A stretch of DNA of 39,304 bases. Origin: a virus. Under the pieces are notes generated by a model. It did not search any database and had not been told where the DNA came from. It was given only the letters and a program-made list of their open reading frames with translations. Below are positions 1 to 39,304 of the stretch, piece after piece. The stretch lies in the IMG/VR virus record IMGVR_UViG_3300005253_000035, positions 1 to 39,304 of that record; one strand, written 5' to 3'. Position numbers and translations under genes: made by a program. Numbering within the stretch: position 1 is the stretch's first letter; each line of letters begins with the position of its first letter.

Positions 1-121
1 ATTCCGGATGCAAGTGGCACTATTGCGTTGACGTCTGACCTTACTACTGGTTACGTACCTTATACTGGTGCAAATGCTAACTTGAATATGGGAGTTTATT
101 CTAGCCGCTTTGACGGCGGGG
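1..121. repeat. Left copy of 121-bp terminal direct repeat
   Basis: The first 121 bases are identical to the last 121 (39184-39304). An exact overlap of this size lying inside a continuous reading frame is what a de Bruijn assembler leaves when it closes a circle, so it is most simply a contig overlap. The sequence therefore represents a circular or circularly permuted genome of 39,183 bp. A genuine short terminal repeat of the virion DNA is possible but less likely. Confidence 0.95.
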
Positions 122-2697
122 TGGGAATAGGGATAGCCGCTCCCACTGGTGCATTGAGTATAAGTCTCAGTACAGACACACCTTTAACACTTATTAGTTC
201 CAGTACAGTAACTACTGAAATACGCTTAGATAACACGGGTGGCGGGGATGTTGACTTGGGCTTTTATATCGGTGGTATGGGGAAGTGGTTTGTTGGTGTT
301 GACAACACCGCCAGTGATAGTTTTGTAATAGGACAGAGCATTTTTGGTAGTGCAGATAATTTGGTAATAAGTCCGGTTGGCAATTTTGATTTTAAGGGCG
401 GTCGTTTGACAATAACCGGAAATATCATAGGCGGCGGTTCAGGACACGACCAGTTCTCAGATTTCGTGGGCAATGAGCATTTCGATACTTCAACTCTGAC
501 AGCCGGTTCAGTTATAATTTCAGATGGAACAACATTTGTGGAAGATAATGTTGGTTTATTTTTTGCTACTTCAACTAATAGATTAGGTATTGGTACAAAT
601 GTTCCAGACAAATCATTAGAAATGCGTAATGCAAGTCCTGTTATTCGGCTTCGTGATACGGGGGCTACGGCTGATGCAACTACTGCTTTTATAGAATTTG
701 GCGGAACAGATGCAGGAAATTGGGTCAGAACAGGATGGGTTGGAGATGGTTCATCAGGAAGCACAGACATATCTCTAAGGGCGGATATTGGGGATTTGCT
801 CCTTGCAGATTCAAGCGGTGTAAACGTAACTTTAAGCGGCGGTGATGCAACATTTGCAGGTACAATCAACATAGGAGCCTCCGGCAAAATTAACTTCCGA
901 GACACTGACATATCAATCGGCTCAACTCTCACCGATGGTATTCTCGATATAACTGCCGATTTTTCTATTGATATGTTCTTTGATAACGCTGACGTAGGAG
1001 CTGAAGCGGATGGCCAGAGTCTTAATATTAACAGGCGAGCAGTAGAGGGAGATGACTATATTAGTTTGTATGTTAATAAAGACAAGAAAGGATTGATTGG
1101 TTTTAGTGGTGATGATGATTTACTTGAACTGGCGGCTAATGCATTAACTGTAAATGGCACTATGGGCGTGGGGGTTGCAGCCGCCTCAGACAAAAGGCTT
1201 AATGTAGAACACGGTACTTCCGCTACAAGCGGAAATCAGACAGCTCTTTATTTTAATTTGAATACTTTTCCTGGCTCTGCGTCTACAGCTAATTACAGAG
1301 CTATTACAGGAGTAGCGAATTATAATGGCAATACGGCAGATATGTCTGGGTACATAACAGTCCTCAGAGCAAATCCTTTTTTACTACGTGGCGGGAGCGT
1401 AACAGGCCGAATGTCAATTATAGATATGGGCAGTTCTGGTCTTTTTACAGGAAGCACTGGCGATATTGCTGATTTATATTATATCTATGGTGAAGCACCG
1501 ATAGCAGATGGTTCGGGAACAATCACAAACGCAGCTTATATTTATTTGAACGATATTGGCTCTGCCGCAACAAATAACTGGGCAATTTATTCAGCAGGCG
1601 GAGACAGTTTCCACGCAGGAGATTTGGCTTTTGGTCAGACTGATAAGGCCGAAAGAATAGGCTCTGACGCAGACGGTACACTGGATTTGTATGCAGGGAC
1701 AAGCATAGACTTGCACGGTGGAGTAATTGTTCCGACTATAAACGGCGTAGACTACACGCCTGGCTCTGACACAGATACGGATTTGATAACCGTCAATGTT
1801 ACAGGAACACCTAAACTATGGTGGGATGAAGCGACAGACTCATTTGAGATGAATAAGAATCTTACCTTGCCTGGCGTTTTACATCTTTTTGAAATAACTA
1901 CCCCAACAGCCATAACAAATCACGGTGCTATTTACACTAAAAATGATAATGAGTTATACTTTCAGGATGGAGCAGGAACTGAACACTTAATTCATGGAGA
2001 TGCTTTCTCTAACATCTGGTATCATGGAATTTCAACAGTTGAAGTTACAATCTCAACACAAAATGTTTATACAAAAATAGATTCTTTCACAGTTGTTGGC
2101 AAAGAAGATGATTTGGGTCATTGTGTGGGTTCGACTGCTAATAATGAGATAGTATTAAATGCAGATGCAGGAGGAGAATATGAGGTCTCATATCACGCCT
2201 CAATAACCGCAACAGGTGGAGCTGATAAAGAAATGCTTGTCTGCTTGGGCATAGAATTAGCAACAAAACTGGACATCACAAATGTCACAGATGATACAGT
2301 AACCCCTATAGTAATAACGAGCACAGCTCATGACTTGGAAGATGGAGATATGGTTGAGATTGCAGTAGTGTTAGTGAATACAGCAGCTAATGGCTCATTT
2401 GTAGTTGATGGGAAAACTGCTGACACATTCAAAATTGTCAAACTGGATGGTTCAGCCACAACAGGCAATGGAGATTATGATGAGGGGACACCAACGGGAG
2501 ATGTCACAATCCTATATCCAGGAAATATGGTGGTTCATAGAGTAGTAAGAGGGGCAGATGCAGGTTCTATCTCTGCTACAGGAATTCACGATGTGTCAAA
2601 TTCTGATAAATTAGCAGTTTATGTTGCTAACCTGGACGGAACAACAAACCTGACAGTGGATGCCATAAGTTTTGATGCCTTTAGAATTGGAGATTAA
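1..2697 (+). CDS. Tail fibre / receptor-binding protein, C-terminal part
   Basis: This is the 3' part of a gene that starts at 38998 and crosses the circular join; the whole protein is 960 residues. A TTG that looks like a start at position 28 is an internal Leu codon. The N-terminal region has the tail-fibre motif LTIPDASGTIALTSDL followed by GYVPYTGANANLNMG, then many repeats like GVGIGIAAPTGAL, as in fibre shafts. The last 230 or so residues look like a C1q/TNF-type beta-sandwich. About 75 residues (roughly 820-895) resemble the FCCH-like beta module often seen in phage fibres (ITSTAHDLEDGDMVEI) and appear inserted in that sandwich. Likely role: host recognition at the tail or head surface. 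Base composition is more AT-rich than the neighbouring tail genes, as is common for exchanged fibre genes. Confidence 0.85.
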   Translation: MPDASGTIALTSDLTTGYVPYTGANANLNMGVYSSRFDGGVGIGIAAPTGALSISLSTDTPLTLISSSTVTTEIRLDNTGGGDVDLGFYIGGMGKWFVGVDNTASDSFVIGQSIFGSADNLVISPVGNFDFKGGRLTITGNIIGGGSGHDQFSDFVGNEHFDTSTLTAGSVIISDGTTFVEDNVGLFFATSTNRLGIGTNVPDKSLEMRNASPVIRLRDTGATADATTAFIEFGGTDAGNWVRTGWVGDGSSGSTDISLRADIGDLLLADSSGVNVTLSGGDATFAGTINIGASGKINFRDTDISIGSTLTDGILDITADFSIDMFFDNADVGAEADGQSLNINRRAVEGDDYISLYVNKDKKGLIGFSGDDDLLELAANALTVNGTMGVGVAAASDKRLNVEHGTSATSGNQTALYFNLNTFPGSASTANYRAITGVANYNGNTADMSGYITVLRANPFLLRGGSVTGRMSIIDMGSSGLFTGSTGDIADLYYIYGEAPIADGSGTITNAAYIYLNDIGSAATNNWAIYSAGGDSFHAGDLAFGQTDKAERIGSDADGTLDLYAGTSIDLHGGVIVPTINGVDYTPGSDTDTDLITVNVTGTPKLWWDEATDSFEMNKNLTLPGVLHLFEITTPTAITNHGAIYTKNDNELYFQDGAGTEHLIHGDAFSNIWYHGISTVEVTISTQNVYTKIDSFTVVGKEDDLGHCVGSTANNEIVLNADAGGEYEVSYHASITATGGADKEMLVCLGIELATKLDITNVTDDTVTPIVITSTAHDLEDGDMVEIAVVLVNTAANGSFVVDGKTADTFKIVKLDGSATTGNGDYDEGTPTGDVTILYPGNMVVHRVVRGADAGSISATGIHDVSNSDKLAVYVANLDGTTNLTVDAISFDAFRIGD

Positions 2698-2754
2698 GTA
2701 AAGAATTATTTTAATGGAAGCGACTTTGAAAGAAACCAATACAGGAGAATGAAA

Positions 2755-2994
2755 ATGAAAAAGAAAATCTGGATTATAGTGTTGGCTTCGGGATGGGTGG
2801 TACTTATTGGTTTTGTTCTGTATTCCTTTGTCTATAAGGCACAGATTGCCAAACACCGAAAGGATGCTTTTAGCCAAGGTGCGAATGCGGTACAGAACAA
2901 TATAATGCGGCAGCTGACGACACAGGGTTTCTTGCGGGTAACTGTTGATGGTGAAAATAGAATTTTGAAGCTTGAAGAAAAGGAAAAACAGTAG
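2755..2994 (+). CDS. Small single-span membrane protein
   Basis: 79 residues. A lysine-rich start (MKKKIW) is followed by one membrane helix at about residues 4-24, then a charged, helical soluble part with a run of Lys/Glu at the end. I chose the ATG at 2755 because AGGAG at 2743-2747 sits 7 bases upstream; the ATG at 2749 is only one base from it. The stop overlaps the GTG start of the next gene by one base. The topology (N-in anchor, helical tail) fits a spanin-like or fibre-associated membrane protein, but no family is recognised. Confidence 0.65.
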   Translation: MKKKIWIIVLASGWVVLIGFVLYSFVYKAQIAKHRKDAFSQGANAVQNNIMRQLTTQGFLRVTVDGENRILKLEEKEKQ

Positions 2995-3347
2995 TGGCTA
3001 ATCCGGCTGATATAACAATAGTCTACCCATCAGGTTTTGCTTTGTATGCTATTCGGCGGCGTAATGCCGATGGATATATTTGGGATGTGGGCGATGTGGC
3101 TTGGGAAGCGATTGGAACTTGGAATAATGCAAGGATCGATGAATGCGATATAGCCATTACTGACAAAGGCGGTAATTTCTATACAATCCCCTACCCTGCT
3201 GATATTGCTGGTAATTATACTACTATTGTATTTTTGCAAGCGGGCGGTTCGCCTGCCACAACCGATGCTATCCTTGGCAGTATGAATATCAGCGAAACGG
3301 GCAAAACAATCACCCACGAAACTACCCTTATCGTAAGGAACGAGTGA
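2994..3347 (+). CDS. Virion-associated beta-sandwich protein
   Basis: 117 residues with a GTG start in the overlap TAGTG. The sequence is beta-rich (ADITIVYPSGFALYAIRR, then ...YTTIVFLQAGGSPATTDAILG). This pattern recurs in structural proteins of uncultured phages, usually next to fibre or connector genes. The start of the following connector protein has a similar flavour (GTYRTTFTESPNNYTYTYWI). Probably a small virion or fibre accessory protein; no catalytic motif is visible. Confidence 0.6.
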   Translation: MANPADITIVYPSGFALYAIRRRNADGYIWDVGDVAWEAIGTWNNARIDECDIAITDKGGNFYTIPYPADIAGNYTTIVFLQAGGSPATTDAILGSMNISETGKTITHETTLIVRNE

Positions 3348-4507
3348 TGGCGACTTTGAATACTTTGGTCATAAGGGAAACTTTCAAGATAGACGGGGTA
3401 TTGACCGACCTTGCTTCTGTGCCAGTATTTACGGCGGAGGATTCCTCTCTAAGCGGAGTGATAAGAGACCAAGACAGTGCAGTTGTTGTCGCTGCCGATA
3501 CAGCCTTGACGAAAATAGCTACGGGAACTTACCGTACTACCTTCACCGAATCGCCGAACAACTATACATATACCTACTGGATTAAATGGGTTTATGACGG
3601 CGATACTTTCTACGATGAACATTCGTTGGCTGGTTCCGGTGCAGCCCTTACGACAACGGCTAAATTCAAAAGCTACATCGGGGAAACTTCAACCACATAC
3701 GATTCGCTTATAGATGATTTAGTAAACAGGGCAACCTCTGCTTTGGAAGCGTACTGCGGACATCGATTCGGTGAGGATACGTACCGCCATATATTTGATG
3801 GCGATGGAACGACATCTTTATTCCTGCCGGAATTTCCCGTAACGAAAGTATCGCTTCTTTCCGTGAGCTTGCAGGATGTGATTAGAGTTACGAATACAAG
3901 TAGCGATGCTTGGAACGCCTATGTTGAGGTGGTTGAAAGTGCGACAGACCCATCGGTAAGCTCTACTATGAATTGTGTGATTCAGGGCGGGGCTGACGAT
4001 GGTAGCGATGCTCTGACTTTATCGAGCTATACTCTGACTTCTTTGGTGGCAGCCATAAATGCGTTAGCCAAGGGATGGAGTGCGACCTTGAATGTATCGA
4101 ATTGGGGGATTTGGGACGCACCGGAATTACTGCCCAACCCAGGTTTATCTTGTATCAATAAATACGCCTATGTCCAAACGCCCTATAAATCGGAAATAGA
4201 ATTTGATATAAAGGGGCAACGCAACCCGCCATACAATGGGAATGTTGGCGAACTCCGATTGCCGGTAGGATTTTCGGAGGGCAAACAGAACGTAGTTGTA
4301 CGATACACGGCGGGGTATCCGACTGTTCCTGATGATTTGGAGCAGATTGCCATTGACCTTATAAATATCTACTTTAGGGGACGTAATAAGGATTTGTCGG
4401 TCAAATCAGAACGGCTGGGCGACCATTCGATAACGCACGCAGAGGATGCCCGCAATATACCGAAGCAGATACAAGTGCGACTTGCACCGTATAAGAGATG
4501 GAGATAA
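3347..4507 (+). CDS. Head-tail connector (gp6-like) with N-terminal beta domain
   Basis: 386 residues. Residues 1-105 form a beta-rich module unlike a connector. From about residue 105 the sequence matches the phage gp6-like connector family (KFKSYIGETSTTYDSLIDDL, then ATSALEAYCGHRF), whose members form a ring under the portal. The C-terminal part (DLEQIAIDLINIYF) is the usual final helix. Ordinary members are far shorter, so this is a connector with a fused N-terminal domain plus an insert at about 190-290. ATG 3347 overlaps the upstream stop as TGATG. It heads the connector-closure-neck-terminator cluster. Confidence 0.8.
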   Translation: MATLNTLVIRETFKIDGVLTDLASVPVFTAEDSSLSGVIRDQDSAVVVAADTALTKIATGTYRTTFTESPNNYTYTYWIKWVYDGDTFYDEHSLAGSGAALTTTAKFKSYIGETSTTYDSLIDDLVNRATSALEAYCGHRFGEDTYRHIFDGDGTTSLFLPEFPVTKVSLLSVSLQDVIRVTNTSSDAWNAYVEVVESATDPSVSSTMNCVIQGGADDGSDALTLSSYTLTSLVAAINALAKGWSATLNVSNWGIWDAPELLPNPGLSCINKYAYVQTPYKSEIEFDIKGQRNPPYNGNVGELRLPVGFSEGKQNVVVRYTAGYPTVPDDLEQIAIDLINIYFRGRNKDLSVKSERLGDHSITHAEDARNIPKQIQVRLAPYKRWR

Positions 4508-4510
4508 AAA

Positions 4511-4687
4511 ATGGCAAAATTCAAGGACTTTCAAGTAACGGTAAGGATTAAAACTTCAGGATTCTCTTTGTTACTCAAACTGCTTTTGATACCAATGAAG
4601 ATTTGGGCGATGTGGATGCGTTTGAAATGCAGAGTATTAAGGCGTGCCCCGATGCAGATTAAAATGGATTTATCTTATGGCGATTGA
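4511..4687 (+). CDS. Short hydrophobic/basic hypothetical protein
   Basis: 58 residues. GGAG at about 4499-4502 lies 8 bases before the ATG, and the gene fills the gap between connector and head-closure genes, so I think it is real. The middle is hydrophobic (SLLLKLLLIPMKIWAMWM) and the rest is Arg/Lys-rich, suggesting a membrane-associated or amphipathic peptide. Its 3' end overlaps the next start by 11 bases. Function unknown. Confidence 0.5.
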   Translation: MAKFKDFQVTVRIKTSGFSLLLKLLLIPMKIWAMWMRLKCRVLRRAPMQIKMDLSYGD

Positions 4688-5009
4688 GGATTTCTACGAC
4701 AGTTCTGTTACTATTCAGCAGCTAACGATTACCAAGATAGGTACAGGCGGTTTGAAGAAAAGCTATTCGGCACGGATTAGCGGCCTGAAATGCAGGATTA
4801 GCTCTAAAAACAGCCGTGAGGCCGATGAGTTCGGCAAACTGACCAATAGAACCATCCTTCGGCTGTATTGCGAGGCCACAGCGGCCAACAGGGCTATTGT
4901 CGCAAGCGATAGGGTGGTGCACGGCAGTAAGACCTATGAGATTACAGCGGTACGTAATCCTGCGGAGCAGAACCACCATTTGGAGATTGATTTGAGGGAA
5001 TTGACGTAA
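4677..5009 (+). CDS. Head closure / head-tail joining protein
   Basis: 110 residues, start at ATG 4677 (MAIEDFYDSSVTIQQL). Size, the central ISGLKCRISSKNSREADEFGK and the late strand pattern DRVVHGSKTYEITAVRNP are typical of the SPP1 gp16 / HK97-type head-tail joining family, which closes the connector pore. It lies between the connector and HK97-gp10-like genes, the usual place. The upstream ATG-like codon at 4644 would add 11 residues that do not fit the family. Confidence 0.8.
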   Translation: MAIEDFYDSSVTIQQLTITKIGTGGLKKSYSARISGLKCRISSKNSREADEFGKLTNRTILRLYCEATAANRAIVASDRVVHGSKTYEITAVRNPAEQNHHLEIDLRELT

Positions 5010-5482
5010 TGGCTAAGGATTTCGCAATAAAGTGGTTTGGCCAGAAAGTCTTTACATTGGCGACCAACGCCAATATAGAGGCTATGAAGAAGGCTACGTT
5101 CGTGGTCGAAAATTACGTCAAAACTCATTTTACCAAGGTCGGTTCGGGCAGACTTTATCGTGTCCGTAAAAAACGTGGTAAATCCAAGGCATCAGATTAT
5201 CACCGTGCGAGTATTGCAGGCCAACCACCGGCGATTGATACCGGCATTCTGCGTGCTTCGGTTATGTCGGATGTCAGTGTTAAAACTGTGAATGTTATCG
5301 GCAAGGTCGGCTATGACGTCCAGCATATCGCAGCGAAAACACCAGTTGGAACGGATGTAAACTATGGCTTGTATCTCGAAGTCGGAACGAATAAGATGGC
5401 AAAGAGGCCGTTTTTAAGACCGGCGTTGAAAATGACACGGCGAAAAGTAAAAACTATTTTTCAAAAGGCTAACGGAAAATGA
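5009..5482 (+). CDS. Neck / tail-completion protein, HK97 gp10-like
   Basis: 157 residues. It shows the HK97 gp10 pattern: N-terminal helix, basic middle (RVRKKRGKSKASDYHRAS), PPAIDTGILRASV, then GLYLEVGTNKMAKRPFLRPA. The last motif is highly characteristic. These proteins join the head connector to the tail. It starts in a TAATG overlap with the closure gene and ends in an ATGA-type overlap with the terminator gene. Confidence 0.85.
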   Translation: MAKDFAIKWFGQKVFTLATNANIEAMKKATFVVENYVKTHFTKVGSGRLYRVRKKRGKSKASDYHRASIAGQPPAIDTGILRASVMSDVSVKTVNVIGKVGYDVQHIAAKTPVGTDVNYGLYLEVGTNKMAKRPFLRPALKMTRRKVKTIFQKANGK

Positions 5483-5886
5483 TGGCGGAAGTTGCGGAAG
5501 CTGTTATACAGAAGTTCGAGGCATCGCCGAGTCTGCGGTCGGCTCTGGGCGGCAATATGTTTTTTCAGCAGGCGGGGCAAACGCAGACCGGCAGCTATGT
5601 CGTGTTCTCAATCGAAGGCGTTACGCAGGAAGAAATTATGGGGACTGCCGATGACAATATCACCGATGTCGAATTGCAGTTTAGCATATTTACGGATGTC
5701 AACGATGGCGGAGTTGAAATTGCCTCACTGACGGATTTACTGACAGAGGCTTTTGATTGGGTGGAAATAAACGTAAACGGTTTCAAATATATCAAGATGC
5801 AGCGTGAGAGTATAGCTGCGTTGGGCTATGTCGATGAGATGTGGCAGACGGTAATAATGTATAGTTTGGGAATTCAAAAGGAGTAG
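5479..5886 (+). CDS. Tail terminator protein (DUF3168-like)
   Basis: 135 residues. The size, position directly after the gp10-like gene and before tail tube genes, and sequence pattern (FFQQAGQTQTGSYVVFSIEG, DVELQFSIFTD, then a C-terminal strand ending IMYSLGI) fit the DUF3168/gpU-like tail terminators that cap the tail tube. The start is ATG 5479 or the adjacent ATG 5482. Confidence 0.75.
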   Translation: MMAEVAEAVIQKFEASPSLRSALGGNMFFQQAGQTQTGSYVVFSIEGVTQEEIMGTADDNITDVELQFSIFTDVNDGGVEIASLTDLLTEAFDWVEINVNGFKYIKMQRESIAALGYVDEMWQTVIMYSLGIQKE

Positions 5887-5889
5887 ATT

Positions 5890-6282
5890 ATGGCAGCTTT
5901 TCACGGAAAAAGGGCATCGGGGAGTTTTACCGGCATTACCTTCGAGGTTCAGTCTTTTACGATTGATGCAACGGCGGAAACTGTCGATGTAACGGTGATG
6001 GATTCGGCAGCGGTTGCCGCAGCAACACACTGGAAGGAGTATCTGACTGGCTTCAAGGATTGGACGGCTACAGTGAATGTCATCCTTCCGCTTGCGGGTA
6101 TCGGGTTGACATCGATAGGAACAGAGGCGGAACTGACGCTGGATATGACTGAAACGGGCGGTCGGCTCTACAAAGGCAATGCAATCCTGACAGGCGTAAG
6201 TATGGCAACGGGTTCAGATGCACCAGGGACGACAACGCTGACCTTCCAAGGTACAGACCAGTTAGAGGAAAACGCAACGTAA
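5890..6282 (+). CDS. Major tail tube protein paralogue 1
   Basis: 130 residues. Begins MAAFHGKRASGSF and carries THWKEYLTGFKDWTATVNV and a C-terminal TTLTFQGTDQL. These features match lambda-gpV-like tail tube subunits. The same start and the same HWKEYL-GF-DWTA block recur in the next two genes, so this is the first of three tandem copies. I cannot tell which copy forms the tube. Confidence 0.8.
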   Translation: MAAFHGKRASGSFTGITFEVQSFTIDATAETVDVTVMDSAAVAAATHWKEYLTGFKDWTATVNVILPLAGIGLTSIGTEAELTLDMTETGGRLYKGNAILTGVSMATGSDAPGTTTLTFQGTDQLEENAT

Positions 6283-6298
6283 TTTAAGGAGATGAGCG

Positions 6299-6721
6299 AT
6301 GGCAGCTTTTCACGGAAAGCAGGGCAAAGTTACTTTTGCCGGTGGTGCCGTTAGCAACGTCCTATCGTGGTCGGTCGAAGTTACTGCTGATGTGGCCGAA
6401 AGTTCGGTTATGAGCAGCGTGGCGGTATCAGCGAGCACCCATTGGAAAGAATACCTTGCGGGATTTTTTGATTGGACGGCTACAATCGAATGCGATTTGG
6501 ATAATAGTGGTTTAGACCCCGATTTGGATGTTGATTTCATTGATGATGACGGTGTGGAGGTTATCTTATATCAGGGTACTAATCCGATGGGAGCGAGGAA
6601 ATACACCGGCAATGGCATTGTTACCGGCATCAGTCCAAGCGTTGATTTGAACGACATTATTAAAGTAACCTATACCGTGCAGGGTTCGGGTGCGTTAGTC
6701 GAAGCGGCAGTGCCCGTGTAG
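6299..6721 (+). CDS. Major tail tube protein paralogue 2
   Basis: 140 residues. It starts MAAFHGKQGKVTFAGG and has THWKEYLAGFFDWTATIE and a C-terminal VTYTVQGSGALVE. It aligns by eye with the preceding gene over its full length but differs in the centre, where an acidic segment (NSGLDPDLDVDFIDDDG) replaces the Leu/Gly-rich stretch. AAGGAG precedes it. Probable tube or tube-cap subunit. Confidence 0.8.
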   Translation: MAAFHGKQGKVTFAGGAVSNVLSWSVEVTADVAESSVMSSVAVSASTHWKEYLAGFFDWTATIECDLDNSGLDPDLDVDFIDDDGVEVILYQGTNPMGARKYTGNGIVTGISPSVDLNDIIKVTYTVQGSGALVEAAVPV

Positions 6722-6730
6722 GAGGTTTTT

Positions 6731-7168
6731 ATGGCGAAATTACACGGAAAGAATGCGAACATATACTGGGACAGATTAGGTGTGGACACCAATTTGACAC
6801 AAGGCCAAATCTGGTCGGTTGATGCAACGCACGATGTGGCTGAAAAGACGGGTATGGGGGATACCTGGAAAACTTACATTGGTGGATTCAGGGATTGGTC
6901 TGCGAGTGTAACTTGCCTACTGCCGTTGGCCGGCTCTGATATTTCGGTCGATTCCGGCAGTAGTCCGAATGGTTTGGCGGACGTGAAGGCACAGTTGGAA
7001 CTGTACGTTGTATGGGATACAGGAACGCCGCTTTACAAGAGTGTCTATGGAAATGCCATCTGCAACGGTATTTCGTTTGCCGCCGACAAAGACGGTATTG
7101 CAACGGTAATATTCAGCTTTCAGGGCAGCGGACGGCTGCAATGGGACAGCGGAGTAGCGAGGCCGTAG
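6731..7168 (+). CDS. Major tail tube protein paralogue 3
   Basis: 145 residues, the most diverged of the three copies. It keeps the start MAKLHGKNANIYW, the block WKTYIGGFRDWSASVTCLLP and the C-terminal VIFSFQGSGRLQWD. The family fold is thus intact. AGGAGG precedes the ATG. It may be a specialised tube, tail-tip or tail-cap version of the tube subunit. Confidence 0.78.
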   Translation: MAKLHGKNANIYWDRLGVDTNLTQGQIWSVDATHDVAEKTGMGDTWKTYIGGFRDWSASVTCLLPLAGSDISVDSGSSPNGLADVKAQLELYVVWDTGTPLYKSVYGNAICNGISFAADKDGIATVIFSFQGSGRLQWDSGVARP

Positions 7169-7169
7169 T

Positions 7170-7400
7170 ATGGAAAAAAAGAAATGGAAAGCTGCGTTTT
7201 GGGTATTGGTAGGCTACGGCATAGTCGATGGTATCTTAGCCCTTAGCGATAATATGACTATCTCTCAGTTGGCCTATGACGCAGGGCAGCGGCAGCCTTT
7301 GTATATCTGGGGGACGGGTGTGTTCTTTGTATGGCTTTTTGTCCATCTATTCTGGCGATGGAAACGTATTTGGCAGTATGTTAGAGATAATTGGTTGTAA
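7170..7400 (+). CDS. Two-span membrane protein inside the tail operon
   Basis: 76 residues. Two hydrophobic spans are visible, about residues 8-26 (FWVLVGYGIVDGILAL) and 45-63 (IWGTGVFFVWLFVHLFW), followed by a basic tail. It begins one base after the stop of tube paralogue 3 and is followed 12 bases later by the tail chaperone gene, so it is co-transcribed with tail genes. No family recognised. Possibilities include a minor lysis or superinfection-exclusion protein; nothing supports one over another. Confidence 0.65.
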   Translation: MEKKKWKAAFWVLVGYGIVDGILALSDNMTISQLAYDAGQRQPLYIWGTGVFFVWLFVHLFWRWKRIWQYVRDNWL

Positions 7401-7412
7401 GGAGAATAAAAA

Positions 7413-7862
7413 ATGAGTATGGATTTGAGCGGGTTTGTCCGAAGGAAAACGGAAATTGAAATCGGGACTAAGAAGTTCACGTTTACCGAATTGACGCTTG
7501 CTGACCTTGCGGAGTTTCGGGCGGAGATGCAGAAGAAGCGTGAGGTACTCAATACTAAAAGGCGTGAGCAGCTTATCGAAACAGCCAAGAAGCTCGATGG
7601 CATTGACCCGATGGAGCTATTAAAGTATATCGATAAGCCGTTGAGCGAGGCTGAAATCGAGGCCGAGATGGAGACTACCGAGGGACTTGGCTTTTTGGTT
7701 TTCCTGTCGCTCACAACGCACCATCAGGGAATCAGTAGGGAACAGGTTTTGCAGATAGTAACGCCGAAATATGCCGAACAGATTAGCAAGGCTATTTTTA
7801 TGATGGACGGTGAAGGTGAAGGTGAAAAAAAAACAACAGGGCGGAGGTCGAAACGAAAATAA
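7413..7862 (+). CDS. Tail assembly chaperone, short form (gpG-like)
   Basis: 149 residues from ATG 7413, with AAGGAG 8 bases upstream. It lies directly before the tape measure gene. Contents: KFTFTELTLADLAEFRAEMQ, a charged helical region, then a low-complexity GEGEGEKK. This is the size and position of lambda gpG-type chaperones, which coat the tape measure during tail assembly. The 3' end holds nine A residues that form a slippery site, and the -1 frame is open up to the tape measure start. Confidence 0.8.
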   Translation: MSMDLSGFVRRKTEIEIGTKKFTFTELTLADLAEFRAEMQKKREVLNTKRREQLIETAKKLDGIDPMELLKYIDKPLSEAEIEAEMETTEGLGFLVFLSLTTHHQGISREQVLQIVTPKYAEQISKAIFMMDGEGEGEKKTTGRRSKRK

Positions 7863-8074
7863 ACCACACGACTGCCGTATCCTTAGTCTGCCGTTTTTAT
7901 CATTTTAGTCTGACAGAGGTAATGGGAATGACGCTGCGAGTATTTAATTCGATGATTGATGAGATGGCGACCATATTGAAAATGGAATCTGGTGAGGAAG
8001 AAGAACCTACCTCATTAACCGGCGAGGCTGGATTTCAGTTGGCAAAGAGGATGTTTAGGAAGGGTAAAAAATAA
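7413..8074 (+). CDS. Tail assembly chaperone, -1 frameshift form (gpGT-like)
   Basis: Predicted 220-residue product made when ribosomes slip -1 on A AAA AAA (7826-7832). The first 140 residues are those of the short form. The extension begins NNRAEVETKINHTT, includes VCRFYHFSLTEVMGMTLRVF and MIDEMATILKM, and ends QLAKRMFRKGKK. It stops at 8072-8074, where TAATG overlaps the tape measure start. The 80-codon extension is stop-free and has sensible amino-acid composition; otherwise 7863-8073 would be an unexplained gap in a tightly packed operon. The arrangement is that of lambda G/GT. An assembly error in the A9 run is the alternative. Confidence 0.8.
7826..7832 (+). promoter_or_regulatory. Programmed -1 frameshift slippery site
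   Basis: The heptamer A AAA AAA lies in the zero frame (GAA AAA AAA ACA) within an A9 run at 7825-7833. Three GGTGAA repeats (7809-7826) precede it and give a weak Shine-Dalgarno-like AAGGTG. The zero-frame stop is 28 bases downstream at 7860. I see no strong downstream stem. Confidence 0.75.
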
Positions 8075-9522
8075 TGCCAAAACTCGGAGAGGCATTTGTG
8101 GTCATTCGAGCGAGCCTTGCACCTTTGAAGCGTGGTCTGGCGATGGCTAAAAAAATTGTTAGAAGCAGTATGGCAGTGATGGGAAAGATGATGCGAAAAT
8201 TATCCCGTATTGGTAGGCGGGTTTTTTTGGGTTTTGTAGCTGCGGTTACACTTACAACAACTGCTTTCGTCAAATTTCAGCAGCAATTGGCTAATGTTAG
8301 TACGATGCTTGATGATGCAACGCTACACTTTTTGCCGGAATATGCCATAAGATTGAAAGATTTAGCCGTAACTTTCGGGGAATCAACAAAAACTTTGAGT
8401 GGAGGCTTGTATGATATTCTTTCGGCAAGCGTAGCACCGGCAAGGGCAATGAATGTTTTAGAAGTTGCTGTCAAGGCTGCCAAAGCAGGATTGACTAATA
8501 CGGCTGTCGCCGCTGATGCAATAACGACCGTATTAAATTCTTATCAGATGTCGGTAGAGGATGCGAGCAAAGTTTCCGATATTTTATTTGCCACCGTCAA
8601 GCGGGGGAAAACTACATTTGCAGAACTGGCATTTGCCATTGGTAAGGTAACTGCTATCGGAAGTGTAGCGGGGATTTCCTTTGAAGAATTAAGTGCTGCT
8701 ATTGCAACTATGACCCGTGCCGGATTGCAGGTAGACATAGCAACAACAGCTATGCGAGGACTTATAAATGCTTTTTTGAAACCAACAAGCGAAGCTCAAA
8801 AAATGGCAAAGAAATTCGGTTTTGAATTAAGTAGTGTAACGCTTAAGAGTTTAGGGCTGGTAGGCGTTCTGAAAAAACTCAAAGGTGCTACAGGGGAACA
8901 ATTGGCGGCACTCATACCAAATATTAGGGGTATGGCCGGTTTTGCTGCAAGTTTGAAAGCGGCAAAAGGACAGGCTTCTGATTTGAAATTGATGTTAAAC
9001 TCGACTGGATTGACACAAATAGCTTTTGATAAAATGACAAATACTTTGGCATTTGATTTGAGCAGACTTCGGCAAACATTTACGATTTTAGCTGTTGAAA
9101 TTGGGGCAGAATTAGCACCAGTCATAAAACGAATAGCGAATGAGATGCGGGTATGGTTGACTGAAAACAAAGAGAGGATACGGGATTGGGGGACATCGGT
9201 GGCCAAAGCGATTACGGTTGTAGTCGGCAAGATAAAAGAACTGATTGAGCTTATAGAAACAGGTAGGCTGTCAAATGCCATTAAAAAGGAATTCCCAAAG
9301 CTGACGGCCTTTTTGTCGTTAGTGGGCGGGGCAGGACGATTGGCTGGTAAGACGGCAAGTTTCTTGGCAGAACAACCTGCGAACGTGATAACTACTGGTA
9401 TGCTTTTGGCCGGTGCGGGCGGCAGAGTTGTCAAGGGGACACCGGCGGTTATGGAAGGTGCGAGGGCGGTAACGGTACTTGAACGCATAGAAAGAAACAC
9501 TCGACAGGATAGGGTTGGCTGA
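8074..9522 (+). CDS. Tail tape measure protein
   Basis: 482 residues. Features typical of the TP901/PhageMin_Tail tape measure family: a basic N-terminus, a hydrophobic segment (VFLGFVAAVTLTTTAFVKF), then ANVSTMLDDAT, FGESTKTLSGGLYDILSAS, LNSYQMSVEDASKVSDILF and GISFEELSAAIATMTRAGL. A second hydrophobic stretch lies near 425-455. At about 0.15 nm per residue the protein would set a tail of roughly 70 nm. That is short for a siphovirus, so little of the usual coiled-coil extension is present. The start overlaps the frameshift product's stop as TAATG. Confidence 0.88.
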   Translation: MPKLGEAFVVIRASLAPLKRGLAMAKKIVRSSMAVMGKMMRKLSRIGRRVFLGFVAAVTLTTTAFVKFQQQLANVSTMLDDATLHFLPEYAIRLKDLAVTFGESTKTLSGGLYDILSASVAPARAMNVLEVAVKAAKAGLTNTAVAADAITTVLNSYQMSVEDASKVSDILFATVKRGKTTFAELAFAIGKVTAIGSVAGISFEELSAAIATMTRAGLQVDIATTAMRGLINAFLKPTSEAQKMAKKFGFELSSVTLKSLGLVGVLKKLKGATGEQLAALIPNIRGMAGFAASLKAAKGQASDLKLMLNSTGLTQIAFDKMTNTLAFDLSRLRQTFTILAVEIGAELAPVIKRIANEMRVWLTENKERIRDWGTSVAKAITVVVGKIKELIELIETGRLSNAIKKEFPKLTAFLSLVGGAGRLAGKTASFLAEQPANVITTGMLLAGAGGRVVKGTPAVMEGARAVTVLERIERNTRQDRVG

Positions 9523-10289
9523 TGGCGATTGTAGAACTATACACAAGTCGGGAGATGCACATTACGAAAGAGGGGACTACCCTGACCCGATACTTTTCAA
9601 TTAGCGATGACGATTGGAACGCTTGGACGGACGGGACAACAACGCTGCCGGAAATAGGCGAGATATTCAGCGAGAACCGCCCCGACTTGCGAGTTACGGA
9701 CATCCGTAACCGATGGCGGTCTAACAAGGAATGCGAAGTCGAATTCACCTATTCCAAAATGGGTATGAATTTCAGGGAAAAGGAGACTGACAAAATTGCC
9801 AGTATGCGGGATACTTTCGATTTCAGCGTTCAGGCCGTTTCGGGTATGAAGTTTCACGATACCGATGCCAACGCCAAGGAATGGCCTGTGTTGTACGGTA
9901 GCGAGGATGCCCCTGATTTGATATGGTACAGGCCAAACATTACCTATAGCACGAAATCGTATTTGTCGAATTGGGACTGGAACAAGGTCAAGGATTCAAT
10001 CGGCAAGGTCAACAGCGGCGATTTTATGAAACAATACTACCGAAGAACCGAGGAGAGTATAATTGACATAACAGGCAATGATACCGGCAAATGGCTGTTC
10101 ACCGGATTTAATGCAACACAACTAAGTCAAGGTGCCTACGAGATTGTAATGCAATTTTTGTATAACGATGAGGGTTGGAATACCCCGCACGGGGTCAGCA
10201 GTTCGATTAAGATGTACGGCACGGCCAATTTTGACCGGTTGCCCTGGCCGGACGATTACGATACCGATATTGATGATGGGTTGAGATGA
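9522..10289 (+). CDS. Distal tail / baseplate structural protein (hypothetical)
   Basis: 255 residues, directly after the tape measure (TGATG overlap), where distal-tail proteins are found. The sequence is rich in aromatic and acidic residues (SISDDDWNAWTDG, DAPDLIWYRPN, MQFLYNDEGWNTPHG) and mostly beta/loop. No domain is recognised, so the call rests on position. Confidence 0.6.
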   Translation: MAIVELYTSREMHITKEGTTLTRYFSISDDDWNAWTDGTTTLPEIGEIFSENRPDLRVTDIRNRWRSNKECEVEFTYSKMGMNFREKETDKIASMRDTFDFSVQAVSGMKFHDTDANAKEWPVLYGSEDAPDLIWYRPNITYSTKSYLSNWDWNKVKDSIGKVNSGDFMKQYYRRTEESIIDITGNDTGKWLFTGFNATQLSQGAYEIVMQFLYNDEGWNTPHGVSSSIKMYGTANFDRLPWPDDYDTDIDDGLR

Positions 10290-10323
10290 GTTGTGATTTG
10301 TACCCAGACACGGATTAGTTATA

Positions 10324-11016
10324 ATGATAGCATTAGTTAAAATACCGGCCTATAGGCGGCCAAAACCTGCCGATATAAATGTCGTAATCGACAGGGTGAA
10401 TTCACTATCGAAAGTCAATTCGCATAGCGGTATCAATTCGTCCGTATCACCCTTGGGCGTGAACATCCTGCAAAGTCAGGAGGGCAAAGGGGTTACAATC
10501 AGGATTTTCGAGGTTCAATCGGCAGCGACCGGCGATGGTCTTTACAACTGTTACCGTCAAAAACTGGATGCTACGAATTGGGCGGACGAAGGCGGGCTTG
10601 ATAAATTCCTCGATTACGATACCACTACGATAGTCGTTTTGAATCTGTTGGAGAATAATCCCGAAGCTACTTATGTCGCTCAATTAGCTGCCAATGACAG
10701 GATGGCTTGCTGGCAATGGCCGGATGACGAGGGTAATTTGCGATGGGTGGGGATACCGATTGAGCAAAATATGGGTAGCAACCGTAAAGCATATTGCAAG
10801 GCTGATGCAGGTGCGGCGACAACCATAGTATGCTATCTCGATACGGATGCTACCGGAACAGAGATAACCGTGAATTGTCAAATCAGTGGCGGTGGGAATC
10901 TCAACGCCTGCACACGAAGATTAAAAGATGGCAACCTAATTATTGTAACAAATATAGGCGGTACTTGGTATTCTACCGAGGGATTCGATACCACCGAAAA
11001 TTGTCTGTGTAGTTGA
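10324..11016 (+). CDS. Tail-associated structural protein (hypothetical)
   Basis: 230 residues. N-terminal MIALVKIPAYRRPKPADINV is followed by mixed beta sequence with VLNLLENNPEATYVAQLAA and a C-terminal Cys-containing part (NACTRRLKDG, ENCLCS). The C-terminus flows into a second cysteine-rich protein. By position a tail-tip or fibre component; I do not recognise a family. Confidence 0.6.
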   Translation: MIALVKIPAYRRPKPADINVVIDRVNSLSKVNSHSGINSSVSPLGVNILQSQEGKGVTIRIFEVQSAATGDGLYNCYRQKLDATNWADEGGLDKFLDYDTTTIVVLNLLENNPEATYVAQLAANDRMACWQWPDDEGNLRWVGIPIEQNMGSNRKAYCKADAGAATTIVCYLDTDATGTEITVNCQISGGGNLNACTRRLKDGNLIIVTNIGGTWYSTEGFDTTENCLCS

Positions 11017-11018
11017 TT

Positions 11019-11573
11019 ATGTCAAAAGTTCAATATAATCCAAGTACATTGAAAGTAAGTTATAATGCTGCAACTAATAAAGTACAAATTATCGAGTGTC
11101 CTGTTGGCAGTATAACTTTGACATTTTCCAGTGTAGTTGAATGTAGCCCTTGTAAGGAGTATCCTCCGGATTCAAGCGAATTTCATTGTTGGCCAAGTGA
11201 CCTTAATACAACTTTCGTTCTTACTGGAGGAATAACTGGGCCAGGTGGTTGTTTATGTTGGGGCAAATTTCAAGATAGTTGGTGTATAGGTGTGTGTTGC
11301 TACAATGTAGGGGCTAATATGGGAAAACTTGAGATTGTTGCAGCTTATGATGGTTACGATGTGGATAATGGCGGAATTGGATTTTATGCGAATAATGTGG
11401 GAGGGGACGCTTCTTCTGCTAACAATCAACTTGTTTCGTCAGATTGTCTTGACTTATCATCAGTTGCAATAGGAACAATAGAATGTGTAGATGAAAGTAC
11501 CTGCGAAAGTGCATTGGGAACAGGTACTTGGATAGCTGGTTATGATGGTTCAGTTTCTATTAGTTTCAGTTAA
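11019..11573 (+). CDS. Cysteine-rich structural protein (hypothetical)
   Basis: 184 residues from ATG 11019; an in-frame TTG two codons earlier is less likely. It has about a dozen cysteines spaced through a beta-rich chain (VECSPCKEYPP, GGCLCWGKFQDSWCIGVCC, SSDCLD, DESTCES). Such density in a virion protein suggests disulphides or metal sites and an extracellular location. Ser/Gly-rich ends resemble fibre or adhesin proteins. Function unknown. Confidence 0.6.
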   Translation: MSKVQYNPSTLKVSYNAATNKVQIIECPVGSITLTFSSVVECSPCKEYPPDSSEFHCWPSDLNTTFVLTGGITGPGGCLCWGKFQDSWCIGVCCYNVGANMGKLEIVAAYDGYDVDNGGIGFYANNVGGDASSANNQLVSSDCLDLSSVAIGTIECVDESTCESALGTGTWIAGYDGSVSISFS

Positions 11574-11575
11574 TT

Positions 11576-11803
11576 ATGGGATGTTGTGGCAAAACAGTTA
11601 AGAAGGCAAAGAACATCGCTATCGGCTATACGAATTTGGCGGCTGGTGTGAAGTATGAATTTACAGATGGCAGGATACGGGTTTGTCAGCATTGCGTAAA
11701 AAACTATTGGATAAAACGGACGCTTTGGTGTTCAATATGCAAATGCTTTATACCAGCGAAGGCGAGAGTTGAAAAAGAAAAATGCCCCTTAAATAAATGG
11801 TAA
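11576..11803 (+). CDS. Small zinc-ribbon protein of the tail cluster
   Basis: 75 residues, starting MGCCGKTVKKAKNIAIGY, with paired cysteines CQHC and CSICKC and a terminal CPL that could bind one or two zinc ions. The ending IPAKARVEKEKCPLNKW recalls small proteins I associate with tail-gene clusters in prophages of planctomycete-like bacteria. Structural zinc protein or tail accessory factor; the family name is unknown to me. Confidence 0.7.
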   Translation: MGCCGKTVKKAKNIAIGYTNLAAGVKYEFTDGRIRVCQHCVKNYWIKRTLWCSICKCFIPAKARVEKEKCPLNKW

Positions 11804-11815
11804 AGGAGATTTATT

Positions 11816-12814
11816 ATGGCTGTAAGAGTGTGGGATGGCGATACGGATACGGATTGGGCTACGGCTGCGAACTGGACGGGCGATGCCTTGCCGGTTGCCG
11901 ATGATGAAGTTGTTTTTGATAGTCGGCAGGTTACAAAACCGACAACGGGAATGACGGACGGCGGCGTAGGGCACAGCGGTAAGGATACAGCCTGTACGTT
12001 CGATTTGCTGCATTTCAAAGAAGGTTACACCGGCGGGATAGGAACGGCGGCTTTGCCGTGCATCTGTTCGCCCGATACCATAATTATCGAGGGGACAGGG
12101 ACGTATCATATCAACGTGGGTAAAAACGACCAAAGCACAAATACGACAGTTGGCAAGGTGATAATCAATAACTCATCTGCGACCGTGTATTTGTATAGCA
12201 ACTGCAATGATGGGGCTAATGTGGCTGAATTTACGGATGTGTACCTGCTTGCGGGGACGTTGTATTTGGCCTTTTATAGTGCCGATACGGACGACCAAGG
12301 CTGCTCGGTCGCAAACCTATATGTTATGCCGAAAAATAATAAGGCGAGCAATACTACGGTTATTATCGAGAAGGATGCTTACGATGTGTTAAACAGTCAA
12401 GCCACAAATATCTATATGGCAAACGGAACATTGACGACCGACAGTCAGGTCGGTACGTTTCATATTTACAACGGCATAGTGAATTATGGAACAGACCTCG
12501 GTGGCTCGCCGGAGGCTGACCTTAACATAACGCTGCTGGTGATGCACGGTGGGATGTTCAACTGGTATCCCGATGATTCGGGAACGCCTACGATTACGAC
12601 CGCTTGGCTGTTTGGCAAAAGCAGATTCCTTGCCGATGCAACTACGAATGACGATAGGGCTAAGACGATAACAACGATTTATACTTTTGGCGGTTCGATA
12701 TTTAACATTGACAACAACAAGGCGAATATCACAATCACAAACTGGTATGATTACGGTGCGGCTATAACGATAGGTTCGCACGGCAAGCTGGCGTTGACCT
12801 ATGACCAGCCGTAA
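11816..12814 (+). CDS. Beta-repeat tail spike-like protein
   Basis: 332 residues with the N-terminal signature VRVWDGDTDTDWATAANWTG followed by DALPVADDEVVFD. This motif begins many beta-helix or PEP-type surface proteins and phage spike proteins. The rest is repeating short strands (TVGKVIINNSSATVYLYS, GTFHIYNGIVNYG), consistent with a right-handed beta-helix. Likely a fibre or spike that decorates the tail tip. AAGGAG precedes the ATG. Confidence 0.7.
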   Translation: MAVRVWDGDTDTDWATAANWTGDALPVADDEVVFDSRQVTKPTTGMTDGGVGHSGKDTACTFDLLHFKEGYTGGIGTAALPCICSPDTIIIEGTGTYHINVGKNDQSTNTTVGKVIINNSSATVYLYSNCNDGANVAEFTDVYLLAGTLYLAFYSADTDDQGCSVANLYVMPKNNKASNTTVIIEKDAYDVLNSQATNIYMANGTLTTDSQVGTFHIYNGIVNYGTDLGGSPEADLNITLLVMHGGMFNWYPDDSGTPTITTAWLFGKSRFLADATTNDDRAKTITTIYTFGGSIFNIDNNKANITITNWYDYGAAITIGSHGKLALTYDQP

Positions 12815-12832
12815 AAAAAGGAGCTTACTATA

Positions 12833-13129
12833 ATGCAGATTTTCCACGACCATATAACGAAATGGGTAGCAATGATTTTGACCGTATTAGTCATTATGGT
12901 CGGTTGGTTGATTACAAACGCTTCCGGCAAGGCGAAGATGGAGCAAGAAATCGTTACAATCAAAGCAGTACAATCTACTGATGACACCGAGGACAAGATA
13001 CAGGAGGCATTAATAGCTGTCATTGACAAACGCCAAGCGGTGATGCAGCGGGATGTCGAGATAATTCAAAAAGATGTAGGTGAAATAAAAGGTGATATGA
13101 AAGAAGTTTTGCGAAGGCTGCCACAATGA
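12833..13129 (+). CDS. Membrane-anchored coiled-coil protein (spanin/XhlA-like)
   Basis: 98 residues. One N-terminal membrane helix (about 9-29, WVAMILTVLVIMVGWLI) is followed by a long charged heptad-like helix ending DMKEVLRRLP. This is the plan of inner-membrane spanins; XhlA-type proteins have the reverse plan. It is first in a four-gene membrane cassette that includes a lipoprotein and a holin, so a lysis role is likely. AAGGAG-like site upstream. Confidence 0.65.
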   Translation: MQIFHDHITKWVAMILTVLVIMVGWLITNASGKAKMEQEIVTIKAVQSTDDTEDKIQEALIAVIDKRQAVMQRDVEIIQKDVGEIKGDMKEVLRRLPQ

Positions 13130-13296
13130 ATGAAAAAACTAAGAAAATTATCGAGAATATACAGACTTTGACAGATGAACTTGCTTTCCACGCCACGCAT
13201 CCAGATGAGTTTCTTAAAGTGAGCGACTTGCAAAACGACCTGCACAAAGTTAGACAAGCGTTTGATACGCAAATAAATAATGAAGGAGAAAACTGA
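13126..13296 (+). CDS. Small charged helical protein in lysis cassette
   Basis: 56 residues, beginning MNEKTKKIIENIQTLTDEL. It starts in an ATGA overlap with the membrane protein and ends in a TGATG overlap with the lipoprotein gene, so it is translationally coupled on both sides and very probably real. All-helical and soluble by appearance. Function unknown. Confidence 0.7.
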   Translation: MNEKTKKIIENIQTLTDELAFHATHPDEFLKVSDLQNDLHKVRQAFDTQINNEGEN

Positions 13297-13520
13297 TGCG
13301 AAAGATTTATCTGACCGGATTATTCATTCTGCTTTGCGGCGGTTGTGCGGTTTTGGAGCAGCTTACCAAAAACCCAGAAGCCATAAAAAAGGTTGGAGAG
13401 GCTGCCGGTGAAGCCGGCTCGACCGTTGCATTGTTCAATCCGCAAATCGGACTCGCAATTATTGTAGGCGGCGGCCTGTTGTTGGCCGTTGCGAAGGCTT
13501 TGAAATCTGTTAAGGAGTAA
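13296..13520 (+). CDS. Small lipoprotein, possible outer-membrane spanin
   Basis: 74 residues. The N-terminus MRKIYLTGLFILLCGGCAVL is a signal peptide with a lipobox, lipidation expected at the Cys of CGGC. The mature part has a second hydrophobic segment (about 47-64, GLAIIVGGGLLLAVAKAL). Its place between a coiled-coil membrane protein and a holin suggests the o-spanin position, but a second hydrophobic segment is unusual for that role. Lipoprotein status is much surer than function. Confidence 0.75.
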   Translation: MRKIYLTGLFILLCGGCAVLEQLTKNPEAIKKVGEAAGEAGSTVALFNPQIGLAIIVGGGLLLAVAKALKSVKE

Positions 13521-13523
13521 AAT

Positions 13524-13778
13524 ATGGAAACGCTCGACATTAAACTAACGACTGAAATGCTAACGCTTGTACCCATCGTTGCGGTGTTGATGCAACTACT
13601 GAAGAACACGGAGATATTCAAGAAGGTAAAACAATACCTGCCGTTCATCAGCATAGTCATAGCATACGCTTTGGCAACCGTAACAAATATACCTGACCCG
13701 ATAATGCCATCAATTATAATCGGGCTTACGGCATCGGGAAGTTATTCGGCGGTAAAAGGCATAAGCAGTAAGCAGTAA
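13524..13778 (+). CDS. Holin (A118 family-like)
   Basis: 84 residues with two or three hydrophobic segments: TLVPIVAVLMQLLKN, then KKVKQYLPFISIVIAYALA, then a C-terminal SIIIGLTASGSYSAVKGI. The pattern of short helix, Lys-rich turn, PF-I helix and IIIGL-A-G-YS ending is that of the Listeria phage A118-like holins. It would permeabilise the inner membrane. The matching lysin is not adjacent; the best candidate lies at 20794. This is the last gene of the late block, before a terminator. Confidence 0.75.
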   Translation: METLDIKLTTEMLTLVPIVAVLMQLLKNTEIFKKVKQYLPFISIVIAYALATVTNIPDPIMPSIIIGLTASGSYSAVKGISSKQ

Positions 13779-13803
13779 ATAAGGACATTTTTTCCTTTCA
13801 AGA

Positions 13804-13835
13804 GCGATAGGTTTTCCACACAGTTTTCCTATCGC
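13804..13835 (+). other. Intergenic hairpin before the late terminator
   Basis: GCGATAGG (13804-13811) pairs perfectly with CCTATCGC (13828-13835) around a 16-base loop. It lies between the holin stop and the main terminator, with no T-run of its own. It may protect the 3' end of late mRNA. Confidence 0.6.
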
Positions 13836-13851
13836 ATAGTTTCCGGTTTGG

Positions 13852-13890
13852 CGGCTGACCTGATAGGGCGGTGGGTCAGCCGTTTTTTTT
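13852..13890 (+). terminator. Intrinsic terminator of the late operon
   Basis: CGGCTGACC (13852-13860) pairs perfectly over 9 bp with GGTCAGCCG (13874-13882), loop of 13 bases, followed at once by eight T (13883-13890). It is in the right place to end transcription of the structural and lysis block. Confidence 0.92.
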
Positions 13891-13901
13891 ATTTATTTTG
13901 C

Positions 13902-13930
13902 TTGCTTTTCTGGTTCAATCCTTTTATAAT
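13902..13930 (+). promoter_or_regulatory. Promoter P1 (sigma70-like)
   Basis: TTGCTT at 13902-13907, 17-base spacer, TATAAT at 13925-13930. A start near 13937 would give a leader that contains a strong hairpin before the next gene. The same -35 TTGCTT occurs in two other intergenic promoters (14581 and 17434), which supports all three. Confidence 0.75.
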
Positions 13931-13974
13931 ACTATTGATATTTTCATTATGGGAATTTCTGTAAATTGACAATT

Positions 13975-14036
13975 TGCCCTGTTTGGTTTCTCACCTTACC
14001 CAGCGTGAAAATATCAGCCAAGCAGGGCATTTTTTT
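13975..14036 (+). terminator. Leader terminator / attenuator downstream of P1
   Basis: Bases 13975-13988 pair with 14016-14029 in a 14-bp helix (two G-U pairs) around a 27-base loop, and seven T (14030-14036) follow directly. It is terminator-like and 13 bases upstream of the next start codon. RNA from P1 would end after about 100 nt unless read through, so this is either an attenuator for the endonuclease gene or the end of a small RNA. Confidence 0.7.
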
Positions 14037-14048
14037 AGGAATAATATA

Positions 14049-14504
14049 ATGCAGAAAAGATGCCGTAAATGCAAACGAGTAAAGTCGATTACAGAATTTG
14101 AATACTTTTCGAGTCGTTTTTGTAATAAATGTGAGGTAGTTAAGCCTCTAAGGGTAAAAAAATTTATAGAAAAAACAAGAAAGGCAAGGAGAAAAAAAAT
14201 AATCGAACCCTTAGACGAACAAGGCAGCAAATGGAAAACCTTTAAGTCTGCCGAACAATTCAAAAAATCTATGCCGATGGCAGCAGGCTGTTATATAATA
14301 TATTCTCATAATAAAATATCTTATATAGGTTCAACTATTAATCTTAGAACCAGAATAAATATGCATATTAAAATAACAGATATGGATAAACGCTATTTTG
14401 TAAAAGTTAGACTCTCCGAAAAATATGGGGATTGGGCTATGCGGGAAATAAGGCTTTTACGCCGATTAAAACCAAAAGATAATACAAAAATATATGAATC
14501 ATAA
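14049..14504 (+). CDS. GIY-YIG endonuclease with N-terminal zinc ribbon
   Basis: 151 residues from ATG 14049, with AGGA upstream; the reading frame is open further upstream but runs through the leader hairpin. Residues 5-28 hold CRKC and CNKC, a zinc ribbon. A basic linker follows, then the GIY-YIG domain from about residue 80: GCYIIYS, ISYIGSTINLRTRI with the expected Tyr, Gly and catalytic Arg (R100). GIY-YIG proteins cleave DNA and are often selfish homing enzymes. It is free-standing, AT-rich, and may be mobile. Confidence 0.82.
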   Translation: MQKRCRKCKRVKSITEFEYFSSRFCNKCEVVKPLRVKKFIEKTRKARRKKIIEPLDEQGSKWKTFKSAEQFKKSMPMAAGCYIIYSHNKISYIGSTINLRTRINMHIKITDMDKRYFVKVRLSEKYGDWAMREIRLLRRLKPKDNTKIYES

Positions 14505-14580
14505 CTCTTTATGTAATAAAGGCTTAGGAGATTTGTAGTTAATTTCACAGAGGAAAATATAAAAAAGTTATATTTTTTAT

Positions 14581-14608
14581 TTGCTTTTAGCCGATAATGT
14601 GTTATACT
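14581..14608 (+). promoter_or_regulatory. Promoter P2 (early, extended -10)
   Basis: TTGCTT at 14581-14586, 16-base spacer, TATACT at 14603-14608 preceded by TGT, an extended -10. The expected start near 14615 leaves a leader of about 44 bases with AAGGAG before the first gene at 14659. It very closely resembles the promoter at 17434. Confidence 0.8.
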
Positions 14609-14658
14609 TAATATAGATGGACAAAGGTAAACTGGAAACTAAACAAGGAGAACAAAAA

Positions 14659-14826
14659 ATGATTACCCACAAAACAATCACAAGACTTGAAAAAGCATTA
14701 GACATCTTGTTAAACACTGAAATTGAATGCAATGGAATGGGCAAAGGCAACACATTTAGCGAAGCTGTTGACCGAATACGCACCTTAATATCTTGTGCAG
14801 AAGAGAAAATCAGTAACCACAGCTAA
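14659..14826 (+). CDS. Small early protein (hypothetical)
   Basis: 55 residues, MITHKTITRLEKALDILL. AAGGAG lies 8 bases before this ATG. An upstream in-frame ATG at 14617 would be leaderless from P2, so I prefer 14659. Predicted mainly helical. As first gene behind a strong promoter it may be a host take-over factor, but nothing in the sequence shows this. Confidence 0.65.
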   Translation: MITHKTITRLEKALDILLNTEIECNGMGKGNTFSEAVDRIRTLISCAEEKISNHS

Positions 14827-14857
14827 ACCCTCAACCTTTTATGAAGGAGTAATGATT

Positions 14858-15007
14858 ATGACTGCCGAACACAAAAAACGCTTGTTTTATTTTAAGGCTT
14901 GGTTGAAAGCTGTAAGTTGGTACGTCAAAAACGACAACAAGCCTCAATGGGCTATTGACTTACTCAAAGAGGCAAAGTCCAGGATTGTTATTGCTAAAAA
15001 TATATAA
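14858..15007 (+). CDS. Small early protein (hypothetical)
   Basis: 49 residues, start MTAEHKKRLFYFKAW. GGAG at 14846-14849 is 8 bases upstream of ATG 14858; the ATG at 14852 is too close. Basic, aromatic and helical (WLKAVSWYVKNDNKPQWAI). No family recognised. Confidence 0.6.
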   Translation: MTAEHKKRLFYFKAWLKAVSWYVKNDNKPQWAIDLLKEAKSRIVIAKNI

Positions 15008-15212
15008 CAGCCCCCAGAGAAACTACGACATTGGCTATAAGGACGGTTACAACTACGTCAAGTCTATTAAAGAGCTACAGGGGCAAGTGGGGGCTGTTCC
15101 TGACGGTGTCTGGGGCGTAGAGAGCAAAGAAAAACACAGGCTGGCCGTTTGCCAACAGTCGGCGGATAAATGGATAAATGCTAAGAGTATGGGGATAAAG
15201 AAACAAAGGTAA
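14991..15212 (+). CDS. Small protein with peptidoglycan-binding-like motif
   Basis: 73 residues if the TTG at 14991 is used, which has AGGA 6 bases upstream and overlaps the previous gene. No ATG is available early in this frame, so the start is uncertain. The middle reads IKELQGQVGAVPDGVWG, similar to the core of PG-binding_1 repeats (QxxLG-xxDGxxG). Only one partial repeat is present, so cell-wall binding is a weak guess. Confidence 0.5.
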   Translation: MLKIYNSPQRNYDIGYKDGYNYVKSIKELQGQVGAVPDGVWGVESKEKHRLAVCQQSADKWINAKSMGIKKQR

Positions 15213-15214
15213 AT

Positions 15215-15400
15215 ATGCTTCCTTCTGATATGAAGAAACTATTAGATGAATTTAATGAATCTGTGGGATTGTTTTACAAAATGGCTTTAGATGCAAAAAA
15301 CACTCCTGAACAAATCGATATGTTTCTTTCAAGAATTTTATCAGAACGAGCAGAAGAATTTAGAGAATTTATCAAAGTAAAGTTTGAGGAAGAGCAATGA
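15215..15400 (+). CDS. Small helical protein (hypothetical)
   Basis: 61 residues, MLPSDMKKLLDEFNESV. Strongly helical and acidic toward the C-terminus (EEFREFIKVKFEEEQ). It is coupled to the next gene by an ATGA overlap. Function unknown. Confidence 0.6.
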   Translation: MLPSDMKKLLDEFNESVGLFYKMALDAKNTPEQIDMFLSRILSERAEEFREFIKVKFEEEQ

Positions 15401-15642
15401 GCAAAAAGATTGACTTAAGGCACTGTGCAGGTTGTCACGATAACTTCTACAATCCTAATTGTTGGAGTAGAGATTCAGCAAAATTGGTCTGGCGTGTATC
15501 TATCGGTGTTGATGAGCCCCCGCCATACAAGAACAAAAAGAAAAAAAGAGTTCCTTGTTGTTGGCACGGTGGAAATGGCAACAGAACGATAATGGTAAAG
15601 CCAGAAAACATTACAAGTGATGGGTATTGGAAAATGTTTTAA
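15397..15642 (+). CDS. Small Cys/His zinc-binding protein (hypothetical)
   Basis: 81 residues. DLRHCAGCHDNFYNPNCW and a later VPCCWHGG give enough Cys and His for one zinc site; a lysine-rich stretch (KNKKKKR) lies between. It may bind nucleic acid. ATGA overlap with the gene before. Confidence 0.65.
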   Translation: MSKKIDLRHCAGCHDNFYNPNCWSRDSAKLVWRVSIGVDEPPPYKNKKKKRVPCCWHGGNGNRTIMVKPENITSDGYWKMF

Positions 15643-15650
15643 GGCCAAAA

Positions 15651-16013
15651 ATGACTGAGACTAAAACACTATTCGACAGGCCGCTAAGCCATACAGGAGA
15701 CCCTGAAACTTCGTATATTGCAGCAGACAGAATGATTAAGTCAGGGGCATTAAGCTTGCAAGAACAAGGGGTTTATAATGATATTCGCCGGTACATAATT
15801 GATGCCCACCACAAGGATTTTACCCCGAAAGAACTTGCTCACTGGCAAATTGGTGATGAGGCGGAAAATTATCACAGAATTGAACGCCGACTTTCCGGCC
15901 TGTACCACAAAGGCAAAATAGCAAGGCTCAATACTATTGGTGAAGTTTACCAAGAGAACAAAGGGCAAAAACTGATGAAACGTAATGGCTGTGCAGTTTG
16001 GGCAGTAATTTAG
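15651..16013 (+). CDS. Winged-helix-like small protein
   Basis: 120 residues, start ATG 15651 preceded by AAGG. Motifs: HTGDPETSYIAADRMIKSG, LQEQGVYNDIRRYII, FTPKELAHWQIGDEAENYHR, RRLSGLYHKGKIAR. The helix-turn-helix followed by a hairpin (KGKIARLNTIGEVYQE) is a wHTH pattern often seen in small phage proteins of this start. A DNA-binding regulator is plausible. Confidence 0.7.
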   Translation: MTETKTLFDRPLSHTGDPETSYIAADRMIKSGALSLQEQGVYNDIRRYIIDAHHKDFTPKELAHWQIGDEAENYHRIERRLSGLYHKGKIARLNTIGEVYQENKGQKLMKRNGCAVWAVI

Positions 16014-16023
16014 GGAAGAAACA

Positions 16024-16287
16024 ATGGGAGCAGATGGTACTTTGCAAATAGTAAAGAGAGCAGACTGGAATAAAAAATGGCCAGATGTTCGGAGGCTGTA
16101 CCATCGTGCGGCAACTATGGAAAGCGAAAGATTAGCCAACGCCCGCCTAATAGCAGCCGCACCTGATTTACTGGAGGCTTGCGAGAAAATTGAAGCAATC
16201 GAAAAAGGTTGTCTAAAAAGGCGTGTAGGATACGACCTGCAAATTCACAGTATAGCCAAAGTTGCCATAGCAAAGGCGAAAGAGTAA
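16024..16287 (+). CDS. Small phage protein with ARLIAAAPDLLEA motif
   Basis: 87 residues. It contains SERLANARLIAAAPDLLEAC, a motif common in small accessory proteins of many tailed phages. The rest is helical and basic. No biochemical role is known to me. Confidence 0.7.
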   Translation: MGADGTLQIVKRADWNKKWPDVRRLYHRAATMESERLANARLIAAAPDLLEACEKIEAIEKGCLKRRVGYDLQIHSIAKVAIAKAKE

Positions 16288-16293
16288 GGAAAA

Positions 16294-16893
16294 GTGGTTC
16301 ACAAAAAACTTTTAGGGATAAAGTCTACTGTACCTTGTGGCAAAAATGGCGATTGGAAGGTAGAAAAATTTGAAGTTTCTCAAAAAGATGCCGACTTTCA
16401 CAATCTTCGATGTGCCATCCAAGGTTCTCGCAGAGAAATAAAGGCTGGAAAATACACCAAGCTAATTCATTGTGGCTCTGTTATTATGTCGGATACTCCC
16501 GCAGAATTAAACGACCACTTGCATTTTTTATATCGAGCAAGCGGGGATATTTTGGTTAATGGCTTGGGATTGGGGTTCATAGTGGAAGGGCTAATGTCAA
16601 ATCCTGATGTTACACGGGTAACTGTTATAGAAATATCACCTGAAGTTATACAGCTTGTAGGAAAGCATTTAGAAAATAAATATAACGGTCGACTCTCTAT
16701 TATCAACGCAGATGCTCTTAAATGGAGTCTTCCAAAGAACAAAGTTTATGATTTTGCTTGGCACGATATTTGGCCTGAAATTTGTGGTGATAATTATGAG
16801 GATATGAAAAAACTCCACCGAAAATATGCAAAAAAGGCCAAGCATCAAGATAGTTGGTGTCGAGAAGAAATAATACGAGCCAGCAAGGAATAA
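16294..16893 (+). CDS. SAM-dependent methyltransferase-like protein (spermidine-synthase fold)
   Basis: 199 residues, GTG start. The central part has a Rossmann motif I, ILVNGLGLGFIVEGLM, then VTRVTVIEISPEVIQLV (acidic end of strand 2), RLSIINADALKW and YDFAWHDIWPEI. The order matches spermidine-synthase-like class I methyltransferases, which are often non-methylating. The substrate cannot be read; a nucleotide, polyamine or small-molecule target are all possible. Confidence 0.75.
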   Translation: MVHKKLLGIKSTVPCGKNGDWKVEKFEVSQKDADFHNLRCAIQGSRREIKAGKYTKLIHCGSVIMSDTPAELNDHLHFLYRASGDILVNGLGLGFIVEGLMSNPDVTRVTVIEISPEVIQLVGKHLENKYNGRLSIINADALKWSLPKNKVYDFAWHDIWPEICGDNYEDMKKLHRKYAKKAKHQDSWCREEIIRASKE

Positions 16894-16897
16894 GGGA

Positions 16898-17236
16898 ATG
16901 AATGACTTATTTGAAAGCATAACGCAGACAATCGATGTAGCCGCTGTTTTGGAAGCTGCACGACAGAAGCCTAAAATCATCGACCGCATAGAATACGCTT
17001 TGCGGAACGGATTAAAATTGACGCAGGCTGATGCGAACCACTGGCCTTTTTTCACTTCTCGATTGAGCGGGTTCGTACATCATTTGAGATATGGCCGCAA
17101 CTGCCCTATTAAGACCAACATCATCAAGGTCGAATGCGGGGACGGCCACAAGGCACAAGTGGCGGAGTATGAATGGAATGATAATTGGTATCACGAAATG
17201 AAGGAACAGAGGCGTAAGTTCGGAGATTACGAATGA
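16898..17236 (+). CDS. Hypothetical early protein
   Basis: 112 residues. It reads MNDLFESITQTIDVAAVLEA, then KIIDRIEYALRNGLKLT, and a C-terminal beta part with VECGDGHKAQVAEYEW. No family recognised. It overlaps the next gene by ATGA. Confidence 0.6.
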   Translation: MNDLFESITQTIDVAAVLEAARQKPKIIDRIEYALRNGLKLTQADANHWPFFTSRLSGFVHHLRYGRNCPIKTNIIKVECGDGHKAQVAEYEWNDNWYHEMKEQRRKFGDYE

Positions 17237-17424
17237 AACTCAATAAAAAAGGTCTTATACAATCGACATTCCACGTAACGCCAGATGAGTACCGGCTAAT
17301 CCGCAAGGCTCACAGCATCGCCGGTAACAGGCCGACTTACGACCGTTGGCTGCTTAGATGGTGCGGTAAGATTGTCGTAAATTACTGTAAACGCTTGGTT
17401 TATGAAAATACAAAAAAAACCTGA
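17233..17424 (+). CDS. Small basic protein, possible DNA-binding regulator
   Basis: 63 residues, very basic, with a strand-helix-helix look (LIQSTFHVTPDEYRLIRKA). This could be a ribbon-helix-helix type fold, though the match is loose. It is the last gene before promoter P3, and its 3' end abuts the promoter. Confidence 0.55.
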   Translation: MKLNKKGLIQSTFHVTPDEYRLIRKAHSIAGNRPTYDRWLLRWCGKIVVNYCKRLVYENTKKT

Positions 17425-17433
17425 AAATACATT

Positions 17434-17461
17434 TTGCTTTCCGGTAGATATGGTGTATACT
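17434..17461 (+). promoter_or_regulatory. Promoter P3 of the structured RNA
   Basis: TTGCTT at 17434-17439, 16-base spacer, TATACT at 17456-17461, then TTAA. Spacing and both hexamers are identical to P2, and both are followed by a T/A-rich start region. The expected start (17467-17469) falls exactly at the foot of the first helix of the RNA. Confidence 0.82.
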
Positions 17462-17467
17462 TTAAGT

Positions 17468-17640
17468 ATGGTTGGATGCTGGTATAATCTGTTTATAAAG
17501 CCTCTCGTAAACATCGCTTTTTGCCTTTGTCCCACAACGCCATCAAGCCGGTGTCCAACCAACGGGAGGCTTTGGAATTATAGCTTTTCTTTACCCTCCT
17601 CCGAAGTCAGAGTGCTAGCACGGGCTCTGGCTTTTTTTTT
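17468..17640 (+). ncRNA. Putative novel structured RNA with interleaved helices
   Basis: About 173 nt between promoter P3 and an intrinsic terminator, with no convincing coding frame. Helix S1: 17470-17482 with 17548-17560, all 13 positions pair (three G-U), plus a possible 17469-17561 pair. Helix S2: 17497-17508 with 17562-17573, all 12 pair (one G-U). S2's 5' strand is inside the S1 loop and its 3' strand outside, so they form a pseudoknot or two alternative states. A single-stranded linker (17574-17604) carries CCCTCCTCC, including the anti-Shine-Dalgarno core. Role unknown: SD-targeting small RNA, sponge, antitermination RNA or switch are possible. Confidence 0.8.
17605..17640 (+). terminator. 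Intrinsic terminator of the structured RNA
   Basis: AGTCAGAG (17605-17612) pairs with CTCTGGCT (17625-17632) over 8 bp with one G-U; the 12-base loop contains the palindrome GTGCTAGCAC. A run of nine T (17632-17640) follows. Confidence 0.9.
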
Positions 17641-17802
17641 GAAAACTGAATATGGCTGGCGGTGGCGTGGAAGCCTAATAACTTAGATAAACTTAGCCGA
17701 CTACGAAACAGGAGTAACGGCACTGCGAAGGACTATTGCAGACCAACGGCCCGCCGGCCACCTTTGAAAACTATCCGCCATAAGGCGGGGAAAAGATAAA
17801 AA
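17641..17802 (+). other. Noncoding gap before the recombination genes
   Basis: No reading frame of useful length is found; stops are dense in all three forward frames. Minor features: a direct repeat AACTTAG twice near 17680-17696, GGCC-rich palindromic sequence near 17745, and a small hairpin CCGCC-ATAA-GGCGG (about 17776-17789) whose right arm carries the GGGG that could serve the next gene as ribosome binding site. I see no clear promoter here. Confidence 0.5.
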
Positions 17803-17958
17803 ATGAATACTTGCGAAAACCATACCACCTGTATTGTTGTTTATATAAGTAAAAACTGTCCTTTTTGTGAGGCTGAAGGAAACATTGAAACCTTAGAACA
17901 AGAAAATGCCGACTTAGAGCAGGAAGTTGGAGATTTACAACAGAGAATAACCGATTAA
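17803..17958 (+). CDS. Small zinc-knuckle/coiled-coil protein
   Basis: 51 residues. NCPFCEAEGNIETLEQEN shows a CxxC followed by a leucine-zipper-like helix (LEQEVGDLQQRI); an earlier pair of Cys (CENHTTC) could complete a zinc site. This layout is common in tiny phage proteins. The gene precedes the recombination pair by 31 bases. Confidence 0.65.
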   Translation: MNTCENHTTCIVVYISKNCPFCEAEGNIETLEQENADLEQEVGDLQQRITD

Positions 17959-17989
17959 ATATAAAAGCCGAAAACTGAAAGGAAAAAAA

Positions 17990-18940
17990 ATGACGGATGA
18001 ACAAATTGTGGAAGGGACGGACTTGTCCCCGCCGGAAACGGCGGAAACGGAAATGATGAGGCTGGAGGTTGAGGCCAACCCCGAAGTCCGGCTGGCTATG
18101 TTCGAGAAGCTGGCCGAACTCGCACCAAGATTCGCACAGGCACAGAATACAATCCTTGCGGCAATGACTTATGCGGGCGATTGGCTTGAATTTAGCGGAA
18201 TGATGTGCCTGAAATCGGCGGCGGCGGAGCGGATAGCACGGCTGTTCCCATATAAGATTGAGGATGGTGTTGTCAGCCGCCGTGAGGAATTCACGGATGC
18301 TATCGGCAAGGGTTACAGAATAGTCTATGAGGGCTATGCAAGCTGTCAGGGGCGGCGTGTGTGGGCCATGGGCTGTTACAGCAGCCGTGAGGCATTCGTA
18401 GCCAGGAAGGGCGGCGAATGGAAGGCTGACGAGGAAATCAACGAGAACAACATCAGGCGGGCGGCCTATCACTACTTCATCGGCAACTGCTTGAAATCGC
18501 TGTTTGGTTTGCGTGCCATTCCTGTCGAGGAATGGGAAAAGGTTATGGCTAAGACCGGCAGGCCGGATGCCAAGACAGGCAAGGTGCCATTCAAATCCGG
18601 CACAAAAGGTGGGACATCAACAGACGATTCTGCGAAGCAAGCCGAGCTATGCACAGCGTGCCAAACAATCGTCAACGCCGGATTCGGAGTGGAACATCAC
18701 GAAGGCAAAGTAAAACTGATGCAGTTATCGGACGATGATTTCGAAAAAGTCAGTACCGGCAAATCCATCGATATAGCCCGAAAAGTTTGTATCGGTTTAT
18801 CGGCCTTTCCCGACAAGAAGGACAAGACTAAAATGGTTGCGGGATTGTCAGCAGACCAGTTAAAGGGCAAGCGACTTGAGATTTCATTGGCCACAGCGAA
18901 GAAACTGGCGGATAAGGCGGTGCAAGATGCAAACACCTGA
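17990..18940 (+). CDS. Putative ssDNA-annealing/recombination protein
   Basis: 316 residues. The N-terminal half contains FEKLAELAPRFAQAQNTILA, FSGMMCLKSAAAERIARLFP, GYRIVYEGYASCQGRRVWAMG and ENNIRRAAYHYFIGNCLKSLFGL. The strand-rich middle followed by a helical AAYHYFIGN segment resembles phage single-strand annealing proteins in outline. The gene overlaps by 14 bases a Cas4/RecB-type exonuclease gene, the usual partner of such proteins. The C-terminal third (from about 230) has a CTAC pair and is unassigned. Function is inferred mainly from the neighbour. Confidence 0.5.
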   Translation: MTDEQIVEGTDLSPPETAETEMMRLEVEANPEVRLAMFEKLAELAPRFAQAQNTILAAMTYAGDWLEFSGMMCLKSAAAERIARLFPYKIEDGVVSRREEFTDAIGKGYRIVYEGYASCQGRRVWAMGCYSSREAFVARKGGEWKADEEINENNIRRAAYHYFIGNCLKSLFGLRAIPVEEWEKVMAKTGRPDAKTGKVPFKSGTKGGTSTDDSAKQAELCTACQTIVNAGFGVEHHEGKVKLMQLSDDDFEKVSTGKSIDIARKVCIGLSAFPDKKDKTKMVAGLSADQLKGKRLEISLATAKKLADKAVQDANT

Positions 18941-19892
18941 CATATTAGCTGACATCGAAAAATCGCTGATAGCCGATGCGAAGGTTTTGCCACACCGGTC
19001 GAATTGGGCGACCGTATTACTGGAGAAGTGCCTACGCAAGCAGGTATATTACCGCACCGATTGGGACAAACAATCACCGCCGGACGCACGGTTACAGGGC
19101 ATCTTCAATACTGGACGAAAGATTGAGAAGCAAGTCAAGTCAATCCTGAACGAAATCGGGATGCACGCAAAGCCGATGTGGGAACTGGTCGATACCGGTG
19201 TAAAGCTGAACGATGCTTTTTTGAACGACCACCAAATCGGCGGCGAGCCTGACCTGTTTTTGAAGGCAAGTATGAACGGCGAGAGGCCGGAAATACTCGG
19301 CGTAGTCGAGGTCAAGGGATTCAACCCCAACCTTTTCAAACAAGTCAACACGATTGATGACTTCCATAAATACAAATGGATGGAACGATACCTCGGCCAG
19401 CTTACAATCTACGAACTCGGCAGCAACTTTCCGGTCGGCTGGTTCCTTATCGTCAACAAAGCTAATTGGTGGGAGTATAAATTCATCGAGTATCCGCTCG
19501 ACTACGAATTTGCCGATAGGCTAATTGAGGCAGCCGACTTTGTGAACCTGAACATTGAGAATAAGACCCTGCCGGATAAGTTAAACGACCCTGACGAATG
19601 TCCAAAGTGCCCGTTTAATTCAATCTGTATGCCGTGCTATGAGACGAGCGGCAACCTGAAAACCAGCGAGGACGAAAATCTCGAAGCTGTATTGACCCGT
19701 CTTCGTGAACTCGAACCCGCCGAGGAAGAAATCAAAGACCTGAAAAAGATGCGGGACGCAGCTTTGGTTAAGGGACAGGATTTATGCTGCGGAAAATTCC
19801 TTATCACTTGGAAACAAATCGAATCGAATCGCAAGGCACAAGAAGCCAAGACGATAACATCGTGGCGGAAGAAAATCGTTTATGCAGAATGA
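18927..19892 (+). CDS. Cas4/RecB-like PD-(D/E)XK exonuclease with Fe-S cysteines
   Basis: 321 residues from ATG 18927. An early Cys (C35 in LLEKCLRKQVYY) and a late cluster C225/C228/C234/C237 (ECPKCPFNSICMPC) match the four-cysteine 4Fe-4S cage of Cas4 and AddB-type nucleases, with one spare Cys. Catalytic residues: D109 in IGGEPDLFL, E128 and K130 in VVEVKG, and the QxxxY motif at Q158 (GQLTIYEL). The C-terminus adds a helical region. Probable 5'-end-resecting exonuclease acting with the upstream protein in recombination or end processing. Confidence 0.85.
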   Translation: MQTPDILADIEKSLIADAKVLPHRSNWATVLLEKCLRKQVYYRTDWDKQSPPDARLQGIFNTGRKIEKQVKSILNEIGMHAKPMWELVDTGVKLNDAFLNDHQIGGEPDLFLKASMNGERPEILGVVEVKGFNPNLFKQVNTIDDFHKYKWMERYLGQLTIYELGSNFPVGWFLIVNKANWWEYKFIEYPLDYEFADRLIEAADFVNLNIENKTLPDKLNDPDECPKCPFNSICMPCYETSGNLKTSEDENLEAVLTRLRELEPAEEEIKDLKKMRDAALVKGQDLCCGKFLITWKQIESNRKAQEAKTITSWRKKIVYAE

Positions 19893-19905
19893 GAATAAGA
19901 TGAAA

Positions 19906-19991
19906 GGCAGCACAGGGGCTATGGATGGCAGCCGTGATACCGTAGGCGATAGGCTAATTAAGTTCTTCAGGGATGGCTGCCCTGTGCTGTC
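19906..19991 (+). other. Two-tier inverted repeat before the replication gene
   Basis: Bases 19906-19915 pair with 19982-19991 (10 bp, one G-U) and 19927-19933 pair with 19975-19981 (7 bp, perfect). The two helices abut on the 3' side and are separated by an 11-base bulge on the 5' side; the apical loop is 41 bases. A small hairpin CCGC-CT-GCGG follows at 19991-20000, next to the GGAG of the replication gene. A 38-codon frame (19900-20016) also crosses it. Either a regulatory RNA fold or a replication-related site. Confidence 0.65.
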
Positions 19992-20008
19992 CGCCTGCGG
20001 AGATATGA

Positions 20009-20797
20009 ATGACTGAAAATCAACCGACTTATGTGAGTTTTCAACCGGCAGCGGCATTGACGGATATGTATGTAGCCAGTATGGACGACCGGCAATATCG
20101 AGCATATTGGCAATTAGTTTTCTTCCTGTATTGCAATAACGGGTGGATTGAGTTTGATTATGAGGTACTTGCGGAAGTATGTCATTGTTCCACCGTCCTT
20201 GAATTTAATGAAAAAGTATGGCCGAAGATTAAGCGTAAATTTCAAGTGCAGGGTTTAACAACAATTCGGGCTAAACATTTATGCGGCAAAATAAACAGTC
20301 GCCCTACCCCTCGGACTCGCTTCGTAACACATTCGAGGGTAACTAAGGAATTATTGAGGGCACAAAAATCGATGCAAGATAAGCGTAGAGCGGGAGTTAT
20401 GAGTGGGAAAGTTCGCCGAACACTATTCAAACAGCGTTGCGAACAAACGCCAACGGCGTTGCAACAAAGTGAAGTAACGAAAAGGAAAGCGAAGATAAGA
20501 GATTCTTCGAATTCGAAAGAGCCTAAACTCTCCGTTTCCGACTTCGCTTCGTGGCGACTTAAATTTATACCAACACTTGAAGATATAATTAAAGTCCATA
20601 CAAAATCTGACCGTTCAGCGTTTGTAAACTTAACAAACTGGTTGATAGAAGAAATTGTGCAAGAACGCTTTACAATAAAGATTTTTGAACGGGTTTTAGG
20701 ACACGCTGAAGCTTCAAAAAAACACGGCATTAAACCAGTGGCATATTTTTTCAGTACGTTGCGTAGAGAAATAGGCTATCAAAGGAAACTAAAATGA
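20009..20797 (+). CDS. DUF1376-type replication protein
   Basis: 262 residues. The N-terminus (YVSFQPAAALTDMYVAS, DRQYRAYWQLVFFLYCNNGW, IEFDYEVLAEVCHC, VWPKIKRKF) is a DUF1376 domain, found in phage replication initiators and helicase-loader-like proteins. A basic linker follows, then a helical C-terminal region (FVNLTNWLIEEIVQERFTI, KPVAYFFSTLRREI) like the DnaT/DnaD-type tails of those proteins. It would open the origin or recruit a host helicase. GGAG lies 6 bases before the ATG. It overlaps the lysin start by ATGA. Confidence 0.8.
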   Translation: MTENQPTYVSFQPAAALTDMYVASMDDRQYRAYWQLVFFLYCNNGWIEFDYEVLAEVCHCSTVLEFNEKVWPKIKRKFQVQGLTTIRAKHLCGKINSRPTPRTRFVTHSRVTKELLRAQKSMQDKRRAGVMSGKVRRTLFKQRCEQTPTALQQSEVTKRKAKIRDSSNSKEPKLSVSDFASWRLKFIPTLEDIIKVHTKSDRSAFVNLTNWLIEEIVQERFTIKIFERVLGHAEASKKHGIKPVAYFFSTLRREIGYQRKLK

Positions 20798-21357
20798 GAA
20801 AATTCGAAATGTTTATCATAGGTTTATTTTTAGGATGGGCTGCAACGATTATATTTTTGAATGGTTTGGGTTTTCTTGAAAGGGAAGATTTAGGATTTAC
20901 AAAACAACACGAGCCGACCTTCGATGATTTATTAGATGCAATCTGTCAAGTTGAATCTGGAGGTCGTGCCGATGCAGTTGGGGACGGAGGGGCTGCGGTC
21001 GGAGCGTACCAAATACATCAAATTTACGTTGACGATGTAAATAGGATAATGAGGATATGGTCAGATAAATATCAATCCTATATTGACAACGGAAGATTAA
21101 CAAAAGCAGTACCTGTTCAAATAGACAACGAAGATGTTTACCAATTTAGTTACGAAGATAGGAGAAACGAACAAAAAAGCAGAGCAATGACCTCAATATA
21201 TCTAAACCATTATGGTACGGCGGAACGACTTGGATACGAACCGACTTTTGAGGATTACGCTCGGATACATAATGGCGGCTTGTACGGTTGGAAAAAGCAA
21301 AGCACGGAAAAATACTGGTTGAAAGTTAAGGAGCGATTGAAATGCGTAAAAAGATGA
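20794..21357 (+). CDS. Signal-anchored murein transglycosylase-like lysin
   Basis: 187 residues. A hydrophobic N-terminal segment (about 5-26, EMFIIGLFLGWAATIIFLNG) acts as a signal anchor. Then comes an SLT/lysozyme-like domain: LLDAICQVESGG with likely catalytic E54, VGAYQIHQIYVDDV, and a late EDYARIHNGGLYGW. The same pattern occurs in transglycosylase-like proteins of planctomycete-type bacteria. It is the only clear murein hydrolase in the genome and is probably the endolysin, exported by the host and held at the membrane. It sits in the replication region, about 7 kb from the holin. Confidence 0.8.
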   Translation: MRKFEMFIIGLFLGWAATIIFLNGLGFLEREDLGFTKQHEPTFDDLLDAICQVESGGRADAVGDGGAAVGAYQIHQIYVDDVNRIMRIWSDKYQSYIDNGRLTKAVPVQIDNEDVYQFSYEDRRNEQKSRAMTSIYLNHYGTAERLGYEPTFEDYARIHNGGLYGWKKQSTEKYWLKVKERLKCVKR

Positions 21358-21563
21358 TGCTGTCGGTCGGACGTTTAGACCTTCAGTTCGAGATTGATGA
21401 GGAAAAAATACCAGAGATGGTTGAGGAAGTATTCGGCGATGATAAAAGGCAGATAAATCCTACCTTTTGGATACGCAAAAGTGCGATAACGATAATAGGA
21501 GAGGCACAAATACAGTCAAAAATACTATCGCCTCAACAGATAAAAAAAATGCCGAGGGCGTGA
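21342..21563 (+). CDS. Small hypothetical protein
   Basis: 73 residues, MRKKMMLSVGRLDLQFEIDE. It overlaps the lysin gene by 16 bases and has AAGGAG at a good distance. Alternating strand/helix pattern; no family recognised. Confidence 0.6.
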   Translation: MRKKMMLSVGRLDLQFEIDEEKIPEMVEEVFGDDKRQINPTFWIRKSAITIIGEAQIQSKILSPQQIKKMPRA

Positions 21564-21610
21564 ATGCAACATTGGCTAATAAAGGAGATTTTACAGGAAA
21601 GGGAAGGTAA

Positions 21611-21781
21611 ATGAAAACCAAACTAAAGCCGTGTCATAGAAATTGTAAGGCTGAATTGGTTATAGTTAGGGGTGAAGCTCCTGAAATGTTTTGGATTCGT
21701 TGTCAAGGATGTCGTGCGTGTGGTATATGTTGCAAAACCAGGAAAGAAGCTATCAAGGCTTGGAACGGGAGGCCAAAATGA
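21611..21781 (+). CDS. Lar-like zinc protein (restriction alleviation family)
   Basis: 56 residues. It has LKPCHRNCKAEL, then an aromatic-flanked second site IRCQGCRACGICC, and ends EAIKAWNGRPK. The CxxxC/CxxC spacing and the EAI-AWN-R ending are the hallmark of the Lar/restriction-alleviation family. Function in most phages is unproven; Lar of Rac prophage modulates type I modification. ATGA overlap with the next gene. Confidence 0.75.
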   Translation: MKTKLKPCHRNCKAELVIVRGEAPEMFWIRCQGCRACGICCKTRKEAIKAWNGRPK

Positions 21782-21966
21782 ATATTAGAGAAGAAGCAGA
21801 ACGGCTGGCCGTAGAAGAATTTTGTAGAGATTGTAAAGGGTCTAAAAAAGGCTGCGAAGAATGGGACACTTGCGATGCGTACCAAGAAGAAGTCTCATTG
21901 ATAATTCAAGACTGGACAGCCGAAGCAAGCCTTATGACAGAGCCGAAAAGGAACTCTGATGACTAA
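21778..21966 (+). CDS. Small Cys-rich acidic protein (hypothetical)
   Basis: 62 residues, MNIREEAERLAVEEFCRDC. Four cysteines (CRDC, GCEEWDTC) could bind a metal. The ATGA overlap with the Lar-like gene sets this start, although the frame is open upstream. Confidence 0.65.
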   Translation: MNIREEAERLAVEEFCRDCKGSKKGCEEWDTCDAYQEEVSLIIQDWTAEASLMTEPKRNSDD

Positions 21967-22087
21967 GCAACAACAACAAGCCCACTACGCAAATGTATAC
22001 TACCTGTTATGTTTGACCGCCGTAGAGTTGCGGAAAGTGAAAGCTAAGAAAAAGGAGAAAGATAATGAGACCAAGACCAGGAGATAG
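21959..22087 (+). CDS. Tiny hypothetical protein
   Basis: 42 residues, MTKQQQQAHYANVYYLLCLT with a Lys/Glu-rich end. It overlaps both neighbours (8 bases before, 23 after). It may be real by packing, but could equally be a chance frame that only carries the next gene's ribosome binding site. Confidence 0.4.
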   Translation: MTKQQQQAHYANVYYLLCLTAVELRKVKAKKKEKDNETKTRR

Positions 22088-22412
22088 AAGACAAAGATGG
22101 CAATCAAGTTGCGAAATTAGCGGAACGATTATGCTTGCTATTAGTGGTTTTTTTATTTTGGCAGGCATTACCGCAGACAAGGGCGGTTGGATAGTAATTA
22201 CTTTTGGAATTATCGGTGTTGTTTGTGCTTTGTGTGATTTTAAGGATGCAAAACGGGGCTGGAAAATGCGATATGATTTACCGCCACGATACTATCGGGA
22301 TATTAAAAGTGCGAACCCAATGATACGAGAAATGGCAAAAAAAGCTGCCGAGGAAACATTAAGAGAGGCCAAAAGCCCCAATAGAAAAAAGTATGCTTTT
22401 GAGGAAGACTAA
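22065..22412 (+). CDS. Two-span membrane protein (hypothetical)
   Basis: 115 residues with two adjacent membrane helices (about 20-36, TIMLAISGFFILAGITA, and 41-56, WIVITFGIIGVVCALC) and a basic, helical cytoplasmic tail. AAGGAG precedes the start. In an early accessory block, small membrane proteins often act in superinfection exclusion, but there is no direct evidence. Confidence 0.6.
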   Translation: MRPRPGDRRQRWQSSCEISGTIMLAISGFFILAGITADKGGWIVITFGIIGVVCALCDFKDAKRGWKMRYDLPPRYYRDIKSANPMIREMAKKAAEETLREAKSPNRKKYAFEED

Positions 22413-22424
22413 GAGGAAGAAGAA

Positions 22425-22796
22425 ATGCACAAAATAAAGTTCAAAGGCAAGCGGATTGATAACGGGGAATGGGTGTATGGCTATTACTGGTGTAACGAAG
22501 AAGCTGGTGATTTTTATAAGGGTAAGCATTTTATACGTTCTATGAATTTTCAACCTGCTGAATTTGATTATACCGATTACGAAGTCATCCCTGAAACAGT
22601 CGGCCAGCTCGTTTGCCTCGACAAGAACGGGGACGAGGTGTATGCAGGGGATAAAGTGAAATCTGGCAAGCGAATTTTAACTATTATGTGGTACGAAGAG
22701 GAGCTACAGTGGCACGCAAAAGAAGAATATGAAGGCCGCATTACACCCCTTTGCCAGTGGGCTATTTCAGAACAATTTGAGCTTATCAAGGATTGA
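22425..22796 (+). CDS. YopX family protein
   Basis: 123 residues. It has the complete YopX signature: KFKGKRIDNGEWVYGYYW near the start, YEVIPETVGQLVCLDKNG in the middle and YAGDKVK after it. YopX proteins are widespread in phages, of unknown function. Confidence 0.9.
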   Translation: MHKIKFKGKRIDNGEWVYGYYWCNEEAGDFYKGKHFIRSMNFQPAEFDYTDYEVIPETVGQLVCLDKNGDEVYAGDKVKSGKRILTIMWYEEELQWHAKEEYEGRITPLCQWAISEQFELIKD

Positions 22797-22811
22797 AGGA
22801 CTGGAAAGCCT

Positions 22812-23288
22812 ATGAACCGCAAAAAAATTCAGCGAGAGAAAGTTGTACCTATTATTGACGTTTCTGTTCGGGAATTATGCCAACAGCCATACTCTAATCA
22901 CCCAAAAGGCTGCCCTAACTATGGCAGACGCTTAACTTGTCCGCCACAAGCAAAACTATGGTCAGAAATATGTGATTTGGGAACAGCAACTTGGGTATTC
23001 TGGACGAGATTTGATTTGGGTACTCATCGTGAAAGGATGAAAGCAAGACATCCAAGCTGGTCTCGGCGACAGTTGGATTGTTGTCTTTATTGGCAGGGCA
23101 CAGCAAGAAAACCTCTACGTGAATTTATCCAAGTATCTTTATCACAAGTATCAGGTCTCTTCCTTACGATGTGTCCCGAAGCGATGGGGATAAACGTTAC
23201 TCAAACAATGCGAAAAATAGGAATTGAATTAGAATGGCCTCCCGAAAAGTGGACTTATCAAGTGGCAATGGGAGGATGGTTATTATGA
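22812..23288 (+). CDS. DUF2284-like metal-binding protein
   Basis: 158 residues. The motif GCPNYGRRLTCPPQAKLW, with a preceding conserved Cys (RELCQQPY) and a later Cys pair (LDCCLYW), resembles the CPNYG-x-x-x-CPP block of DUF2284, thought to bind a metal or Fe-S cluster. The rest is aromatic and Trp-rich. Its role in a phage is unknown. Confidence 0.55.
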   Translation: MNRKKIQREKVVPIIDVSVRELCQQPYSNHPKGCPNYGRRLTCPPQAKLWSEICDLGTATWVFWTRFDLGTHRERMKARHPSWSRRQLDCCLYWQGTARKPLREFIQVSLSQVSGLFLTMCPEAMGINVTQTMRKIGIELEWPPEKWTYQVAMGGWLL

Positions 23289-23464
23289 ACCGCAAAAGAC
23301 CCATACGAATACCGCCTAAATACAGGATACCTTCTGCTCTAATCTTGAAGGTGATAGAGAGATTATGGAATTTGCCGGATATAGAGCGAAACCCTGCTGT
23401 CAATGACAGGATTAAGCAGGAATGTAAATTTGAGCTGGAAAATTGGAGGCCAGAATGCAAGTAG
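23285..23464 (+). CDS. Small basic protein (hypothetical)
   Basis: 59 residues, starting MNRKRPIRIPPKYRIPSALI. The ATG is fixed by an ATGA overlap with the upstream gene. A basic Pro-rich start is followed by helix (ERLWNLPDI). No family recognised. Confidence 0.6.
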   Translation: MNRKRPIRIPPKYRIPSALILKVIERLWNLPDIERNPAVNDRIKQECKFELENWRPECK

Positions 23465-24912
23465 ACATTGACGTGGAGAAAATGAGAGAGCTGCTGGAAC
23501 GAGGCAAGGATATTACAGAAACTTTTGAACAAGAACAAAACGACCCAATAACTATAGTAGTCAATGCCGAAGCCCTGCAAGGAATTTTGATTGGAGCCCT
23601 TGCCCTGCTCCTAAAGTCCTGCTCTGTGTGCAGAGGAAGTAAAAGGGTTTGGTGGAACAAAACCGATAAGAAGGTAATAAGTATTGCTGAGGCCTGTCAG
23701 ATGCCCGATGATGCAGTTGAGTACATTCCCTGCCCCGCCTGCGGGACAAAAGAGATATCACTGACAAAGGGTTATAAAGTACTGGTTGATGCCGAGGATT
23801 ACGAACGGGTAAACGAGTTCAAATGGCGTGCGATTGTAAATGCTGGGGTTGCTCACACTGTTTGTATGAGCCAAACCAAAGGCGAACAGACGCATATAAA
23901 AATGCACCGTTTTATTCTCAATGCTCCTGATGGGATGTTTGTTGACCATATAAACTATAATTGCCTTGATAATAGAAAGGCTAATTTAAGGCTTTGTACT
24001 CCACAAGAAAGCTCTTTTCATCGCAGAGGAATTTCAGGCCGTAGTTCAGAATACAAAGGTGTCTGTTGGGCAAAAAGAGAAAAAAAGTGGGAAGCCTGTA
24101 TAAAACATAATAATAAGAAAATTTTCATTGGACAATACGATGACGAAAAAGAAGCAGCCAGAGCATATGATATTAAAGCAAAAGAATTATTTGGTAAGTT
24201 TGTACATCTAAATTTCCCAGCCTGCTCTGTGTGTAAGAGATGTGGTGGGGTAAATGGCAAGCACAAACAAGTAGACGACCCAATGGCAGGCGATTCACAT
24301 ATGCTAACGAAGATGCAATGCCCGTTTGACGAGTCCTGCCCTGAGCCACTTATTTGCAAAAGATGTGGTAAAACATTTCCTGCCTTTATGCAGGAAGAAT
24401 ACCGAGGGCACGAAGATAATTGTAGGACTACACCAACCTGCTCCGGCGATAAACTGCACACCTGCGGCGACCTGTCGAAAACCTGCACCCTGCTCGAAAA
24501 AGCAAACCAAGTCCCTGCTGGCGAGGTAGAGGAGCTTGTGAAAGAACTGAGGAATAGAATAAAAAATCCTAATTCATACATTGACCATTGGCATTCTAAA
24601 AGAGATGAGTTGACGTTGCAAGTCCTTGACCATCTCACCGCCCAAGCCAAGCAAATCGAGAGGCAAGTTAATATAATAAAAGATTTAGATGCTGATATAG
24701 CGAAAGGATATAGTGAAGCGATAGACAATATGTTATTACCACTCCAAGCCAAAATCAAGCAGCTTGAGGCAGAGAATAAGCGGTTAACAACCCTTGAAAA
24801 GATGTGCCAAGCCATTGTTGTATATAACAAGAATCGCCACTCTGATAGTGAACAGTTTCGGATTCGGCGGGATATGTTTTTGAAAATCAGGCAAGCCCTG
24901 AAAGGAGAATGA
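23455..24912 (+). CDS. Zinc-ribbon/coiled-coil protein with embedded HNH-AP2 homing endonuclease
   Basis: 485 residues from ATG 23455 (GGAGG just upstream). Residues 1-98 are a phage protein with CSVCRGSKRVWW and CPACG zinc pairs. Residues 99-255 are a full homing endonuclease: KEISLTKGYKVLVD, the HNH core HRFILNAPDGMFVDHINYN and CLDNRKANLRLC, then an AP2 DNA-binding domain (SEYKGVCWAKREKKWEACI, EAARAYDIKAKELFG, HLNFP). Residues 256-485 resume with CSVCKRCGG, CKRCGKTFPAF, CSGDKLHTCGD and a coiled coil (LQAKIKQLEAENKRLTTLEK). The nuclease has no start or stop of its own. Confidence 0.8.
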   Translation: MQVDIDVEKMRELLERGKDITETFEQEQNDPITIVVNAEALQGILIGALALLLKSCSVCRGSKRVWWNKTDKKVISIAEACQMPDDAVEYIPCPACGTKEISLTKGYKVLVDAEDYERVNEFKWRAIVNAGVAHTVCMSQTKGEQTHIKMHRFILNAPDGMFVDHINYNCLDNRKANLRLCTPQESSFHRRGISGRSSEYKGVCWAKREKKWEACIKHNNKKIFIGQYDDEKEAARAYDIKAKELFGKFVHLNFPACSVCKRCGGVNGKHKQVDDPMAGDSHMLTKMQCPFDESCPEPLICKRCGKTFPAFMQEEYRGHEDNCRTTPTCSGDKLHTCGDLSKTCTLLEKANQVPAGEVEELVKELRNRIKNPNSYIDHWHSKRDELTLQVLDHLTAQAKQIERQVNIIKDLDADIAKGYSEAIDNMLLPLQAKIKQLEAENKRLTTLEKMCQAIVVYNKNRHSDSEQFRIRRDMFLKIRQALKGE

Positions 24913-24915
24913 AGA

Positions 24916-25338
24916 ATGAAACTTTATATTGAAAAACGACTTTTGGAATGGTGGTGTTGTGGCGATGTAGGAGAAAGCAGTAAAGTAATTGTGTTTGTTA
25001 TGTGCAGCCTACCTCCCAAAACTATATTAAAAGACCTTTGGACGCCATATCCCCACGATAGTTCGGATTTTGGGCGGTGCTATAAATTGCTTAAAGTTTT
25101 TCCTGAATGGAAGAAAAGAATAAAGGAGATGGGCTGTTTAGGAGAAATCTGGAAAAGAATTGCTTTGGCGTGGGATGAACTTGAAAAATTATACGAGCAG
25201 AATAGCCACAAAAAACTTTACACAAAATTACAACAATTACAACCAGATGAACTTGAAAACGATTGTGATGTAATAGACTTGGGGAGTGGCATTAAGTTGT
25301 CAACTCGAACCCAAGCCCTTCAAAGCGAGGCAAAGTGA
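24916..25338 (+). CDS. Hypothetical accessory protein
   Basis: 140 residues. It contains LEWWCCGDVGESSK, then DSSDFGRCYKLLKVFPEWKK, a pattern I associate with small phage accessory proteins, and a helical region IWKRIALAWDELEKLYEQ. No function known. It overlaps the next gene's GTG start. Confidence 0.6.
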   Translation: MKLYIEKRLLEWWCCGDVGESSKVIVFVMCSLPPKTILKDLWTPYPHDSSDFGRCYKLLKVFPEWKKRIKEMGCLGEIWKRIALAWDELEKLYEQNSHKKLYTKLQQLQPDELENDCDVIDLGSGIKLSTRTQALQSEAK

Positions 25339-25595
25339 TAACGCAGATACAAAAAAACTTAGAGAATAATATATATAAAGAGCTTAAAACTGGCGGAGTA
25401 GGGACAACGGTTGTTACAAAATGCCCCAATCAATCTATTGAGGAGCTGGCGACCATACTAACGAATGGGCTGATGATGTCTTCTGTTGGTAATGTTATCA
25501 ATGTCCTTGATAACGAAACTGAGGGCTTTGGAATAATATGCAAGGGGGCGTTCAGGGAAGCAATGTTAAGAGTGTTAAGCGAGGCAAAAGAATGA
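25335..25595 (+). CDS. Hypothetical accessory protein
   Basis: 86 residues, GTG start within a GTGA overlap. It has a beta/helix mix (TTVVTKCPNQSIEELATIL), ending in FREAMLRVLSEAKE. No family recognised. Confidence 0.55.
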   Translation: MITQIQKNLENNIYKELKTGGVGTTVVTKCPNQSIEELATILTNGLMMSSVGNVINVLDNETEGFGIICKGAFREAMLRVLSEAKE

Positions 25596-25897
25596 GTAAA
25601 ACAGAAAAACTGCTAAAAGTGTTGGATTTGCCGGAGGAAGAGCAAGAGAGGTGGGTTTTTGAAAATGTATCTTCTTATCAAAATCTGTGTGGAGAAAAGT
25701 CTCTTGCCGACCTCGCCTTTAGACTCAGGGATAAAGTGATAAGCTCCGAGAATGGAACACGAAAATGGGTATGCGGAATGTTTGATGTATATATGAAAAT
25801 GACAGGGAGCAAATTACTAAATTGGAAGTGGGGATATGTCGAAGCTAAGCCCATCCACTGGATTGTGGCTGCTCTTATAGCCAAGGAGAAAGCCTAA
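25592..25897 (+). CDS. Hypothetical accessory protein (LADLAFRLRD motif)
   Basis: 101 residues, start at ATG 25592 in an overlap with the upstream stop. It has LLKVLDLPEEEQERWVFENV and SLADLAFRLRDKVIS, a combination seen in small phage proteins. The C-terminus is WVEA-type aromatic and helical. Function unknown. Confidence 0.6.
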   Translation: MSKTEKLLKVLDLPEEEQERWVFENVSSYQNLCGEKSLADLAFRLRDKVISSENGTRKWVCGMFDVYMKMTGSKLLNWKWGYVEAKPIHWIVAALIAKEKA

Positions 25898-26142
25898 TGA
25901 ACGAAATACAACGCTTTCAAACTTCATTTTCAAGAGCAATATATAATCGGATGAGACGAGAAACGGGATGTCCGCCTGTTATAGCTGTAAGATTGTCCCC
26001 TGTCCACTGGGGGTGGTATGTGGAAATGAAGGACGGTTCGTTTAGTATAGATTCTATACCAACCTCAGAATGTTCTGATGTATGGGAAGCTAAATGTAAA
26101 TGTATAAAAGGGTGGCAAGCCAAGCAGAAGGAGAAAGCCTGA
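25897..26142 (+). CDS. Hypothetical small protein
   Basis: 81 residues, MNEIQRFQTSFSRAIYNRMR. A beta-rich centre (VIAVRLSPVHWGWYVEM) and a Cys pair (CKCIKGW) near the end. It overlaps both neighbours by one base, so it belongs to the same operon. No family recognised. Confidence 0.55.
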   Translation: MNEIQRFQTSFSRAIYNRMRRETGCPPVIAVRLSPVHWGWYVEMKDGSFSIDSIPTSECSDVWEAKCKCIKGWQAKQKEKA

Positions 26143-26828
26143 TGCCAAATAGTAATATGTATTCCCTAAACGTAAAAACTTGGTCGCCATTTGTTGGCTG
26201 TAAGTTCGATTGCACTTATTGCAAAAACTCTTTTCAGGCACAACTTAAACGGTGGGCGAAAAAGAACTGTCAGAAATGTTATAATTTTGAACCACACGAA
26301 CACCCTGAAAGACTTGCTCAATCATTGCCCAAAACGGGATATATGCAATTTATATTCACCTGCTCGATGGGAGATATTAGTTTTTGCTCTACGGAATATC
26401 TGGAGAGAATCGTGGATAGAATACGCCGAGAGCCAGACAAAACTTTTCTGATACAGTCAAAGAATCCTTTAACTTTCAATAGGGTAAAGTGGCCTAGCAA
26501 CGTCATTTTGGGAACAACCATAGAAACCGATAGCTTGCCACAGGGTATATCAAACGCCCCGTTGCTATTATATCGTGTATTGGATTTAATAAGTATAAAA
26601 CACAATCTTAAAATGGTAACAATAGAACCCATAATGGATTTTGCTTTGTGCAATATCCTGCAATGGATAAAGGGTATCAACCCTTGTATGGTTTGGATTG
26701 GCTATAACTCCCGAAATAACAAACTCCCCGAACCATCTATTGAGAAAGTCAGAGAATTACATTGGCAATTAAGCAAAATGGGAATCGTAGTTATGCTCAA
26801 AAAACTCAGGGTACAGGAGAAAGTCTGA
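26142..26828 (+). CDS. Radical SAM protein, DUF5131 (phage Gp37/Gp68) type
   Basis: 228 residues from ATG 26142. The N-terminal WSPFVGCKFDCTYC contains the CxxxCxxC that holds a 4Fe-4S cluster and SAM (C20, C24, C27). A second Cys pair (NCQKC) follows, then TCSMGDISFC and VTIEPIMDF, which fit the barrel strands of DUF5131 proteins. Such proteins are common in phages and may repair or modify nucleic acid, being distant relatives of spore photoproduct lyase; the substrate is unknown. The domain seems complete but short. Confidence 0.8.
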   Translation: MPNSNMYSLNVKTWSPFVGCKFDCTYCKNSFQAQLKRWAKKNCQKCYNFEPHEHPERLAQSLPKTGYMQFIFTCSMGDISFCSTEYLERIVDRIRREPDKTFLIQSKNPLTFNRVKWPSNVILGTTIETDSLPQGISNAPLLLYRVLDLISIKHNLKMVTIEPIMDFALCNILQWIKGINPCMVWIGYNSRNNKLPEPSIEKVRELHWQLSKMGIVVMLKKLRVQEKV

Positions 26829-27305
26829 ATGATTGAGAAGATGGGATTCGAGAAAAACAAAAGACTGGTACAGGACTGGCACAATCAGCCGACAGAGGTC
26901 GTGATGGACGGCGTGCTGTATAAATTCAGGAGCCGTCTGGAATACCGTTTCGCACAGTATCTCGTCTTTCTGCAAAAGGCCGGTGAAGTTGAGAAATGGG
27001 AATACGAATCTGAGACGTTCTTTTTTAAGGATGTCAAAACCGCACCCGTGCAGTACACGCCAGATTTCAAGGTGTTTTGTACCGATAAGAAGATAGAATA
27101 CTACGAATGCAAAGGCTGGCTCATCTCAAAAGATATTACAAAGTTCAAGCGTATGCAGGAACAATATCCGATGGTATCATTGATTTTGGTAATGGCTCGA
27201 AGAGACAAAGTCGGCAAGCGTGTGAACCGATACCGGACGGCGTTGAGGTATATCGACCACATAATGTATGCAGAGCCGATTTTCAGAAAACTTGGAATTA
27301 AATAA
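26829..27305 (+). CDS. PD-(D/E)XK nuclease (DUF1064-like)
   Basis: 158 residues. It has E38 in SRLEYRFAQYL, D79 in YTPDFKVF, and E93/K95 in YYECKGWL, the full PD-(D/E)XK active site in the order of DUF1064-like and Holliday-junction/T7-endonuclease-type enzymes. It probably cleaves branched or damaged DNA during replication or packaging. Its codon use is closer to the structural genes than to the AT-rich genes before it. Confidence 0.8.
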   Translation: MIEKMGFEKNKRLVQDWHNQPTEVVMDGVLYKFRSRLEYRFAQYLVFLQKAGEVEKWEYESETFFFKDVKTAPVQYTPDFKVFCTDKKIEYYECKGWLISKDITKFKRMQEQYPMVSLILVMARRDKVGKRVNRYRTALRYIDHIMYAEPIFRKLGIK

Positions 27306-27342
27306 TCTTGACAAAACGCCGAAAATAGTATAGGAGACGGCT

Positions 27343-27855
27343 ATGGCAAAGCGTAAGCTGCAAGTCGAATACGTACCTATCGAGCAGATACGGCCCTTCG
27401 AAGGCAACCCACGCAAGAACGATGAATCGGTCGAATCGATAATCAAGTCAATCGAAGCGTTCGGCTATACGAACCCGATACTCGTCCGCAAGGCCGACAA
27501 CGTGATTATTGCAGGACACACACGGCTAAAGGCGTTGAAGCAAATCGGCGAGAAGGAAGTGGCGGTCATATTCCTCGACCTGACCGAGACGGATGCGAGA
27601 GTTTACGGCATATTTGATAATAAAAGCGTAGTGAATACGGATTGGGATTTGGGAAAGTTGGCCGAATTGTTTGTGGAGTTTGATAGGTTGGATGTAAGGA
27701 TGGATTTGACAGGGTTTAGCGAGGAAGAAATTGCCGATATAGCACCAGCAACTTTTGAGCCGCCGCCAAGTCAAGAGCCTACGCCACCTGAATCTACGAT
27801 AGTTAAATGCCCGAAATGTGGTGAGGAATTCGATGTGAAAGAAGCTAAAATATGA
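27343..27855 (+). CDS. ParB-like nuclease-domain protein
   Basis: 170 residues. It has IEQIRPFEGNPRKNDESVES, then ADNVIIAGHTRLKALKQIG with the GHTR signature (58-61), and DARVYGIFDNKS, the N-terminal ParB/Srx domain. The tail has CPKCGEEFD. In many phages this domain is fused to, or next to, a DNA methylase, as here: the next gene starts in the ATGA overlap. It likely helps target or regulate that methylase. Confidence 0.85.
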   Translation: MAKRKLQVEYVPIEQIRPFEGNPRKNDESVESIIKSIEAFGYTNPILVRKADNVIIAGHTRLKALKQIGEKEVAVIFLDLTETDARVYGIFDNKSVVNTDWDLGKLAELFVEFDRLDVRMDLTGFSEEEIADIAPATFEPPPSQEPTPPESTIVKCPKCGEEFDVKEAKI

Positions 27856-28955
27856 ACCCGCAAGGCGTATTATTTAAAGGCTGCGTTTTAGATGCAAGAG
27901 GGAGATTAGAAAAAGCTTTTACTGTACCACCATTTTCAATCCTTGATGCCCGCCAAGGTTATTGGCAAAAACGTAAGCGACAATGGCTGGCGTTGGGAAT
28001 AAAATCAGAAACAGGAAGGGGGGAATTAAAAACCTCTCCTGGTTCTGAAAGTACAGGGTGTGGTTCGTTTGGCAAAAATTATAAGAAACAAGCAAAATTA
28101 TCACCTGGCGGAAGCCCCCGCCCAGCCTGTGATTACAGCAAGGGGGAAAGAGGCGATGGTAGGGGGCGGCCTCTTGCTCAACAAAGGGCTTACAATACGC
28201 AAGGGTGGGTCGACAAAATGGGCATAAAAGGCAACAGCATCAATCAAACCGGCACATCCATTTTCGACCCTGTTTTAACTGAATTGATGTATAAATGGTT
28301 TTGTCCAACAGGCGGGGCGATACTTGACCCGTTTGCGGGGGGTAGCGTGCGGGGAATAGTAGCTAATTTTCTCGACTACTATTATACAGGGATTGAATTG
28401 CGAGATGAACAGGTCGTAGCGAATGTCGAACAGGGGCACAGAATAATGCCTGACAATATCCCAAAATGGATACAGGGCGATAGCCGAGACGTGGCAGCGT
28501 TGACTGATGGCCATAGTTATGATTTCATATTCAGCTGCCCACCATATTATAATTTGGAGGTTTACAGCGAATTGGCTGGCGAGTTAAGTAATATGCGAAC
28601 CTACAGGGATTTTTTGACGGCCTACGATGAAATAATAGTGCGATGCGTTAGTCTATTGAAGCCAAACCGGTTCGCCTGTTTTATAATTGGGGATATGCGG
28701 GACAAAAATGGGTTTTATCGTAATTTTGTAAGCGATACTATTGCCGCCTTTCAAACCGCAGGGGCAATACTTTATAACGAGATAATCTTAATAACGGCCA
28801 TTGGTTCATTACCCATTCGTATTGCAAGACAATTTCAGGCAGGCAGGAAGATAGGCAAAACCCATCAAAACATCTTGGTATTCTATAAGGGCGACCCTGA
28901 TAAGATAAAAGAGGATTTTGGCAAAGTAGATATTTCAAACGAGTGGATTGAATGA
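27852..28955 (+). CDS. DNA methyltransferase (ParB-associated family)
   Basis: 367 residues. The N-terminus (VPPFSILDARQGYWQKRKRQ) is typical of methylases that accompany ParB-like proteins. Motif I is DPFAGGSVRG (159-168), motif IV is SCPPYYN (228-234), and NRFACFIIGDMRD and GKTHQNILVFYKGD close the fold. Base-amino methylation (m6A or m4C) is expected. There is no cognate restriction gene, so it probably protects phage DNA. Residues 55-110 are low in structure and Gly/Ser-rich. Confidence 0.88.
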   Translation: MNPQGVLFKGCVLDARGRLEKAFTVPPFSILDARQGYWQKRKRQWLALGIKSETGRGELKTSPGSESTGCGSFGKNYKKQAKLSPGGSPRPACDYSKGERGDGRGRPLAQQRAYNTQGWVDKMGIKGNSINQTGTSIFDPVLTELMYKWFCPTGGAILDPFAGGSVRGIVANFLDYYYTGIELRDEQVVANVEQGHRIMPDNIPKWIQGDSRDVAALTDGHSYDFIFSCPPYYNLEVYSELAGELSNMRTYRDFLTAYDEIIVRCVSLLKPNRFACFIIGDMRDKNGFYRNFVSDTIAAFQTAGAILYNEIILITAIGSLPIRIARQFQAGRKIGKTHQNILVFYKGDPDKIKEDFGKVDISNEWIE

Positions 28956-29500
28956 AACGAATAACAGTATCAGGGGCAATGTTGCGGCAATTATTCCAAC
29001 CGTGTCAACGAAAGTATATCGAAAGTGTTTGCCAAGGCCGTTGTTGCGAAAAATCCAACGGGGGGATTTTGGTTGTTATACACCCAAGCGAACAAAAGCG
29101 GATAAAAGAATTGGGCGGGGAAGTTAAAAAAGGCTTTTTGCAGGCAGGATTGAACCGGAAATGTCCCTTTAAGACTGTAGGGGGGCTGTGTAACATCCAT
29201 AAGGAAAAACCATTTGGCTGTAAAGCCTCGCCCTTTACCTTAAATCACAAAGGAATGTTAATTATTCGAAACCGCTATAGATGCTTAATATGTTATAATA
29301 CCCCTAATGCGGAACCAGCATATATATCACATCGATGGAGCTTAGGGCAGATATTTGGAGAAGAAGTTGCAAACACTGTTGCGACAATGGCCGAAAGGGG
29401 CGTTAATAAAATACCCGCCATAATGGATATGGACAAATATAATATGCTGGTCGAAAATGACAGGGCGAAACATAATGAAACCGGCCAAAACACAAGATGA
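28952..29500 (+). CDS. YkgJ-like Cys-rich metal-binding protein
   Basis: 182 residues. Cysteines occur as CQRKY, CQGRCC, CPFKT, CNIHKEKPFGC and CLIC. The arrangement of CxxxCC, then CPF and a PFGC block, is that of YkgJ-type zinc or Fe-S proteins. The N-terminus is SGAMLRQLFQPCQRKY. It overlaps the methylase gene (ATGA) and the terminase gene (26 bases), joining the accessory block to the late block. Confidence 0.65.
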   Translation: MKRITVSGAMLRQLFQPCQRKYIESVCQGRCCEKSNGGILVVIHPSEQKRIKELGGEVKKGFLQAGLNRKCPFKTVGGLCNIHKEKPFGCKASPFTLNHKGMLIIRNRYRCLICYNTPNAEPAYISHRWSLGQIFGEEVANTVATMAERGVNKIPAIMDMDKYNMLVENDRAKHNETGQNTR

Positions 29501-29957
29501 GCAGGAGGCGATGTTCGCTGCGTGGTGTGTAAAGCAGTCTGAACAATACGTGGCCAACACCTGTTCATTTTCCCGAACTACCATTCGCAAATACAGGAGA
29601 AAAAATGAATGGGACGCTCGCATTGCTGATATTCATAAACGCACCGAGCAGAAAGTCAACAACACTATTGCCGCCCGTCAAGCACGATGGGCACGGCAGG
29701 GGCAGGCATTGCAGAAGGTGGGGACGACAAAGTTTTATGATAAGGATGGTAACTTGAAAGAGTCGGTAGTTAAGGCTATGCCAGCTAAGACCGCCGTTCG
29801 TGCAATCGAATCGGGCATAAAAATCGAGAAAGAAGCGTTAGGCGAAGCCAGCGAAAAGACGGAACGCAGGCTGATAGTCGAATTTGTTACGGTGAACGGT
29901 GAGGAAGATAAACCCAAAAAGAAGGAGAAAAAAGATGATGATACAGAACGCTCTTGA
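29475..29957 (+). CDS. terS: Terminase small subunit
   Basis: 160 residues from ATG 29475. The N-terminal YVANTCSFSRTTIRKYRRKN is a helix-turn-helix that would recognise the packaging site. A helical oligomerisation region follows, and the C-terminus is highly charged (EEDKPKKKEKKDDDTE). It sits one small gene and a J-domain gene before the large subunit. Together they would package DNA. Confidence 0.8.
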   Translation: MKPAKTQDEQEAMFAAWCVKQSEQYVANTCSFSRTTIRKYRRKNEWDARIADIHKRTEQKVNNTIAARQARWARQGQALQKVGTTKFYDKDGNLKESVVKAMPAKTAVRAIESGIKIEKEALGEASEKTERRLIVEFVTVNGEEDKPKKKEKKDDDTERS

Positions 29958-30069
29958 CTGGATTGAACATTGCGAGGCCATAAACCAGTTTTGGTTCGTA
30001 GGTGTTTTCTTGGCAACGGCAATAATGATTGTTTGTGTATGGAAATGGCTGACGAAGGATATTGGTTGA
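29935..30069 (+). CDS. Small membrane protein between terminase genes
   Basis: 44 residues, MMIQNALDWIEHCEAINQFW, with one membrane helix (FVGVFLATAIMIVCVWKWL). AAGGAG is 7 bases before the first ATG, and the gene overlaps the terminase small subunit by 23 bases. Its role is unknown. The gene is short, but RBS and packing support it. Confidence 0.6.
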   Translation: MMIQNALDWIEHCEAINQFWFVGVFLATAIMIVCVWKWLTKDIG

Positions 30070-30081
30070 ATAGGACAAGCA

Positions 30082-30357
30082 ATGTCAAGGGAAGAAGCAA
30101 TTAGAATCTTAGGCTTAAAAGGCAATCCAGATAAGCAGCATATTAAGAAGGCGTATAAGAAAAAGGCTCATTTGCTTCATCCAGATAAAGGCGGTGATGC
30201 CAAATCTTTTTCACTTGTAGCTGAAGCCTATGGTCTTTTGACGGGCAGGATAAAGCCGAGAAAAAGAGCTATAGTGATAAGACAGCAACCGGTACAATGG
30301 GTTCAGGTAATTTTTCGTTATACTACAACAACAACAAATGAAAATCCAAGTCAATAA
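30082..30357 (+). CDS. J-domain (DnaJ-like) protein
   Basis: 91 residues. The first 57 form a compact J-domain with REEAIRILGL, KKAYKKKAHLLHPDKGGD and the essential HPD at 33-35. The remainder is basic and Thr-rich. J-domains stimulate host DnaK, so the gene may recruit the host chaperone for packaging or assembly, as T-antigen does in small DNA viruses. It overlaps the terminase large gene by 20 bases. Confidence 0.85.
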   Translation: MSREEAIRILGLKGNPDKQHIKKAYKKKAHLLHPDKGGDAKSFSLVAEAYGLLTGRIKPRKRAIVIRQQPVQWVQVIFRYTTTTTNENPSQ

Positions 30358-31705
30358 AAAGCCGTTTCTGTTTCTTCGGGACGGTTCGGGTATCAAATTC
30401 AACTACCTGTGGGGCGGTGCTTCATCGAGCAAAAGCTGGGTGATTGCGGACTACTTACTAATTGATAAATTGTTCGGTGAAACCAATATCGGCATCTTAG
30501 CCATACGAAAGACCAAGCCGGAGGTCAAATCAAGCTGTATGAGGCTTGTAGATAACCGCATTCGGCTGATAGGGGATGAGGATAAGGATTGGACTGTTAA
30601 CAAGAGCGATTTGTACTATACAGCCAAGGATACTGGCAGCAAGTTCTATTTCGACAGCATTGACGATGTATTGAAAAAGAAGTCTATCGAGGGCATAAAC
30701 TATTTGTGGATTGAGGAGACGACAGAATTCACTTATCGGGAATGGCTGCAACTGGTTCTGCGAACAAGGGCTGCTAATCCGCACGGCATAAACCGCTTCT
30801 TTTACTCCTTCAATCCAGAAGACCCCATCGGCAATGCGTGGCTAAAGGCGTTGACTGATGGTGCTGATATTGACCCCGATAGCCAGCAGTTACATCTCAA
30901 CCATCAGGCAAACCCGTTTCTGGCGGACGATGTCAGGGAAGAAATCGAAAAGTTGGCGGATGAGGATGAGGAGTATGATAAAATCTATCGGCTCGGCCAG
31001 TGGGCTACGCCGACTTTCATAATCTATACGAATTGGGACATTATCGAGGCATTCCCGAAAGAGGAAACGCTTGACGAAGTCGGATACGGTCTTGACTTCG
31101 GTTATAACAATCCAACAGCACTTACCAAGGTCGGGATACGTGACAAAAAAGAAATTTTCCTGGACGAAGTTGTTTATGAATCAGGACTTACAAATTCTGC
31201 ACTAATAAATCTTATAAAAAAACTTGACATTTCCAAAACCGCTACCATAATGGCCGATAGTGCCGAGCCGCAACGGATACAGGAAATCAGGGAAGCTGGT
31301 TTCAACGTTCACGGCGTGAGGAAAGTATTCGGCGAAAAAGATAAGAATTGGGTCGGCGTAGGGATTGACCGATGCAAACGATTAAACCTGCATATCACAC
31401 AAAGAAGTCCGAACATCCTAAAAGAGATACGTGGCTACAAGTGGAAGCAGGACAAGGAAGGCAATCCTGTTGATGGCGAACCAGTCAAATATAGAGACCA
31501 CGCTATGGACGGGATGCGGTATTATTTGGGGACTGTGCCTGTGGTTGCCGGAATTGACTTTATAGATTTGGGTGAAGAAGCCGAAAAAGAAGAAGTATTG
31601 GAAGGCGAAGCGATGCTGCAACAAAGATATAACGAACCGTTCGTGCCCGAAGTTTCCGATATGGCTGACTTAGGTGAAGATGATGGCTTTTTCGATGATG
31701 ATTAA
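30338..31705 (+). CDS. terL: Terminase large subunit (PBSX / Terminase_3 type)
   Basis: 455 residues. ATPase half: Walker A WGGASSSKS (25-33), Walker B YLWIEE (122-127), coupling motif YSFNPEDPIG. Nuclease half: GLDFGYNNP (D253), IMADSAEP (D307) and YRDHAMDGMRY (D387/D391), the RNase-H-like metal triad. The C-terminus is acidic (EDDGFFDDD). The start overlaps the J-domain gene. It drives DNA packaging into the procapsid and cuts the concatemer. Confidence 0.95.
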   Translation: MKIQVNKKPFLFLRDGSGIKFNYLWGGASSSKSWVIADYLLIDKLFGETNIGILAIRKTKPEVKSSCMRLVDNRIRLIGDEDKDWTVNKSDLYYTAKDTGSKFYFDSIDDVLKKKSIEGINYLWIEETTEFTYREWLQLVLRTRAANPHGINRFFYSFNPEDPIGNAWLKALTDGADIDPDSQQLHLNHQANPFLADDVREEIEKLADEDEEYDKIYRLGQWATPTFIIYTNWDIIEAFPKEETLDEVGYGLDFGYNNPTALTKVGIRDKKEIFLDEVVYESGLTNSALINLIKKLDISKTATIMADSAEPQRIQEIREAGFNVHGVRKVFGEKDKNWVGVGIDRCKRLNLHITQRSPNILKEIRGYKWKQDKEGNPVDGEPVKYRDHAMDGMRYYLGTVPVVAGIDFIDLGEEAEKEEVLEGEAMLQQRYNEPFVPEVSDMADLGEDDGFFDDD

Positions 31706-31730
31706 CAATCCCGCCCTATGGGATTGATTT

Positions 31731-33848
31731 ATGGGTTTTCGACAATTAGTTGCTAATTGGCTGTTCAAGGGGGCTGATATTGGTGGTCGGGTTGTGCAAT
31801 CGTGGCAATCCGGCAGGCCATACTTACCCGATGTATCGCATCGCTCATTAGTCAAAAAATACACATCTTGGGTCTATGCCTGTGCCAATAAGAACGCAAT
31901 AGCGTGTGCCCAAGTGCCGTTACGTCTATATGCCGCCAAGCCGAGTAGGGGAGCTAAAGCATTGTTTCCCACTAAGCCGCTATCGGAGGAGCGGTTGAAA
32001 TACCTGCAATCGCTGCGAACGGCACAATCGTATTTAGCCAAAGCTGCCGAAATCGAGGAAGTGGTAGAGCATCCGTTTTTGACCTTAATGGCTGAGGTCA
32101 ATGAGTTTATGAACGGATTTGACCTAATGGAAGGGATGTTCTTGTCGCAGGAATTGACGGGCAACGCTTACTGGCAAATCGTAACCAATGGGACGGGGTT
32201 GCCGAGCGAGATATGGCCGTTGATGCCTCAATACGTCAAGATAGTGCCCGATAAGCAGAAGTTTATCAGTCATTACGAATTTTCGATTACGATGGCTGAG
32301 AAATACCGAATCGAGCCGGAGGAACTAATCCAATTCAAGTACCCGAACCCACAGGATGCTTTTTATGGCCTCTCACCACTACAGGCTTGCGTTGTTTCCG
32401 CTGATTTGGGTATTTCTATGGGTGAATATGAAACAAGCCTTTTGCAAAATAGGGCACAGCCGGAATACGCACTATCTTATCCGGTAGATGCGGGCAGTCC
32501 AAGCGAGGATGAACAGGAGAAAATCCGTAAGCTATGGAATAAACGTTTCAGGGGAACGAAAAAGGCCGGTAAAATGGTGGTCTTGTCTGGCGGTGCGGAA
32601 TTGAAGCAACTGACATTATCGCCGAAAGAGATGAACTTTCTGCAAGGCCGCAAATGGACATTGACTGAAATAGCCGCCTGTTTTGGCGTACCGGAAAGTA
32701 AGTTGAAAACCGAAAGCGTCAACCGTGCCAACGCCGAGGCCGGTGATTTCAGCTATATGAAGGACACCATATCGCCAAGGCTACGTAGGGTTGAGCAGAA
32801 ACTTAATGAGCGAATGTTGCCGAGATATGACGAACGGCTGTTTGCTGCATTCGATAATCCTGTGCCGAGGGATAAGGATTTTCGGCTGAAGCAGATAGAA
32901 ACTAACTTGAAAACGGGCTACAGTTCTATAAATCAGGAGCGGCAGATTGATGGTCAGGAGGAAGTCGAATGGGGAGATGTGCCGATACTACCGTTCAACG
33001 TTGCACCCTTGGTTACAGGAATATCACTAACAGGGCAGCCAGAGAAAATAGTCAAAGCACCCCGCCGTATGCCGCCACTGGCTCATCCGACCAATTTCGT
33101 CAATAGTGATTTCGATAAGGCGATGCAGGAATACTACCACGATGTCGGACTGACGGTATTGGAGAATTTCGATAAAGACGCAGACGCTTTCAAGCGATAC
33201 CAGCCGATAGATAAAGACCGTGCGGCTGATTTCGTTTCCGGCTGGTTTGATATGCAAAAATGGAATATCGAATTGGCAGCCAAGAAAGACCCATTTGTCA
33301 GGGCTACCTTTATGGCCGGTGGTGAAAGGGCGTTGGCAAGCATAACGACAGAACGGATGTTCGACCCGCTCAATCCGAAGGTCGAAGCATCACTGGCCAA
33401 GCACCGTTCGGGTAGCGTCCAATCCATAAATGGCAGTATTATCAAGGGTTTGCGAAAGGATTTAGGTAAGGGATTAGCGGAAGGTGAGGGCGTAGCGGTA
33501 TTAAGAAAGCGGGTCGCCGTGCATTTCGAGAACCTTGAAAGGTTCGCTGCCGTTAGAATCGCACGGGCGGAGGCTATTTGGGCTTGGAATGAAGGTGCCT
33601 TGCAGGGTTACATTCAATCCGGTGTGGTGCATAAGAAGATTTGGGTGTCATCCGGCGATAGCCGCACCTGCGATTTCTGCCCGACATTGGACGGCAAGGT
33701 TGTCGATGTCGAAGTCAATTATTTCGGCAAGGGCGATACGCTTACAGTCGATGAGAGTACATTGAATTTCGAATACGAGAACGTGGGGCATCCGCCATTG
33801 CATCCATCGTGCAGATGTGCCATTGCCCCTGTAATTGAGGAGTTTTAG
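31731..33848 (+). CDS. Portal protein fused to MuF-type head morphogenesis domain
   Basis: 705 residues. About 1-440 is an HK97-family portal (YTSWVYACANKNAIACAQV, FYGLSPLQACV, GVPESKLKTESVNRANAEAG). From about 540 the chain becomes a MuF/SPP1-gp7-type minor head domain, with RIARAEAIWAWNEGALQGY, the CDFCPTLDGKVV block and the final HPSCRCAIAPVIEEF. The two are usually separate genes. A linker (about 440-540) connects them. Fusion would fix a one-to-one copy number at the portal vertex. Confidence 0.92.
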   Translation: MGFRQLVANWLFKGADIGGRVVQSWQSGRPYLPDVSHRSLVKKYTSWVYACANKNAIACAQVPLRLYAAKPSRGAKALFPTKPLSEERLKYLQSLRTAQSYLAKAAEIEEVVEHPFLTLMAEVNEFMNGFDLMEGMFLSQELTGNAYWQIVTNGTGLPSEIWPLMPQYVKIVPDKQKFISHYEFSITMAEKYRIEPEELIQFKYPNPQDAFYGLSPLQACVVSADLGISMGEYETSLLQNRAQPEYALSYPVDAGSPSEDEQEKIRKLWNKRFRGTKKAGKMVVLSGGAELKQLTLSPKEMNFLQGRKWTLTEIAACFGVPESKLKTESVNRANAEAGDFSYMKDTISPRLRRVEQKLNERMLPRYDERLFAAFDNPVPRDKDFRLKQIETNLKTGYSSINQERQIDGQEEVEWGDVPILPFNVAPLVTGISLTGQPEKIVKAPRRMPPLAHPTNFVNSDFDKAMQEYYHDVGLTVLENFDKDADAFKRYQPIDKDRAADFVSGWFDMQKWNIELAAKKDPFVRATFMAGGERALASITTERMFDPLNPKVEASLAKHRSGSVQSINGSIIKGLRKDLGKGLAEGEGVAVLRKRVAVHFENLERFAAVRIARAEAIWAWNEGALQGYIQSGVVHKKIWVSSGDSRTCDFCPTLDGKVVDVEVNYFGKGDTLTVDESTLNFEYENVGHPPLHPSCRCAIAPVIEEF

Positions 33849-33850
33849 AA

Positions 33851-33976
33851 ATGGGTTGTATGCCGCCTAAAAAATCAAAGCAACTTCGTTTTACGAAAAA
33901 GGTAATCGAAAAAGCCAGACAGAATATTCGTTATAAAATCGACACTTTGAGATTAACTTTGATAGGGAGCAAATAA
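33851..33976 (+). CDS. Tiny basic protein (hypothetical)
   Basis: 41 residues, MGCMPPKKSKQLRFTKKVIE, strongly basic. Placed two bases after the portal stop and two before the next ATG, the usual spacing of this operon. No family. Confidence 0.5.
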   Translation: MGCMPPKKSKQLRFTKKVIEKARQNIRYKIDTLRLTLIGSK

Positions 33977-33978
33977 AA

Positions 33979-34167
33979 ATGCCGCCACTATATTTAATGG
34001 AATGGGCTTTGGGTCGAAGCAATAGAAAACGAGATTTGAATGGCTTGCCAAATCTTAATGAAGATGAGTATCCACCTATGCCACCAGTTAAGCCACCGAA
34101 GCCTGATAAGACAACGCAGGGTTTTACTTGTGCGTGTGGAAGAAAACTGATTATTGAGGAGTTTTGA
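33979..34167 (+). CDS. Small Pro-rich hypothetical protein
   Basis: 62 residues. The centre is Pro-rich (EYPPMPPVKPPKPDKT), the C-terminus has CACGRKLIIEEF. The last base overlaps the next ATG (TGATG). Unknown; perhaps a small head accessory protein. Confidence 0.55.
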   Translation: MPPLYLMEWALGRSNRKRDLNGLPNLNEDEYPPMPPVKPPKPDKTTQGFTCACGRKLIIEEF

Positions 34168-34343
34168 TGGGCGAACGAGCAAAGCAAAGAACGAAGTATT
34201 TTAAAGGCAGAATTCAAGGGCTTGTCAATGCCTACGAATTTATGGCCTACAACTTATATAGGTTGGAAAGAATGTTGTTCATATTCGAATTTACGGGAGT
34301 CTGGACGGACAGACATCCGCAGTTAGGAGAAAGAAATGATTAG
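34167..34343 (+). CDS. Small hypothetical protein
   Basis: 58 residues, MGERAKQRTKYFKGRIQGLV, with a basic start and an aromatic helical middle (YEFMAYNLYRLERMLFIFEF). Exact TGATG overlap with the gene before and an 8-base overlap with the one after support it. Function unknown. Confidence 0.6.
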   Translation: MGERAKQRTKYFKGRIQGLVNAYEFMAYNLYRLERMLFIFEFTGVWTDRHPQLGERND

Positions 34344-34464
34344 CAAATCACAAAACAAAGCTGAAAAGGCGAAGGAAAAACAAGAGGCCGCCCGAAATCA
34401 CCGGAAAGTGCTGAAAGATAGATATGGTATCGGCAATCAGCCGCAGCACTTTCGGGGCAAATGA
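34336..34464 (+). CDS. Tiny charged protein (hypothetical)
   Basis: 42 residues, MISKSQNKAEKAKEKQEAAR, helical, Lys/Glu-rich, ending GNQPQHFRGK. GGAG lies in the 3' end of the previous gene, 6 or so bases before the ATG. Coupled by overlap at both ends. Confidence 0.55.
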   Translation: MISKSQNKAEKAKEKQEAARNHRKVLKDRYGIGNQPQHFRGK

Positions 34465-34475
34465 GGAGTAATGTT

Positions 34476-34748
34476 ATGGCGAAGAAAGCCAAAAAGAAAG
34501 TAGCGAAGAAAGCCAAAAAGAAAGTAGCGAAGAAAGCAACTGCAACTATACCAAAACCCGAAACGTACGGAGCAAAGCCTGATTTGCCAATAACATCTGC
34601 AACAGGGCCAGCAAAGGCAAATTGCGAGTGCTGTAACGAACTTGTCGATAAAACTATGCTTCGCATCTGCCCGAAGTGCGGTTTTAAGGGCTGTATTATT
34701 TGCAGAAAATCTGGTAACTGCCCAACCTGCGGATACGCATTAAGGTAA
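34476..34748 (+). CDS. Lys/Ala-repeat DNA-binding-like protein with zinc finger
   Basis: 90 residues from ATG 34476 (GAGGAG 7 bases before). Residues 2-20 are tandem AKKAKKKV repeats coded by a repeated 24-base unit, like histone-H1 or HU tails. A Pro/Thr linker follows, then cysteines CECC, CPKCGFKGC, CRKSGNCPTCG that could form two zinc sites. It lies beside the prohead protease. Probably binds packaged DNA or nucleic acid during head assembly; a transcription regulator is the alternative. Confidence 0.7.
   Translation: MAKKAKKKVAKKAKKKVAKKATATIPKPETYGAKPDLPITSATGPAKANCECCNELVDKTMLRICPKCGFKGCIICRKSGNCPTCGYALR
34479..34537 (+). repeat. Tandem 24-bp repeat coding the Lys/Ala tail
   Basis: Two full 24-base units (34479-34502, 34503-34526) and a partial third (to 34537). 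The full units are identical by eye, each encoding AKKAKKKV. Exact identity suggests recent duplication and possible length variation. Confidence 0.85.
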
Positions 34749-34759
34749 GGAGATAAGCT

Positions 34760-35467
34760 ATGAATGATAAAATCTATAAGCAGTTTATCGCCGAGACGAA
34801 GGTTGACGAGGATGAGCGGACGGTTACGGCGGTCATTTCCACTGATATGGTCGATAGGGACGGCGAAGTTCTGCTGCCGAAAGGTGTAGACTTCGAGCAG
34901 TATTTGAAGAACCCCGTTGTCCAATGGGCACACAGTTACGGCGAACCGCCTATTGCGAGAACACAGTGGATTACAAAAGGTCGGAAGCAGATAACAGCGA
35001 AGGCTCAATTTGCAGATACGGTATTTGCCGATGAAATCTACCAGCTTTACAAAAAGAATTATCTGAGTGCCTTCAGTGTGGGTTTCATACCGAAGAAATC
35101 ACATACACCAACACCGGACGAAATTAAGAAGCGACCGGAATGGGCGGAAGCGAGCCGGATTTTTGATGAGTGGGAGTTGTTGGAGTTTTCGGCAGTACCC
35201 GTTCCGGCAAATCCCGAAGCGTTGGCTACTGCGGTAAAGACGAAAGAAATCAGCGTATCGAAGGAATTGCAGGAGCAGCTTGGTATTGATGAAGATGAGA
35301 CATTCTATCCGACCAATACTAATTCAGATGCGAAGGCCGTAGATGTAAAGTCGAAAATATCTGTCGGCGAAAAGGTTGACGTTCATATCGTCAAAGATGA
35401 ACCTGATTATGATAAGCTGATAGGTAATGCGATGAAAAAGAAAGTGGGAATTATGTATGGCGAATAA
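34760..35467 (+). CDS. HK97-type prohead protease
   Basis: 235 residues. Motifs: STDMVDRDGEVLLPKGVD, the His motif VQWAHSYGEPPIA (H58), the Ser motif YLSAFSVGFIPK (S106) and FSAVPVPANPEA. These are the hallmark of HK97 prohead (U35/S78) proteases that cut the capsid N-terminal domain. The last 60 or so residues are a charged extension. It lies two genes upstream of the capsid gene's usual place, directly before it. Confidence 0.92.
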   Translation: MNDKIYKQFIAETKVDEDERTVTAVISTDMVDRDGEVLLPKGVDFEQYLKNPVVQWAHSYGEPPIARTQWITKGRKQITAKAQFADTVFADEIYQLYKKNYLSAFSVGFIPKKSHTPTPDEIKKRPEWAEASRIFDEWELLEFSAVPVPANPEALATAVKTKEISVSKELQEQLGIDEDETFYPTNTNSDAKAVDVKSKISVGEKVDVHIVKDEPDYDKLIGNAMKKKVGIMYGE

Positions 35468-35583
35468 ATACCAGGGCAATCAGTCTTTGGGCGGTAGAGG
35501 CATTAGCGAAAGCAGAGATGCCAGCCGTCTATAAGATGGAGTTTGCAGGTATGTAAATTTGGACATTTTTAAGGAGTAATACA

Positions 35584-36930
35584 ATGATAATTAAATTGAT
35601 TCAAGACTGGCAGAATGTAGATGACACTTACAAAGTCGGTACGAAGCTCGAAGTACCTGATGAGACAGGCCAGTCGCTTATCGAGCAGGAAATAGCCGAG
35701 AAGATACAGCCAAAGGCTGGTAAGTGCATTGTCGTCAAGGAAATCGAACAGCACGATGACGATGATGACGGCAAGAAGGCGGAGCAGCAGATTGCTGAAC
35801 TCGTTGACAAAAGATTTGACGAGAAATTCGCCGATACCGAAAAGCGGCTGCGATTAGTGCATCAGGATGAGCAGACTAAGACCGGAGGTTTCGGTTCCTT
35901 CGGTGATTTTCTGCGTTCGATTGTGGCATCGGGTGTGGAAAGCCGACCCGACCAAAAAATGGTCACTTATCTCGACCATTACAAGGTAACAGGGATGGGC
36001 GAAGTCATAAACGCCGATGGCGGATTCCTCATTCCGCCGGAGTTCAGCACTGCATTGCTTACGGCTATGGCACAGGCGGGAGTGCTTGCCCCCAAAACCT
36101 TTAACATTCCGGTAAGCGGCAACAGTATGACTTTGCCGTTTGTCAATCTGACAACGCAGGCGTCAAGCTGGACGGGCGGTATTACAGTCTATAAACCAGC
36201 CGAGTCGGTGGCCAAGACTGCCAGTTCGCCGAAGTTCGCACAGGCGAACTTGAAACTCAACAAGATGACGGGCTTGATTTACACAACCGATGAATTGCTT
36301 GCCGATAGTGCGATTGCACTTGAAACTTTCCTTACGGTATTGACAAGCACCGAATTCGCATTGACGAAGGACGAGGACATCATCAACGGTTCGGGAGCGG
36401 GCGAATGTTTGGGTATTATGAACGCACCTGCGACTATTACGGTGGCGATAGAGCCTGGGCAAGCCGCAACCACAATAGTTTTTGAGAACGTACTGAAGAT
36501 GTGGATGAGGCTCAATGCTCCGAGTGCAAAAAACGCCGTATGGCTAATCAACAGGGACTGTATGGAACAGATAATGAAGCTGTCGATAGCAGTTGGAACC
36601 GGCGGTTCCTCGGTTATAGTGGTCAATGCAACCACGCAGTTGCCGCAAACGCTTTTTGGTGCACCGATTATATGGAGTCCGCATTGCCAGACACTCGGAA
36701 CGGCGGGCGATATAATCCTGGCAGATTTCAGTCAATACGTAACCATTACCAAAGCCGGTGCTGCCGGTATCGAGACGGCGACAAGCATCCACGTCAAGTT
36801 TGCCGAGGATGAGACGGCCTTCCGGTTCGTAGTAAGATTTGACGGCCAGCCTTGGTGGGCATCGGCGGTAACACCGAAGCACGGCAGCAGTACGGTATCG
36901 CCGTTTGTCAGCCTTGCCGTAAGGTCGTAA
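35584..36930 (+). CDS. HK97-fold major capsid protein
   Basis: 448 residues. The first 120 or so are a charged, helical delta domain (HDDDDDGKKAEQQIAELVDK, FDEKFADTEKRL) that acts as built-in scaffold and should be cut off by the protease. The mature part starts near GGFGSFGDFLRSIVA and has the HK97 signature (INADGGFLIPPEFSTALL, DEDIINGSGAGECLGIMN, FGAPIIWSPHCQT, FAEDETAFRFVVRFDG). AAGGAG precedes the ATG. The capsid shell is built from this subunit. Confidence 0.95.
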   Translation: MIIKLIQDWQNVDDTYKVGTKLEVPDETGQSLIEQEIAEKIQPKAGKCIVVKEIEQHDDDDDGKKAEQQIAELVDKRFDEKFADTEKRLRLVHQDEQTKTGGFGSFGDFLRSIVASGVESRPDQKMVTYLDHYKVTGMGEVINADGGFLIPPEFSTALLTAMAQAGVLAPKTFNIPVSGNSMTLPFVNLTTQASSWTGGITVYKPAESVAKTASSPKFAQANLKLNKMTGLIYTTDELLADSAIALETFLTVLTSTEFALTKDEDIINGSGAGECLGIMNAPATITVAIEPGQAATTIVFENVLKMWMRLNAPSAKNAVWLINRDCMEQIMKLSIAVGTGGSSVIVVNATTQLPQTLFGAPIIWSPHCQTLGTAGDIILADFSQYVTITKAGAAGIETATSIHVKFAEDETAFRFVVRFDGQPWWASAVTPKHGSSTVSPFVSLAVRS

Positions 36931-36964
36931 AGTAAAGTAATTTGTTTATTTAAGGAGTATTGAT

Positions 36965-37459
36965 ATGAGTTTGAAAGATGCACATTTTCATCAAGTTTTA
37001 ACTGTTGACGGCACTACGGCGGGAACGCCTCTGGCCGACCAGTTCGATAGTGGCATCGATTCCGATATAGTCAGTATGGCGAAATACAACAAGTGCTACT
37101 TCTTTCTGTATTGGGGAGTTGGTGCTACCGGAACGCTGACCTTGACAGTTATACCCTGCGATGATGCCACGCCGACTAATACCACGACTGCTATTTCGTT
37201 CCGGTACAAGATAGTCACTGCACCCGATACGAACGCAGCATGGGCGACCTCTGCCTCTTTAATAACGACTGCCGGTTCTTCGCAGATATACGTTATCGAA
37301 GTTAGCGGCGAGGATTTGCCGCTGGTTAGTGGTGTTAAATACGAATATGTGAAGCTGAATATCGCTGAAACGGACAATGTTCCTAAAATCGGTGGTGTCA
37401 TAATCATTATGGACGAGCCGAGATACGCAGAGGATACGACCGATTTGGTGACGGCTTAG
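36965..37459 (+). CDS. Capsid-associated structural protein
   Basis: 164 residues, MSLKDAHFHQVLTVDGTTAG. All beta, with TGTLTLTVIPCDDATPTNT and a final VGGVIIIMDEPRYAED-type end. Directly after the capsid gene and preceded by AAGGAG. A decoration or stabilising protein by position. Confidence 0.6.
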   Translation: MSLKDAHFHQVLTVDGTTAGTPLADQFDSGIDSDIVSMAKYNKCYFFLYWGVGATGTLTLTVIPCDDATPTNTTTAISFRYKIVTAPDTNAAWATSASLITTAGSSQIYVIEVSGEDLPLVSGVKYEYVKLNIAETDNVPKIGGVIIIMDEPRYAEDTTDLVTA

Positions 37460-37464
37460 TTGTT

Positions 37465-37485
37465 ATGAGACTTTTTCTCATTTTT
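37465..37485 (+). terminator. Weak intrinsic terminator in the head operon
   Basis: ATGAGA (37465-37470), loop CTTTT, TCTCAT (37476-37481), then a T-rich tract. A 6-bp AT-rich stem is weak, so this may reduce rather than stop transcription of downstream genes. Confidence 0.55.
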
Positions 37486-37494
37486 ATTCTTCTC

Positions 37495-37525
37495 CGACTG
37501 GGGTTTGAGTGCACGGCCTCAGTCG
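37495..37525 (+). other. Intergenic hairpin with palindromic loop
   Basis: CGACTGGGG (37495-37503) pairs with CCTCAGTCG (37517-37525) over 9 bp with one G-U. The 13-base loop contains GTGCAC, a self-complementary hexamer that could form a kissing dimer. Directly before the RBS region of the next gene; no T-run. Confidence 0.65.
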
Positions 37526-37567
37526 AAGGAGGATTATCCAATATAAACTTTCAGAAAGGAGTTTATT

Positions 37568-38320
37568 ATGTCTATTAAAGCATTTTGGAAACACAGAGTC
37601 CTAAACTTTTTCGACCCTATCAACAATCCGGAATTCAAGATTGGTCTGTGGGCTAACTGTCCGGTCTTGGCGATACAAGCCGACCCAAGCATCGCAACCG
37701 TTTTGCTTGATGATTTTTTTACCTTCGATACAACAAAGTGGGCAAGGACGGTTTATCCTGCCGGTGCCCCAGGTGGAACGGTAGGGATAGCCGATGCGGT
37801 TGAAGGCATTTACAATACTTACTGCGATGGCGATGATAATGACGAGGCTTACGTAGTGTCAGAAGGGCAGAGTTGGCTGATGGCGACCGGCAAGCCGCTA
37901 TGGTTCGAGGCGAAGTTTACGTTTACAAACTCGGCTACAACCGCAGGCGTTTTCTGTGTAGGTATAACGGATACAGAAGAAAATATGATGTTGGATGACG
38001 AAGGTGGCCCTGCGGCGTCTTATGACGGATTCGTCTTTTATAAAGAATCGGGCGATGCCAATTTGAACTTTGAGACTTCTTTGGCGGGTGCTCAAGTCGA
38101 GAACGCTACGCTAAATGCCTTTACGAGCGGAACGACTTATCGGCTCGGCATTTATTACGATGGCGTAACTACCATCACACCTTACGTTGACGATGTGGCG
38201 AAAACCGCTCACACGATGGCGACAAATACCAGCGAAGGTTCTATAATCTTTGGTACAAAGTCGAATGGTGCAGAGGAATTTATCGCTATGAATTACATCA
38301 AGGTTGTTCAAATGAGATAA
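37568..38320 (+). CDS. Lectin-like capsid surface protein
   Basis: 250 residues. From about residue 45 the chain reads as a concanavalin-A-like jelly roll: LLDDFFTFDTTKWARTVYP, WFEAKFTFTNSATTAGVFCVG, GTTYRLGIYYDGVTTITPYV. Such domains are found in phage head decorations and fibres and often bind sugars. The first 40 residues look like a virion anchor. No catalytic residues are evident. Confidence 0.7.
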   Translation: MSIKAFWKHRVLNFFDPINNPEFKIGLWANCPVLAIQADPSIATVLLDDFFTFDTTKWARTVYPAGAPGGTVGIADAVEGIYNTYCDGDDNDEAYVVSEGQSWLMATGKPLWFEAKFTFTNSATTAGVFCVGITDTEENMMLDDEGGPAASYDGFVFYKESGDANLNFETSLAGAQVENATLNAFTSGTTYRLGIYYDGVTTITPYVDDVAKTAHTMATNTSEGSIIFGTKSNGAEEFIAMNYIKVVQMR

Positions 38321-38326
38321 TGTTAA

Positions 38327-38355
38327 GGGCGGGCTTAACCGTCCGCCCATTTTTT
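38327..38355 (+). terminator. Intrinsic terminator with alternative hairpin
   Basis: GGGCGGGC (38327-38334) pairs with GTCCGCCC (38341-38348) over 8 bp, loop TTAACC, then T6 (38350-38355). An overlapping alternative hairpin GTTAAG (38322-38327) with CTTAAC (38334-38339) would exclude it. It lies between two structural genes, so partial termination or a switch is possible. Confidence 0.7.
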
Positions 38356-38368
38356 AAGGAGCAAAATA

Positions 38369-38929
38369 ATGTATCAATCAGTTTATTTGAATGATGGAAC
38401 CGGCTCTGGCGGCTATGCTGCAAAGGTCAATGCTGATAACGAGTTGCTGGTATCTACGGCGGCCGAGGCATTAAGGGCTAATGCCGCTGGCAATGCTTAT
38501 TGTGCCTTAGCCGATGTAACTTCAGCCACAACCGATGACGATTTCTTTTATATCTTGAATAATGATGCGAGAGATTTGGTAATCTTCAAGATACAAGGCT
38601 GGTGCGATGATGCCAGTCAAGAGATAAGTATTCTCATCGGTGCTACGGATGGAGGAACAGGTGCTGGCGATACTATCACTCCGGCCAACCTAAATGCCGG
38701 AAGCAGCAACTTGGCAGATGTAATTTGCGTTTCTGATGCGACAGATTTGGCCATTACTGGCGGAACAGCGATTGATTTGCTGAAATTCCACGCTACTGTA
38801 TTACTACTTGGTTCGTGGGATTATCCATCTGGGATAATTATACCAAACGGCAGAAGGTTACATATGGCGGCGGCTTTGGCAGGTCTTATCAACCTGAATG
38901 TCTTTTTCTATTTCAGGCGTGTCAGCTAA
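38369..38929 (+). CDS. Capsid/fibre structural protein (hypothetical)
   Basis: 186 residues, MYQSVYLNDGTGSGGYAAKV. Small residues and short strands predominate (DATDLAITGGTAIDLLKF, SGIIIPNGRRLHMAAALAG). The start motif (YLNDGTGSG-AKV-ADN-L) is common among small virion proteins upstream of fibre genes. No enzyme motif. AAGGAG precedes the ATG. Confidence 0.6.
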   Translation: MYQSVYLNDGTGSGGYAAKVNADNELLVSTAAEALRANAAGNAYCALADVTSATTDDDFFYILNNDARDLVIFKIQGWCDDASQEISILIGATDGGTGAGDTITPANLNAGSSNLADVICVSDATDLAITGGTAIDLLKFHATVLLLGSWDYPSGIIIPNGRRLHMAAALAGLINLNVFFYFRRVS

Positions 38930-38952
38930 GTCGTAAAAGATTATTCGTTTAG

Positions 38953-38978
38953 CGTGGGGGCTATGCGGCCTCCACGCC
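38953..38978 (+). other. Strong hairpin before the tail fibre gene
   Basis: GCGTGGGGGC (38953-38962) pairs with GCCTCCACGC (38969-38978): 10 bp with one G-U, 6-base loop. No T-run follows. It sits 20 bases before the fibre start and may protect or process the mRNA, or pause transcription. Confidence 0.7.
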
Positions 38979-38997
38979 GGACGATTGAGGACAAGTT

Positions 38998-39304
38998 ATG
39001 AGAAAGTATCTTGTTATCGTAATTATTCTATGCTGTTTTTTATCAGCATACGGGCAGTTCGTCCCCTTTTCGCCACAGCAGTTTAACGATGAGACTTGGC
39101 GTGTTTTCGATAATGGCGACCCCACTAAAAGGGTGGAATTTGAATTGTCTGGCCTGACTACAAGCACTACCCGCACGCTGACCATTCCGGATGCAAGTGG
39201 CACTATTGCGTTGACGTCTGACCTTACTACTGGTTACGTACCTTATACTGGTGCAAATGCTAACTTGAATATGGGAGTTTATTCTAGCCGCTTTGACGGC
39301 GGGG
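38998..39304 (+). CDS. Tail fibre / receptor-binding protein, N-terminal part with signal peptide
   Basis: First 102 codons of the 960-residue fibre that continues from base 1. The N-terminus MRKYLVIVIILCCFLSAYGQ is a classic Sec signal peptide: two basic residues, hydrophobic core, likely cut after AYG. Next comes RVFDNGDPTKRVEFELSG and TTRTLTIPDASGTIALT, the fibre start motif. The frame is the same on both sides of the join, which confirms the circle. Signal peptides are not expected on tail fibres that assemble in the cytoplasm. Confidence 0.85.
   Translation, partial: MRKYLVIVIILCCFLSAYGQFVPFSPQQFNDETWRVFDNGDPTKRVEFELSGLTTSTTRTLTIPDASGTIALTSDLTTGYVPYTGANANLNMGVYSSRFDGG
39184..39304. repeat. 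Right copy of 121-bp terminal direct repeat
   Basis: Identical to the first 121 bases. It lies wholly inside the tail fibre gene. See the left copy for interpretation. Confidence 0.95.

Follow-up and report, generated by a model that had tools for sequence, protein, structure and literature searches.

An interval at the head of the early genes of an uncultured phage (17434-17640) may, at close to an even chance, act in cis as a two-state transcription attenuator, forming the promoter-proximal leader of the main early operon. The stretch of DNA analysed, a 39,304-base IMG/VR virus record referred to here as the window, carries every gene on the plus strand. Terminase, portal and capsid genes lie from 30338 onward and more structural genes open the window, where a strong terminator (13850-13890) is placed 3' of their run; the early region spans 13.9 kb to roughly 30 kb. 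The focal interval is situated inside a 378-base gap between a gene ending at 17424 and a gene starting at 17803. Its promoter, its predicted terminator, the complementarity of its first strand (strand A) to this terminator, and its position in front of the early genes suggest such an attenuator.

The focal element starts with the promoter TTGCTT-N16-TATACT (17434-17461, plus strand; TTGCTT at 17434-17439, TATACT at 17456-17461), just as an earlier note made from the sequence alone had given it. The computed helices lie on the same strand in the interleaved order A-B-A'-B'. Helix 1 joins strand A (17469-17483) to strand A' (17547-17561) through 15 pairs (-28.0 kcal/mol), and helix 2 joins strand B (17496-17508) to strand B' (17562-17574) through 13 pairs (-23.7 kcal/mol); the interleaving agreed with the earlier note, whereas both helices turned out longer than the 13 and 12 pairs it had claimed. 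The predicted transcription start at about 17468 falls at the foot of helix 1, where it had been expected. Strand B' directly abuts A', i.e. the junction between the 3' strands is 0 nt, within the 0-1 nt first described. The predicted intrinsic terminator (17603-17640, plus strand), a strong one, ends in the nine T described before (17632-17640), which are overlapped by a stem that in the predicted fold has 11 pairs (17603-17613:17624-17634) rather than 8. H-type pseudoknots share the strand order A-B-A'-B'; in the classical form, however, 0-1 nt separate the 5' strand of the second helix from the 3' strand of the first, whereas this linker is 38 nt long in the focal RNA, the 0-nt junction is that between A' and B', and the helices exceed one turn. 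The earlier statement that the structure is not a classical H-type knot therefore holds.

Folded without the pseudoknot, the RNA of ~173 nt has a z-score of -3.4. In whole-window shuffles (n=200) the best interleaved helix pair averaged -35.8 kcal/mol and reached at most -49.9 kcal/mol, compared to the observed -51.7 kcal/mol, and none of 4000 local shuffles of 17425-17640 reached the observed pair (best -42.4 kcal/mol). These values and the rare promoter type support the view of a structured noncoding RNA that runs from promoter to terminator. A conserved protein in the same interval was looked for as well: the open reading frame 17402-17686, which spans both helices and the terminator, had no Pfam or PHROGs match, and this candidate was rejected.

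The transcribed region includes a perfect extended -10-like sequence, TGGTATAAT (17480-17488, plus strand), at about +13 to +21 of the focal RNA; four such sequences occur in the window, where 1.8 are expected. Speculatively, it could serve as a sigma-dependent pause or as a second promoter with its start at the 5' strand of helix 2; transcription from the latter would start at about the first base of this helix and yield an RNA limited to helix 2. Directly behind the terminator, a second strongly folded noncoding domain was observed (17653-17760; z-score -4.4, 10-pair closing stem, -25.1 kcal/mol), which lies between two copies of a perfect direct repeat of 10 bases, TTTGAAAACT (17638 and 17763). 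Neither Rfam nor sequence searches returned a match for this domain, and a search with its loop sequence gave chance matches only; it could form part of the leader when transcripts read through the terminator, or be an insertion.

The motif TTGCTT-N16/17-TATAMT is present at three sites in the window (13902, 14581 and 17434), all on the plus strand and in noncoding DNA, where 0.02 are expected, and these sites are very probably genuine phage promoters. Directly behind two of the three, an interleaved element begins. Downstream of the focal element, from 17640 to about 30 kb, consensus scans, which other promoter types escape, detected no strong sigma-70-like promoter in noncoding DNA on the plus strand; the lone site found on this strand (25507) is weak and lies within a coding region. 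A terminator scan placed no intrinsic terminator between 17640 and 30005. Because neither a strong promoter nor a terminator was found in this region, genes starting at 17803 and beyond would need polymerases that pass the 17640 terminator, and we infer that they depend on readthrough. The first two of these plus-strand genes encode 51 aa (17803-17958) and 316 aa (starting at 17990; unassigned), and a Cas4-like nuclease gene is located at 18927. The earlier note had taken the unit for a free-standing RNA gene, which is made less likely by its position at the head of a long run of early genes with no other strong promoter found. A comparable arrangement is known from the lambda PR' leader, or '6S' RNA, a constitutive short promoter-to-terminator RNA which ends at tR' before a long operon; lambda differs in its need for protein Q and a DNA site. 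In the late region, we observed the lowest folding z-scores of the window, at 37451-37600 (-5.5) and 38901-39100 (-4.7), and the terminator scan marked terminator-like hairpins at 37482 and at 38350.

Beyond what had been noted earlier, each of the strands A, A', B and B' was found to have a second partner in an alternative fold. In the predicted fold containing helix 1, a hairpin at 17490-17513 (17490-17496:17507-17513, plus strand) keeps strand B in its loop and a stem at 17564-17600 (17564-17569:17595-17600, plus strand) keeps B' paired. In the fold containing helix 2, A' is predicted to pair with 17511-17519 (plus strand), and the stretch 17470-17491, largely strand A, could act as an antiterminator by pairing with 17608-17626 (plus strand), which uses up the 5' arm and the loop of the terminator. 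This predicted pairing comprises 18 pairs (-19.9 kcal/mol) and was equalled by 9/1000 and 4/1000 shuffles, a significance that is only moderate, the pairing having been spotted by inspection and after the fact. With pseudoknot energies left out, the whole-RNA energies of the two alternative folds are -55.7 and -52.3 kcal/mol. In the growing transcript, the helix 1 and helix 2 folds differ by at most about 3.5 kcal/mol throughout: the helix 2 fold is favoured right after synthesis of B' and again when the transcript ends within 17620-17626 (-0.8 to -2.8 kcal/mol), whereas from 17629 onward helix 1 together with the terminator is favoured. These computed preferences follow the pattern expected of an attenuator. 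Shuffling of the linkers indicated that neither fold is unusually stabilised by them (89/300 and 46/300).

Under the attenuator model, pairing of A with A' would leave B confined to the loop of a hairpin and B' bound in a separate stem; the terminator would form and the ~173-nt RNA would be released. In the second state, B would pair with B' and A' would take another partner, and the freed strand A would bind the 5' arm of the terminator, allowing the polymerase to continue into 17803 and beyond. As all of helix 1 has been transcribed by the time helix 2 becomes possible, the default outcome at this leader, in which no trigger is visible, is probably termination; the choice of state might be made by a protein, by translation or by pausing. 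Computation supports the promoter and terminator, both helices with their alternative pairings, the closeness of the folds in energy and the recurrence of the layout, whereas mutual exclusion of the two states in practice, regulation of the readthrough and action in cis are inferred. The near-equal energies of the folds and the release of a strand for the terminator arm in the helix 2 fold favour the switch among the options left by the earlier note, which had allowed for either coexisting helices or two states of a switch. Like transcription attenuators, the focal RNA combines a 5' leader, an intrinsic terminator behind the promoter, near-equal folds, and a strand with an upstream or terminator-arm partner, here a predicted antiterminator that would use up the arm of the terminator in competition with the helix formed before it. 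It differs from known attenuators in the interleaving of its alternative helices, whose 3' strands abut, and in lacking a known ligand, tRNA, protein or leader-peptide signature as well as an Rfam match.

If both helices formed at once, the RNA could be a stable long-helix pseudoknot with another role, e.g. in protein binding, replication start or RNA protection. The 0-nt junction permits stacking and, in three of the four elements with this layout, the linker lengths allow both helices; in the focal RNA, however, the 12-nt linker would have to span ~78 A in a coaxial stack, which equals its maximal reach, so that the helices would need to fold back on each other. We regard a stable knot as quite improbable. 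By reasoning rather than measurement, we favour mutual exclusion of helices 1 and 2 over such a knot because the focal linker would be at full reach and an end held by the polymerase would have to be threaded.

The same architecture was found twice more in the window, a recurrence not included in the earlier note. One sister element (13902-14036, plus strand) starts with a perfect promoter, TTGCTT-N17-TATAAT, followed by helix 1 (13935-13947:14005-14017), helix 2 (13975-13988:14016-14029) and seven T at 14030; a GIY-YIG gene starts at 14049, 12 bases past this T run. The other (19906-20000, plus strand) has no promoter and consists of helix 1 (19906-19917:19980-19991) and helix 2 (19940-19948:19992-20000), the latter ending in the Shine-Dalgarno (SD) sequence (GGAG, 19999-20002) of the gene at 20009. 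Thus, three of the 12 noncoding gaps of at least 60 bases in the window, all three in the early region, contain the crossed layout, and no strong crossed layout was detected in the remaining nine. Homing-endonuclease-like genes were observed in this genome, namely the GIY-YIG gene (14049-14504) and, judged from its translation, an apparent HNH and AP2-type protein (23443-24912).

A scan of 83 sequences (1.38 Mb), comprising the window and its relatives, yielded one further clear promoter-bearing case in a distant relative phage, G019, whose portal protein is 34% identical. This element (L102:5884-5983) has helices of 12 and 15 pairs with a 0-nt junction, the promoter TTGACA-N17-TAAGAT before helix 1, and five T behind helix 2, followed by a gene. 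The element is contained in an open reading frame of 33 codons. This frame opens close to where transcription is predicted to start, and its stop shares bases with the start of the next gene (TTATGA), so that the element could be translated as a leader in coupling with that gene. G014, the closest longer relative, showed no crossed element in the stretch examined. Helices of 12-15 pairs with G-U pairs are common and at weak thresholds the real contigs gave 39 cases versus 40 in shuffles, as would be expected if such helices arose by chance in spacer DNA. Since the weak-threshold counts match the shuffles, the few strong cases are outliers and not the edge of a general trend, and chance is very improbable for them: for each of the four elements (focal, 13935-14036, 19906-20000 and that of G019), 0/4000 local shuffles reached the observed helix pair, three of them occur in one genome, and all are in noncoding gaps.

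The four elements have no alignable sequence in common; they support a common layout and not common descent. A gene follows each sister and the G019 element, and the second helix of each ends at a T run or an SD sequence, a recurrence that speaks for the attenuator. There, the terminator or the SD-covering hairpin is helix 2 itself, so that the permissive state would be that with helix 1. A given helix does not play one role throughout, and it counts against an attenuator in the focal interval that helix 2, the OFF hairpin in the sisters, would constitute the ON state here.

The complete promoter-RNA-terminator unit would also suit a free-standing trans-acting small RNA of ~173 nt, with helix 1 and the terminator guarding its ends and with loops that bind phage or host mRNAs. 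Its C-rich unpaired stretches, a CCUCUC loop and the CCCUCCUCC tail, could pair with SD sequences, and the linker 17509-17546 matches inside gene 24916 (-39.4 kcal/mol). However, this match, the best one to a phage target, came from one of several queries and was equalled by 1/60 shuffles, which makes it not significant, and the second complementarity of strand A is to the RNA's own terminator. Moreover, the promoterless sister at 19906, which ends in an SD sequence, points to action in cis, and the position of both sisters directly before a gene, one ending at its SD, further lowers the likelihood of a free-standing RNA gene. Altogether, we consider a trans-acting role rather unlikely.

Database searches disclosed no relative of the focal RNA. 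Rfam, riboswitches and C4 antisense RNA included, gave no match at gathering in the focal interval, in agreement with the earlier note, which knew of no named phage RNA of this form; the only sub-threshold match was manA-II on the opposite strand (15.9 bits versus a gathering threshold of 100). An HDV-like or other known ribozyme was rejected, no Rfam match being found in the interval at E up to 10, and the ARAGORN model detected no tRNA or tmRNA there. A defence or abortive-infection RNA was rejected too, as PADLOC gave no convincing partner gene but weak matches such as the Cas4-like one. At most chance-length matches were returned by blastn of the focal region against phages and plasmids, by an exact-pattern search of viral_contigs, and by DNA searches of the contigs from which 12 and 21 relative loci come; that no sequence homologue was found in these sets counts against the attenuator. 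Used as protein bait, the neighbouring genes retrieved distant methyltransferase relatives only, the portal protein distant relatives of the phage, and the G019 gene only itself.

A known parallel among phage early transcripts is HK022 putL, which lies just downstream of PL and comprises ~70 nt with two stem-loops; a -10-like sequence is present in all putL at positions +23 to +28 (PMC9378689). Like putRNA, the focal RNA is structured, stands where an early transcript begins, with a terminator behind it, and has a -10-like sequence (at about +16) in the transcribed region, so that it could be a folded 5' RNA, here a real pseudoknot, that rides RNA polymerase through terminators. However, putRNA is built of two separate, non-interleaved stem-loops with shared, conserved sequence (PMC9378689), whereas the focal helices are interleaved, the sisters have no shared sequence, and the focal RNA has no Rfam match. 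Furthermore, helices longer than one turn would require the 3' end to be threaded through a closed loop while held by the polymerase. An antiterminator of this kind is improbable.

The elements might represent an undescribed class of phage control elements that is set by topology and not by sequence, a generalisation that we offer tentatively and regard as doubtful. Its members would be RNAs that from promoter position +1 form two long interleaved helices with abutting 3' strands, gating a terminator or an SD sequence before early operons, their states being exclusive as the loop closed by one helix encircles a strand belonging to the other. In that case, a single uncultured phage would employ one crossed-helix layout three times for control without shared sequence, and such elements would be invisible to homology-based RNA searches. 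Phage gene control would gain a kind of switch defined by its topology, and the elements would allow a concrete test of mutual exclusion between interleaved helices that exceed one turn and have no nucleotides in common.
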